Part shown: piece after piece, positions 1 through 41,666 of the stretch
Layout of the letters: each line of letters opens with the position of its first letter
Position numbering within the stretch: position 1 is the first letter of the stretch
Assembly: GCA_016199085.1 (NCBI GenBank)
Contig: JACQHJ010000009.1
Span: 1-41,666, forward strand
Direction of reading: 5' to 3'
Length of the DNA: 41,666 bases
From: Candidatus Levyibacteriota bacterium
GTDB taxonomy: Bacteria > Patescibacteriota > Microgenomatia > Levybacterales > UBA12049
Translations under genes and position numbers: made by a program
The notes under the pieces: generated by a model
What the model saw: the letters and a program-made list of their open reading frames with translations, nothing else
The model's database searches: none
Told to the model about the DNA's origin: nothing

Positions 1-156
1 GAAGGAAACCTTTTTAATTTTGAAAAAAAATGTTGCAAAAAAAACAATATAAAAGACGGTTAAAATTGCAATAATATTCTTATAAAGAAGTCCCGCTACT
101 CCAAGTGAGAAAATAAGATATGAGTAAATTCCTATAACTAGCGCTAACTTATACAT
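1..156 (-). CDS. N-terminus of a hydrophobic membrane protein, truncated by window edge (not in ORF track)
   Basis: Reverse strand ATG at 156..154 preceded by GGGGAGGG Shine-Dalgarno-like sequence; reads MYKLALVIGIYSYLIFSLGVAGLLYKNIIAILTVFYIVFFATFFFKIKKVSF with no stop to the window edge. Confidence 0.65.
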   Translation of the reverse strand, partial: MYKLALVIGIYSYLIFSLGVAGLLYKNIIAILTVFYIVFFATFFFKIKKVSF

Positions 157-248
157 ATCCCTCCCCTACAAAGCAGATAAAAAACATAGATTGCTACAAG
201 TACTGCCGACCAGACAATAAATACTAAGACAAAGATTTCTTTTGCCAT
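144..248 (-). CDS. Possible 34-aa single-TM small protein (MAKEIFVLVFIVWSAVLVAIYVFYLLCRGGICIS)
   Basis: ATG at 248..246, stop TAG at 146..144; overlaps the 3' end of the upstream GT2 and the start of the downstream membrane ORF; hydrophobic. Fills the only gap in this minus-strand operon. Confidence 0.4.
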   Translation of the reverse strand: MAKEIFVLVFIVWSAVLVAIYVFYLLCRGGICIS

Positions 249-991
249 AAAAGCCAAAGCTTGCTTCTTACCAAAAACGAATGAAAACTCATCATAATCG
301 CAAATACCAGTCCCTCAAGTCCATCCTGAAAACCACGCTTTAACATAAAATTTAAAACAAATTTTCCTAAAGGATAATTTAATATACTAATAAATGAAGA
401 CCTAATCTTTTGCCCATACAGGTCTTTTGCCCTAATCGTTGAATAGAAGTTAATCTCTTCTAGGAACTCATCTACGGTTGGGTGGGGGAAATGGATTAAG
501 TAATTTTCGAATTCATCAGTTTTGCCATTTATTTGCCATGTCTCGTGAATTTTTCCAAACCATATTCCGCTGTCTCTTTTTGCAAGACGCAAAAACTTAA
601 TATTTCCCGTCTCGCCTTTGTTTAGGGTTTTTCCCCATAAAACATCTTTTCTTTGAATATAATACCCCTGAGTATTGCTCTCCTTTGAATTGATAATCAT
701 TGTATTGATCTCTTCCCTAAGCTGACTCGTTATCCTTTCATCTGCATCAATAAACAGTACCCACTTTTTCGTTGTTTTAGATAAGCCGAAAGTTCTTTGC
801 TTTGAAAAATCTCCGTTTAGACTATTTTTATAGATCTTGATTTTTTTGTTTTCAAGACTTTTTATTACCTCAAGGGTCCTGTCCGTTGAGAAATCATCAA
901 CAATTACTATTTCGTCAGCCCACAAAACAGTTTCAAGACAGTCAAAAATGTTTTTTTCTTCGTTTTTTGTAAGAATAACTACGCTTAGCAT
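224..991 (-). CDS. Glycosyltransferase family 2 (WaaE/KdtX-like)
   Basis: MLSVVILTKNEEKNIFDCLETVLWADEIVIVDDFSTD...VLFIDADERI: GT-A fold N-terminus and DxD motif. Confidence 0.9.
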   Translation of the reverse strand: MLSVVILTKNEEKNIFDCLETVLWADEIVIVDDFSTDRTLEVIKSLENKKIKIYKNSLNGDFSKQRTFGLSKTTKKWVLFIDADERITSQLREEINTMIINSKESNTQGYYIQRKDVLWGKTLNKGETGNIKFLRLAKRDSGIWFGKIHETWQINGKTDEFENYLIHFPHPTVDEFLEEINFYSTIRAKDLYGQKIRSSFISILNYPLGKFVLNFMLKRGFQDGLEGLVFAIMMSFHSFLVRSKLWLLWQKKSLS

Positions 992-992
992 A

Positions 993-3188
993 TTACCTTC
1001 TTTTTTCTATTGTAATTCCTTCCCTACTTTCAGACAATATATAGATAACTTCCCCTTTCCATTTTAACGGTTCCTTACCGTGATACCAGGAAAGATATTC
1101 GTAAGGAGCCGTATAGCTTTCAAATTGACTTCCCTCACCTTTTCCGATGACGGTAAAGCTCTTTGTGCCTGAATCCTTTATCATCCAAAGAGATGCATTC
1201 TCCCTGTCTTTAAGTGTTGGGCCAAATCTTTTTTTGGTCCCTTGGAAATAATCGTTTTGCAAGACTGATATTGCATTTGCCGTTATCAAAATAAAAATCA
1301 AGACTACGACAACAACAAACAGTTTTTTGAAATTTAGTAAATAGCCTAAAAATATTCCTATCATTAAAATTACCGGAACAAACATTGACATTAAGTATGC
1401 ATCCGAGGGTGTTTTAGTAATTAATATCCCGGAAAGCAAAAAGACGGAGATAAAAACAAGAATTAAATACTCAGGTCTTATGGGTTTCTTGACAGAAAAG
1501 TAAAGCAAATGTGCAAAACTTAAAACTGATATTAAAATTGCAATCAAGGAATTTTGAATAAAAACAAGTTTTCTTACGAAATCGGATAAAAAGGTTAAAA
1601 TTACAAAATATCCCGTAAAGTCTGTTTGACCTTTTGTAAAGCCAGTAAGGAATGAAAAACCCTTATACAAGATCCATCCTCCAAATACTATTGTCTGTGG
1701 AAATCCATTTTTAAAATCATATATCAGTATAGGAATCATTGGGAAAAAAGCTAAAACAGAAAATACAAAACTTTTTTTATTTAAAATATCTCTATGCCAC
1801 GGTGTTTTCTTTACAAATCCGTAAAGTAAAATAAAAAGAAACAAGATCTCAAGAATTACTGTCTGAAGTTCAAAATTATAAAGGAGAACCAATGAAAGAA
1901 TTATTAATGGAAAATATTTTGTTTCTCCTTTTATCCATTTGAGTAAAAAGTAAATAAAACATGCGATAAAAAGAGGTATTAAGCTCGTATGATATGCCAT
2001 TCTACTGCTTAAAATGGCAAAAGGCGAAAATGCGTAAAGAATCGAAGAGATAAATGCAATTCTTTGGGAAAAAATTTCAGTACCAATTTTGTAAATTAAG
2101 ACTATTGTTAAAACATCTGCAACTGCGCTGAAATAGAATGGAGATAAAGGATTGAAATCAAATACTAAAAATAATAATGAAACAAGATAGGTCCATAAAG
2201 GTCCCTGATGAAGCCATAAATGACTCGATGTTATACCTACAAGTGGCACATTACCTGTAGTCAGAAAGTCTTTAGCAGAAACAAAAAACCATCCTTGATC
2301 GCCTATGAAAGGAGCAAGGTTATCTAAATTATAGACTCTTATTAAAAGAGCAGATAAAAGAATTGAAAATAGCAATAAGTTAGTTTTATTTATTAAGAGA
2401 AAAGATTCTACCAATAATGTTTTTATTAGCCCGAAATGTTTTCTGAAGTAATAAAATCTACTTTTTCTAAAGATTTGGTCTCTGTTTTTCAAAAGTTTTG
2501 TAGTAGTCCCCCATTTATGGATTAATTTAGAGTTTGGGTCAATAAAAAGTTTATATCCTGCATCTCGTACTCTTTTGCAAAAATCAAACTCTTCAAAATA
2601 GAGAAAAAACGTTTCATCAAATCCTCCAACTTCATCGAATATTTTCTTACTTAACATTAATGCCGTTCCAGGAACATTATCGACCTGTTTAAGCTTATTT
2701 ACTTCCCAATTTTTTACCCAATAGTCTTTGGAAAATGGATTATTAGGAAATAACCTATCTAAAAATGAAAATTTAAAGATTGCTCTAAGTGGAGTCGGTT
2801 CCTTAGCTCCCTGCTTCATAGCTTTTCCATCCTCTGTATATAAAATTGGGGAAATTACATTGACTTCTTTATTTTTTTTTAGTTTATGAAGTAACTTTGA
2901 TGCGATGTCTTCTTTAAAAATTACATCAGGATTTAATATAAATATATATTCTCCCAAGGCATTCCTAACTCCCAAGTTTATTCCTGAACCATAGCCAATA
3001 TTTTTAGCAGAAGGGATATATTTAATATTTTTATATTTATTCTTAAGCGAAGGTTCGATTTCTTTTTCCTCACTATTGTCTACAATTATTACTTCGAATT
3101 TAAATTTTGGTTTAAATTTAAGAAGAGAATCTAAGCATTCAAACAAATCTTTCTTATTTTTATAATGAACAATAATAAATGAAAACAT
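993..3188 (-). CDS. GT2 glycosyltransferase domain fused to polytopic GT-C (GT39/PMT-like) membrane domain
   Basis: N-term FSFIIVHYKNKKDLFECLDSLLK...EVIIVDNS...YIFILNPDVIF, then many TM segments with a GT-C-like first loop (LAPFIGDQGWFFVSAKDFLTTGNVPLVG...HQGPLWTYL). Confidence 0.85.
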   Translation of the reverse strand: MFSFIIVHYKNKKDLFECLDSLLKFKPKFKFEVIIVDNSEEKEIEPSLKNKYKNIKYIPSAKNIGYGSGINLGVRNALGEYIFILNPDVIFKEDIASKLLHKLKKNKEVNVISPILYTEDGKAMKQGAKEPTPLRAIFKFSFLDRLFPNNPFSKDYWVKNWEVNKLKQVDNVPGTALMLSKKIFDEVGGFDETFFLYFEEFDFCKRVRDAGYKLFIDPNSKLIHKWGTTTKLLKNRDQIFRKSRFYYFRKHFGLIKTLLVESFLLINKTNLLLFSILLSALLIRVYNLDNLAPFIGDQGWFFVSAKDFLTTGNVPLVGITSSHLWLHQGPLWTYLVSLLFLVFDFNPLSPFYFSAVADVLTIVLIYKIGTEIFSQRIAFISSILYAFSPFAILSSRMAYHTSLIPLFIACFIYFLLKWIKGETKYFPLIILSLVLLYNFELQTVILEILFLFILLYGFVKKTPWHRDILNKKSFVFSVLAFFPMIPILIYDFKNGFPQTIVFGGWILYKGFSFLTGFTKGQTDFTGYFVILTFLSDFVRKLVFIQNSLIAILISVLSFAHLLYFSVKKPIRPEYLILVFISVFLLSGILITKTPSDAYLMSMFVPVILMIGIFLGYLLNFKKLFVVVVVLIFILITANAISVLQNDYFQGTKKRFGPTLKDRENASLWMIKDSGTKSFTVIGKGEGSQFESYTAPYEYLSWYHGKEPLKWKGEVIYILSESREGITIEKRR

Positions 3189-3190
3189 AA

Positions 3191-4312
3191 TTAATAAGGA
3201 GTTGCATTTTTATTAAGTTTTGCTGTTAGATATTGTTCTAACACCATTCCTTTGACTTTCCAATCCCAGTTCTCAACCATATTTCTCCTTGCTTGTTTGC
3301 CCATTGCATCCAAAACACTCTTATGTCTCAATAGAAAATCCAATTTCTTTGCAAATAGACTTACGTCTCTTTTTATTAAATATCCTGTCTTTCCATCTAT
3401 TACTGTTTCTCTATGGCCTCCTTCATTCACCGCTACAACTGGAACTCCACACGACAATATTTCCATTGGAACCATTCCTAGCGGCTCTTTGTAGGAAACA
3501 GCTACAAAAATTCTTGATTTTCTATAAAGTTCCAATAATTGATTATCCGATAGCCATTCATTTTCAAAAGCAACAACTCTAACTTTAGGATTAGTTTTCA
3601 TTTTTTTAATAACGTTTTCGAAAAAAGGGTATCCGTCTAGAAAATCATATGAACCTATAAATAGTAAGTCAAATTCTTTTTTTGTTTTCTTATAATCGAA
3701 ATATGACGTATTTACTCCATAATGAATTACGTCTCCACGCATACCATATACCCTAGCAAACATATCTCTAGTAAATTTAGAAATTGAAATAATATAACTC
3801 GCTCTGTGTATATTCCATATATCTAAATACTTCCTGATAAGCCTATTTAATTGTTCATATTTTCTTTTAAAGAAATTGACTCCCTCCGCTTTAAATAGTT
3901 CTGGCTCATATATTATTCTGTAATAGGGGTCGTTGCAATAAAAAAAGCTTGGAACCTTTAAGAAATTTAAAATAAATGGAGATTCAATATACTGAGAAGC
4001 AGCAACATATGCTAAATCATAATGTTTACTACTCTCATTAATTACGTTAGCAATTTTCTTGTTTAACAGACATAGCTTAAAAAGCTCTATAGTGTCTTTA
4101 TATAATCGAGCTCTCACATTACCTCCTACCCATTTTTTGGGATAAAATTTATAACTAAATATATTCGTGTAAAACTCTTTTTCTTCTCTAACTACATCCT
4201 CAATCGTAAATAGATCTACTGAGTGTCCTCTTTTTTTTAGTTGATAAGCAAATTCATTCGTTCCTCTCCTTGCCCCACCCTTGTGTAATTCATGGTAAAA
4301 AGCAATTTTCAT
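3191..4312 (-). CDS. Glycosyltransferase family 4
   Basis: C-terminal GT4 block SRIFVAVSYKEPLGMVPMEILSCGVPVVAVNEGGHRETVIDGKTGYLI. Confidence 0.92.
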   Translation of the reverse strand: MKIAFYHELHKGGARRGTNEFAYQLKKRGHSVDLFTIEDVVREEKEFYTNIFSYKFYPKKWVGGNVRARLYKDTIELFKLCLLNKKIANVINESSKHYDLAYVAASQYIESPFILNFLKVPSFFYCNDPYYRIIYEPELFKAEGVNFFKRKYEQLNRLIRKYLDIWNIHRASYIISISKFTRDMFARVYGMRGDVIHYGVNTSYFDYKKTKKEFDLLFIGSYDFLDGYPFFENVIKKMKTNPKVRVVAFENEWLSDNQLLELYRKSRIFVAVSYKEPLGMVPMEILSCGVPVVAVNEGGHRETVIDGKTGYLIKRDVSLFAKKLDFLLRHKSVLDAMGKQARRNMVENWDWKVKGMVLEQYLTAKLNKNATPY

Positions 4313-5533
4313 TTATTTATTAAATAATCTTACAATTAGTAATACTATTACAGGAATTTCAACTAAGACAGATATTAAGGCTGAATATCCTGCTCCCACC
4401 ATTCCAAACAACATAACCAAAGGGTAAATTGTAATTATTAGTGCCAAAAATCGAACAAAAATCATTACGGTTACATATTCTTGTCTTCCTCTTGATAAAA
4501 ATAAAGCAGATGAAGGGCCTGTAATTGCCCTAAGTATTCCATAGATTGCAAGTACCTTTAAAACAGGAATTACAGATAACCATTGTGATCCCAAAACAAC
4601 TCTTACAACTTCTGAGCTAAATATATATAGAAAACCACCCACTAAAACTGAAAGGATTATGGTAATCAACATTGTTTTTGTAAAAGCCCTTTGCAATCTA
4701 GCAACATCTTGTTCTATTTTTGTATAAACAGGAAATATTACTTGATTTACTACGTTTGAAACCTCTGTTATGGGAAGCATAGATATCTTATAAGCCATTT
4801 GATATATACCCAGGGATGATGCACCCAATAGTTTTCCCACCACGATATTGTCCCCATTTTCTCCAAAATAATTAAATATTCCGTATGCAGTAATCCATTT
4901 TCCTTTGTGAAATATTTCCTTAAGGTAATCCATCCTAAATTTGAACTTAGGAATCGGTTTAATAAGCACAAACGAAATAATAACTTCTAATATGGCACCT
5001 GCCAGTAATCCAAATACTAAGCTATATACCGAATGTGTTATTATTCCCAATATAATTGCTACAGCAGCATCTACGAAAAATAATACAGCTCTAAACCAAA
5101 ATTCATACATAAAGTTTAATTCCTTCTGAAATTTTACTTCTGCAGGATTAATAAACCCTCTTATTAATGGAACCAAGCTTATTAATAAAAGTATTCCTAA
5201 TGCCTCCGGTGTTTTAAAGAAAGACGCAATAAATGGAGATGAAATTATAATTAAAAGAAAAATAACTATTCCCCTTATTATAGAAACAACCCAGGCAGAG
5301 TCTAGATATTCTTTTATATCTTTTTTTACCTGAATTAAAATTATATTTATTCCGGTCTCGGTTAATATCTCCAAAAGTGCTAATACCAAAGAGGCTATTC
5401 CAAAAACACCAAACTGTGAAGGAGTTAGAACCCTTGCCAAAACAGCAATTTTTGCAAATGACAATATTCTCGTAATTACTCTAAAAGAAGACATCCAAGA
5501 GATGCCTTTTAATGCGGTTTTCGTATATCCCAT
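4313..5533 (-). CDS. Polysaccharide flippase / oligosaccharide translocase (Wzx/RfbX family)
   Basis: MGYTKTALKGISWMSSFRVITRILSFAKIAVLARVLTPSQFGVFGIASLVLALLEIL is a classic Polysacc_synt N-terminus; multi-TM. ORF extends to 5575 but the homologous start is at 5533. Confidence 0.9.
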   Translation of the reverse strand: MGYTKTALKGISWMSSFRVITRILSFAKIAVLARVLTPSQFGVFGIASLVLALLEILTETGINIILIQVKKDIKEYLDSAWVVSIIRGIVIFLLIIISSPFIASFFKTPEALGILLLISLVPLIRGFINPAEVKFQKELNFMYEFWFRAVLFFVDAAVAIILGIITHSVYSLVFGLLAGAILEVIISFVLIKPIPKFKFRMDYLKEIFHKGKWITAYGIFNYFGENGDNIVVGKLLGASSLGIYQMAYKISMLPITEVSNVVNQVIFPVYTKIEQDVARLQRAFTKTMLITIILSVLVGGFLYIFSSEVVRVVLGSQWLSVIPVLKVLAIYGILRAITGPSSALFLSRGRQEYVTVMIFVRFLALIITIYPLVMLFGMVGAGYSALISVLVEIPVIVLLIVRLFNK

Positions 5534-5541
5534 ATTTACTA

Positions 5542-5571
5542 TTGAAATTATACCAATTTTGGCCTTATAAT
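5542..5571 (+). promoter_or_regulatory. Promoter TTGAAA-18-TATAAT for the methyltransferase gene
   Basis: TTGAAA 5542-5547, TATAAT 5566-5571, ATG 5591. Confidence 0.55.
5547..5555 (-). promoter_or_regulatory. Extended -10 TGGTATAAT for the flippase gene, overlapping the divergent + strand -35
   Basis: Reverse strand TTGGTATAATTTCAATAGTAAATATG. Confidence 0.5.
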
Positions 5572-5590
5572 ACATTAACTGCTCCTGTAG

Positions 5591-6805
5591 ATGAAAATTA
5601 AAGCCTGTAGAGTTTGTGGCTCAAAAAATTTATTAAAAATATTATCCCTTGGAAATCAGTATCTTTCTGATTTTGTAAAAACGAATAAGAAGCCGAAATC
5701 CTTTCCTCTTAGCATATTTGTTTGCAAAAGATGCCTTCTTGTTCAACTTGATAATAATGCACCGCAAAAATATTTATATACCGAAAGATATGGATATAAA
5801 TCCGGGATCAATCAAACAATGAAAGACGAATTAAAGGGTATTGCAAATGAATCCTTAAGAAAGATTAAAAAGACTAAAGATAAAGTTGTTGCAGTAGACA
5901 TTGGCGCAAATGACGGAACGCTCCTTAGTTTCTATCCAAAATCTGTTCATAGAGTATCCGTAGAGCCTGTCAAAAAGCTTGCAAAAGAAAGCAAAAAATA
6001 TGCCAATGAAGTTGTTAACGATTATTTTACTTATGAAGCATATTCAAAACATTCAAAAAATCTAAAAGCAGATATTGTATCTGCTATATCTTGTTTTTAT
6101 GACATGGAAGAACCAAATAAATTTGTCGAAGATGTAAAGAAAATTATGAAAGATGATGGAATTTTTGTCATACAGCAAAATTATCTTGTCGAAATGCTTA
6201 GGAAAAACGCATTTGATAACATTGTTCATGAACATTTGGAATATTACTCTTTGCTTTCCTTAAATAATTTACTTGCAAGACATAACTTGGAAGTGTTTGA
6301 TGTTGAGCTAAGAGATCTAAACGGAGGAAGTTTCAGAACATATATTGCTCAGAAAGGTAAAAGAAGGATTAGCAAGAACGTATTGAAAATGCAGGTCCTG
6401 GAAAAACGGCTTAGGCTAACAAATAAAAAGGTTTATAAAGATTTTGCTAAAAGAATAAAGGAAAATAAAGAAAAAATATTAAACTTCATTAAAAAAGAAG
6501 TCAAAAGAGGAAAAACAATCTACCTATATGGCGCGTCAACCAGGGGAAATACTCTCCTTCAGTATTTAGGGCTTGGGACAAAATATATTCCCTTTGCCGT
6601 CGAAAGAAATCCTGAAAAATGGGGAAAGAAAATTGCATCTGTTGGAATTCCAATCATTTCCGAGGAAAAGGCCAGAAAAGATAAACCAGATTATATGCTA
6701 GTTTTACCTTGGTTTTTTAAAACTGAATTCTTAAAACGCGAAGGGACATATTTGAAAGGTGGCGGACATTTTATTTTCCCCCTTCCAAAAATCGACGTGG
6801 TCTAA
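5591..6805 (+). CDS. Class I SAM-dependent C-methyltransferase (zinc-binding N-term, methyltransferase, C-terminal domain)
   Basis: CRVCGSKNLLKILSLGNQYLSDF...CKRCLLVQL zinc-binding N-terminus; VVAVDIGANDGTLLSFYP SAM motif; C-terminal IYLYGASTRGNTLLQYLGL domain. Confidence 0.9.
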   Translation: MKIKACRVCGSKNLLKILSLGNQYLSDFVKTNKKPKSFPLSIFVCKRCLLVQLDNNAPQKYLYTERYGYKSGINQTMKDELKGIANESLRKIKKTKDKVVAVDIGANDGTLLSFYPKSVHRVSVEPVKKLAKESKKYANEVVNDYFTYEAYSKHSKNLKADIVSAISCFYDMEEPNKFVEDVKKIMKDDGIFVIQQNYLVEMLRKNAFDNIVHEHLEYYSLLSLNNLLARHNLEVFDVELRDLNGGSFRTYIAQKGKRRISKNVLKMQVLEKRLRLTNKKVYKDFAKRIKENKEKILNFIKKEVKRGKTIYLYGASTRGNTLLQYLGLGTKYIPFAVERNPEKWGKKIASVGIPIISEEKARKDKPDYMLVLPWFFKTEFLKREGTYLKGGGHFIFPLPKIDVV

Positions 6806-6806
6806 T

Positions 6807-7517
6807 TTAACCTGCAATCCTCATTTTCAGAACAAACAAAAGGGAATTTAGAAGCTCTGCACTATTTACATTAGACTTACCATATTTCCTAAAGTTCCAC
6901 GTAATAGGAACTTCTCCAATCCTAAAACCTTCCTTATAAAGCTTATACAAAACCTCTGAGAGAGTAATAAACCCTTTTGCTTTAATTTTGGTTTTTGTTA
7001 AATATAAAACAGCATCTCTGCTATATAGCCTAAAACCACTTGTGAAATCAGAAGCCTGGACGCCTAACCAGCTTCTTAAAAAAATATTAATCACCCTACT
7101 TAATATTGTTCTATTTTTGGCAATATTTTTTATTCTTCCACCGGGTAAATATCTTGAACCTATAATCAAATCAAATTTTCCACTGTCTTTTTTTTCCATA
7201 AATCTTTTAAACTCTGCCGGATCATGAGCGAGATCTGAGTCCATTTCAAAAACATAATCCATGTTTTTATCCTTCAGGGATTCCCTAAACCCTTCTATTA
7301 CCGCGCTTCCTCTTCCGGATTTTTTCATCCTAGAGATAAGGGTAATGTTTTTTTTATTCTTAACTATTTTCCTTAGTTTACTATTTTCACCCACAGATGA
7401 ATCATCCACTATGATGACTTTGGCTTCAGGAAGGTACTGGGAAATTCCTTTTATTAGAATTGATATATTTTTCACTTCATTGTACGAGGGAATAACTATT
7501 GATATATTATTTTTCAT
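6807..7517 (-). CDS. Glycosyltransferase family 2 (dolichol-phosphate mannosyltransferase-like)
   Basis: ISIVIPSYNEVKNISILIKGI...VIIVDDSS...YVFEMDSDLAHDP...LIIGSRYLPGG. Confidence 0.92.
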   Translation of the reverse strand: MKNNISIVIPSYNEVKNISILIKGISQYLPEAKVIIVDDSSVGENSKLRKIVKNKKNITLISRMKKSGRGSAVIEGFRESLKDKNMDYVFEMDSDLAHDPAEFKRFMEKKDSGKFDLIIGSRYLPGGRIKNIAKNRTILSRVINIFLRSWLGVQASDFTSGFRLYSRDAVLYLTKTKIKAKGFITLSEVLYKLYKEGFRIGEVPITWNFRKYGKSNVNSAELLNSLLFVLKMRIAG

Positions 7518-10071
7518 AAACTGAAATCGAAACTGGTGACTGAATTATATTTGTAACAATAAAATATATATTGTCAGCAAATAAATTATAATACTTTAGG
7601 TTCGGAGAGAAAACCTGTATTTTTTTGTAGTTTTCTTTATTCAATCTTTCCACTAAATCTTTTTTTGGGGAACTTTTAATATATGAAACATTGTTGAAAT
7701 CATTTGAGACAATGACATATTTAGGAAGAACTTTATCGGAAGCGCTTATAACTGAATACTGATATCTTGTAACTAACTCGCTATCTCGTTGTCTCAGGTA
7801 ATATTCCTTTAATATAAAATCAGGCAACATTTGATAAATTGGTATATTTTCTATTCCTATCTGACTATTTGCTGGGATATTTTTAAGAATCCATGTAGAG
7901 GAAACCTCCCTGGGATCCTTGCTTACCTTAACGCTAATCCAGGATAGTGATTGTACAACTTGTAATAGCAATCCCATTATTAGGAATACATAAAATACCT
8001 TTTCTTTTTTATGTACAAGTCTTTTTGCAATAGCTGCGGGGAGCAAAACCATAAACGGAAGTAAAACTAATGCCCTATTGCCTCCCCCATCAAGATTGAA
8101 TGAAACAGTACTTAATAAAAACAACAATGATCCTAATAGCAAAAACAATTCTAATCTGTAATTGCCAACTTTTCTTTTAATCACCCCGAAGAAAATAAGT
8201 ATTAAACTGATAACTATTGATATATAGAAAGAGATAGTTAAAAAATATCCAAAGATTGCAGGAAACTCTTTAAGCATTAAAAATGCTACCACGGGGTTTT
8301 CAATGTTATAGACGGTACTTGTTTTTGGCCCTTGGACAAGGGTTGAATTAATTAGCTCAAAATAGTTCCCCTTCCCAAAAACAATGTCAGGTATACCTGC
8401 AAAAGCAAATACAAACAAAACAACTAAGCAAGAAATTAAGAGATGTTTAAGATTTATCTTCTTTGTAAAAATACAATATGATAAAAAATATAAAACAAAT
8501 AAAGGCGCTGCAGTAAATTTGGTTGATAATGCCAAACCGCAAGATATACCTGCTAATATAAAGTGATTAATATTTCCGTTTACACCGTATTTTATAATTA
8601 AATATAAAGTCATTAATATCCAAAAAACTAGAGCAATATCATATTTGTAGTAATTGGTTAATAAAAGCCAAATTGGAGTAAAAACAAATAAAGAAACAAG
8701 AATGGAAGAAAATCGTCCTATAAATTCCTTAAACATCTTGTATAAAACAATTACTGATAAAACTCCGTATAAAAGAGTATGCAGCCTTAAGATTTCAAAT
8801 AACGTGTGTTGCATCAAGAGACTATCTAATGCATTCTTTATTACAAAGGGGTTTACAATACTTGCAAGATAAAAAGGAATTAAAAATATAATCGAAGAAA
8901 CAACATGGTAAAAAGGTATGTTTGCCGAACCGCTGATAAGTGCCGTCCCGTTTGAAAATAAAGCCCTAAGGGATTGAGAGAAATGCCATTCATCCATTGC
9001 ATAATTAAATGGATGGTTTTGATTGGGAATTCCCCACTGGATTAGGTAAAGCATTAAAGCCGAATATACGAAGATTATTGAAAAAACTCCTTTATTGCTT
9101 TTTACTACCTTTATAATATTTTCTAAGGAAAACTTCTGTGCTACTCCAATAACAGTTGCTGAAATAACAGCTATGTCTGAAGTAAACTGAAGCAAGGGAA
9201 GATATATTAGCGCCTTTGGATCATTAACATATTTGTAGTTTTTGTTAACTGACCAGGAAATATAGAAAAAACCAATTAAAAACAATGTTAGATTAAATAA
9301 ATTTGATTTAAGAATTGGCACCAAAAACAAAAGATATGCTACGAAAATGTATCTTAAAATAATATATATTACTTTATCCCTTATTATGTTTGCCTGAATA
9401 TCTCCTAGGGCAAATCTGAAAAACATTTTAAAGGCTTGGTTTAAATTTGTTCTCGGCAACCAATAAACAATTGCATTTTTTTGAAATTTTATCTTATATC
9501 CTGCATTTTTAATTTTATTTGCAAAAGCAAAGTCTTCATTGTGAGATAATTTTTCATCAAATCCCCCAAGCTTTTTCCAAACTTCTCTTTTAATCGCCAT
9601 TGATCTAGTTGCTGGAAGGAAGTTTTTGGAGTCAACTTTGTCTTCCATTACTAAAGCATAAGGAATAAGTGATTTTTCAAAAATATTTTTATACTTACCG
9701 TTGTAGTAACCGGAGGCTACATCTATTGAGGAATCTTTTTCAAAGGGTTTTAATATATTTTTAACCCAGTCTTTATCAAGTAGACAACCTGAATCTGTCA
9801 ATAGAATAAGATCGTTTCTTGCCTTTTCTATTCCTTCATTTCTTCCAACAGAACGGTTTCCCTTTTTAAGGATAAACTTAATCTTTAACTTCTTGGAATA
9901 CTCTTTGGCTTTTTTTTTAACGATTGTTTCTGTTTTATCCTTACTACCCCCGTCTGTAATAATCAATTCATTTGGGATAACCGATGAAGCAATTACTGAA
10001 TCAATAAATGCCTCGATTGTTTTTTCTTCATTTAAAATGGTGCAGACAAGTGATATCTTTAACTTTGCCAT
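7507..10071 (-). CDS. GT2 glycosyltransferase fused to GT-C (GT39-like) membrane domain
   Basis: N-term ISLVCTILNEEKTIEAFIDSVIASSVIPNELIITDGGSKDKT...; C-term many TM with NYAMDEWHFSQSLRALFSNG loop; 854 aa. Confidence 0.87.
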   Translation of the reverse strand: MAKLKISLVCTILNEEKTIEAFIDSVIASSVIPNELIITDGGSKDKTETIVKKKAKEYSKKLKIKFILKKGNRSVGRNEGIEKARNDLILLTDSGCLLDKDWVKNILKPFEKDSSIDVASGYYNGKYKNIFEKSLIPYALVMEDKVDSKNFLPATRSMAIKREVWKKLGGFDEKLSHNEDFAFANKIKNAGYKIKFQKNAIVYWLPRTNLNQAFKMFFRFALGDIQANIIRDKVIYIILRYIFVAYLLFLVPILKSNLFNLTLFLIGFFYISWSVNKNYKYVNDPKALIYLPLLQFTSDIAVISATVIGVAQKFSLENIIKVVKSNKGVFSIIFVYSALMLYLIQWGIPNQNHPFNYAMDEWHFSQSLRALFSNGTALISGSANIPFYHVVSSIIFLIPFYLASIVNPFVIKNALDSLLMQHTLFEILRLHTLLYGVLSVIVLYKMFKEFIGRFSSILVSLFVFTPIWLLLTNYYKYDIALVFWILMTLYLIIKYGVNGNINHFILAGISCGLALSTKFTAAPLFVLYFLSYCIFTKKINLKHLLISCLVVLFVFAFAGIPDIVFGKGNYFELINSTLVQGPKTSTVYNIENPVVAFLMLKEFPAIFGYFLTISFYISIVISLILIFFGVIKRKVGNYRLELFLLLGSLLFLLSTVSFNLDGGGNRALVLLPFMVLLPAAIAKRLVHKKEKVFYVFLIMGLLLQVVQSLSWISVKVSKDPREVSSTWILKNIPANSQIGIENIPIYQMLPDFILKEYYLRQRDSELVTRYQYSVISASDKVLPKYVIVSNDFNNVSYIKSSPKKDLVERLNKENYKKIQVFSPNLKYYNLFADNIYFIVTNIIQSPVSISVYEK

Positions 10072-10081
10072 AAAAGGTTGG

Positions 10082-10111
10082 TTGAAATTATATCATTCTT
10101 TAATTTAGAAT
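10082..10111 (+). promoter_or_regulatory. Promoter TTGAAA-18-TAGAAT for the 616-aa membrane protein gene
   Basis: TTGAAA 10082-10087, TAGAAT 10106-10111, ATG 10125. Confidence 0.55.
10087..10095 (-). promoter_or_regulatory. Extended -10 TGATATAAT for the 854-aa GT gene, overlapping the + strand -35
   Basis: Reverse strand ATGATATAATTTCAACC. Confidence 0.5.
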
Positions 10112-10124
10112 ACATTAAACACAA

Positions 10125-11975
10125 ATGGATTTATTCTATTCACTTCTAAACAACATTAATCAAAACTTCTCTTACCTGAAAGAAGACTTTGTGGGGCTAA
10201 ATATTGATCTCTCAGTTTTTTTGGGATTTTTTATTAATTTTTTATTTTCCTTGATTCTTATCTTTATATCTTTTGCTTTAGGGAAAAAGATTATAAATCT
10301 ATTTACCAAGAAATCTGACAATGCTTCTTATTCATATCTTATCTATATTGCCATTGGTTATATTGCAATAGGAACCCTAATTGCAGTGTTGGGAATCTTT
10401 TCTTTGCTATCTAAAACAAACATATTAATTGTATTTGGAATAATTGTTTTAATTACAAATCCTTTTTCTTTTAAGAAAGACTGGCATTTATTGCATAAGT
10501 CAATAAAGAGTTCTTTTTCAATCCTAAAGAGGGACAAGTTTGTATTTATAGGGGTTTCCCTTTTTATTTTACTTTCCCTTGTTAATCTGATAAATCCTGA
10601 GATTAGAGAAGATCAGTATCATGTTGATCTCCCAAGAATTTACTTACAAAATCAAACCATTATGATTCCGCCAAAAGAAGATCTTCACGTATCCGGAAGT
10701 ACGCTTCTTGCTGAAATGTTTTATACGCCCACAATTGTCTTTACCTCAAAAGAGTCAGCAAGATTTGTTCACTTTATCTTTTACTTTCTTACCCTATTTA
10801 CGTTACTGGAATTTTCTAGACTTAAAGACTATAAATTTGCAGTATTTACGCCATTAATTTTCGTAACTGCCCCTGTTGTTTTACATGAAGCTTCTTCCAT
10901 GTATGTAGATTTTCAATGGATATTCCTCTTCCTATTATCAGTTCTTATTCTTATAGCAAACAACAAAAAAGCTAGGTCCGTATTGATACTTTCCGGTTTT
11001 TTGCTCGGAGGAATGCTCGCCACAAAACTCTGGACCATTGTTTTTATACCGCTTGTGATAGCTTATCTATTGTTTAAACTAAAAAGGGAAAGAATATATA
11101 ACAAATTTATAAATATTGTCTTGTTCGGCTTTGCTACTTTGATTGTGCCTTCTATCTGGTTTATCAGATCATTTATACTTACAGGAAATTTTGTTTATCC
11201 TGCTTTTACCAAAGAAATTTTACTAGACGGGTCTAGTTGGAATCTTCCTTTGTCTCATTATCTTGTAATAAATTCCACACTTTTAAATCCTCTTTCATTG
11301 ATAAACGTATTCAGTCCTTTTTTCTTTTTAGGATTGATTTTTATTCTTTATGGATTTAAAAATAACTTTTCGTTACTGCTGAAGCTAGATATATTTAAGT
11401 TGTCTTTTATGTTTTTAATCCTATACTTGGTACTAAATTATCCTTACGGAAGATATCTGCTTGGACTTTATGTTTTATTTATTTTCATAGCAAGCCTGGG
11501 GCTTAATAACGCGTTACGGAGATTTAAATATCTAAATGGATTACTTCTTGCTGTTCTTCTTGTTTTCTTTTCCTATTACTTTATAAATTCTCTACTTATT
11601 CTTCCCTACGCATTAGGAATTGCTGATAAAAACAGTTATCTATCAAGAGTCTTAGTTAGGGATAATTCGAGTTACTATGATTTCGGAAGAAGCTTTGATA
11701 AATATATTGACAAACAAGACCTAGTTGCAATGTATAACTTTCATGGATACTATTATGCGGATTTTAAATATATTGATACAAACTATATTTTTGATAATGA
11801 AAATAGAAATTTTGATTTATTAAGGAAAAATGGAATTACTAAGCTTCTAACCCGCGGAGGAGACATAGAATGGTTTTGTCAGAAAATAAAATTATCTAAT
11901 TGCGTACCCCAGAAATATTCTTTAATATCAAATTACTCAGTACATCCTTACTATTATCTATATAATATTAAGTAA
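10125..11975 (+). CDS. Polytopic membrane protein, GT-C glycosyltransferase-like
   Basis: 616 aa, >10 hydrophobic segments; first long loop PEIREDQYHVDLPRIYLQNQTIMIPPKEDLH resembles GT-C acidic loop. Confidence 0.7.
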   Translation: MDLFYSLLNNINQNFSYLKEDFVGLNIDLSVFLGFFINFLFSLILIFISFALGKKIINLFTKKSDNASYSYLIYIAIGYIAIGTLIAVLGIFSLLSKTNILIVFGIIVLITNPFSFKKDWHLLHKSIKSSFSILKRDKFVFIGVSLFILLSLVNLINPEIREDQYHVDLPRIYLQNQTIMIPPKEDLHVSGSTLLAEMFYTPTIVFTSKESARFVHFIFYFLTLFTLLEFSRLKDYKFAVFTPLIFVTAPVVLHEASSMYVDFQWIFLFLLSVLILIANNKKARSVLILSGFLLGGMLATKLWTIVFIPLVIAYLLFKLKRERIYNKFINIVLFGFATLIVPSIWFIRSFILTGNFVYPAFTKEILLDGSSWNLPLSHYLVINSTLLNPLSLINVFSPFFFLGLIFILYGFKNNFSLLLKLDIFKLSFMFLILYLVLNYPYGRYLLGLYVLFIFIASLGLNNALRRFKYLNGLLLAVLLVFFSYYFINSLLILPYALGIADKNSYLSRVLVRDNSSYYDFGRSFDKYIDKQDLVAMYNFHGYYYADFKYIDTNYIFDNENRNFDLLRKNGITKLLTRGGDIEWFCQKIKLSNCVPQKYSLISNYSVHPYYYLYNIK

Positions 11976-11977
11976 AT

Positions 11978-13759
11978 ATGCTTGATCCTTATAAAATGGT
12001 TTTTGTAAATGTAATCGGCATAATATTGATTCTTTTAACTGCATTTATTTACCAGTTTATTTACCCAAAGAAAAAAGTAAATCTTTTCTATATTTTAATT
12101 GCATTTTCTATAACCGCCTCTATTAGTATTTTAAGAAAAGGTGCTTATGAAAGCGGAGACTTTAACATTCATATATATAGATCCATGGAGTTTTTTAAAT
12201 CTCTTATGGAAGGCAATCTCATGCCCTCATGGGCAGGAAACCTAAATGCTGGATATGGATATCCTTTATTCATTTTTAATTATTCTCTTCCTTATTATTT
12301 TATTTCCTTTTTTCATTTACTTGGGTTAAGTTTTATTGCATCTTTAAAAACGTTTTTATTTTTAAATATGATTTTTAGTTCGATTTTTATGTATGTATTT
12401 ATTCAAAATAAATTTAAAAACAATATTGCTTCATTTGTTTCTGCAATATTTTATCTTTTTGCGCCTTATCACTTAGTATCAGTTCATTTTAAAGTGACCA
12501 TAGGAGAGATTCTAAGTTTTACTCTTATTCCTCTATGTTTTTTATTCCTAGATAAGTTTATTGAGAAAAATAAAACCTATTTCATAATATCTGTTGGGCT
12601 AATACTAGGACTCATATCCCTTAGTCACATATTTATAGCAATATCGTTAATTCCCATAATTTTTGTATATCTTTATTTTCACAACAAAAATCTACCGCAA
12701 GTAATAAAAAATTCACTTGTTGTTTTTTTTATAGGGTCAATTATTTCTTTCTACCAGTGGCTTCCGCCAATATTATATAAAAATTATTTATATATCAGTT
12801 CCCACCCCATAAATTTCAAAGAGCTTTATTATCCAAATCTTATTGATTTGCTTTTTTCACCCTGGAGATATGGATTACTCTTCCAAGGACCACAGGGGGA
12901 AATATCGCATTTAATAGGTTATGGCCAAATATTAATTATTATTAGTATTGTCTTACTGTTTATCCTAAAGAAGATTTCCTCAAAATTCAAAACCGTAATT
13001 TTAACGTGGTTAATAATTTTGGGAGTTTTAATATTTATGATGTCTCCCCAGTCAAAGCTGGTTTGGTCATACATGCCGATAATTAATGCTGCGGGACCAC
13101 ATAGGCTTTTAATAATAATTGCATTTATCATCTCCTTACTTGCCGGTTATCTTGCGTTAATTGTTAAAAATAAAAAGTTAATTTATGTTCTTCTTCTGAT
13201 AACAGTTTTTTCTACAATTTTAAATTGGGGACAAAGAAGAGTTATTCCAAGTATAAACGACTATGTCTTGAAAAATAATTTGCCGTATAGCACTTATCAG
13301 GGGGAAAATCATTTCTATGCTAATACCAAATGGGTTGATGAAAAAAATCCCTGGTTTTCTAAAATCCCCAGCTCAAGAACATATTTATTAAATGACACAG
13401 GAACTATTAAATCCTCCACAATCACTTCTACGACTCATGAGTATATTGTTGATTTAAAAAAAGATAACATGTTGATTGAAAATACACTGTATTTTCCCGG
13501 ATGGAACGCATATGCAGATGATAATGCTTTGAAAGTTTTTCCAGATGAAAAGGGAGTTATAAGTATCGATTTGCCTAGAGGGAAATATACCCTAATATTA
13601 AAATATGAAGACTTATTGCCCTTAAAGATAGCCAAAACGATTAGTTTAGCTCCTTTTATAGGGATAATAGCTTATCTCATATATGTTTTATTCAAGACTA
13701 ATTCTTTTTCCAGAGTTTTAAATAGATTTCAACCATATTTTCCCAAGTTTGATTCTTAA
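11978..13759 (+). CDS. Membrane protein, 6-pyruvoyl-tetrahydropterin-synthase-related / YfhO-like family
   Basis: SGDFNIHIYRSMEFFKSLMEGNLMPSWAGNLNAGYGYPLFIFNYSLPYYF is characteristic of the PTPS-related membrane family. Confidence 0.75.
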   Translation: MLDPYKMVFVNVIGIILILLTAFIYQFIYPKKKVNLFYILIAFSITASISILRKGAYESGDFNIHIYRSMEFFKSLMEGNLMPSWAGNLNAGYGYPLFIFNYSLPYYFISFFHLLGLSFIASLKTFLFLNMIFSSIFMYVFIQNKFKNNIASFVSAIFYLFAPYHLVSVHFKVTIGEILSFTLIPLCFLFLDKFIEKNKTYFIISVGLILGLISLSHIFIAISLIPIIFVYLYFHNKNLPQVIKNSLVVFFIGSIISFYQWLPPILYKNYLYISSHPINFKELYYPNLIDLLFSPWRYGLLFQGPQGEISHLIGYGQILIIISIVLLFILKKISSKFKTVILTWLIILGVLIFMMSPQSKLVWSYMPIINAAGPHRLLIIIAFIISLLAGYLALIVKNKKLIYVLLLITVFSTILNWGQRRVIPSINDYVLKNNLPYSTYQGENHFYANTKWVDEKNPWFSKIPSSRTYLLNDTGTIKSSTITSTTHEYIVDLKKDNMLIENTLYFPGWNAYADDNALKVFPDEKGVISIDLPRGKYTLILKYEDLLPLKIAKTISLAPFIGIIAYLIYVLFKTNSFSRVLNRFQPYFPKFDS

Positions 13760-14777
13760 CCCAGTTAACCCCCCCGCCTAGATCGAGTGTTTTATTAGAT
13801 TTAATTTGTTTCTCAATACTTGTTGCAATTTCTTTAGCGTTTTTTGAGATAGAAATGTATTTTGCAAACGGTGCCATTTGTAGATAATCTTTTTTAATGG
13901 CATTGTTGTATTCCGCAAAGATAGGAAGCTTTAATGCAAGTGCTTCAAGTATACCAAGATATCTAGATACAAATACATATTTATAATTGGGGAGATAATC
14001 GGTAACATTAGGAATAAACCCTTTAAAGCTCGCATCAATTTTGTTTTTGATGGCAGTTTTTTTTGCCTGATTCATAAGCTGTCCGTCGCCAAATATATCA
14101 AGGCTAAGTTTTATACCCCTAGTTTGAAGTATGTAAATTGCTTTTAAATACTCTAGGATACCTGTTTCTTTCTCGAGTCTTCCTGCAAAAATAATATCTC
14201 TCTTTATTTTCAAGTTTACCTTTCTCTTTTTAAGTAACTTTGTATCTATCGCACCATAAGTAACAAATGTTGGATTTGTTCCGTACCATTTTTTAAGAAA
14301 ATCTCCTACGCAAATGTTTCCATTGGATAAAACTTCTGCAAGTTTATGCATAAAAATTGCTTTTTTTGATGGTAAACTATTTCCTTCGTAGCCATGAAAT
14401 GTGACATAAACTTTTTTAAAAGGAAAAACAAATCTAAATGGAAGATACCAAAAAAATACATCATGACAATGTACGATGTCACTCGATGCAATAACTTTTA
14501 TATGTTTTAATAGCTGTAACCATATTCTAAATTTCTTAAACCAATTGTCTCCCCCGACATCTATTCGTATATTTTTCGACTTTAGACCATTTTCCACATC
14601 CTTAGCACTTACCTCATTTGAGTGATAATTACTACTATAAGTCTTTTGGGAACTCTCACTTATAATGATCATATTATACCCCTTCCCTATTAATACCTTA
14701 CTTATTTGATAAATATGTTTCTCTACCCCACCAAGATTGGGAAAAGAAGATCTAGATAAAAACAATATTGTTTTCAT
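13698..14777 (-). CDS. Glycosyltransferase family 4
   Basis: MKTILFLSRSSFPNLGGVEKHIYQISKVLIGKGYNMIIISE...DIIFAGRLEKETGILEYLKAI. Likely start 14777, clear of the upstream methyltransferase; ORF extends to 14828. Confidence 0.88.
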   Translation of the reverse strand: MKTILFLSRSSFPNLGGVEKHIYQISKVLIGKGYNMIIISESSQKTYSSNYHSNEVSAKDVENGLKSKNIRIDVGGDNWFKKFRIWLQLLKHIKVIASSDIVHCHDVFFWYLPFRFVFPFKKVYVTFHGYEGNSLPSKKAIFMHKLAEVLSNGNICVGDFLKKWYGTNPTFVTYGAIDTKLLKKRKVNLKIKRDIIFAGRLEKETGILEYLKAIYILQTRGIKLSLDIFGDGQLMNQAKKTAIKNKIDASFKGFIPNVTDYLPNYKYVFVSRYLGILEALALKLPIFAEYNNAIKKDYLQMAPFAKYISISKNAKEIATSIEKQIKSNKTLDLGGGVNWVKNQTWENMVEIYLKLWKKN

Positions 14778-14787
14778 TATTTTCTTT

Positions 14788-15615
14788 TCATTCATTTTTA
14801 ACCAATTCTGCAAAAAATGAATGGGCAAATAGAATATTTAAGGGGAAATATTTAGACAAAGGGTATAATCCAACAACAAAGTTGTACAACTCACTTCTAA
14901 AACCCTTATTTTTTGTCAAGAATCCCGTTTCGCTTTTTATGTTTCCTTTTAAATTATGTTTCTTAAAAAGACTCTTTAAATAAAAATAGTCTGGCTCATT
15001 GATATGTTGTTTTTTAGCCTCTGCTGTCCTTGGATCCCAAGGTAAAGAAGTATAGCTTGTTTTTTTTATTTTTTTATCCAACCAGGTAAGAAACTCATTC
15101 ATTGGCCATATATAATATTTATAAGTCTTGTCTAAAAGTATTTTATTTGAACATGTCTTTATAAATAAAAACCCTCTTGGTTTTAACACTCTCAAAATTT
15201 CTTTAAAAGTATTATTTATCTCTTTTTTATTTAAATGATCAATTGTATCTATAAAAATAATCACATCAAATGAATTATTTTGAAACTTAAGATTGTCTGC
15301 CCTCATGACTGTGAATTTTACCTTATTTCTAATTTTTGAGGGATACCTCTTGGCCATATTACTAGCTATCTCAATTGCATCCTTGGAATAATCTATCGCA
15401 AATACAGAATGAGCTTTTTTTGCAATGTACAACGCCGAATCTCCCCTTCCACAACCTATCTCTAATACATCCATTGAGGAAGATAGACCGATTTTATCTA
15501 TCATGGTCTTAACTTTAGGATTAAGGACACGTCCCTTGCTTTCTTTAAATTCTTCTGACCCTAAGCAAACATTATAATAATAATCTTTATTAAAATTTTT
15601 GGGACTAATGCTCAT
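14788..15615 (-). CDS. Class I SAM-dependent methyltransferase
   Basis: MDVLEIGCGRGDSALYIAKKAHSVFAIDYS...FDVIIFIDTIDHLNKKEINNTFKEILRVLKPRGFLFI. Confidence 0.9.
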   Translation of the reverse strand: MSISPKNFNKDYYYNVCLGSEEFKESKGRVLNPKVKTMIDKIGLSSSMDVLEIGCGRGDSALYIAKKAHSVFAIDYSKDAIEIASNMAKRYPSKIRNKVKFTVMRADNLKFQNNSFDVIIFIDTIDHLNKKEINNTFKEILRVLKPRGFLFIKTCSNKILLDKTYKYYIWPMNEFLTWLDKKIKKTSYTSLPWDPRTAEAKKQHINEPDYFYLKSLFKKHNLKGNIKSETGFLTKNKGFRSELYNFVVGLYPLSKYFPLNILFAHSFFAELVKNE

Positions 15616-15709
15616 ATTTATTTTTCTTTGAAATAGATTATATCATTTGTCATATTATGATTTATATATATCTGTTGACAACTCTTAGTTTATATATTAA
15701 AAATTATTT

Positions 15710-17893
15710 GTGAGATATATTACAGTAATAAAAGTATGCCTATGGATATTTTTTTTAAATCTTATATTTTTACTATCTCCAAATTTAATGCTAGCAAATA
15801 CTTGCTCAGTAAATCCTGCTAATGATCCTTGTTGGGAACTAAAAACTCCAATGCCAATCTCTCGTAGGGATTTGGGAGTCGATGCAGATTCTAATGGAAA
15901 AGTTTATGCATTCGGAGGACATGATGGAAATGGAAATTTCCTAGGAATCCTGCAGGTGTATGACCCACAAAACGATAGTTGGATTACAAAATCTCCATTA
16001 TCATTAGCTAGAAATGCCATGGGATTTACCTATTCTCCTTCAAATGGAAGGTTTTATGTTGCAGGGGGATTTAATAATGGCACCCTACTTAGAGATTTCT
16101 ACGAATATGATCCTATTTCAGATCATTGGACAGAAAAGGCTCAAATGTCGATTGCGAGATTTGGGCTTAGCTTAGTAGCGGGAAACAATAATAAGCTTTA
16201 TGCAATTGGCGGATCAACATCGGATGCCACCTGTATAACTACTATTGAAGAGTATGATTTAAATAGTAATAGTTGGTCAACTAAGACCCCAATACCCACT
16301 GGCAGATGCATGTCTAGTGCAATTACTACATCAGATGGAAAAATTTATGTTGTGGGTGGACATACTAGCACGAGTATTGGTCCCAGAACAGAACTAAATA
16401 CTGTTGAGACATATAACCCTGAAAATGATAGTTGGACCATTAAGTCTCCAATCATTTATGCTAGATCCAACATTACGTTAGTTTTAAATCGCAATAAAAA
16501 TATATATGCTATAGGTGGAAATATTGCTGGTCCTGACATAGCTGTACTTCCTTCAGATATTGTTGAGGAATATGACTTTCAAAATAACACTTGGGTTGTT
16601 AAATCTCCCCTTCCTGTTGGATTAGACGCATCTGGTGGGGCAACAGGAATCGATGGTAAAGTGTATATAGTTGGAGGCCAAACTTTGAACTTAGCTGCAG
16701 TTAGCACAAACTATGTTGGATTCACTCCCCAACCCCCTTCTTTGATACTTGATGTCCCCATATTTAAACAAACAGATCAATCATGGAAAAATCAAACATA
16801 TGATAATGCACAAAAATGGAGCCCTTCATCTAAGACCATTGAAAAATGGGGATGTGCTTTAACATCGGCAACCATGGTATTGAATTTTCATGGAATAAAT
16901 AAGTTACCAAATGGCACATCCTTAAACCCTGGTACGTTAAATACATGGCTTAAAAATCAAAAAGACGGATACGTAGGAACAGGTTGGGTTAATTGGCTAG
17001 CGATATCAAGACTCTCCAAGTTATCTAAAACTATCAACAATATTGTAGACTTTGATGCTTTAGAATTTGTAAGATTCGGGTCTGCAAATAAAAATCAGTT
17101 AAAAACGGATCTTGAGCATTCAATACCTGATATTTTGGAAGAACCTGGACACTTTGTTGTTGCAACAGGATACGAAGGAGATATTTTTAAAATAAATGAT
17201 CCGTATTTTGACAAAAACACGCTTAATGACGGATATTCAAATACGTTTCTATCTTTAACAAGCTTTGTCCCCTCAGAAACAAACCTTTCTTATATAATGC
17301 TAACTGTTAATCCCGATATTAATCTTGTTGTAAAAGACCTGGATGGCAATATAGTCGGGGAAAGCTTTATCCAGCAACCTCTCACCGAAGAATCAAATCC
17401 TTCCCTAACTAACTCGCCTATTAGAATCTTCTATCTTCCAAAACCTGAAAATCAAGAGTATACAATTGAGATATCTTCATCGGAAAATAAAGCATATGAT
17501 TTAAACATCCTTCTTTATGATCAAAACGGAAATGTCAATAAAATTTCTCAACCAGGACTTATAAGCGAAAACCAAAACGATGGCTATGTGATTAAATTTA
17601 ACAAAGAAAACTCAAATAATTCAAAGGCTGTAAAACAAGTAAGTTTTCAAACTCTCCTTGACGATATTAACGAAGGGCGAAAGCTAAAGCTGATATCTCC
17701 ATTTGTTGCGGAAAACTTAATTAAACTTTTGAAAGATGCACAAAAAAATATGGATAAAAATAAAAAGCTGGCTGCAAAACTTGAATTGACTCTTATGGAA
17801 GAGGTAATTAAGCCGCTTAAAAATACTCTCGTTAAAGAACCAGCTTACTCAGTCCTTTTAAACGATCTTAAATTGCTAAAAGGAAGCCTTTAA
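15710..17893 (+). CDS. Secreted Kelch-repeat beta-propeller fused to C39-like (papain-fold) cysteine peptidase domain
   Basis: GTG start, signal-peptide-like N-term (VCLWIFFLNLIFLLSPNLMLANT); about six Kelch repeats (e.g. IYVVGGHTS..ETYNPENDSWTIKSPI); then LDVPIFKQTDQSWKNQTY...KWGCALTSATMVLNFHG...GHFVVATGYEGDIFKINDP. Confidence 0.85.
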   Translation: MRYITVIKVCLWIFFLNLIFLLSPNLMLANTCSVNPANDPCWELKTPMPISRRDLGVDADSNGKVYAFGGHDGNGNFLGILQVYDPQNDSWITKSPLSLARNAMGFTYSPSNGRFYVAGGFNNGTLLRDFYEYDPISDHWTEKAQMSIARFGLSLVAGNNNKLYAIGGSTSDATCITTIEEYDLNSNSWSTKTPIPTGRCMSSAITTSDGKIYVVGGHTSTSIGPRTELNTVETYNPENDSWTIKSPIIYARSNITLVLNRNKNIYAIGGNIAGPDIAVLPSDIVEEYDFQNNTWVVKSPLPVGLDASGGATGIDGKVYIVGGQTLNLAAVSTNYVGFTPQPPSLILDVPIFKQTDQSWKNQTYDNAQKWSPSSKTIEKWGCALTSATMVLNFHGINKLPNGTSLNPGTLNTWLKNQKDGYVGTGWVNWLAISRLSKLSKTINNIVDFDALEFVRFGSANKNQLKTDLEHSIPDILEEPGHFVVATGYEGDIFKINDPYFDKNTLNDGYSNTFLSLTSFVPSETNLSYIMLTVNPDINLVVKDLDGNIVGESFIQQPLTEESNPSLTNSPIRIFYLPKPENQEYTIEISSSENKAYDLNILLYDQNGNVNKISQPGLISENQNDGYVIKFNKENSNNSKAVKQVSFQTLLDDINEGRKLKLISPFVAENLIKLLKDAQKNMDKNKKLAAKLELTLMEEVIKPLKNTLVKEPAYSVLLNDLKLLKGSL

Positions 17894-17899
17894 AAGATG

Positions 17900-17971
17900 T
17901 GGACTTGAGAGGGTTCGAACCTCTGACATCTTCAATGTGAATGAAGCGCTCTACCACTGAGCTACAAGTCC
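17900..17971 (-). tRNA. tRNA-Val (anticodon CAC)
   Basis: Reverse strand GGACTTG TA GCTC AGTGGTA GAGC G CTTCA TTCACAT TGAAG ATGTC AGAGG TTCGAAC CCTCT CAAGTCC A; full cloverleaf, 3' CCA not encoded. Confidence 0.96.
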
Positions 17972-17979
17972 ATACAGCA

Positions 17980-17988
17980 ATTATACCA
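17980..17988 (-). promoter_or_regulatory. Extended -10 promoter (TGGTATAAT) for tRNA-Val
   Basis: Reverse strand ...ATCTATTTGGTATAATTGCTGTAT then tRNA 5' end; -10 lies 8 nt before the tRNA. Confidence 0.6.
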
Positions 17989-17999
17989 AATAGATCTAA

Positions 18000-18028
18000 T
18001 TGACATTTGAGGCTAATCTTGGGACAAT
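18000..18028 (+). promoter_or_regulatory. Promoter TTGACA-17-GACAAT upstream of lepB
   Basis: TTGACA at 18000-18005, GACAAT at 18023-18028; ATG at 18039. Confidence 0.5.
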
Positions 18029-18038
18029 AAATTAAGTA

Positions 18039-18602
18039 ATGGAAATCATAAGAAAAATCTACACATTTCTTCTTGATAGCGTCCAGACTTTCTTAATAGC
18101 TGCCGCTATTTTTTTAGTTATCTATCTCTTCCTTTTCCGTCCTTATGAGGTAAAAGGAGATTCAATGTATCCAAACTTCTACGACAAAGAGTATGTTTTG
18201 ACCAATTTAATTGTTTTAAGATTTAAAGAACCTAAGCTCGGAGACGTAGTTGTCTTCAAAGCTCCACCTGAACCTGAAAAAGATTACATTAAAAGAGTAA
18301 TAGGAATCCCTGGCGATACTGTATCTATAAAGGACGGGAAAGTATTTTTAAATAGCAAGCTTTTTGATGAAAGTAAATATCTTGATGAATCCGTAAGAAC
18401 GCTTCCAGGAGCCTTTTTACAAGAAGGTGAAACAGTAACCGTACCTGATGGAGAGTATTTTGTGATGGGTGATAACCGGGGGGCAAGCTCTGATTCCAGG
18501 GAATGGGGGTTTGTTAAAAAAACCGAGATAATCGGAGAATCTTTATTTGTTTATCTTCCAATCAATAAAGCAAGATTTGTAGAAAACCCGCTTACTCTTT
18601 AG
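18039..18602 (+). CDS. lepB: Signal peptidase I
   Basis: VKGDSMYPNFYDKEYVLTN (catalytic Ser), GDVVVFKAP...DYIKRVIGIPGDTV (catalytic Lys), GDNRGASSDSREWGFV box. Confidence 0.96.
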   Translation: MEIIRKIYTFLLDSVQTFLIAAAIFLVIYLFLFRPYEVKGDSMYPNFYDKEYVLTNLIVLRFKEPKLGDVVVFKAPPEPEKDYIKRVIGIPGDTVSIKDGKVFLNSKLFDESKYLDESVRTLPGAFLQEGETVTVPDGEYFVMGDNRGASSDSREWGFVKKTEIIGESLFVYLPINKARFVENPLTL

Positions 18603-19410
18603 AAAGTATTTCGTAGAGAGCTTTTATCTTTGGTCCTGTAACATCAACGTCACCTTTGATAATGATTGAGATTCTTGCCTGAGTTCTTGACTGATACATT
18701 GCAACTTTGTTAAAGGCTAGTTTTTCTTCCAGTTTCCTTGCCATTTCATCGAGTTCCGGCACCCAGAGTTTGCTTAATTTTGTCCTCGGCTCTTTCTTTT
18801 CAACCTCACCCTTTGTTTGCCTTGCCATTTCTTCTGTCTCTCTTACGGTACTGTTTTCCTTTAGAATTCTTTTAAACAGCTCAAGCATCAACTTTGGATC
18901 TCCAATTGAAATTAGAGGCCTTACGTGGCCCTCAGTTATTACTCCGGCAACCAACGCGTCTTTAATCGCATCGGGCAAAGAAAGAAGCCTAATCGTATTT
19001 GAGATCGTAGGAGCAGCTTTTCCTACTCTTCTTGCAACTTCGTTTGTTCCAAGACCGAATTCCTCAATCAATCTTCTGTAGGCTTGGGCTCTTTCGATCG
19101 GGTTTAAGTCTTCTCTTTGGACATTTTCAACAATTGACATTTCCAACATCCCCTGAGGAGTCGTTTCCTTTATAACAACCGGCACTTTCTCCAAACCCAA
19201 GACTTTTGCCGCTCTCCATCTTCGCTCACCTGCTATGATCTGGTATCCCGCAGGGGTTTTGGCAACGACGATAGGCTCCAATATTCCCTGTTCTCTTATG
19301 GAATCAACGAGCTCCTGAAGTGAGTCGGGAGAGATAATACCTCTTGGCTGAAGAGGATTAGCTTGCAGCAGATTTATATCAAGTTCAAAAATTCTTTCTT
19401 GATTATCCAT
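18592..19410 (-). CDS. parB: Chromosome partitioning protein ParB
   Basis: [32 protein letters not shown]...[23 protein letters not shown]...[21 protein letters not shown]. Confidence 0.95.
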
Positions 19411-19654
19411 TTACAACCTCTACAAATTTTTTAGAATTCTGGTCTTTGAATTTAACTATTCCATCAGTTAGCGAAAAAAGGGTAAAGTCCCTTCCCATGG
19501 AAACGTTTTTTCCAGGATGCACTTTTGTTCCCTTTTGCCTTACAATAATGCTTCCTTTTTGGGCTTTTTGGCCACCATAAAGTTTGACTCCTAAGCGTTT
19601 TGCCCTTGAGTCTCTATTTCCTTTTACCGCTCCCTGTGCTTTTGTATGTGCCAT
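19403..19654 (-). CDS. rpmA: 50S ribosomal protein L27 (bL27)
   Basis: [62 protein letters not shown]; start at 19654 (ORF track starts at 19696). Confidence 0.96.
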
Positions 19655-19676
19655 ATTGTTTCGTGAAAACTTACTT

Positions 19677-19706
19677 ATTTTATCTTGACTTTTCACAGTC
19701 TGTCAA
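19677..19706 (-). promoter_or_regulatory. Promoter TTGACA-18-TAAAAT upstream of rpmA
   Basis: Reverse strand TTGACA (19706..19701), 18 nt, TAAAAT (19682..19677), 22 nt before the rpmA ATG. Confidence 0.6.
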
Positions 19707-19710
19707 GATA
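19681..19710. repeat. Perfect 9-bp inverted repeat TATCTTGAC-N12-GTCAAGATA
   Basis: tatcttgac (19681-19689) ttttcacagtct gtcaagata (19702-19710); encloses the -35/-10 spacer of the rpmA promoter. Confidence 0.8.
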
Positions 19711-19721
19711 TCAAATTATAT

Positions 19722-20069
19722 CTATTTTTTCTTTGCGGCAGGTTCTTTTTTCGAAGTTGTACTTCCTATTTTGTCTATTTGTACTTTAGAAAGAAAAGCT
19801 CTAAAACCGACTGATCTTCTGTATCTTACTTTTGACTTATACTTTGATACTCTTATTTTTTCTCCTTTGATGTTTTCAAGTAACATGCCTTCAACTTTTT
19901 CGCCTGTTACGGTTGGTTCTCCAATTTTTACTGCACCATCAGCTACCAAAAGCAGGACATCTGAAAAAGTGACCTTTCCCTTTTCCTGTGGCAATCTGTC
20001 GATTTCAATTATGTCTCCCTCAGTTACTTTATATTGCTTTCCGCCTGTTTTGATTACCGCGTATTTCAT
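19722..20069 (-). CDS. rplU: 50S ribosomal protein L21 (bL21)
   Basis: MKYAVIKTGGKQYKVTEGDIIEIDRLP...KIRVSKYKSKVRYRRSVGFRAFLSKVQIDKI. Confidence 0.95.
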   Translation of the reverse strand: MKYAVIKTGGKQYKVTEGDIIEIDRLPQEKGKVTFSDVLLLVADGAVKIGEPTVTGEKVEGMLLENIKGEKIRVSKYKSKVRYRRSVGFRAFLSKVQIDKIGSTTSKKEPAAKKK

Positions 20070-20077
20070 AAGTACCA

Positions 20078-20086
20078 ATTATAGCA
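20078..20086 (-). promoter_or_regulatory. Extended -10 (TGCTATAAT) immediately upstream of rplU
   Basis: Reverse strand TTTTGCTATAATTGGTACTTATG; 8 nt from the -10 to the ATG. Confidence 0.5.
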
Positions 20087-20092
20087 AAATTT

Positions 20093-21172
20093 CTAACCAA
20101 TTTCTAGAATGTCCTTCTCTTTTAGCGATTTGTTAATTGAATTTAGAAGACCCAAAAAAATAAAATTGGACAAAAGAGAACTTCCTCCGTAAGAGACAAA
20201 AGGCAAGGTAACTCCCACAATAGGAAGTAATCCTACGTTCATGCCTATATTTACAAAAATCTGCACCAAAAAAGTGAGAAAAACGATTGCTGAGAAAGTC
20301 TTACAAAAATTATCATTTGTATTAAAAAATATCTGCAAAATCCTGTAAAGCAACACTGCAAAACAGATAAGTACAATAATTACCCCAATCATTCCAAGAC
20401 TTTCCGAAATGGTTGCGAAAATAAAATCGGTCTGGCGTTCAGGCAGAAATCTTAAACTGGACTGGCTCCCCTGCCCGATCCCCTTTCCCATTATCATTCC
20501 AGATCCTACGGCAATAATTGACTGGATTACGTTATATGAAGTCCCAAGCGGATCAGATGACGGATTTAAAAAAGTTAATATCCTTTGTCTTTGATAATCA
20601 TGCAAAAAATTCCAAAAAAGAGGTATCGTTAGGATAAAGGGAATCAGGGAAGCCAAAAAATATTTTAAGGGAAAACCAAGATAGATCACTGATAAAAAAA
20701 CGACAATTGCGTATAAAAGTGCATTTCCCAAATCGGGCTGGAAAAAGATAAGAAAAAATATAGGCGTCAAGAATAGAAAAATCTTTGCAAAACTTCTGAA
20801 ATCAAATACCTTGATCCTTGAAAGATAAGAAGCAAGGCTTATCGCCAAAAAAGGCTTTAATACTTCCGAAAACTGCAGTCTGAAACCAAGTATCTCAACC
20901 CATCTTACGGCGCCCCTACTCTCAATCCCTAAGATCAAAACAAAAGTTAAAGCAATTATAGAGATAATATAGATTGGTTTTGCAAAAACAGAAGCAGTTT
21001 TATAATTACTTTGGGAAAAAAATAAAAAAGCGATTATTGATAGGACAAATAAAGCGAGCTGTCCGCTAAAAAAAGTGACATTTAATGAAAAAAGAGTAAC
21101 AAGACTTAAGGCGACTAATATTAAAACAGGAATTACTAAAATAAAGTCTATCTCTTTTAGTAGTCTAATCAT
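20093..21172 (-). CDS. rodA: RodA / FtsW / SpoVE (SEDS) family protein
   Basis: FQPDLGNALLYAIVVFLSVIYLG...GLLPIVGVTLPFVSYGGSSLLSNFIFLGLL. Likely start 21172, overlapping the ileS stop. Confidence 0.9.
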   Translation of the reverse strand: MIRLLKEIDFILVIPVLILVALSLVTLFSLNVTFFSGQLALFVLSIIAFLFFSQSNYKTASVFAKPIYIISIIALTFVLILGIESRGAVRWVEILGFRLQFSEVLKPFLAISLASYLSRIKVFDFRSFAKIFLFLTPIFFLIFFQPDLGNALLYAIVVFLSVIYLGFPLKYFLASLIPFILTIPLFWNFLHDYQRQRILTFLNPSSDPLGTSYNVIQSIIAVGSGMIMGKGIGQGSQSSLRFLPERQTDFIFATISESLGMIGVIIVLICFAVLLYRILQIFFNTNDNFCKTFSAIVFLTFLVQIFVNIGMNVGLLPIVGVTLPFVSYGGSSLLSNFIFLGLLNSINKSLKEKDILEIG

Positions 21173-24152
21173 CTTTTGAGACTGAAAACTTATCCTGGGC
21201 AATTATTTTACTGACCAATGCCTTTTTCTTGATATATTCCTCGTGTTCCACCGGCCAGTAAGGAATTTTTACGGTTACTTTCTCATTTGTCTTTGTACCT
21301 AAGGCTTTTCTTTCTTCCTGAATTTTTCTGACGATATCCCTTGCCAGACCAAACTGCAGATCCAAATTATCATCGCTTGTCCTTGCCAAAAGCTGGTAAA
21401 TATCTGTTTTTTTGTCAAAGGTAAGATCGTAGACATTTATTTCATCCTTAACAATCTTTAAAACATCGTCAGAAACTTTTCTTGGACCGCTGTATTGCAT
21501 TTTCACTATTGGAATTCTAACTTTAACCTCTGCCTGCTTTCTGAGTGCGTGAGCAACCTCAACAATCTGTCTTCCGTAAAAAACTTCCTCTTCCAATGTT
21601 TTATCTATAAGCTTTTCATCTATCTTGGGCCAGTCGGAAAGGTGAACTGACTCTTTACCTGTTAAATTTGTATATATCTCCTCTGAGATAAAAGGGATAA
21701 AAGGAGCTAGAATTTTGGAAAGATTTACCAAAATAAAATATAAAGTCTTATAACAATCGTCTTTGTCCTCTTGATCTTGTGCCGACGGTCCGATTCTGTC
21801 CCTGCTTCTTCGAACATACCAAAGCGAAAGGTCACTTACAAAGTTTTCTATTTCTCCTGCAGCTTTTTGCGCGCTATATTCCTCCAAAGATTTTGTGACA
21901 ATACCAATAGTGTTGTTAAACCTAGAAAGAATCCAAATGTCTAATATGTGTTTGGGTTTTAGCTTTATCGCCTTTGCCGGTTTCCATTCATCAACCAAAG
22001 CATAGGTTACAAAAAAGTTATAGATGTTCCAAAGCATTAAATGAAATCTTCTTCTGGTCTCATCTGCCCTGTGGTAGCCAAACAAAAGATTTTGCTCTGG
22101 ATTATGGACCGAAAACATCCACCTCATAACGTCAACGCCGATTTTGTCGGCTCCCTCGTTAAACTCGATAGAGTTTCCCCAGGATTTATGCATGGGGCGC
22201 CCGTCTTCGCCAAGCATTGAACCGTAACCTAGAACTAATTTAAAAGGATTTGTCTTTTCAAGTACCGTTGACATGGCAATCATTGAGTAAAACCAGTTCT
22301 TAAACTGTCCGGGAAAGCTTTCTGTAATAAACTGGGCGGGGAACCACTCTCTCCAGTATTTTTTATCTGTCGTATAGCTTAGTTTCTTAGTTTTCGGATC
22401 AATATAGGTTGAGAAAGGAACAATTCCCGCATCAAGCCAGACGTTTCCAACGTCATTAACTCTTGAAACAGTTTCGCCACACTTTTCACATTTAATTTTT
22501 ACTTCATCAATGTACGGTTTATGCGGAGAATGTCGCTCAAACTGGCTCCAGCCCTCAACAGCTTTCTCTTCCAACTCTTCTTTTGAACCAATGACTTCAA
22601 AGTTACCGCATCTTGCGCATTCAAAGATAGGAAGGGCAAGTCCCCAGTATCTGTTTTTCTTACTGATTAACCAGTCATGCATATTGGAAAGCCAGTCGAT
22701 CTCCCTTTCAAGCCCAAACGAAGGTCTCCACTCAATCTTTTTGGCTACTTCCATCATCTGCTCCCTTAAGGTTTTTCCTCCCTTTTCTTTTATATCCATT
22801 GCTATATACCACTCATATGTTACTTTCCAGACGAGCTCTGTTTTACATCTCCAGCAGGCAGGGTATCTATGCGTATAGTGCATTGTTTTCAAAAGAAAAT
22901 TACCTTCTTCAAATGATCTTAGGTAATCAATTATAATTTCAGGATGCTTTTTGGCATTCTCGCCAGAAAACCTACCCATTCCTTCTAAATATGAAGCATC
23001 GTCGGAAATTGTCGAAATAACAGAGAGTTTTTCTTTCTTTCCCAAATCAAAATCCTCTTTTCCTGCGCCTGGTGCAACATGCAAAAGACCTGTTCCTTCC
23101 AGGGAAACGACTATCTCACTCCCATCAACCACGGTGTGAAATGTTTCAGAGTTTTCGGCTTTTGCTTTTTGGACAATAGGTAAATTATCAAAAGGAGCTT
23201 GGTATTTAAGTCCTACCAATTCTTTTCCGCTGACTTCTTCTGTCTTACTCCACTGTTCTCCGGTTTCGTTTAAGATGTAATCAGAAACTGGGACTTCTTT
23301 TCCTTTTAAAGATCTTGTCGGAATATTTCCGTTGTCGTCTTTTCCGATAAAGATAATCTTTTCTCCTTTACTGTTTTGCCAAATATTGTACTTGTATTTT
23401 GTGTTTACACCTACAGCTACGTTTGCGGGAACAGTCCAGGGAGTTGTTGTCCAAACGAGTAAATATGTATTATCGTATCCTTTATCAAGGATCTTTAGTT
23501 TTAAAAAGATTGTCTCGTGGGTTAACTCTTTATAGTCCTCTGTCAGCATTTCGTGCTGGGAAATTGCGGTTTCACATCGTGGACACCACGGCACACTGTC
23601 TTTTCCTTTATAAATCCATTGCTTTTCAAAACACGTTTTAAGAAAATGCCAGATCATGTAGTTATTTTCATCGCTCATTGTGTAATATGAGTTATCCCAG
23701 TCCATAAACTGGGCAAGACGCTGACTCTGCTCTGTCTGGACTTTGGAAAACTTGACCACTCTTTGTTTGCAAAGATCAACAAACTTGGCAATACTTTCTT
23801 TTTTGTTTCCTTCTACGAGATTTTCGATATCTTTTTTGTTTCTAATACCCAGTTCTTTTTCAACTTCAACTTCAACCCAGAGGCCCTGACAGTCAAAACC
23901 GTTTTGAAATCTTTGTTTGTAACCACGCATATTCCAAAATCTCTGCCAGAGATCTTTGTACGTTCTTCCCCAGGCATGATGAACGCCCATCGGGTTATTG
24001 GCTGTTATAGGACCATCCAGAAAAGAGTAGAGTTTCTCGGAGTTTTCGTTTCTTTTGAGGTATTTTTCAACCAATTTTTCTTTTTCCCATTTTTCTAAAA
24101 ATCCTCTTTCAAGTGAGGGAAAATCAACCTGCGGGGACACTTGTTTAAACAT
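21165..24152 (-). CDS. ileS: Isoleucyl-tRNA synthetase, with variant HIGH/KMSKS-region motifs
   Basis: DGPITANNPMGVHHAWGRTYKDLWQRFWNMRGY; WCPRCETAISQHE zinc knuckle; LGEDGRPMHKSWGNSIEF; 995 aa class I IleRS architecture. Confidence 0.95.
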   Translation of the reverse strand: MFKQVSPQVDFPSLERGFLEKWEKEKLVEKYLKRNENSEKLYSFLDGPITANNPMGVHHAWGRTYKDLWQRFWNMRGYKQRFQNGFDCQGLWVEVEVEKELGIRNKKDIENLVEGNKKESIAKFVDLCKQRVVKFSKVQTEQSQRLAQFMDWDNSYYTMSDENNYMIWHFLKTCFEKQWIYKGKDSVPWCPRCETAISQHEMLTEDYKELTHETIFLKLKILDKGYDNTYLLVWTTTPWTVPANVAVGVNTKYKYNIWQNSKGEKIIFIGKDDNGNIPTRSLKGKEVPVSDYILNETGEQWSKTEEVSGKELVGLKYQAPFDNLPIVQKAKAENSETFHTVVDGSEIVVSLEGTGLLHVAPGAGKEDFDLGKKEKLSVISTISDDASYLEGMGRFSGENAKKHPEIIIDYLRSFEEGNFLLKTMHYTHRYPACWRCKTELVWKVTYEWYIAMDIKEKGGKTLREQMMEVAKKIEWRPSFGLEREIDWLSNMHDWLISKKNRYWGLALPIFECARCGNFEVIGSKEELEEKAVEGWSQFERHSPHKPYIDEVKIKCEKCGETVSRVNDVGNVWLDAGIVPFSTYIDPKTKKLSYTTDKKYWREWFPAQFITESFPGQFKNWFYSMIAMSTVLEKTNPFKLVLGYGSMLGEDGRPMHKSWGNSIEFNEGADKIGVDVMRWMFSVHNPEQNLLFGYHRADETRRRFHLMLWNIYNFFVTYALVDEWKPAKAIKLKPKHILDIWILSRFNNTIGIVTKSLEEYSAQKAAGEIENFVSDLSLWYVRRSRDRIGPSAQDQEDKDDCYKTLYFILVNLSKILAPFIPFISEEIYTNLTGKESVHLSDWPKIDEKLIDKTLEEEVFYGRQIVEVAHALRKQAEVKVRIPIVKMQYSGPRKVSDDVLKIVKDEINVYDLTFDKKTDIYQLLARTSDDNLDLQFGLARDIVRKIQEERKALGTKTNEKVTVKIPYWPVEHEEYIKKKALVSKIIAQDKFSVSKDD

Positions 24153-24159
24153 ATTGTTA

Positions 24160-24188
24160 ATTTTAACTTAAAATAACCATTACTTCAA
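24160..24188 (-). promoter_or_regulatory. Promoter TTGAAG-17-TAAAAT of ileS (leaderless)
   Basis: Reverse strand TTGAAG (24188..24183), 17 nt, TAAAAT (24165..24160), ATG at 24152. Confidence 0.6.
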
Positions 24189-24211
24189 CCACAATGACTG
24201 TAACTTATATG

Positions 24212-24240
24212 TTGCATTTTCGAAAACAATGATATATATT
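24212..24240 (+). promoter_or_regulatory. Promoter TTGCAT-17-TATATT of hypothetical ORF (leaderless at ATG 24247)
   Basis: TTGCAT 24212-24217, TATATT 24235-24240; in-frame ATG at 24247, 6 nt after the -10. Confidence 0.5.
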
Positions 24241-24246
24241 CTTCTT

Positions 24247-24666
24247 ATGCTAGCAACCTCAGAAGGATCAAGAAGATTTAATGGGATAAGAAAAGTTGTT
24301 GAAGATACTGTAGGAATAAGTGCTTTTAATTGGAGAAGAAATGACGCTAAATCTAAGGGAGATGGTAATGGAATTGCTGTCGCTTCTGGTATAGAAAATG
24401 CTGCTTATCAGGTAGCCGTACCCCTTTATTTTAGGGAGATTATTGATAGTTATAATAAACAGGAAGAAGCTCGCTGGGGACTAGCAATGTTTTATGGGTT
24501 AATTGATATAGGAGCGATGGGTGCTGCAATAGCATTTGCGCTGAATGCTGGAATAGAATCAGGCATAGGCGTCAAGGCAGCATATAATGTTGCGGCTTCT
24601 GCTATTCCTGAAGTTACAAGCTCAGTTTCAGGAAAAATTAGATCTCTTAGATCGTCTCGCAGCTAA
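24247..24666 (+). CDS. Hypothetical small membrane-associated protein
   Basis: In-frame ATG 24247 (ORF track starts 24229); 139 aa with a GLIDIGAMGAAIAFALNAGIESGIGV hydrophobic stretch; no recognised family. Confidence 0.6.
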   Translation: MLATSEGSRRFNGIRKVVEDTVGISAFNWRRNDAKSKGDGNGIAVASGIENAAYQVAVPLYFREIIDSYNKQEEARWGLAMFYGLIDIGAMGAAIAFALNAGIESGIGVKAAYNVAASAIPEVTSSVSGKIRSLRSSRS

Positions 24667-24735
24667 TTTTAGCTTAAAAAGGGGATTATTTCAACCTTAC
24701 TTGTAACAACTAAAAACTTTACTAGATTTATATCT

Positions 24736-25053
24736 CTACCTTCTTGCTCTCCGAGGAAGAGCGGCATCGGGCACGAGTACGGAACTAAGCCCCATAAATC
24801 TAGAAAGAACAAAACCAGCATCAAGTATAGCTTCTCCATCAAGTCTATACCTAATATGTCTTGCCGTTAAATCTGCATCCAAGGGTGGATACTGCCTTAC
24901 CTCAGCTACATTTGGTGCAATTACTTCTGCTTCTCTTCTTCTCCAAATTGCTAAACCATCGCGCTTAACTGTATCTTCTGATGCCACAGTTGTACCAAGA
25001 GGTAGAGGCGTTGACCTAATAGGTATTCCAAAAAACCTTGTTTGTATTTTCAT
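24736..25053 (-). CDS. Hypothetical protein, 105 aa
   Basis: Open frame with R/A/D-rich composition and protein-like sequence; no recognised family. Confidence 0.5.
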   Translation of the reverse strand: MKIQTRFFGIPIRSTPLPLGTTVASEDTVKRDGLAIWRRREAEVIAPNVAEVRQYPPLDADLTARHIRYRLDGEAILDAGFVLSRFMGLSSVLVPDAALPRRARR

Positions 25054-25133
25054 TTGGGCTATAACATAACACTAAATGGTTTTAAAATCAATCACTACTT
25101 AACTAACCCTGAGGTACTTTAAGGAAACTGTCT

Positions 25134-25146
25134 TATAATATATAAT
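25134..25146 (+). promoter_or_regulatory. Tandem TATAAT boxes directly abutting the ATG of the 595-aa ORF
   Basis: ctTATAATaTATAATATGgcg: TATAAT at 25134-25139 and 25141-25146, ATG 25147. Confidence 0.45.
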
Positions 25147-26934
25147 ATGGCGATGAATATAACCAGGGCTGAAGTTCCTGTGCCAATAATTCCTGAAAAT
25201 CTGCCAGCAAGGATACCTGAGATTATTGCAAATCCTCCCTTAAAGGATCTTAGAATTGCTTATTCCATACCTGTTCATCTACCCAAAGAATACGCTGAGG
25301 GTTTTTTACAAAGAAATCTACTCGGAATGTTAAGCCAAAGGCTTTCTTTGGGAAATGCTATGGAAGTAAATTATGTTTTTAACGAAGGCGGGGGACATGC
25401 GTCCGAAGACTCCGACTTACCAGCTCCAACCGACAAAGATAAGCAGATTGAGAGAAAAGCAATAGGTTTTGTTAAAAAGGTGATAGCAGTACAGCGCCTT
25501 GCAGCTCTTGCAAGAAAGGCAGCAGAGCAGGGGGAATATAAATATCAGGCAGATTTAGACACTCTTGTAAACCAAGAAGAAGATCCAGAACAAAAAACAA
25601 TACTTGAGCTTGCTGCTCAAAAACACGGTAGCGTTGCAATAAGCGCCATAGATGCTACGGAAACTGACCTGAGGTCATTAGGTTATAGAGGAAAAGCGAT
25701 ATTTAGATATAGAACTCTTGGGGCCGATTATGCAAAAGCAAGACTTCCAGATCAAGATTCTCTGTTTCAACTTTATGACGTGGATACTGTTCCCGCAACC
25801 AACGATACTACACAAAGGGTAATTGATTATTTCTTTAATGAACATCCAGATGCTGTTTACAATTTCTTATCAATGTCCTATGCCCTGCCAGGAACATGCA
25901 TGAATTTAGTTTTAACTTCTCCAACGTATTCCACAGGTCATATGGCAACGTATAATCTAGAACCACAAACCTATAAAGGGTCTCCACAAATATGCTTTCG
26001 GATTGGCGCATTTAGCAAACTCAAGACAATAGGAACGAATATTTTTGATTCTTTTATGGATTATGACACCGCTAAACACCTTACATATTCTTTTGGACCT
26101 ATTTCCTCTGCCCTTTTTGCAACATCTTTAACCAGTGATAGAATAGGATTTTCAGACGGAAAAAACAGAGATAGTTTAGGCAAAAGAAATGACTTTGATT
26201 TAATAAAGACCTGGATTTACGATCTTGAGGAAATAATCGCTAATGCGAATATGCATCCAAACGGTGGTGCTTCATCAGAAACTATGAGAAGAGATTTAGA
26301 TTTTGCGTTAGAATATTATCAGCGCCAACAAAAGATATTAAGTAGATTCCATCGACTTGCAGCCAGGCAATTTATAAGGTTATATGATAAAGGGGCAATA
26401 ACAATTCATGATGGAGAAATTAACTTTAACGGAGAAGATATTTTAAAAGCCGACACTTCTTCTACAACCCCTTCAAAACTGGATCCCAAGGGTAATAAAA
26501 GACCTTTTGGAAGAAGTATACTTTCATATATTTCTGCAAACAGGGACCTACTTTCAAAGCTTAAACCAGGGGATATAAAAGTTTTAAAATATTATTTGGG
26601 ATTTTCTGAGCAACCTGAGTTTCCAAAAGGAGTTCAATTTACAAATTTTCATGGCGTACTTAGAGAATACTTCGGTGAATATTCAAACGATGTAAATGAT
26701 ATTAGCGATGTAGCTAATTTTGAAATATTAATAAGAGGTAAAGATAATAAAACTTCCCTTTTACATCCGATTTTTACCCAGATACTTGCTTATGCAATAA
26801 TAAGAACTGTTTACTACAGAACAGATCCGCCAATGTTTGGAGATCAACATGATGACAGGATGCCACAAATTGCCATTGAGGAAAAAAATAGAAACAAAGC
26901 CTGGATTTCCCAACATCTAGATAACCTTTCGTAA
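25147..26934 (+). CDS. Uncharacterised 595-aa protein with possible divergent GT-A (glycosyltransferase-like) core
   Basis: DLRIAYSIPVHLPKEYAEGFLQRNLLGMLSQRLSLGNAMEVNYVFNEGG resembles a GT2 N-terminal beta-alpha-beta; SLFQLYDVDTVPATNDTTQRVIDYFFNEHPDAVYN resembles a DxD strand region. Confidence 0.6.
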   Translation: MAMNITRAEVPVPIIPENLPARIPEIIANPPLKDLRIAYSIPVHLPKEYAEGFLQRNLLGMLSQRLSLGNAMEVNYVFNEGGGHASEDSDLPAPTDKDKQIERKAIGFVKKVIAVQRLAALARKAAEQGEYKYQADLDTLVNQEEDPEQKTILELAAQKHGSVAISAIDATETDLRSLGYRGKAIFRYRTLGADYAKARLPDQDSLFQLYDVDTVPATNDTTQRVIDYFFNEHPDAVYNFLSMSYALPGTCMNLVLTSPTYSTGHMATYNLEPQTYKGSPQICFRIGAFSKLKTIGTNIFDSFMDYDTAKHLTYSFGPISSALFATSLTSDRIGFSDGKNRDSLGKRNDFDLIKTWIYDLEEIIANANMHPNGGASSETMRRDLDFALEYYQRQQKILSRFHRLAARQFIRLYDKGAITIHDGEINFNGEDILKADTSSTTPSKLDPKGNKRPFGRSILSYISANRDLLSKLKPGDIKVLKYYLGFSEQPEFPKGVQFTNFHGVLREYFGEYSNDVNDISDVANFEILIRGKDNKTSLLHPIFTQILAYAIIRTVYYRTDPPMFGDQHDDRMPQIAIEEKNRNKAWISQHLDNLS

Positions 26935-27909
26935 CTAGTTCAAATATTTCTCGATGTTTTCCAAATGTTCTTCATAGGTTTTTGAACAATGAATATTCTG
27001 AAGCCTGTCGTGCAGATAATAGAAACAGTCTGTTTCCTGTGGATTTAAAGCAGCTTCAATTGCATCAAGTCCCGGATTTGCAATAGGGTGCGGGGGGAGG
27101 CCATTATGCTTATATGTGTTATACAAAGAGTCTGTGTTTCTGATATCTGCTGGCGTTACAACCGACCACCATTTGTCATCAACCTTCCCCTTTGCGTACT
27201 GAATAGTTGCATCAATTTGAAGTCTTTGTCCTTTTAAGAGCCTGTTCCAGATAACTCCTGAGATAAGTTTCATATCGTCTTTTCCCGCTGCTTCTCTTTG
27301 AATTAAAGATGCAATCTTTACGCCCGTTGTCCAAAGAATGTCTTTTTGAGCAAATCCTTCTATATAAGGCCCTGCCTTTTCATTGAAATTTATGATCATT
27401 CTTTTTGCGATATCCAAACCGTCTTCCTCTGCGGGAATAAGATATGTATCTGGAAAATATACTCCTTCTACATAATCGTATTTCATTGCCGTATAAATAT
27501 TATTCCACCTATCTAGCTCTTCATCGCTCCAGTTAAAAGTTACCTTTAATCTTTCTCCTATTTGTTCTTTTCTTATTCCTTCTGCAAAACTAAACCATTT
27601 AAGATCAGGTGGACCAGTTATTTTATCGGCAACCTCAAAAACATTCATGTTTTTAGAAAGATAATATGCCCCCGATGAAATCTTATCGTGTTTTCCTTTT
27701 AAGGTTAAAACAAAATTCATTACCCAAAAGGATTTGATAAAACCTTTTTCTTTTAGATCCTCAATGACAATCGCTTCCCCGAATTCCCGGGGAACTATAA
27801 AGACCTCAACTGTCTTTTTGTCTGAGGGAGCACTAAACGGGTTGAAAAATATGGCAAGTGAGAAAGTAAATACCAAAAGCGCAGCAATTACAAATATAAT
27901 TTTTTTCAT
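26935..27909 (-). CDS. mltG: Endolytic murein transglycosylase MltG (YceG-like)
   Basis: YFPDTYLIPAEEDG...WTTGVKIASLIQREAAGKDDMKLISGVIWNRLLKGQRLQIDATIQYAKG...YNTYKHNGLPPHPIANPGLDAIEAALNPQETDCFYYLHD. Confidence 0.96.
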   Translation of the reverse strand: MKKIIFVIAALLVFTFSLAIFFNPFSAPSDKKTVEVFIVPREFGEAIVIEDLKEKGFIKSFWVMNFVLTLKGKHDKISSGAYYLSKNMNVFEVADKITGPPDLKWFSFAEGIRKEQIGERLKVTFNWSDEELDRWNNIYTAMKYDYVEGVYFPDTYLIPAEEDGLDIAKRMIINFNEKAGPYIEGFAQKDILWTTGVKIASLIQREAAGKDDMKLISGVIWNRLLKGQRLQIDATIQYAKGKVDDKWWSVVTPADIRNTDSLYNTYKHNGLPPHPIANPGLDAIEAALNPQETDCFYYLHDRLQNIHCSKTYEEHLENIEKYLN

Positions 27910-27924
27910 TAAGCGGCACTCTTG

Positions 27925-27953
27925 ATTCTAGCTTATATAGAGCTTTTATTCAA
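27925..27953 (-). promoter_or_regulatory. Promoter TTGAAT-17-TAGAAT upstream of mltG
   Basis: Reverse strand TTGAAT (27953..27948), 17 nt, TAGAAT (27930..27925), ATG 27909. Confidence 0.55.
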
Positions 27954-27955
27954 CA

Positions 27956-28201
27956 TTACGGTCTTCTGACACTGACTGATCTTGCCCTTAATGCTTGTAC
28001 TCTTTCTGAAGATGTTAGTACGCGACCTGGAGATGATGCCATCACTCTCTCGCCTGCGGTTGGGGTTCTATCGAAAGGCACAACTCCTCTTGCTTGCCAA
28101 AGACAACCATCAACTTTTACTACACTGCCTGGTATTCTTTGTATTGTTCTTTCTGTCTTTCCCTTTGGAATTATAATAAAACCTAAGAGAAGTTTTTGCA
28201 A
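27956..28201 (-). CDS. Short protein with possible NfeD-like OB-fold segment
   Basis: TTG start, 81 aa; GSVVKVDGCLWQARGVVPFDRTPTAGERVMASSPGRVL resembles the NfeD C-terminal pattern VxVxGxxWxAR....GxxVxVxxxxGxxL. Weak start; may be a fragment. Confidence 0.4.
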   Translation of the reverse strand: MQKLLLGFIIIPKGKTERTIQRIPGSVVKVDGCLWQARGVVPFDRTPTAGERVMASSPGRVLTSSERVQALRARSVSVRRP

Positions 28202-28215
28202 CCCTTAATTTAGGA

Positions 28216-28809
28216 CTATGCTGCTGCCTGATGGGTTTTTGCCTTCCGTTCTTCCTCAACCCAGAAATCTTCTGTCTCACGTCTCCATTTATCATGTAGA
28301 GGTATCGAGATAGCCGTATCGGGAAGAACGAATTGTTCTCTCTTCATGTTTCTGGGTATGTTTCCAGGTTGAAACACGCCTTCTTCATCTGTATATCCCC
28401 AGACTGGCCCACCAAATCCGAAGTCATATTCCAATTTTCTCCTATGATTGAAAACAGCACATTTTTGATTAGGGGGCGCAAGCAAGGTAGGAAATACCTC
28501 ACAGGGAATAAACAAACATTCTTCACTAAACTCTACCTGTTCCAGGGTTGGCACATCCTCATCTCTATCTAAGCTATATGCTCTTTTGTCCAGTCTATAA
28601 TAACCTGGTCTTACCGGCATCGTGCCTCCTATTTGCATAATAACTTTTAAGGGCTCTCCGCTTGGATCATGTAATAATTCCCCTCTTCTAGGCTCATACA
28701 CCGTAAGTATCATTCCGATCCAAGTTTGGCGGTAGTTAAGTAGAGGTGTTTTGAGAGTAAGATCCTCAGTTCTTTCAAGTCTGTCTCTTGCTTCTGTTAT
28801 TACTGCCAT
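28216..28809 (-). CDS. Hypothetical protein (~197 aa)
   Basis: Start MAVITEARDRLERTEDL at 28809 downstream of a good promoter; protein-like composition; no recognised family. Confidence 0.65.
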   Translation of the reverse strand: MAVITEARDRLERTEDLTLKTPLLNYRQTWIGMILTVYEPRRGELLHDPSGEPLKVIMQIGGTMPVRPGYYRLDKRAYSLDRDEDVPTLEQVEFSEECLFIPCEVFPTLLAPPNQKCAVFNHRRKLEYDFGFGGPVWGYTDEEGVFQPGNIPRNMKREQFVLPDTAISIPLHDKWRRETEDFWVEEERKAKTHQAAA

Positions 28810-28832
28810 TTTGGTTTGATAAAGCCGAGAAA

Positions 28833-28861
28833 ATAGTAGCAATAGAATTTTAAAGTGTCAA
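28833..28861 (-). promoter_or_regulatory. Promoter TTGACA-17-TACTAT upstream of the hypothetical gene
   Basis: Reverse strand TTGACA (28861..28856), 17 nt, TACTAT (28838..28833). Confidence 0.6.
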
Positions 28862-28891
28862 TGATTTATATTTTTAAAACATTCCGTAATT

Positions 28892-29188
28892 TTAAGTAAC
28901 TGAAGTATCTTTTATAGAAGGCAGGGTTCTTTGAATACCAAGAGAATTCATGTTTTGACCAACTTCTGTTCTTGCTCTAGCTATAGCGCTTCGTGCTTGA
29001 CGAGTTTGTGTCTTAACAACCCAAGAATCCGGATCTCTTTTCTCTCTTAGTTGATACAACCCATCCAATAAGTCCGCATGTAGTCTTGCCCTAATATCTC
29101 CTAACTGAGTAAGAACAAGAGGCTCACCTCGATCTTTCCATTTTTGCAATCTTTCCCCAAAGGCAGTCCTTCTAGCTTCTATTGCCAT
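28892..29188 (-). CDS. Hypothetical protein, 98 aa
   Basis: MAIEARRTAFGERLQKWKDRGEPLVLTQLGDIRARLHADLLDGLYQLREKRDPDSW; alpha-helical, charged; no recognised family. Confidence 0.55.
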   Translation of the reverse strand: MAIEARRTAFGERLQKWKDRGEPLVLTQLGDIRARLHADLLDGLYQLREKRDPDSWVVKTQTRQARSAIARARTEVGQNMNSLGIQRTLPSIKDTSVT

Positions 29189-29277
29189 ATTTAATTATTA
29201 AAATACCTGTTAGGAATATAGACTTTTTAAGAGGACCCGTCAAGAAGAAATATTTTTAAATCTTTTTGGGAAAAATG

Positions 29278-29723
29278 TTAGGAGTTGCCTTCTACTTCTT
29301 TTGCCAATCGCTTTCTTCCAGCATCTGAAATACGGTATAAAGTTTTTGTAGTAGTCATCCCTAAGTTTGTTCTACTCATGGGTAATAATTCTTTTCTAAA
29401 ATCCAGCCCCATTCCCTAAGTCTTTTTAAAGCCCCATAAAACATTCCGAAACCACTCTTGCCAGTGGTGAGATCTGGTTCTATTTGTCTTATAAGAGAGT
29501 AACCTTCTACCTCAGGCTGCCTTGGATCAGTTTCCTGCAGATAATCTACAACTGTTAAGATTGTTATTTCAATCGGTGTCAGATAATTTGTCACTTTTAC
29601 TGTTTTAGCTGTACCACTAGCGTCTCTTTGTTCTTCAAAGACATATGATCTTCTACCGTGATAGCGATAGTATCCATGTAGAAATGGGAGCCTATTTGGT
29701 TCCCGTGTTCTCTCATTTATCAC
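29278..29723 (-). pseudogene. PadR-like winged-helix transcriptional regulator interrupted by a -1 frameshift (ORF-track part: 29376..29723)
   Basis: Frame 1: LTPIEITILTVVDYLQ...EGYSLIRQIEPDLTTGKSGFGMFYGALKRLREWGWILEK; the -1 frame continues ELLPMSRTNLGMTTTKTLYRISDAGRKRLAKEVEGNS*, matching the PadR wing/C-term (YxIxxxGxxxL). Pseudogene, programmed shift, or assembly error. Confidence 0.6.
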
Positions 29724-29895
29724 GAAATTATAACAATTTAATGTAAGAAAATGAAATTACGTAAAACAGAGGAAATTAATTCTTAATAAAAAACCGCATC
29801 TTAACCATGCTTAAAGATGAATTCTTACATGTTCTTGTTGACATATTTACATAATTGTGGCTTAATTAATAAAGACTGAAAATATATATTCTCTT

Positions 29896-29909
29896 TGGTA
29901 TAATACCAT
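29896..29909 (+). promoter_or_regulatory. Extended -10 (TGGTATAAT) inside palindrome TGGTAT-A-ATACCA, upstream of the protease cassette
   Basis: ctttggtataataccataccATG: TATAAT 29899-29904, TG at 29896-29897; ATG 29913. Confidence 0.6.
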
Positions 29910-29912
29910 ACC

Positions 29913-30104
29913 ATGCCAGAAGATAAAAAAATAAGATTTATAAAAACGTTCTCGAACTTACCATTAAATATTAGGAACGAAATAATATATGTTTTTCCTG
30001 ATAAAGGACCAATCACATGGAATGTGGCATTTATTGAAATCATAAACAATACTCCTCTTGGGAAAGAAATACTTGAAAAATTAGACAATCTTAACCTTAT
30101 ATGA
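29913..30104 (+). CDS. Small uncharacterised protein (63 aa), first gene of the cassette
   Basis: MPEDKKIRFIKTFSNLPLNIRNEIIYVFPDKGPITWNVAFIEIINNTPLGKEILEKLDNLNLI; promoter directly upstream; stop overlaps next start (ATGA). Confidence 0.7.
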   Translation: MPEDKKIRFIKTFSNLPLNIRNEIIYVFPDKGPITWNVAFIEIINNTPLGKEILEKLDNLNLI

Positions 30105-30334
30105 CAAACAAAGAAAGACAAAAAGAAATTATAGAATTAGTTAAAGCAAGGCTATCAATCTTACCTCCAGATGCAATCCTATCAGTTGGATCATTTGGGG
30201 AACTAAAAAAAGACCAAGTGATTAAAGAAGTTGAAAATAATACGGAAATAGGTAAAAAGATAGTAGAGGTGCAAATGGAATATTTACAAATGCTTAAAAA
30301 AGGAATTTTTTATGGCGAAGCTGCTAATAACTAG
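30101..30334 (+). CDS. Small uncharacterised protein (77 aa), second gene of the cassette
   Basis: MTNKERQKEIIELVKARLSILPPDAILSVGSFGELKKDQVIKEVENNTEIGKKIVEVQMEYLQMLKKG...; ATGA overlap with the upstream gene and a long overlap with the downstream gene. Confidence 0.72.
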   Translation: MTNKERQKEIIELVKARLSILPPDAILSVGSFGELKKDQVIKEVENNTEIGKKIVEVQMEYLQMLKKGIFYGEAANN

Positions 30335-30956
30335 GCCACTTTACGAAGGCACCACTCATTACTTATTTTTTTGGAGTAATACTGTAATCGAATTTGCGAA
30401 AACAAAATCTTACGACATTTTAGATCTAAAAATAAAAAAGGCCAACAGAAAAACCTTGGAAAGTTATTTAAGCAATAATAAGCCAAACTTCGTTATCTTA
30501 AATGGACATGGTTCTTCAGATCTAATTGCTGGTCAAGACGATGAGATAATAATTAAAGTCGGGGAAAATGAGAAAATACTAAAAGGAACTATTGTATATG
30601 CTTTATCCTGTAAAACAGGACAGATATTGGGTCCTAAAAGTATCGATGGAGGAACCATATCTTATATTGGATACAAAGAAGATTTTAGCTTTTGGGGAAA
30701 TTCAAGTTATACTGCGAGACCACATACCGACCCGAGAGCTAAGTTATTTTTTGAACCTTCAAATTTAATTCCATTATCTCTTCTTAAAGGACATAATGTA
30801 AGGGAAGCTTGTGAGAAAGCTAAAAACGCATTTAGAGAGAATGCAATAAAATTAATCACATCTGATTCACCAGATAAATTTGTTGTTCCAGATTTAATAT
30901 GGAATATGGTTCATTTATCAAGTTTTGGCGATGATAATGCTAAAGTAGAACAATAA
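30312..30956 (+). CDS. Putative caspase/gingipain-fold (clan CD, C25-like) cysteine protease
   Basis: PNFVILNGHGSSDLIAG (His-Gly block) and KGTIVYALSCKTGQILGPKSIDGGTISYIGYKEDF (strand then Cys block) fit the His/Cys dyad arrangement of clan CD. Confidence 0.7.
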   Translation: MAKLLITRPLYEGTTHYLFFWSNTVIEFAKTKSYDILDLKIKKANRKTLESYLSNNKPNFVILNGHGSSDLIAGQDDEIIIKVGENEKILKGTIVYALSCKTGQILGPKSIDGGTISYIGYKEDFSFWGNSSYTARPHTDPRAKLFFEPSNLIPLSLLKGHNVREACEKAKNAFRENAIKLITSDSPDKFVVPDLIWNMVHLSSFGDDNAKVEQ

Positions 30957-31000
30957 TACATTATGCCAAATGCAATTTATTCACTTGAGGGTATAAATCT

Positions 31001-32122
31001 CTAATTCTTATTCCTTAAGAATGCGGGAATATCCCATGTGTCATCCTCTTCTTCCTCAACTGGCGGTTGAGGGGGGATGTTTTGATTTTGATTCGCGTTT
31101 GTCTGTTGCTGGTTTTGTACCGGCTCTTCTGTCTGGATTGGAGCAACAAACTCTCTAAGCACTTGTCTTGTCTGATCAAAACCAGTTGCAACAACTGTAA
31201 TTTTAATCTGGTCATGCATTGTGTCATCAATTGTTGCTCCAAAAATTATGTTTGCATCCGGATCTGCCTCAGAAGCAATGATTTTTGCTGCTTCATCAAC
31301 CTCTGACATTGTTAAATCAGGTCCTCCCGTAATATTAAACAAAACTCCCCTTGCTCCCTGCATTGATATTTCAAGCAATGGTGAGGAAACAGATGATCTT
31401 GCAGCAGTCTGGGCTCTGTTTTCTCCAACACCAGTTCCTATTCCCATAAGAGCAGATCCTGCATTTGCCATAATTGTTTTTACATCAGCAAAGTCTACGT
31501 TGATAAGACCGGGAAGAGTAATAAGTTCCGAAATTCCCTGAACTCCCTGGGTTAAAACCGAATCAGCAACCTTAAATGCTTCAAGTAAGGAAAGTTTTCT
31601 ATCAACGACGTCCAATATCCTTTGGTTTGGGATTACGATAAGAGTGTCAACTTTGTCCTTTAACTGCTCAATTCCGTCTTCTGCGGCAACCATTCTTCTT
31701 GTTCCTTCAAAAGAAAACGGCTTTGTAACAACGGCAACCGTAAGCACTCCTAATTCTTTTGCAGCTTTTGCAATAATAGGGGTTGATCCTGTTCCTGTTC
31801 CTCCGCCCATACCTGCTGTTAAAAAAAGCATGTCTGTTCCATTTATTAATTCTTTTATTTTTTCAAAAGATTCCTCAGCCGCTTCTTTTCCAATGTCTGG
31901 ATTTCCACCACTCCCAAGTCCCTTTGTTAAGTTTTCGCCTATCTGAAGTTTTGTAGCCGCCTGATTTAGTAAAAGACTCTGCGCATCAGTATTAACGGAG
32001 ATAAAATCGACATTTACAATGCTGTTTTGCGAAATCATTGTATTTAAGGCGTTTGATCCCCCGCCACCAACACCCATTACTCTAATTTTTGCAAAGTTGG
32101 TTGTCTGTGGTTTTATTAACAT
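31001..32122 (-). CDS. ftsZ: Cell division protein FtsZ
   Basis: [18 protein letters not shown]...[25 protein letters not shown]...; C-terminal peptide [10 protein letters not shown]. Confidence 0.98.
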
Positions 32123-32174
32123 ATTAAATTATACGGGCATACTAACAAAAACATTTGAGTTTTGCAAGTTTATT

Positions 32175-33461
32175 TTAAGGCAGGAAAGATTTGAAAAAAG
32201 AAATAATTTTTGAAAATGTTTTGCTGTCAAATTTAAAGTTATTAAGCTTTGGAATACCGAAACCAAAAGATGACGATGACGACTCGACATTTGACCCGTA
32301 CATCAAAAGCCCGATGACTGCCGAAAACGAAGGATGCTGTATTTCATCGATTATTCCCTTGATATTAGAAGCTATGGCAATTCTAACCGGCATCGCAAGC
32401 ATTCTTTTGGCGCTGTCTGTAATCCCTATTGTCCTTGCTCCCCCTCCTGTGATTACAAGACCTGAGGGAGTTTGTCCCGCAAACCCTGATTTTTTAACTT
32501 CAATTCCAACCATGGTAAAGAGTTCATTTAAGCGGGGTCTTATTATTCCGTCAATCAGGGTTTTTTTGGAAACTTTCTTAAGCTCTTCGGAAAGAGCAAG
32601 AGGAGAAAGATCGACTTCATCTGAAAATCTTTCCGCAACTTTATCCTCAACCCCATCAGTACCCACTTTTTTCTTGATAGGATTTGATAAAAACAATTTT
32701 ATTTTTTCCGCAGACTCTAAGGAGATTCGAAGACCTATTGCCAAATCATTTGTAATGTGTCTTGCTCCGATTGGAATTACCGAGGAATAAGCTACCGATC
32801 CTTCTACATAAATGGAAATATCTGTTGTTCCGGCTCCTATATCAACCAAAACTACCCCTAATTCTTTTTCCGTATCGGATAAAACCGCCATTGAACTTGC
32901 GTATCCGCTAAAAACTACAGCATCTAAATCTACGCCAACTTGCGAGAATGCTTTCTCCATATTTCTAATTGAAGTTGAATTTGCACTTATTATATGAGTA
33001 TCTACTTCAAGCCTAATGCCTGTCATTCCTATCGGGTCTTTAATCCCTTCCTGTCCGTCAACGATATAGCTTCTGGGCAAAACGTGGATAATTTCTCTAC
33101 TAGATGGCAGAGAAACAGCTCTGGCTGCCTCGATAACTCTGGTTAAATCGCTTTCTGCAATTTCTCCCTCGGGTCTTGCAACGGCAACGACCCCTCTTGA
33201 GTTAAGTGATTCTATATGACTTCCGCCTATTGAGGCAATGATGTGGGAAGCGCTGTATCCGGCCATTCGCTCAGCTGCCTCCAGAGAGCTGTTTATGGAA
33301 GTGACCGCCTCTTCTATATCGACAATTTGTCCCTTTCTGATTCCGTTTGATGGGACTTCTGAAACGCCTAAGACATTAACAAAGTCATCTACTTTTGCGA
33401 TGACTGAGACAATTTTCGAGGTACCGATATCTACGCCTACAACAATTTTTCCTTCACTCAT
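32175..33461 (-). CDS. ftsA: Cell division protein FtsA
   Basis: IVVGVDIGTSKIVSVIAKVD...GVVLVDIGAGTTDISIYVEGSVAYSSVIPIGARHITNDLAIGLR...GLVITGGGART. Confidence 0.97.
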   Translation of the reverse strand: MSEGKIVVGVDIGTSKIVSVIAKVDDFVNVLGVSEVPSNGIRKGQIVDIEEAVTSINSSLEAAERMAGYSASHIIASIGGSHIESLNSRGVVAVARPEGEIAESDLTRVIEAARAVSLPSSREIIHVLPRSYIVDGQEGIKDPIGMTGIRLEVDTHIISANSTSIRNMEKAFSQVGVDLDAVVFSGYASSMAVLSDTEKELGVVLVDIGAGTTDISIYVEGSVAYSSVIPIGARHITNDLAIGLRISLESAEKIKLFLSNPIKKKVGTDGVEDKVAERFSDEVDLSPLALSEELKKVSKKTLIDGIIRPRLNELFTMVGIEVKKSGFAGQTPSGLVITGGGARTIGITDSAKRMLAMPVRIAIASNIKGIIDEIQHPSFSAVIGLLMYGSNVESSSSSFGFGIPKLNNFKFDSKTFSKIISFFKSFLP

Positions 33462-33463
33462 AA

Positions 33464-33883
33464 TTACTTAAATGAAACGACAGGATTATCGAATCTAAAA
33501 TCAAGCGATTTTAGCTTCTTACCTTCTATTGTAAGTCTTGAAAGCATAAGTTGTAAAGAGGTTATTTGGCTCGAAACATTCTTTTTTGAGGAAAAAATTA
33601 TCTCGGAATCATCTCTTAATTTTACAGTCAACGACCCGTCGGAATTTGAAGTGACTTTTCCAAAAGAAATATTTTGTTTTTCCAACTCCTCTTCTACTCT
33701 TGCCAGAAGGCTTTCTTTTGTTTGGGACAAAGGACTTATAAAACCGTACGTATTGATGTAAAAGTTTATGTAAAGATAAGAAAAAAAAGTCGTAATAAGT
33801 CCTATAAAAAGAATTGTTATCAAAAGTATCTTAAAACCTTTCTTTGGACTGTATTTATTAATCCTTCTTTTTCGAAGCAACAT
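33464..33883 (-). CDS. Short FtsQ/DivIB-like protein
   Basis: Basic N-term plus a single TM, C-term KLKSLDFRFDNPVVSFK (FtsQ-type IDLRF motif); lies between ftsA and murG. Confidence 0.7.
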   Translation of the reverse strand: MLLRKRRINKYSPKKGFKILLITILFIGLITTFFSYLYINFYINTYGFISPLSQTKESLLARVEEELEKQNISFGKVTSNSDGSLTVKLRDDSEIIFSSKKNVSSQITSLQLMLSRLTIEGKKLKSLDFRFDNPVVSFK

Positions 33884-34958
33884 CTTGTAACACTCCTATT
33901 ACTTTTTCGGCCGCCTTCCCGTCAATCGGGTTTGGTACGTTTAACTTAAACAAGTTAATATTCTTAAGCATCTCATTTAATGCAGAAACAAAAGTCTGGG
34001 AAGTTAGGCTATTTTGTTCATAGACTTTGGATAGACCTAAGCTTTCAATAAATTTAGCGTTTTTAAGCTGCTCGTTTCTTTGCGAGAAAGAAAGAGGAAT
34101 GAGAAGTGATGGTTTTTCCAAAAAAATCAACTCACAAACCGTATTTATTCCAGACCTTGAAACAACAATGTCAGAAGATCTCATAATTTTTGCAGACTCC
34201 ATTGGATCAAGGAATTTTTTGGGAAGATATCGTAAGGCTTTTTCTTTGGGAAGGACCTTTTTGAGATTTTGTAAGTTTTCAAAATCATTAAATTCTATAG
34301 AGTCACCTGTCTGATGAACAATACGAAATGTATCCAAAAGCTTGCCTAAAGACTCCAAAACCAAGCTGTTTATCACGTGCGAACCCTGGCTTCCTCCGGT
34401 GATATAAAGGATAGGAACTTTGTTTTTTTCAGATTCCTCTTTTTTTACCTCTATCACTTCTTTTTTTAGAGGAAGACCCGTTAAAACTGTTTTACCTTTA
34501 GGAAAAAAACTTTGGGAAGAACCAAAGCTAATACAGATCTTTTTGGCAAACAAAGAGACCATTTTATTGGCAAGACCAGCTTCCAGTGTCTGCTCATGTA
34601 TGACAGAGGGTATTCTAAGAAGATAAGAAGCCATTACAACAGGTACTGAAACGTATCCTCCAAAACCCAAAACAACATCTGGCTTTATTTTCTTTAAAAG
34701 CAAAACCGCCTGGGAAAGCCCAATCGGGATTTTTGTCAAAGATGAAATAGTGTGTCTCGTAAATGCTCTCTGCAGCCTTCCGGTATTTAGCTCAAAAAAA
34801 GGAATATTTAAGTCGTTTATTATTTGGTATTCCAAAGAAACAGCAGAGTCTGCCTCCATGGAATATTTTCTTCCGACATAAAAGACCTCATCATCCTTAA
34901 GATTTTCTATTACCGATAGCGCAGGGGACAAATGTCCTCCTATTATTAAAATTTTCAT
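33858..34958 (-). CDS. murG: UDP-GlcNAc:undecaprenyl-PP-MurNAc-pentapeptide GlcNAc transferase
   Basis: MKILIIGGHLSPALSVIENL...DVVLGFGGYVSVPVVMASYLLRIPSVIHEQ...ILYITGGSQGSHVIN...SDIVVSRSGINTVCELIFLEKPSLLIPL. Confidence 0.95.
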   Translation of the reverse strand: MKILIIGGHLSPALSVIENLKDDEVFYVGRKYSMEADSAVSLEYQIINDLNIPFFELNTGRLQRAFTRHTISSLTKIPIGLSQAVLLLKKIKPDVVLGFGGYVSVPVVMASYLLRIPSVIHEQTLEAGLANKMVSLFAKKICISFGSSQSFFPKGKTVLTGLPLKKEVIEVKKEESEKNKVPILYITGGSQGSHVINSLVLESLGKLLDTFRIVHQTGDSIEFNDFENLQNLKKVLPKEKALRYLPKKFLDPMESAKIMRSSDIVVSRSGINTVCELIFLEKPSLLIPLSFSQRNEQLKNAKFIESLGLSKVYEQNSLTSQTFVSALNEMLKNINLFKLNVPNPIDGKAAEKVIGVLQDVASKKKD

Positions 34959-34959
34959 A

Positions 34960-36027
34960 TTAGTTACTTTGCCTTTTAATATTTAAAAGTATTCCTATTG
35001 AAGTTAAATTGATAATAAGTGCCGTTCCTCCATGGGAAATAAAAGGAAGCGGAATTCCGGTCAAAGGTAAAAGCGCTGTTTGCGCTGCAAGGTTAATAAA
35101 AACCTGGGCTGCCAGAAAAGTCGTAATTCCTGCTGCCAAAAGCTTTCCGAACATATCTTTGGCATTTTTGGAAATCGCAAAGCCTCTAAAAATAATTAGT
35201 AAAAATACGCCAATTATCCCAACAGCTCCTATAAAACCGAGTTCCTCTGCAATGATTGCAAAGATTGAATCGGTTGCATTTTCAGGTAAATATGCATATT
35301 TTTGTAATGAATTACCAAGCCCTACCCCCATAAGCCCTCCACTACCTAATGCTATCAGAATTTGCCTGACATGATAGGATGATGCGCTAACATCTTGGTT
35401 AAAGTTAAAAAAAGTAGCAAGTCTTGCGGCCCTGTATGGTTCCAAAACGATTAAAACAATTCCTGCCAAAAACATAATCGGAAAAGTGATTAAAAGCTGG
35501 ATCACATTTGCTCCTGATAGAAAATATAAAGTTACAGAAAGAGCAAGGATTATCGCAGCAGTTCCCATATCAGGCTCAAGCATGATAAGACCAAGTATCA
35601 TCGAAAGAAGTAGTAAAAATGCCCCGATTCTTCCTTTCTCTTTGGAAGAAAGCCAGGCAGAAAGATAAATAGCCAGAGTAAGCTTGACTACTTCTGAGGG
35701 CTGGAGCGTAAAAAAGCCAAAATCTATCCAGCGCCTTGCTCCCAAAAGCTTTAAGCCAAAACCTGGAATAAAGACCATGACCAAAAGACCGATTGAAACC
35801 AAAAGCAGAGGAAGAGCAAGATTATAAAACCTGTGGTAATTAAACTTGGTAAAAAAGATTAAAGCGCCAAAGCCCAAAACTATCCAGACTATCTGATCTT
35901 TTACATAACGGTATTTGTCGGAAAAATCTCTGAATGCGACAAACGATGAGGCATCATAAATCATGAAAAGCCCAAAAATTGTTAAAAAAATAACACTTCC
36001 TAGAAGTATAAGATCTATTCTTTTCAT
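34960..36027 (-). CDS. ftsW: FtsW (SEDS peptidoglycan polymerase)
   Basis: PDMGTAAIILALSVTLYFLSGAN...LPENATDSIFAIIAEELGFIGA...LPLTGIPLPFISHGGTALIINL. Confidence 0.94.
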   Translation of the reverse strand: MKRIDLILLGSVIFLTIFGLFMIYDASSFVAFRDFSDKYRYVKDQIVWIVLGFGALIFFTKFNYHRFYNLALPLLLVSIGLLVMVFIPGFGLKLLGARRWIDFGFFTLQPSEVVKLTLAIYLSAWLSSKEKGRIGAFLLLLSMILGLIMLEPDMGTAAIILALSVTLYFLSGANVIQLLITFPIMFLAGIVLIVLEPYRAARLATFFNFNQDVSASSYHVRQILIALGSGGLMGVGLGNSLQKYAYLPENATDSIFAIIAEELGFIGAVGIIGVFLLIIFRGFAISKNAKDMFGKLLAAGITTFLAAQVFINLAAQTALLPLTGIPLPFISHGGTALIINLTSIGILLNIKRQSN

Positions 36028-37040
36028 TTATTAAAGAATGCGAGGTATAGTCCCAAAACTGCAAAAAATACACCTAATAACCAACCTCTCATTACAATTT
36101 TAGGTTCGTCCCATCCTCTTTTGAAAAAATATAGATGGAGAGGAGCAACTGGAAATATTTTTCTATGCAATAACTTTTTGCCAAGTATTTGGATAAGAGA
36201 TGATCCAACCTCCAAAACAAAAACTCCTCCGATGACAGCAATTGCCAGGGTTTTACCCGTCAAAAGTCCAATGATTGCAAGGCACGCTCCCAAGGAAAGC
36301 GATCCGACATCTCCAAGCCAGATTCTTGCTCTATATATATTGAAGTATAAAAACGCGGCAACACTTCCCATCAAAACCGCAATGAAGACTCCAAGCCCTT
36401 GGTCAAGATTTGTAAAAGAAATCGCAAGAAATGCAACTAGACTAATAAGAAGTAATCCCGGAGATAAACCGTCAAGTCCGTCTGCAATATTAAATGCATT
36501 TGCAAAAGCAACGATTACAAAAGCTGCAAAGGGAATATATAAAAAACCTATGTCGGCAAGTCCTATTCCTTTTATAAAAAGGAAGGTGTAGTTTAGGTTG
36601 AAATACAAAACTGTTGCGGGAATCAGAGCCAAAAGCCACTGGATTATAAATTTATATCTAAACCTAACTCCTAATAGAAAATATTTCTCAGGCTTTGTAA
36701 CGAGCTTTTTTGCATCGTCAAACATACCCAAGATCCCAAAGCTGATAAATGTAAAAAGGATAGTAAAAAGTTCCCATGGGTTGACCTGGATATTAAATAT
36801 TCCAATTGACCATAAAAATACCGTCGTAACTATTGCAATGATCAAGACTCCTCCACCGAAAGGAGTACCGACTTTCCAAGCATTAAATTTATCAAAAAGT
36901 GGTGTGGGTTCGTTGAAAATATCAACAGTAGCCTGATGTTGACGCCTTAACTTCAATTTATATAAAAAGTCGATAAAGGGAATAATCAGAATAAATGTCA
37001 AAACCATGGACAGAAGTGTCAAACCCAGCAGTTGTGTCAT
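36024..37040 (-). CDS. mraY: Phospho-N-acetylmuramoyl-pentapeptide transferase
   Basis: NAFNIADGLDGLSPGLLLISLVAFLAI...ARIWLGDVGSLSLGACLAIIGLLTGK...APLHLYFFKRGWDEPKIVMRGW. Confidence 0.96.
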   Translation of the reverse strand: MTQLLGLTLLSMVLTFILIIPFIDFLYKLKLRRQHQATVDIFNEPTPLFDKFNAWKVGTPFGGGVLIIAIVTTVFLWSIGIFNIQVNPWELFTILFTFISFGILGMFDDAKKLVTKPEKYFLLGVRFRYKFIIQWLLALIPATVLYFNLNYTFLFIKGIGLADIGFLYIPFAAFVIVAFANAFNIADGLDGLSPGLLLISLVAFLAISFTNLDQGLGVFIAVLMGSVAAFLYFNIYRARIWLGDVGSLSLGACLAIIGLLTGKTLAIAVIGGVFVLEVGSSLIQILGKKLLHRKIFPVAPLHLYFFKRGWDEPKIVMRGWLLGVFFAVLGLYLAFFNK

Positions 37041-37048
37041 ATTTTGTT

Positions 37049-37077
37049 ATTATAATCCCTTGAGAGTTTATATTCAA
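37049..37077 (-). promoter_or_regulatory. Promoter TTGAAT-17-TATAAT of mraY (leaderless)
   Basis: Reverse strand TTGAAT (37077..37072), 17 nt, TATAAT (37054..37049), 8 nt to the ATG at 37040. Confidence 0.65.
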
Positions 37078-37129
37078 TAAAAACTGCTCAACGCTTAGAT
37101 TTTGGATATAACCAATGATGCCTAAGATA

Positions 37130-37870
37130 TTATTTTGTATTTCGGAGTAATTGTTCTGCCTCTTCCAGTTCCTGCTTTGTGTTAATTCCTCTCCAGGGGA
37201 TTTGACCCGCAGGAAGAGTTTCAATTCTCTCTGAGTTTTTTATGCCGATATCAATTATCCTGGTAATATAATATTCTGCTGTAATTTCGCTTCTTTTTAT
37301 CTTGGGAAGATATTTTCTTAAAAACTGACTATTGAAAATGTAACAGCCGGGATTTATTTCTTTTATTTTTTGCTGGTTTTTTGTTGCATCTTTTTCTTCG
37401 ACAATTGCGCTTACTTTGCCCGAACTATTCCTAATTATCCTTCCAAGCCCAAATGGATTTTCTTTTTCGATTGTTAAAAAAGTGAGACCGGCATTGGACG
37501 CTAAATGTTTTTCTATCAGCTTTTCGATAAGGTCTCTTTTATAGAAAGCGCTGTCGTCTCCGTTTAGAACAATTATGTGTCTAGCGTCTTTTGCCATTTG
37601 ACGCATACCAACGAGAACTGCATGCGCAGTCCCTAATCTTTTTTTCTGTTCTGCAAAGCGTACTTTTTGTCCCAGGATATTCATTACGGAAACCTTGGCA
37701 AAGCCAACGACTACGACAATGTTTTTTATCTGTAAATTTTCCAAAAGCTCAATCGTATGAACAATCATGGGCTTATCGGCAAGAGGCATCGCTACCTTAT
37801 TAACAGCTGTAGCATTCATTCTTTTACCTTTACCAGCGGCGAGAATTATGGCACCTAGATTTTTATTCAT
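37130..37870 (-). CDS. GlmU-N-like nucleotidyltransferase (single domain, no left-handed beta-helix)
   Basis: LGAIILAAGKGKRMNATAVNKVAMPLADKPMIVHTIELLE...RLGTAHAVLVGM...HIIVLNGDDSAFY...EITAEYYITRIIDIGI. Confidence 0.88.
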   Translation of the reverse strand: MNKNLGAIILAAGKGKRMNATAVNKVAMPLADKPMIVHTIELLENLQIKNIVVVVGFAKVSVMNILGQKVRFAEQKKRLGTAHAVLVGMRQMAKDARHIIVLNGDDSAFYKRDLIEKLIEKHLASNAGLTFLTIEKENPFGLGRIIRNSSGKVSAIVEEKDATKNQQKIKEINPGCYIFNSQFLRKYLPKIKRSEITAEYYITRIIDIGIKNSERIETLPAGQIPWRGINTKQELEEAEQLLRNTK

Positions 37871-39202
37871 TTAAATATCATTTATTCTTTTTATCTTAGC
37901 GCCTAAACTTTTAAGTCTTTTTTCAAAATTTTCGTATCCTCTGTCCAAATACTCCAATCCGAAAAGTATGCTTTCCCCGCTTGCAACCAAAGCACCCAAA
38001 ACAAGGGTTGCGCCTGCTCTGATATCGGTCATGGTCAAAATTCCGTTATGAAGCCTTACCGGCCCTGTTATTTTTGCGCCGTGGAAGTGATTTTTTTTAT
38101 CGTCTTTAATATTGAAATTATAAAACTTTGCCGGGTTTTTTACTTTTGGATTATATAATTCAATATCCGCACCCATTTTTCTAAGTTCCCTAACATAATT
38201 AAACCTGTTTTCGTAAACAGTTTCATGCAAGGTTGATGCACCGTTTGCCTGAGTCATTAAAACGGCCCACGGTCCCTGCCAGTCTGTCATAAATCCGGGA
38301 TAGAAGGTAGTCGTAACTTGTGAGGGCTTAAGGGGGCCTTTGTAGAAAAATCTTATTCCGTCCTTTTTAATTTCAAACCCAGCCCCGATTTTTTTAAGCA
38401 TCTCCAAGAATTCTTCTAAGCCTCTTTTTGTTATATCTTTTATGAAGACGTCTCCCTGGGTGATGATTGCGCCTACTGCAAAAGTTACGATTTCGTTTCT
38501 GTCGGGTGCGATAATAAAGCTTGCCTTATGGAGTTTTTCCACTCCCTCAATAACTATTCTTCTTTTGTTTTCTCTGACAATTTTTGCCCCCATTCTTCTC
38601 AAAAACGCAATCAACTCATCAATTTCAGGCTCGGCGGCTGCGTTTTCTAAAACTGTCTTTCCTTTTGCCAAAACTGCTGCAATAAGCATTGTTTCTGTTC
38701 CTGTATGTGTGCTTTTTTCGAATTTATAATACGCACCTTTTAGTCCGTTTGGGGCGGTTGCATGGAAAAATCCGTCACGACTATCATACTTTACTTTTAC
38801 CCCCATTTTCTTTAGTCCCCCAATAACTCTGTCTATCGGTCTTGCTCCGATTCTGCAGCCTCCCGGATTTGGAATTATTGCCTCTTTCTTTCTGGCAAGA
38901 AGGGGGGCCAAAAACATAAATGAGGTTCTTGTCTCGGCAGCTTTTTCAAGTGCAATTTTATTGCTGACGAAATCGTTTACGTGCATGACAAGACTGTGAT
39001 CAGTAAACATAATTTTTCCTCCTAAGTGTTCTATTATCTCTGTCATTGCATAGACATCTGAAATCAAAGGAACGTTTTCAATATCAATTTCATCAGATGT
39101 AAGACAGGCGGCAACGAGCACTTTTAGGACCACGTTTTTAGAACCGAAGACTTTAACTTCTCCTTTTAACTTTTTCCCTCCGACAATCTCAAATCGTTGC
39201 AT
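37871..39202 (-). CDS. murA: UDP-N-acetylglucosamine 1-carboxyvinyltransferase
   Basis: MQRFEIVGGKKLKGEVKVFGSKNVVLKVLVAACLT...IIPNPGGCRIGARPIDRVIGGLKKMG...DIRAGATLVLGALVASGES. Confidence 0.96.
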   Translation of the reverse strand: MQRFEIVGGKKLKGEVKVFGSKNVVLKVLVAACLTSDEIDIENVPLISDVYAMTEIIEHLGGKIMFTDHSLVMHVNDFVSNKIALEKAAETRTSFMFLAPLLARKKEAIIPNPGGCRIGARPIDRVIGGLKKMGVKVKYDSRDGFFHATAPNGLKGAYYKFEKSTHTGTETMLIAAVLAKGKTVLENAAAEPEIDELIAFLRRMGAKIVRENKRRIVIEGVEKLHKASFIIAPDRNEIVTFAVGAIITQGDVFIKDITKRGLEEFLEMLKKIGAGFEIKKDGIRFFYKGPLKPSQVTTTFYPGFMTDWQGPWAVLMTQANGASTLHETVYENRFNYVRELRKMGADIELYNPKVKNPAKFYNFNIKDDKKNHFHGAKITGPVRLHNGILTMTDIRAGATLVLGALVASGESILFGLEYLDRGYENFEKRLKSLGAKIKRINDI

Positions 39203-39203
39203 A

Positions 39204-40616
39204 TTAATTTAAATCATCTGCTAGCTTATAGATGTTTCCAGCGCCCATAGTGAGCACAATCCAGTTGTTTCCATAAGCTTTTTGGTTGACATATTTTACC
39301 ACATCGTAAAGATCTGAAAAATGAAAAACATTACTTGATAGCTTGGCAATTTCATCTAATAGAAGTTTTGAAGAGACAGATTCATCTATAGGTTCTCTTG
39401 CGGAAGGATATATATCAACCAAAATCAACTCCGTTGCGTCTGCAAACGAGTATTTAAAATCCTCGAACAGTTTTTTTGTTCTGGAATAAGTATGAGGTTG
39501 AAATATGCACAATATCTTTTTCCCAGGGAAAGTCTTTTTAAAAGCCAAAAGAGTCTTTTTTATTTCTGTCGGATGATGGGCATAATCATCGTATAAAATT
39601 GCGCCGCTTGATAGATCTTTTATAAACTCAAACCTTCTTCTCGAACCTGTAAATTTCATAAGTCCCTTTCTAATTCTCTCCAAAGAAAGCCCGATTTCAA
39701 GACATACCAAAATAGCGGCAAGAGCATTTAGCGCGTTATGTTCTCCTGTAACATTTAACATAAACTCCCCGAGATTTGTCTTGCCGTTTTGTATCCAGAA
39801 AAACATCTTCTCTTTTTCAATTGAAATTTTGTCGATATAAAAATCGGCATTTTTGGAGAATCCGTAAGTTATTACTCTTCCGGAAACTCTTTTAATAAGA
39901 CTTTCAGTTTGAAAATCGTCAATGCAGGCAATAAGTGATCCGTCAATTGCAATATTATTTGAAAATAAGTAAAAAGCCTCCCTTAAATGCTCTATGGATT
40001 CATATAAATCAGGATGGTCAAGTTCAATACTTGTGATAACTGCAATCTTTGGCTTTTGCCATAAAAGCTTAGGTGTCCTGTCATACTTTGGCTCTGTTGC
40101 GTATTCATCTGCTTCAGCGACAAAATATTTGCCTTTGCCAAAATGACCGCAGGAGGAGAGATACGGTACATTTCCCGTTCCTATAACAAAAGAAGGATCA
40201 AGCTTTTCTTCCCGTAAAATCGTTGCAATCATTGCTGTTGTTGTAGTTTTTCCATGAGTTCCTGAAATAGATATTCCTTCAAAGGATTTTCCAAAGATAT
40301 CGCCTTTCATAAACTCCCCTACTGCCTGCCCCTGGGTCCACACATTTATGCCTCTTTTTTTTGCTTCAACTACCTCGATATGATCAAATCCGCCGTGGGC
40401 TCCGGTTGTAATTACAAGGTCTGCTGTGTCTATATGTGAAGCTGCAAAACCTTTCATGGGCTCAATTCCATCATTTCTTAAGGCAGAGTCTGTAATAAAC
40501 TCCTCGTCAATGTCGCACCCGCTAACTTTAAAGCCTGCCTGCTTTGCAATTATGGCAAGAGGCGTCATTCCTACTCCTTTTATTCCAACAAAATGGATGT
40601 GTTTTTTCTTTTTCAT
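39204..40616 (-). CDS. murC: UDP-N-acetylmuramate-alanine ligase
   Basis: HIHFVGIKGVGMTPLAIIAKQAGFKVSGCDI...GISISGTHGKTTTTAMIATILRE...ILYDDYAHHPTEIKKTLLAFK...QPHTYSRTKKLFEDF. Confidence 0.95.
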   Translation of the reverse strand: MKKKKHIHFVGIKGVGMTPLAIIAKQAGFKVSGCDIDEEFITDSALRNDGIEPMKGFAASHIDTADLVITTGAHGGFDHIEVVEAKKRGINVWTQGQAVGEFMKGDIFGKSFEGISISGTHGKTTTTAMIATILREEKLDPSFVIGTGNVPYLSSCGHFGKGKYFVAEADEYATEPKYDRTPKLLWQKPKIAVITSIELDHPDLYESIEHLREAFYLFSNNIAIDGSLIACIDDFQTESLIKRVSGRVITYGFSKNADFYIDKISIEKEKMFFWIQNGKTNLGEFMLNVTGEHNALNALAAILVCLEIGLSLERIRKGLMKFTGSRRRFEFIKDLSSGAILYDDYAHHPTEIKKTLLAFKKTFPGKKILCIFQPHTYSRTKKLFEDFKYSFADATELILVDIYPSAREPIDESVSSKLLLDEIAKLSSNVFHFSDLYDVVKYVNQKAYGNNWIVLTMGAGNIYKLADDLN

Positions 40617-41666
40617 ATTGCAACCTTAAGATTTAAATCCGAAAGAATATTTCTGACGACTTCATACTCATCCCAAGGCTCTTCTCCGTTACCCAAGTTC
40701 ATAGAATTTTCAGCCGCTTTTCCCGTAATTAAAACCAGATCATTCTTCTTTGCCATACCGATTGCTGCAGTTATAGCCTGTTTTCTGTCGACAATTTTCA
40801 ATATTTTTCCTTTTGGATTATCAATCCCGCTTTCAATTTGCTCTATGATTTTATTGACATCCTCACTTCTTGGATCCTCCGTTGTCAAAATTACAATGTC
40901 GGCAAAGCTTGCCGAAATATCACCCATATAAGGACGTTTCAGAGTATCTCTTTCTCCGGCAGAACCGAATACGTGAATTATTTTCCCTCTAATAATAGGC
41001 CTTAAGCTTTTTAGAAGCTGCTCAAACGCATTTGGGGTATGGGCAAAGTCAATCATTACACCAAATTCACCCCTATAAACAAAATCGAGTCTTCCTTTCG
41101 GGAGATCAAAAGATAAAAGAGCCTTTTTTATTTCCTCATCCGAAAGTCCCAGGCTCTTACATGCAGCAACCGCTGCCAAAACATTATACTTATTAAATTC
41201 CCCGAAGATGTTCGCATTTGAAATATCGAAATTTTCCGGATTTATCTCGGAGCCTTCAAAAAAACCATAAGTAACCCAGTCTTTAGGATCCTTGCTGCTT
41301 TTTGCCTGATTTAAAAGCTGGTATGCGGCATCATCTTTATTAACGACGGCGATTTTTGCTTTTTTCAAAAGCTTTTCTTTTGTCTTGACGTAATTGTCAT
41401 ACGTCTTATGATAGTCGAGGTGTTCGCTTGTTAGGTTGGTTATTACTCCTATTTCAAACGGAACTCCTAAAGCCCGTTCTTGGTCAAGCGAGTGTGAGGT
41501 AACTTCCAAGACAAAATACTTTGCACCTTGTCTTCTTGCTTTAAAAAAGAGTTTTTGAAGAAGAAATGACTGGGGAGTCGTAACATGGAAACCGATCGGG
41601 TATATCTTATCGCCGATTACTGCTCCTAAACTTGATACCATAGAGACCCTTTTACCGCTTTCCTTA
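40613..41666 (-). CDS. murE: MurE (UDP-MurNAc-tripeptide synthetase), 5' end beyond window
   Basis: FVLEVTSHSLDQERALGVPFEIGVITNLTSEHLDYHKTYDNYVKTKEKLL...IDFAHTPNAFEQLLKSLRP...VFGSAGERDTLKRPYMG...; frame stays open through 41665 (KESGKRVSMVSS). Confidence 0.93.
   Translation of the reverse strand, partial: KESGKRVSMVSSLGAVIGDKIYPIGFHVTTPQSFLLQKLFFKARRQGAKYFVLEVTSHSLDQERALGVPFEIGVITNLTSEHLDYHKTYDNYVKTKEKLLKKAKIAVVNKDDAAYQLLNQAKSSKDPKDWVTYGFFEGSEINPENFDISNANIFGEFNKYNVLAAVAACKSLGLSDEEIKKALLSFDLPKGRLDFVYRGEFGVMIDFAHTPNAFEQLLKSLRPIIRGKIIHVFGSAGERDTLKRPYMGDISASFADIVILTTEDPRSEDVNKIIEQIESGIDNPKGKILKIVDRKQAITAAIGMAKKNDLVLITGKAAENSMNLGNGEEPWDEYEVVRNILSDLNLKVAI

Follow-up and report, generated by a model that had tools for sequence, protein, structure and literature searches.

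Three closely packed genes, here called A, B and C, lie beside ftsZ in the window, that is, the whole stretch of 41,666 nucleotides analyzed here, which is part of a Patescibacteria-type genome of 939 kb. Do they form a functional unit, how widely is such a unit distributed, and what might it do? The original prediction had read them as a tightly coupled cassette, in which two small proteins sharing a motif precede a protease-like protein of clan CD, and had compared them with conflict or cell-death modules built from an adaptor and an effector.

Arrangement and putative promoter of the cassette

The features of the region are collected in Table 1. The three reading frames proved exact to the base, including the ATGA overlap of A and B (30101–30104) and the 23-nt overlap of B and C (30312–30334), and the cassette is indeed convergent to ftsZ, found on the opposite strand 44 nt past C.

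Table 1. Features of the cassette and its surroundings in the window
Feature	Position	Strand	Length	Description
ORF	25147-26934	+	595 aa	No Pfam match
Three small ORFs	28216-29723	-	208, 98 and 115 aa	Left of the cassette; no Pfam match
Putative promoter	29876-29904	+		Weak -35 CTGAAA, 17-nt spacer, extended -10 TGG-TATAAT
Gene A	29913-30104	+	63 aa	No known family
Gene B	30101-30334	+	77 aa	No known family or solved fold
Gene C	30312-30956	+	214 aa	Predicted compact clan-CD (caspase/CHAT-like) cysteine protease fold
ftsZ	31001-32122	-		Tubulin match; convergent neighbour, end of division gene cluster

The proposal that all three genes are read from one promoter stood in part: an extended -10 box, TGGTATAAT (29896–29904), and a weak -35 are present, while a scan of the region did not, overall, exceed chance. 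The putative -10 box ends 8 nt 5' of the A start. Of 38 bacterial loci, 20 have a -10-like box 2–12 nt 5' of the A start, against 5.7 expected in shuffled sequences, and none of the 38 carries a Shine-Dalgarno sequence before A; the two features together suggest that the A-B-C mRNA is probably leaderless. The same combination, boxes at 2–12 nt from the start and no Shine-Dalgarno sequence, hints at leaderless transcripts in Patescibacteria.

Distribution and conservation

A sample of 389 genomes of the phylum was searched for C, B and A. Any of the three was detected in 13 genomes, and all three in 11. Strong C scores were obtained in 12 genomes, spread across 11 families; these 12, and no others, gave B as well, and 11 of them also contain A; the remaining A is an orphan, in genome G122. 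The one genome with C and B only (G193) lacks A because the contig ends there, B lying within 50 bases of its end.

A wider scan covered 85,488 species and was seeded with A patterns, drawn from a narrower A alignment, so that C homologs having other partners outside CPR and DPANN may have been missed. It returned 45 loci, 40 of which carry the full A-B-C series on one strand; of the five incomplete ones, three are cut by contig ends, L074 has no C and L082 is broken. In both samples the three genes thus keep together, as expected of the conserved neighbourhood that had been anticipated. Spacing is tight, mostly -4 to +12 nt between A and B and -38 to +13 nt between B and C. In five close pairs pN ranges from 0.05 to 0.23, versus a pS of 0.36 to 0.88, for A, B and C: purifying selection acts on each of the three. 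Since dozens of genomes contain homologous triplets, with such low pN relative to pS, the cassette is not a chance arrangement of open reading frames. The literature searched, in partial coverage, contains no description of it.

The loci span many Patescibacteria (CPR) lineages and archaea, mostly DPANN. Sixteen records bear archaeal titles, being assigned to Woesearchaeota, Micrarchaeota, Aenigmatarchaeota, Diapherotrites, Nanoarchaeia, unnamed archaea and single bins, the latter one each of Methanoperedens, Marsarchaeota and Thaumarchaeota. Several of the single archaeal matches may be misbinned, as bins can hold foreign contigs. Contamination is ruled out as the source of L091, where the cassette sits in the complete archaeal chromosome CP010426; in the C tree, moreover, the archaeal C sequences form two groups. 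These groups are apart from the bacterial sequences, while single lineages, such as Uhrbacteria, turn up at several places, a layout suggesting, with moderate support, that exchange has occurred mostly within domains.

Mobility, neighbours and decay of C

In the order to which the window belongs, 9 of 82 genomes hold the cassette, one of them (G444) at three places, and the sites differ between relatives. No constant flanking genes were found, neighbours varying in nearly every locus compared, and the idea of additional conserved genes beside the cassette was therefore rejected. A link to cell division through ftsZ was likewise discarded: in G400, of the same order, the cassette (L116) also follows ftsZ closely, yet with reversed orientation, and further relatives carry it elsewhere, so that the spot is probably no more than a tolerant end of a gene cluster. 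The cassettes of the window and of L116 are only distantly related (37% identity in C), and what follows ftsZ differs among all the relatives inspected. Plasmid copies were looked for, and none was found. Genes of defence or toxin-antitoxin systems occur among the neighbours; those for defence (AbiEi, IetA, TOTE, type II restriction, Fic) are few and scattered, so that a link to defence islands is no more than a possibility.

Four loci have a damaged C, or none, but still carry A, mostly together with B: C is interrupted by an in-frame TAA in L022, truncated in L029 and deleted after about 16 codons in L074, which keeps A; in G122 A stands alone, both B and C being absent. No clear case of an intact C lacking A or B away from a contig end was seen among the loci. 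Such decay would be predicted if the cost of the cassette lay in C; some of the defects in C may, however, stem from misassembly. In G122 (region L059:7676-9658) the orphan A lies directly 3' of a seemingly ClpP-like SDH-type serine protease gene, near a restriction-modification protein, and a gene similar to that protease gene is found near the broken L022 cassette.

Viral copies

Eight scans revealed an orphan A on one viral contig only, the phage contig IMGVR_UViG_3300002460_000115 (L141:4998-5177), where it is located in the early region, adjoining O-like replication and NinG genes. The encoded protein is up to 54% identical to A proteins of Patescibacteria and is altered at P33 and A39, two positions invariant in 51 cellular A proteins. 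A profile search of the full 32-kb record detected no C, and B is absent from the two thirds of it that were read. A different situation occurs in the Methanofastidiosa virus BK063666.1, which encodes, in the region L060:5705-6648, a C homolog (profile E 1e-45) and, directly 5' of it, a 66-aa B-like protein, both annotated as hypothetical. This C homolog is the sole one featuring a clear C-terminal membrane helix.

Protein C

AlphaFold2 modelling on ten homologs gave a confident prediction for C (mean pLDDT 96, pTM 0.92), and the clan-CD fold originally proposed was well supported by Foldseek, whose top matches, ranging from E 2e-7 to 3e-4, include SAVED-CHAT (8tl0, 2e-7), gingipain R (1e-5), caspase-11 (5e-5), TPR-CHAT (2e-4) and also caspase-4. 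Three of the four best are regulated death or immune proteases. The NGHG, ALSC and ISYIGY motifs, which had been singled out from the sequence, are found in C as quoted, and the His/Cys pair is conserved, as predicted, in practically all homologs (His66 in 48 of 49, Cys100 in 49 of 49). The predicted dyad falls at strand ends, strands E60-64 and E94-98 preceding His66 and Cys100, respectively; Asp140, Gly74 and Gly67 are also invariant. In one homolog (L027:6688-7323), adjoining intact A and B, the catalytic His is replaced by Tyr, and this copy may be an inactive pseudo-enzyme.

Assignment to C25, CHAT or C14, also envisaged in the original prediction, was not confirmed at the profile level, even if CHAT proteins and gingipain are the nearest folds. 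None of 48 members matched CHAT (PF12770) or Peptidase_C14 (PF00656) at E <= 0.1, and Peptidase_C25 (PF01364) was matched below cut-off, and weakly, by only two of the 48 (best E 0.009). When C was compared by profile to CHAT domains of Patescibacteria, the HG and SC motifs and a later Asp aligned, though the match was not strongly significant (P 0.04 for the local and 0.006 for the global comparison). Fold matches and the lack of a Pfam family, taken together, describe C as a predicted compact member of clan CD at the fold level, belonging to a family which appears to be new by sequence. Hydropathy analysis found no strongly hydrophobic segment, of the membrane or signal type, in nearly all C proteins.

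Proteins A and B

Proteins A are highly conserved considering how small they are, with 39–61% identity to the A of the window across bacteria and archaea. They share the core F..Y.NLP..LR.EI..V...PITW.VA..EI...T.LG..IL.KL, and R21, P33, W36, A39 and E42 are invariant in 51 sequences. B is predicted to fold into a helix, a beta-hairpin and two helices (AlphaFold2 pLDDT 89), an arrangement with no match in the PDB; R17, G30 and G51 are invariant. Pfam, PADLOC and PHROGs yielded no match for A, B or C of the window, the only two NCBIfam matches being far below cut-off, and no Pfam family convincingly matched the A and B homologs.

The notion that A and B share motifs survived as a faint resemblance: profile-profile comparison gave P 0.037 with 12 sequences and 0.005 with 50, the latter over 26 columns, too weak to retain a common domain. 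We also considered B as a winged-helix DNA-binding protein. A PDB profile of the OmpR type was matched at E 0.11, and two B members matched Trans_reg_C, at best with E 0.03, neither being significant. DNA-binding proteins usually carry a net positive charge, while A and B are soluble proteins with no such charge; given these weak profile matches and the lack of a fold match, this assignment was rejected. Among the 54 A and 52 B proteins examined, none contains a hydrophobic 19-mer above 1.6.

Comparison with known systems

The CHAT proteases found among the best fold matches of C, SAVED-CHAT (8tl0) and the TPR-CHAT protein Csx29 of Craspase (7y84), are regulated caspase-like proteases of prokaryotic immunity; in contrast to them, C is a lone 214-aa domain, with no SAVED, TPR or CRISPR parts and no PF12770 match. 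Gingipain R (1cvr) matches C with a TM score of 0.65 over C and has the same His-then-Cys order, but C25 peptidases are secreted and much larger, and C remains below the Pfam cut-off for them. With caspases, metacaspases and orthocaspases (C14) C shares the His/Cys dyad and the fold, as seen in the matches to caspase-11 and caspase-4, but has neither a PF00656 match nor a p10 domain.

Small partner genes located 5' of a caspase-superfamily gene are known from the EACC1-caspase and EAD systems, for which a role against invaders has been proposed (Kaur et al. 2020, PMC7159879; Kaur et al. 2021, PMC8195603). EACC1 spans the membrane, EADs form fusions with effectors, and the reported systems come chiefly from multicellular bacteria. 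A and B, instead, are soluble and stand-alone, and match no described adaptor family. As judged by Pfam and by the features described, neither resembles the six-helix, fused EAD/Death-like adaptors, no fusions having been seen, and the hydropathy values just reported contain nothing like the membrane-spanning upstream partner EACC1. The caspase conflict systems of Kaur et al. and the CHAT proteases associated with CRISPR or SAVED are thus the nearest described systems, none of which, as far as tested, has A and B partners.

In the sampled Patescibacteria the cassette was found in 12 of 389 genomes, CHAT in 4 of 196, C14, rare in the phylum, in 1 of 147 and C25 in none of 118: the cassette is at least as frequent as any of these families.

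Discussion

The explanation that we prefer, to which we give slightly better than an even chance, is that the cassette serves ultra-small prokaryotes as a mobile conflict module with three components, the protease C being restrained or licensed by A and B. C would be a cytosolic cysteine protease of caspase/CHAT fold, acting as the effector, and A and B its small dedicated partners, made from the same mRNA in a fixed order. The two would form a complex with C, either keeping it inactive or licensing it, until a trigger, most likely phage infection, releases it; free C would then cleave one or more host or viral proteins, and cell or infection would be arrested. The A carried by the phage might be a stolen inhibitor. 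Complex formation, the part played by A and B (inhibition or sensing), trigger, substrate and protease activity are inferred. The original prediction, a conflict or cell-death module built from adaptor and effector, would fit here, and is favoured by the patchy distribution, the selective decay of C and the orphan A on a phage. The joint occurrence of the three genes and the purifying selection on them, the likeness of C to regulated death or immune proteases, its conserved dyad, the change of site between relatives and the C homolog of the archaeal virus point the same way. The strong conservation of A, unusual for a fast-evolving component of immunity, counts against it, and so do the scarcity of defence genes nearby, the finding of an orphan A on a single viral contig and the chance that some broken C genes are misassembled. 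A more detailed version seems to us possible, but doubtful: here a caspase-fold immune or cell-death module, equipped with a new pair of regulators of its own, would be largely restricted to the two episymbiotic radiations, CPR and DPANN, and pass between their members, and a phage would have acquired a lone A, altered at P33 and A39, as an anti-defence factor against it.

Several of the same observations would be accounted for by plain toxin-antitoxin addiction, where A, along with B, would be the antitoxin to a toxic protease C, and post-segregational killing maintains the genes with no need for phage sensing. As in toxin-antitoxin pairs, small genes overlap a larger effector downstream, the set is mobile and patchy with no fixed neighbours, the effector is lost first while A or A-B stay, and an orphan partner is found on a phage. 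The cassette differs in being conserved as a set of three, with two partner genes, and in having a caspase-fold protease as the presumed toxin, since the likeness of C is to immune proteases under regulation and not to known toxins of this kind; plasmids, moreover, contributed no matches. We regard this explanation as unlikely, though deserving consideration.

Proteolysis could also serve regulation: C might cleave B or A, and so act as a switch on transcription or physiology, perhaps during symbiosis or under stress, with no killing involved. Craspase cuts Csx30 and CalpL cuts CalpT, which offers a precedent, and both the faint likeness of B to OmpR-type winged-helix domains and the strong conservation of A would agree. 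The OmpR and Trans_reg_C matches are not significant, however, the predicted fold of B has no PDB counterpart, and both A and B lack the charge usual in DNA binders, while patchy occurrence speaks against a role in core physiology; such a circuit is, in our opinion, quite unlikely. A last alternative, suggested by the cassette being largely restricted to episymbiotic lineages, sees C as an effector or digestive protease delivered into the host cell of CPR or DPANN organisms, and A and B as its chaperones. Strongly hydrophobic segments are missing from every A and B and from nearly all C proteins, only the C homolog of the archaeal virus has a clear C-terminal membrane helix, and the secreted gingipain and C11 relatives are much larger, all of which makes delivery very improbable.

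Judging from sequence and predicted fold, A, B and C make up an apparently new module of regulated proteolysis, probably directed against viruses or involved in cell death. As a minimal system of about 1 kb, it lends itself to testing how caspase-like proteases are activated by small partners. Should the conflict module hold true, the A borne by the phage may reveal how viruses disarm the cassette, and regulated proteolysis, possibly programmed death, would occur in stripped-down organisms of about 1 Mb, which mostly live attached to a host cell.

What the first reader, a model, noticed from the sequence alone, without database searches (positions are those of the whole stretch)
29913..30334. 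The two small cassette proteins share a C-terminal motif (NNTx[LI]GKxI[LV]E)
63-aa: FIEIINNTPLGKEILEKLDNL. 77-aa: VIKEVENNTEIGKKIVEVQMEYL. The NNT-x-[LI]-GK-x-I-[LV]-E core appears in both adjacent proteins at a similar position and predicted helical context. This suggests duplicated small domains that could homo- or hetero-oligomerise or recruit the protease, in the way effector-associated or death-like adaptor domains do.
Basis: partly seen in the sequence, partly recalled or inferred. Interest (0 to 1): 0.7.

Follow-up and report, generated by a model that had tools for sequence, protein, structure and literature searches.

The report
Caspase-like protease with two small partners
Two tiny neighbouring proteins in this ultra-small bacterium turn out to be old copies of one undescribed domain that nearly always sits beside, and once inside, a caspase-like protease in uncultured bacteria and archaea, so together they look like a compact suicide or defence switch.

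Summary
The motif is real. The 63-aa and 77-aa proteins share a C-terminal two-helix element, E[IV]x3[TD]x[IL]GKxI[IL]. The literal NNT is shared only by the window and its two closest relatives (3 of 71 77-aa homologues). Direct similarity is modest but non-random. Distant archaeal and viral cassettes carry a bridging domain that matches both families, one of them as a tandem pair, so 63 and 77 are most likely ancient paralogues.

They precede a 214-aa unannotated peptidase with invariant His66/Cys100 and a confident caspase-type (clan CD) model closest to SAVED-CHAT, gingipain and Craspase. The strict order 63-77-protease recurs across Patescibacteria and DPANN archaea. In one archaeon the small domain is fused to a caspase-like domain. 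All three genes are under purifying selection. The protease is often broken or lost while 63 and 77 survive, and a phage carries an orphan 63.

Best reading: a toxin-antitoxin-like protease module in which the small pair binds and restrains the peptidase. An activating adaptor is the main rival. Membership in the death-like or EAD families is not supported. Mechanism and trigger are inferred.

The parts
29896..29904 (+). extended -10 promoter TGgTATAAT of the operon; start codon 8 nt downstream, so the first gene is probably leaderless
   Evidence: sequence; among bacterial homologues 39/71 first genes have a -10-like hexamer 6-20 nt before the start versus 8/71 in a control stretch, and 4/71 have a Shine-Dalgarno-like stretch
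29913..30104 (+). 63-aa small protein, first copy of the protease-partner domain
   Evidence: ORF; homologues in 35/374 genomes of the class and 63 genome contigs; dN/dS about 0.04-0.21
30045..30077 (+). NNTPLGKEILE motif of the 63-aa protein
   Evidence: sequence; family consensus N[ND]TxLGKxIL
30101..30334 (+). 77-aa small protein, second copy; alpha, beta-hairpin, alpha-alpha in the model of its L046 homologue
   Evidence: ORF; 9/9 same-order orthologues; AF2 pLDDT about 85-91 in the 77 half
30236..30268 (+). NNTEIGKKIVE motif of the 77-aa protein
   Evidence: sequence; G invariant in 71 homologues
30312..30956 (+). 214-aa caspase-fold (clan CD) cysteine peptidase, His66/Cys100 dyad; overlaps the 77-aa gene by 23 nt
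   Evidence: 48-sequence alignment with invariant H66 and C100; AF2 pLDDT 97.7; Foldseek to SAVED-CHAT 1.6e-6, gingipain, Craspase, caspase-11

Best explanation
The two small proteins are ancient paralogues of one undescribed small domain that is the dedicated partner of a caspase-fold peptidase; the three genes form one operon. I think it works like a toxin-antitoxin or abortive-infection module. The 63/77 pair, made first from the operon, binds the peptidase through the helical hairpin that carries the T/D-x-I-G-K motif and keeps it inactive. Loss, titration or a trigger (for example phage infection) frees the peptidase, which then cleaves cell proteins and stops growth. Shown: homology of the two domains (by bridging sequences), strict linkage, cis-fusion in one archaeon, catalytic dyad, fold (model), purifying selection. 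Inferred: direct binding, inhibition rather than activation, the trigger, the substrate and the toxic outcome.
For: Order 63-77-peptidase in 73 of 90 non-redundant loci. Starting from the peptidase, which avoids selection for 63, all 19 DPANN loci examined have 63 and 77. In the class every peptidase without a neighbouring 63 lies at a contig end. Bridging domain matches both families. Tandem domain in L165, cis-fusion in L169. Asymmetric decay: about ten loci have a broken, truncated or absent peptidase with 63 and usually 77 intact, and one more has lost the catalytic His loop. Peptidase-less pair upstream of AbiEi/AbiEii-like genes, and a lone 63 beside HicBA-like genes (my reading of the sequences). 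A phage contig carries an orphan 59-aa 63-like protein and no other part of the cassette. Sporadic distribution: 10% of the class, 3% of the phylum, 11% of a DPANN phylum. All three genes dN/dS about 0.02-0.2.
Against: No biochemical or toxicity data. Two distant archaeal peptidases (L163, L164) lack the domain and are preceded by a carboxypeptidase-regulatory-like protein instead. Broken peptidase genes in metagenome assemblies may be sequencing errors, and the longest gene is hit most often: with no bias, 0 broken 77 among about 10 lesions has p of about 0.05. Only one phage orphan was found, with limited scan sensitivity. Leaderless order and overlap fit any operon.
Confidence: 0.45

Rival explanations
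1. Activating adaptor: 63 and 77 form a sensor or scaffold, as death-fold or EAD adaptors do, that clusters and switches on the peptidase when a signal is met.
For: Two paralogous small non-enzymatic domains in one operon with a caspase-like effector follow the EAD principle (PMC7159879, PMC8195603). The domain is fused to ligand-type beta-sandwich or PEGA domains in archaea. Loss of the effector with sensors retained can also happen.
Against: No match to EAD, death-like or EACC1 families in Pfam at E <= 1. No variety of effectors. A phage carrying only 63 fits an inhibitor better.
Confidence: 0.3
2. Zymogen and substrate: one small protein is the dedicated substrate, whose cleavage releases an active fragment or an anti-sigma-like factor, as in Craspase-Csx30.
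For: Structural resemblance to Craspase TPR-CHAT; obligate co-occurrence.
Against: The most conserved part of the small proteins is the helical hairpin, and I noticed no conserved exposed linker or cleavage site (not tested). Orphan 63/77 pairs persist without the protease.
Confidence: 0.1
3. Housekeeping regulated proteolysis, perhaps in cell division, since the cassette lies beside ftsZ in the window and several other genomes.
For: ftsZ within 4 kb in the window, L065, L067, L097, L099 and L100; the label needs four changes on the peptidase tree for the loci that could be placed.
Against: More than 90% of loci are elsewhere, the cassette is absent from about 90% of genomes of the class, and flanks otherwise share few recurring genes. 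An insertion hot spot explains the ftsZ cases.
Confidence: 0.1
4. The motif match is coincidence or convergence of two unrelated helical proteins.
For: Direct profile-profile probability is only 17-58%. The 63-aa half of the AF2 model is low confidence.
Against: Bridging domains match both in one register; tandem copy in L165; permutation controls.
Confidence: 0.05

Closest known systems
EACC1-caspase and EACC2/TRADD-N-caspase two-gene conflict systems (Kaur et al., PMC7159879, PMC8195603)
   Same: A small constant component encoded beside or 5' of a caspase-superfamily peptidase; sporadic distribution
   Different: No EACC1 or EAD match in Pfam; EACC1 has a TM helix and its caspase carries highly variable C-terminal domains, whereas here the peptidase is a lone 214-aa domain with two paralogous partners and lives in CPR and DPANN rather than multicellular bacteria
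SAVED-CHAT (PDB 8tl0) and Craspase TPR-CHAT proteases
   Same: Best structural matches of the peptidase model; His/Cys dyad after two successive core strands
   Different: No SAVED or TPR domain, no cyclic-nucleotide or CRISPR genes noticed beside the cassette, no sequence-family match
Gingipain (C25), caspases (C14), legumain, separase
   Same: Clan CD fold and dyad order
   Different: Minimal single domain, no Pfam C14/C25/CHAT match for the CPR family (the distant viral homologue gives a weak C25 match, E 0.015)
Type II-like toxin-antitoxin and AbiE modules
   Same: Small genes upstream and overlapping, toxin-like gene last, antitoxin-like genes retained when the last gene is broken, phage-borne orphan of the first gene
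   Different: The candidate toxin is a caspase-fold protease and there are two paralogous partners

Membership tests
Clan CD (caspase-fold) cysteine peptidases | His followed by Gly after one core strand and Cys after the next | tested here: met
   NGHG with H66 after strand 60-64 and SC with C100 after strand 94-98, both invariant in 48 sequences
Clan CD (caspase-fold) cysteine peptidases | Caspase-like alpha/beta/alpha fold | tested here: met
   AF2 pLDDT 97.7; Foldseek hits to CHAT, gingipain, caspase, legumain, separase
Clan CD (caspase-fold) cysteine peptidases | Proteolytic activity | not testable with these tools
   needs purified protein
Named Pfam peptidase families C14, C25, CHAT | Profile match above the curated cut-off | tested here: not met
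   none of these families appears among the matches of the 48 members at E <= 1 (25 of 31 families shown, all weak)
EAD / death-like adaptor domains | Profile match to a described EAD or death-like family | tested here: not met
EAD / death-like adaptor domains | Same small domain coupled to several different effectors in one system or genome | tested here: not met
   domain seen only with this caspase-like family, with beta-sandwich additions, or as orphan
EAD / death-like adaptor domains | Copies in adjacent genes are each other's closest relatives | tested here: not met
   motif identity within a genome 2.90 of 11 versus 2.81 between genomes; 63s group with 63s
EAD / death-like adaptor domains | Homotypic interaction | not testable with these tools
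   no complex prediction available
Toxin-antitoxin modules | Small gene(s) and toxin gene co-occur in a tight operon | tested here: met
Toxin-antitoxin modules | Toxin growth arrest neutralised by antitoxin | not testable with these tools
   needs expression tests
63-aa and 77-aa proteins as one domain family | Significant similarity beyond the motif or through intermediates | tested here: met
   bridging profile p 2.3e-5 and 2.8e-10; virus 66-aa protein matches both profiles
63-aa and 77-aa proteins as one domain family | Same fold | tested here: inconclusive
   77 half confident, 63 half pLDDT about 50-59

The most novel reading that the evidence does not exclude
A previously undescribed programmed-death or antiviral protease switch shared by CPR bacteria and DPANN archaea, in which a duplicated small domain restrains a minimal caspase-fold enzyme, and which phages counter by carrying a copy of one restraint protein.
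Probability: 0.35. Interest if true: 0.82.

Novelty: new variant of a known kind. Interest (0 to 1): 0.62.

Why it matters
Known defences are scarce in CPR bacteria and DPANN archaea: a 2026 survey finds DPANN poor in restriction-modification and CRISPR and richer in compact systems (PMC12988326). A three-gene, about 1-kb protease switch with its own adaptor domain, unrecognised by Pfam, NCBIfam, PADLOC and PHROGs in the searches made, would add a minimal system for genomes that cannot afford large ones. It would also give a natural caspase-adaptor pair, including tandem and fused forms, for studying how caspase-fold enzymes came to be held by small helical partners.

Tried and rejected
Pfam, NCBIfam and PDB sequence searches of the window proteins or their alignments gave nothing informative; PADLOC was run on the peptidase and PHROGs on all three. 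Plasmid searches with the peptidase family found nothing. Folding 63 and 77 together: MAFFT kept placing the 77s onto the 63 half or splitting the rows, so the model, a read-through 63-77 fusion of L046 made only for modelling, used only 77 rows and left the 63 half unreliable. Foldseek with that model gave nothing significant (prefoldin-like hits at E about 1). The second 63-like hit in L095 proved to look like a winged-helix protein. A function tied to ftsZ was considered and set aside as a likely insertion hot spot. The perfect palindrome GGTATAATACC at 29897-29907 was considered as an operator but is not evident in relatives. The idea that 63 and 77 are recent copies or exchange sequence within a genome was rejected.

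Full report
OBSERVATION. A third gene, a 214-aa protein at 30312-30956, overlaps the 77-aa gene by 23 nt. The genome (0.94 Mb, a Patescibacteria-type genome by its relatives) holds one copy of the 63-aa gene and of the peptidase. The literal similarity exceeds shuffled expectation but is short: BLASTP 9/24, E 4e-4; 17 of 3000 shuffles reach 7 of 11 identities.

CONSERVATION. Homologues of the peptidase were found in 8 of 82 genomes of the order; of the 63-aa protein in 35 of 374 genomes of the class; and of the peptidase in 37 of the same 374. A scan of 85,000 species genomes with the 63-aa alignment returned 63 loci, all but a few labelled CPR bacteria or DPANN archaea. The order 63-77-peptidase is kept in nearly all: 73 of 90 non-redundant loci are complete. 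Starting from the peptidase, 19 of 19 DPANN loci examined have both small genes, and in the class every exception is a contig end. All three genes show dN/dS of about 0.02-0.2. The motif is conserved in both families in relaxed form, T/D-x-I-G-K-x-I-L/I, but NNT itself is common only in the 63s and present in just 3 of 71 77s.

ARE THE TWO SMALL PROTEINS RELATED? Direct tests are suggestive: hhalign p 1e-4 to 1e-3; 0 of 200 column permutations and 2 of 200 block permutations reach the observed score; cross-profile AUC 0.94 against other ORFs of the loci. That last background is mostly spurious ORFs and the sequences are related, so the p-value there is not to be taken literally. Intermediates settle it better. 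In Halobacteriota-type relatives of the Methanoperedens locus, distant peptidase homologues are preceded by a 125-aa protein with the domain twice (L165), a 113-aa protein (L161), or a transthyretin-like/domain fusion (L162). A Methanofastidiosa virus, vir519, has a 66-aa protein in front of a distant peptidase with a C-terminal hydrophobic segment, and this protein matches both the 77 profile (E 2.4e-7) and the 63 profile (E 8.7e-5) in the same register (E-values for a single-sequence search). A profile of only these five distant domains matches the 77s (p 2.8e-10) and the 63s (p 2.3e-5), and 59% of the 63s score above the 99th percentile of shuffled 63s. I therefore take 63 and 77 as ancient paralogues, not a recent duplication: within a genome they are no closer than between genomes. 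The fold of the 63-aa protein remains unproven.

THE PEPTIDASE. Forty-eight sequences keep G65-H66-G67 and C100 invariant. AlphaFold2 gives pLDDT 97.7. Foldseek places it among clan CD enzymes: SAVED-CHAT (1.6e-6), gingipain RgpB, Craspase TPR-CHAT, caspase-11 and -4, legumain, and more weakly separase. No Pfam family matches consistently, and PADLOC gives only scattered weak hits.

LINK BETWEEN DOMAIN AND PEPTIDASE. Besides operon linkage, one archaeal protein of 479 aa (L169) carries PEGA, a caspase-like domain with a His/Cys pair, and the motif domain at its C-terminus. This Rosetta-stone fusion is the strongest evidence that the domain acts with the peptidase. No fusion to any other effector was seen. 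Two distant peptidases (L163, L164) lack the domain.

HOW IT PROBABLY WORKS. Two readings fit: restraint (antitoxin-like) or activation (adaptor-like). Restraint is favoured by three facts. The peptidase is broken or lost in about ten loci where 63 and usually 77 stay intact, and one more has lost the catalytic His loop; the reverse was not seen, though length bias and assembly errors weaken this. Orphan 63/77 sit next to other TA-like genes by my reading. A phage contig with terminase- and portal-like genes (my reading of the ORFs) encodes a lone 63-like protein, as expected if it neutralises a host suicide system. In bacteria the 63 gene is usually leaderless, with a -10 element just before its start (39/71 versus 8/71 in a control stretch), so it is probably made first. 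Trigger, substrate and outcome are inference.

KNOWN SYSTEMS. The layout resembles the EACC1-caspase and EACC2/TRADD-N-caspase systems and follows the EAD principle (PMC7159879, PMC8195603), but the family tests fail (see membership table). It works like these or like a toxin-antitoxin pair; it is not shown to be a member. A literature search found no description of this cassette in the open-access library used, which does not hold most subscription journals.

Noticed in passing
window 31001-32122 with 29913-30956; L065, L067, L097, L099, L100: The cassette lies directly beside ftsZ in the window and near it in five other loci; the label needs four changes on the peptidase tree. Likely an insertion hot spot at the end of the division cluster, but a functional link is not excluded.
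   Followed up: partly
L122 4998-5177 (IMGVR_UViG_3300002460_000115): Phage contig with terminase-, portal- and GroEL-like genes and many sugar-modification genes encodes an orphan 59-aa member of the 63-aa family.
   Followed up: partly
L123 4705-5648 (BK063666.1): A virus of Methanofastidiosa carries a two-gene version: 66-aa partner plus caspase-like protein with a C-terminal hydrophobic segment.
   Followed up: partly
L161, L163, L164 (archaea): Distant peptidases with pre-peptidase C-terminal (PPC) domains, or preceded by carboxypeptidase-regulatory-like proteins in place of the small domain.
   Followed up: no
window 29896-29907: Extended -10 TGGTATAAT overlapping a perfect 11-nt palindrome GGTATAATACC, 5 nt before the first start codon; a leaderless first gene is common in bacterial relatives.
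   Followed up: yes
L089 4384-4968: A Woesearchaeota peptidase has lost the catalytic His loop (NGHG) while keeping the Cys and both small genes: a probable pseudo-enzyme.
   Followed up: no
L048, L077, L085, L095; L042, L051, L060: RadC-like genes recur near the cassette in four loci and AbiE-like gene pairs in three others, by my reading of the sequences.
   Followed up: no
BFVD A0A8S5MXG5, Myoviridae sp. ctWaE18: An uncharacterised 320-aa phage protein matches the peptidase model by fold (E 1.5e-5).
   Followed up: no
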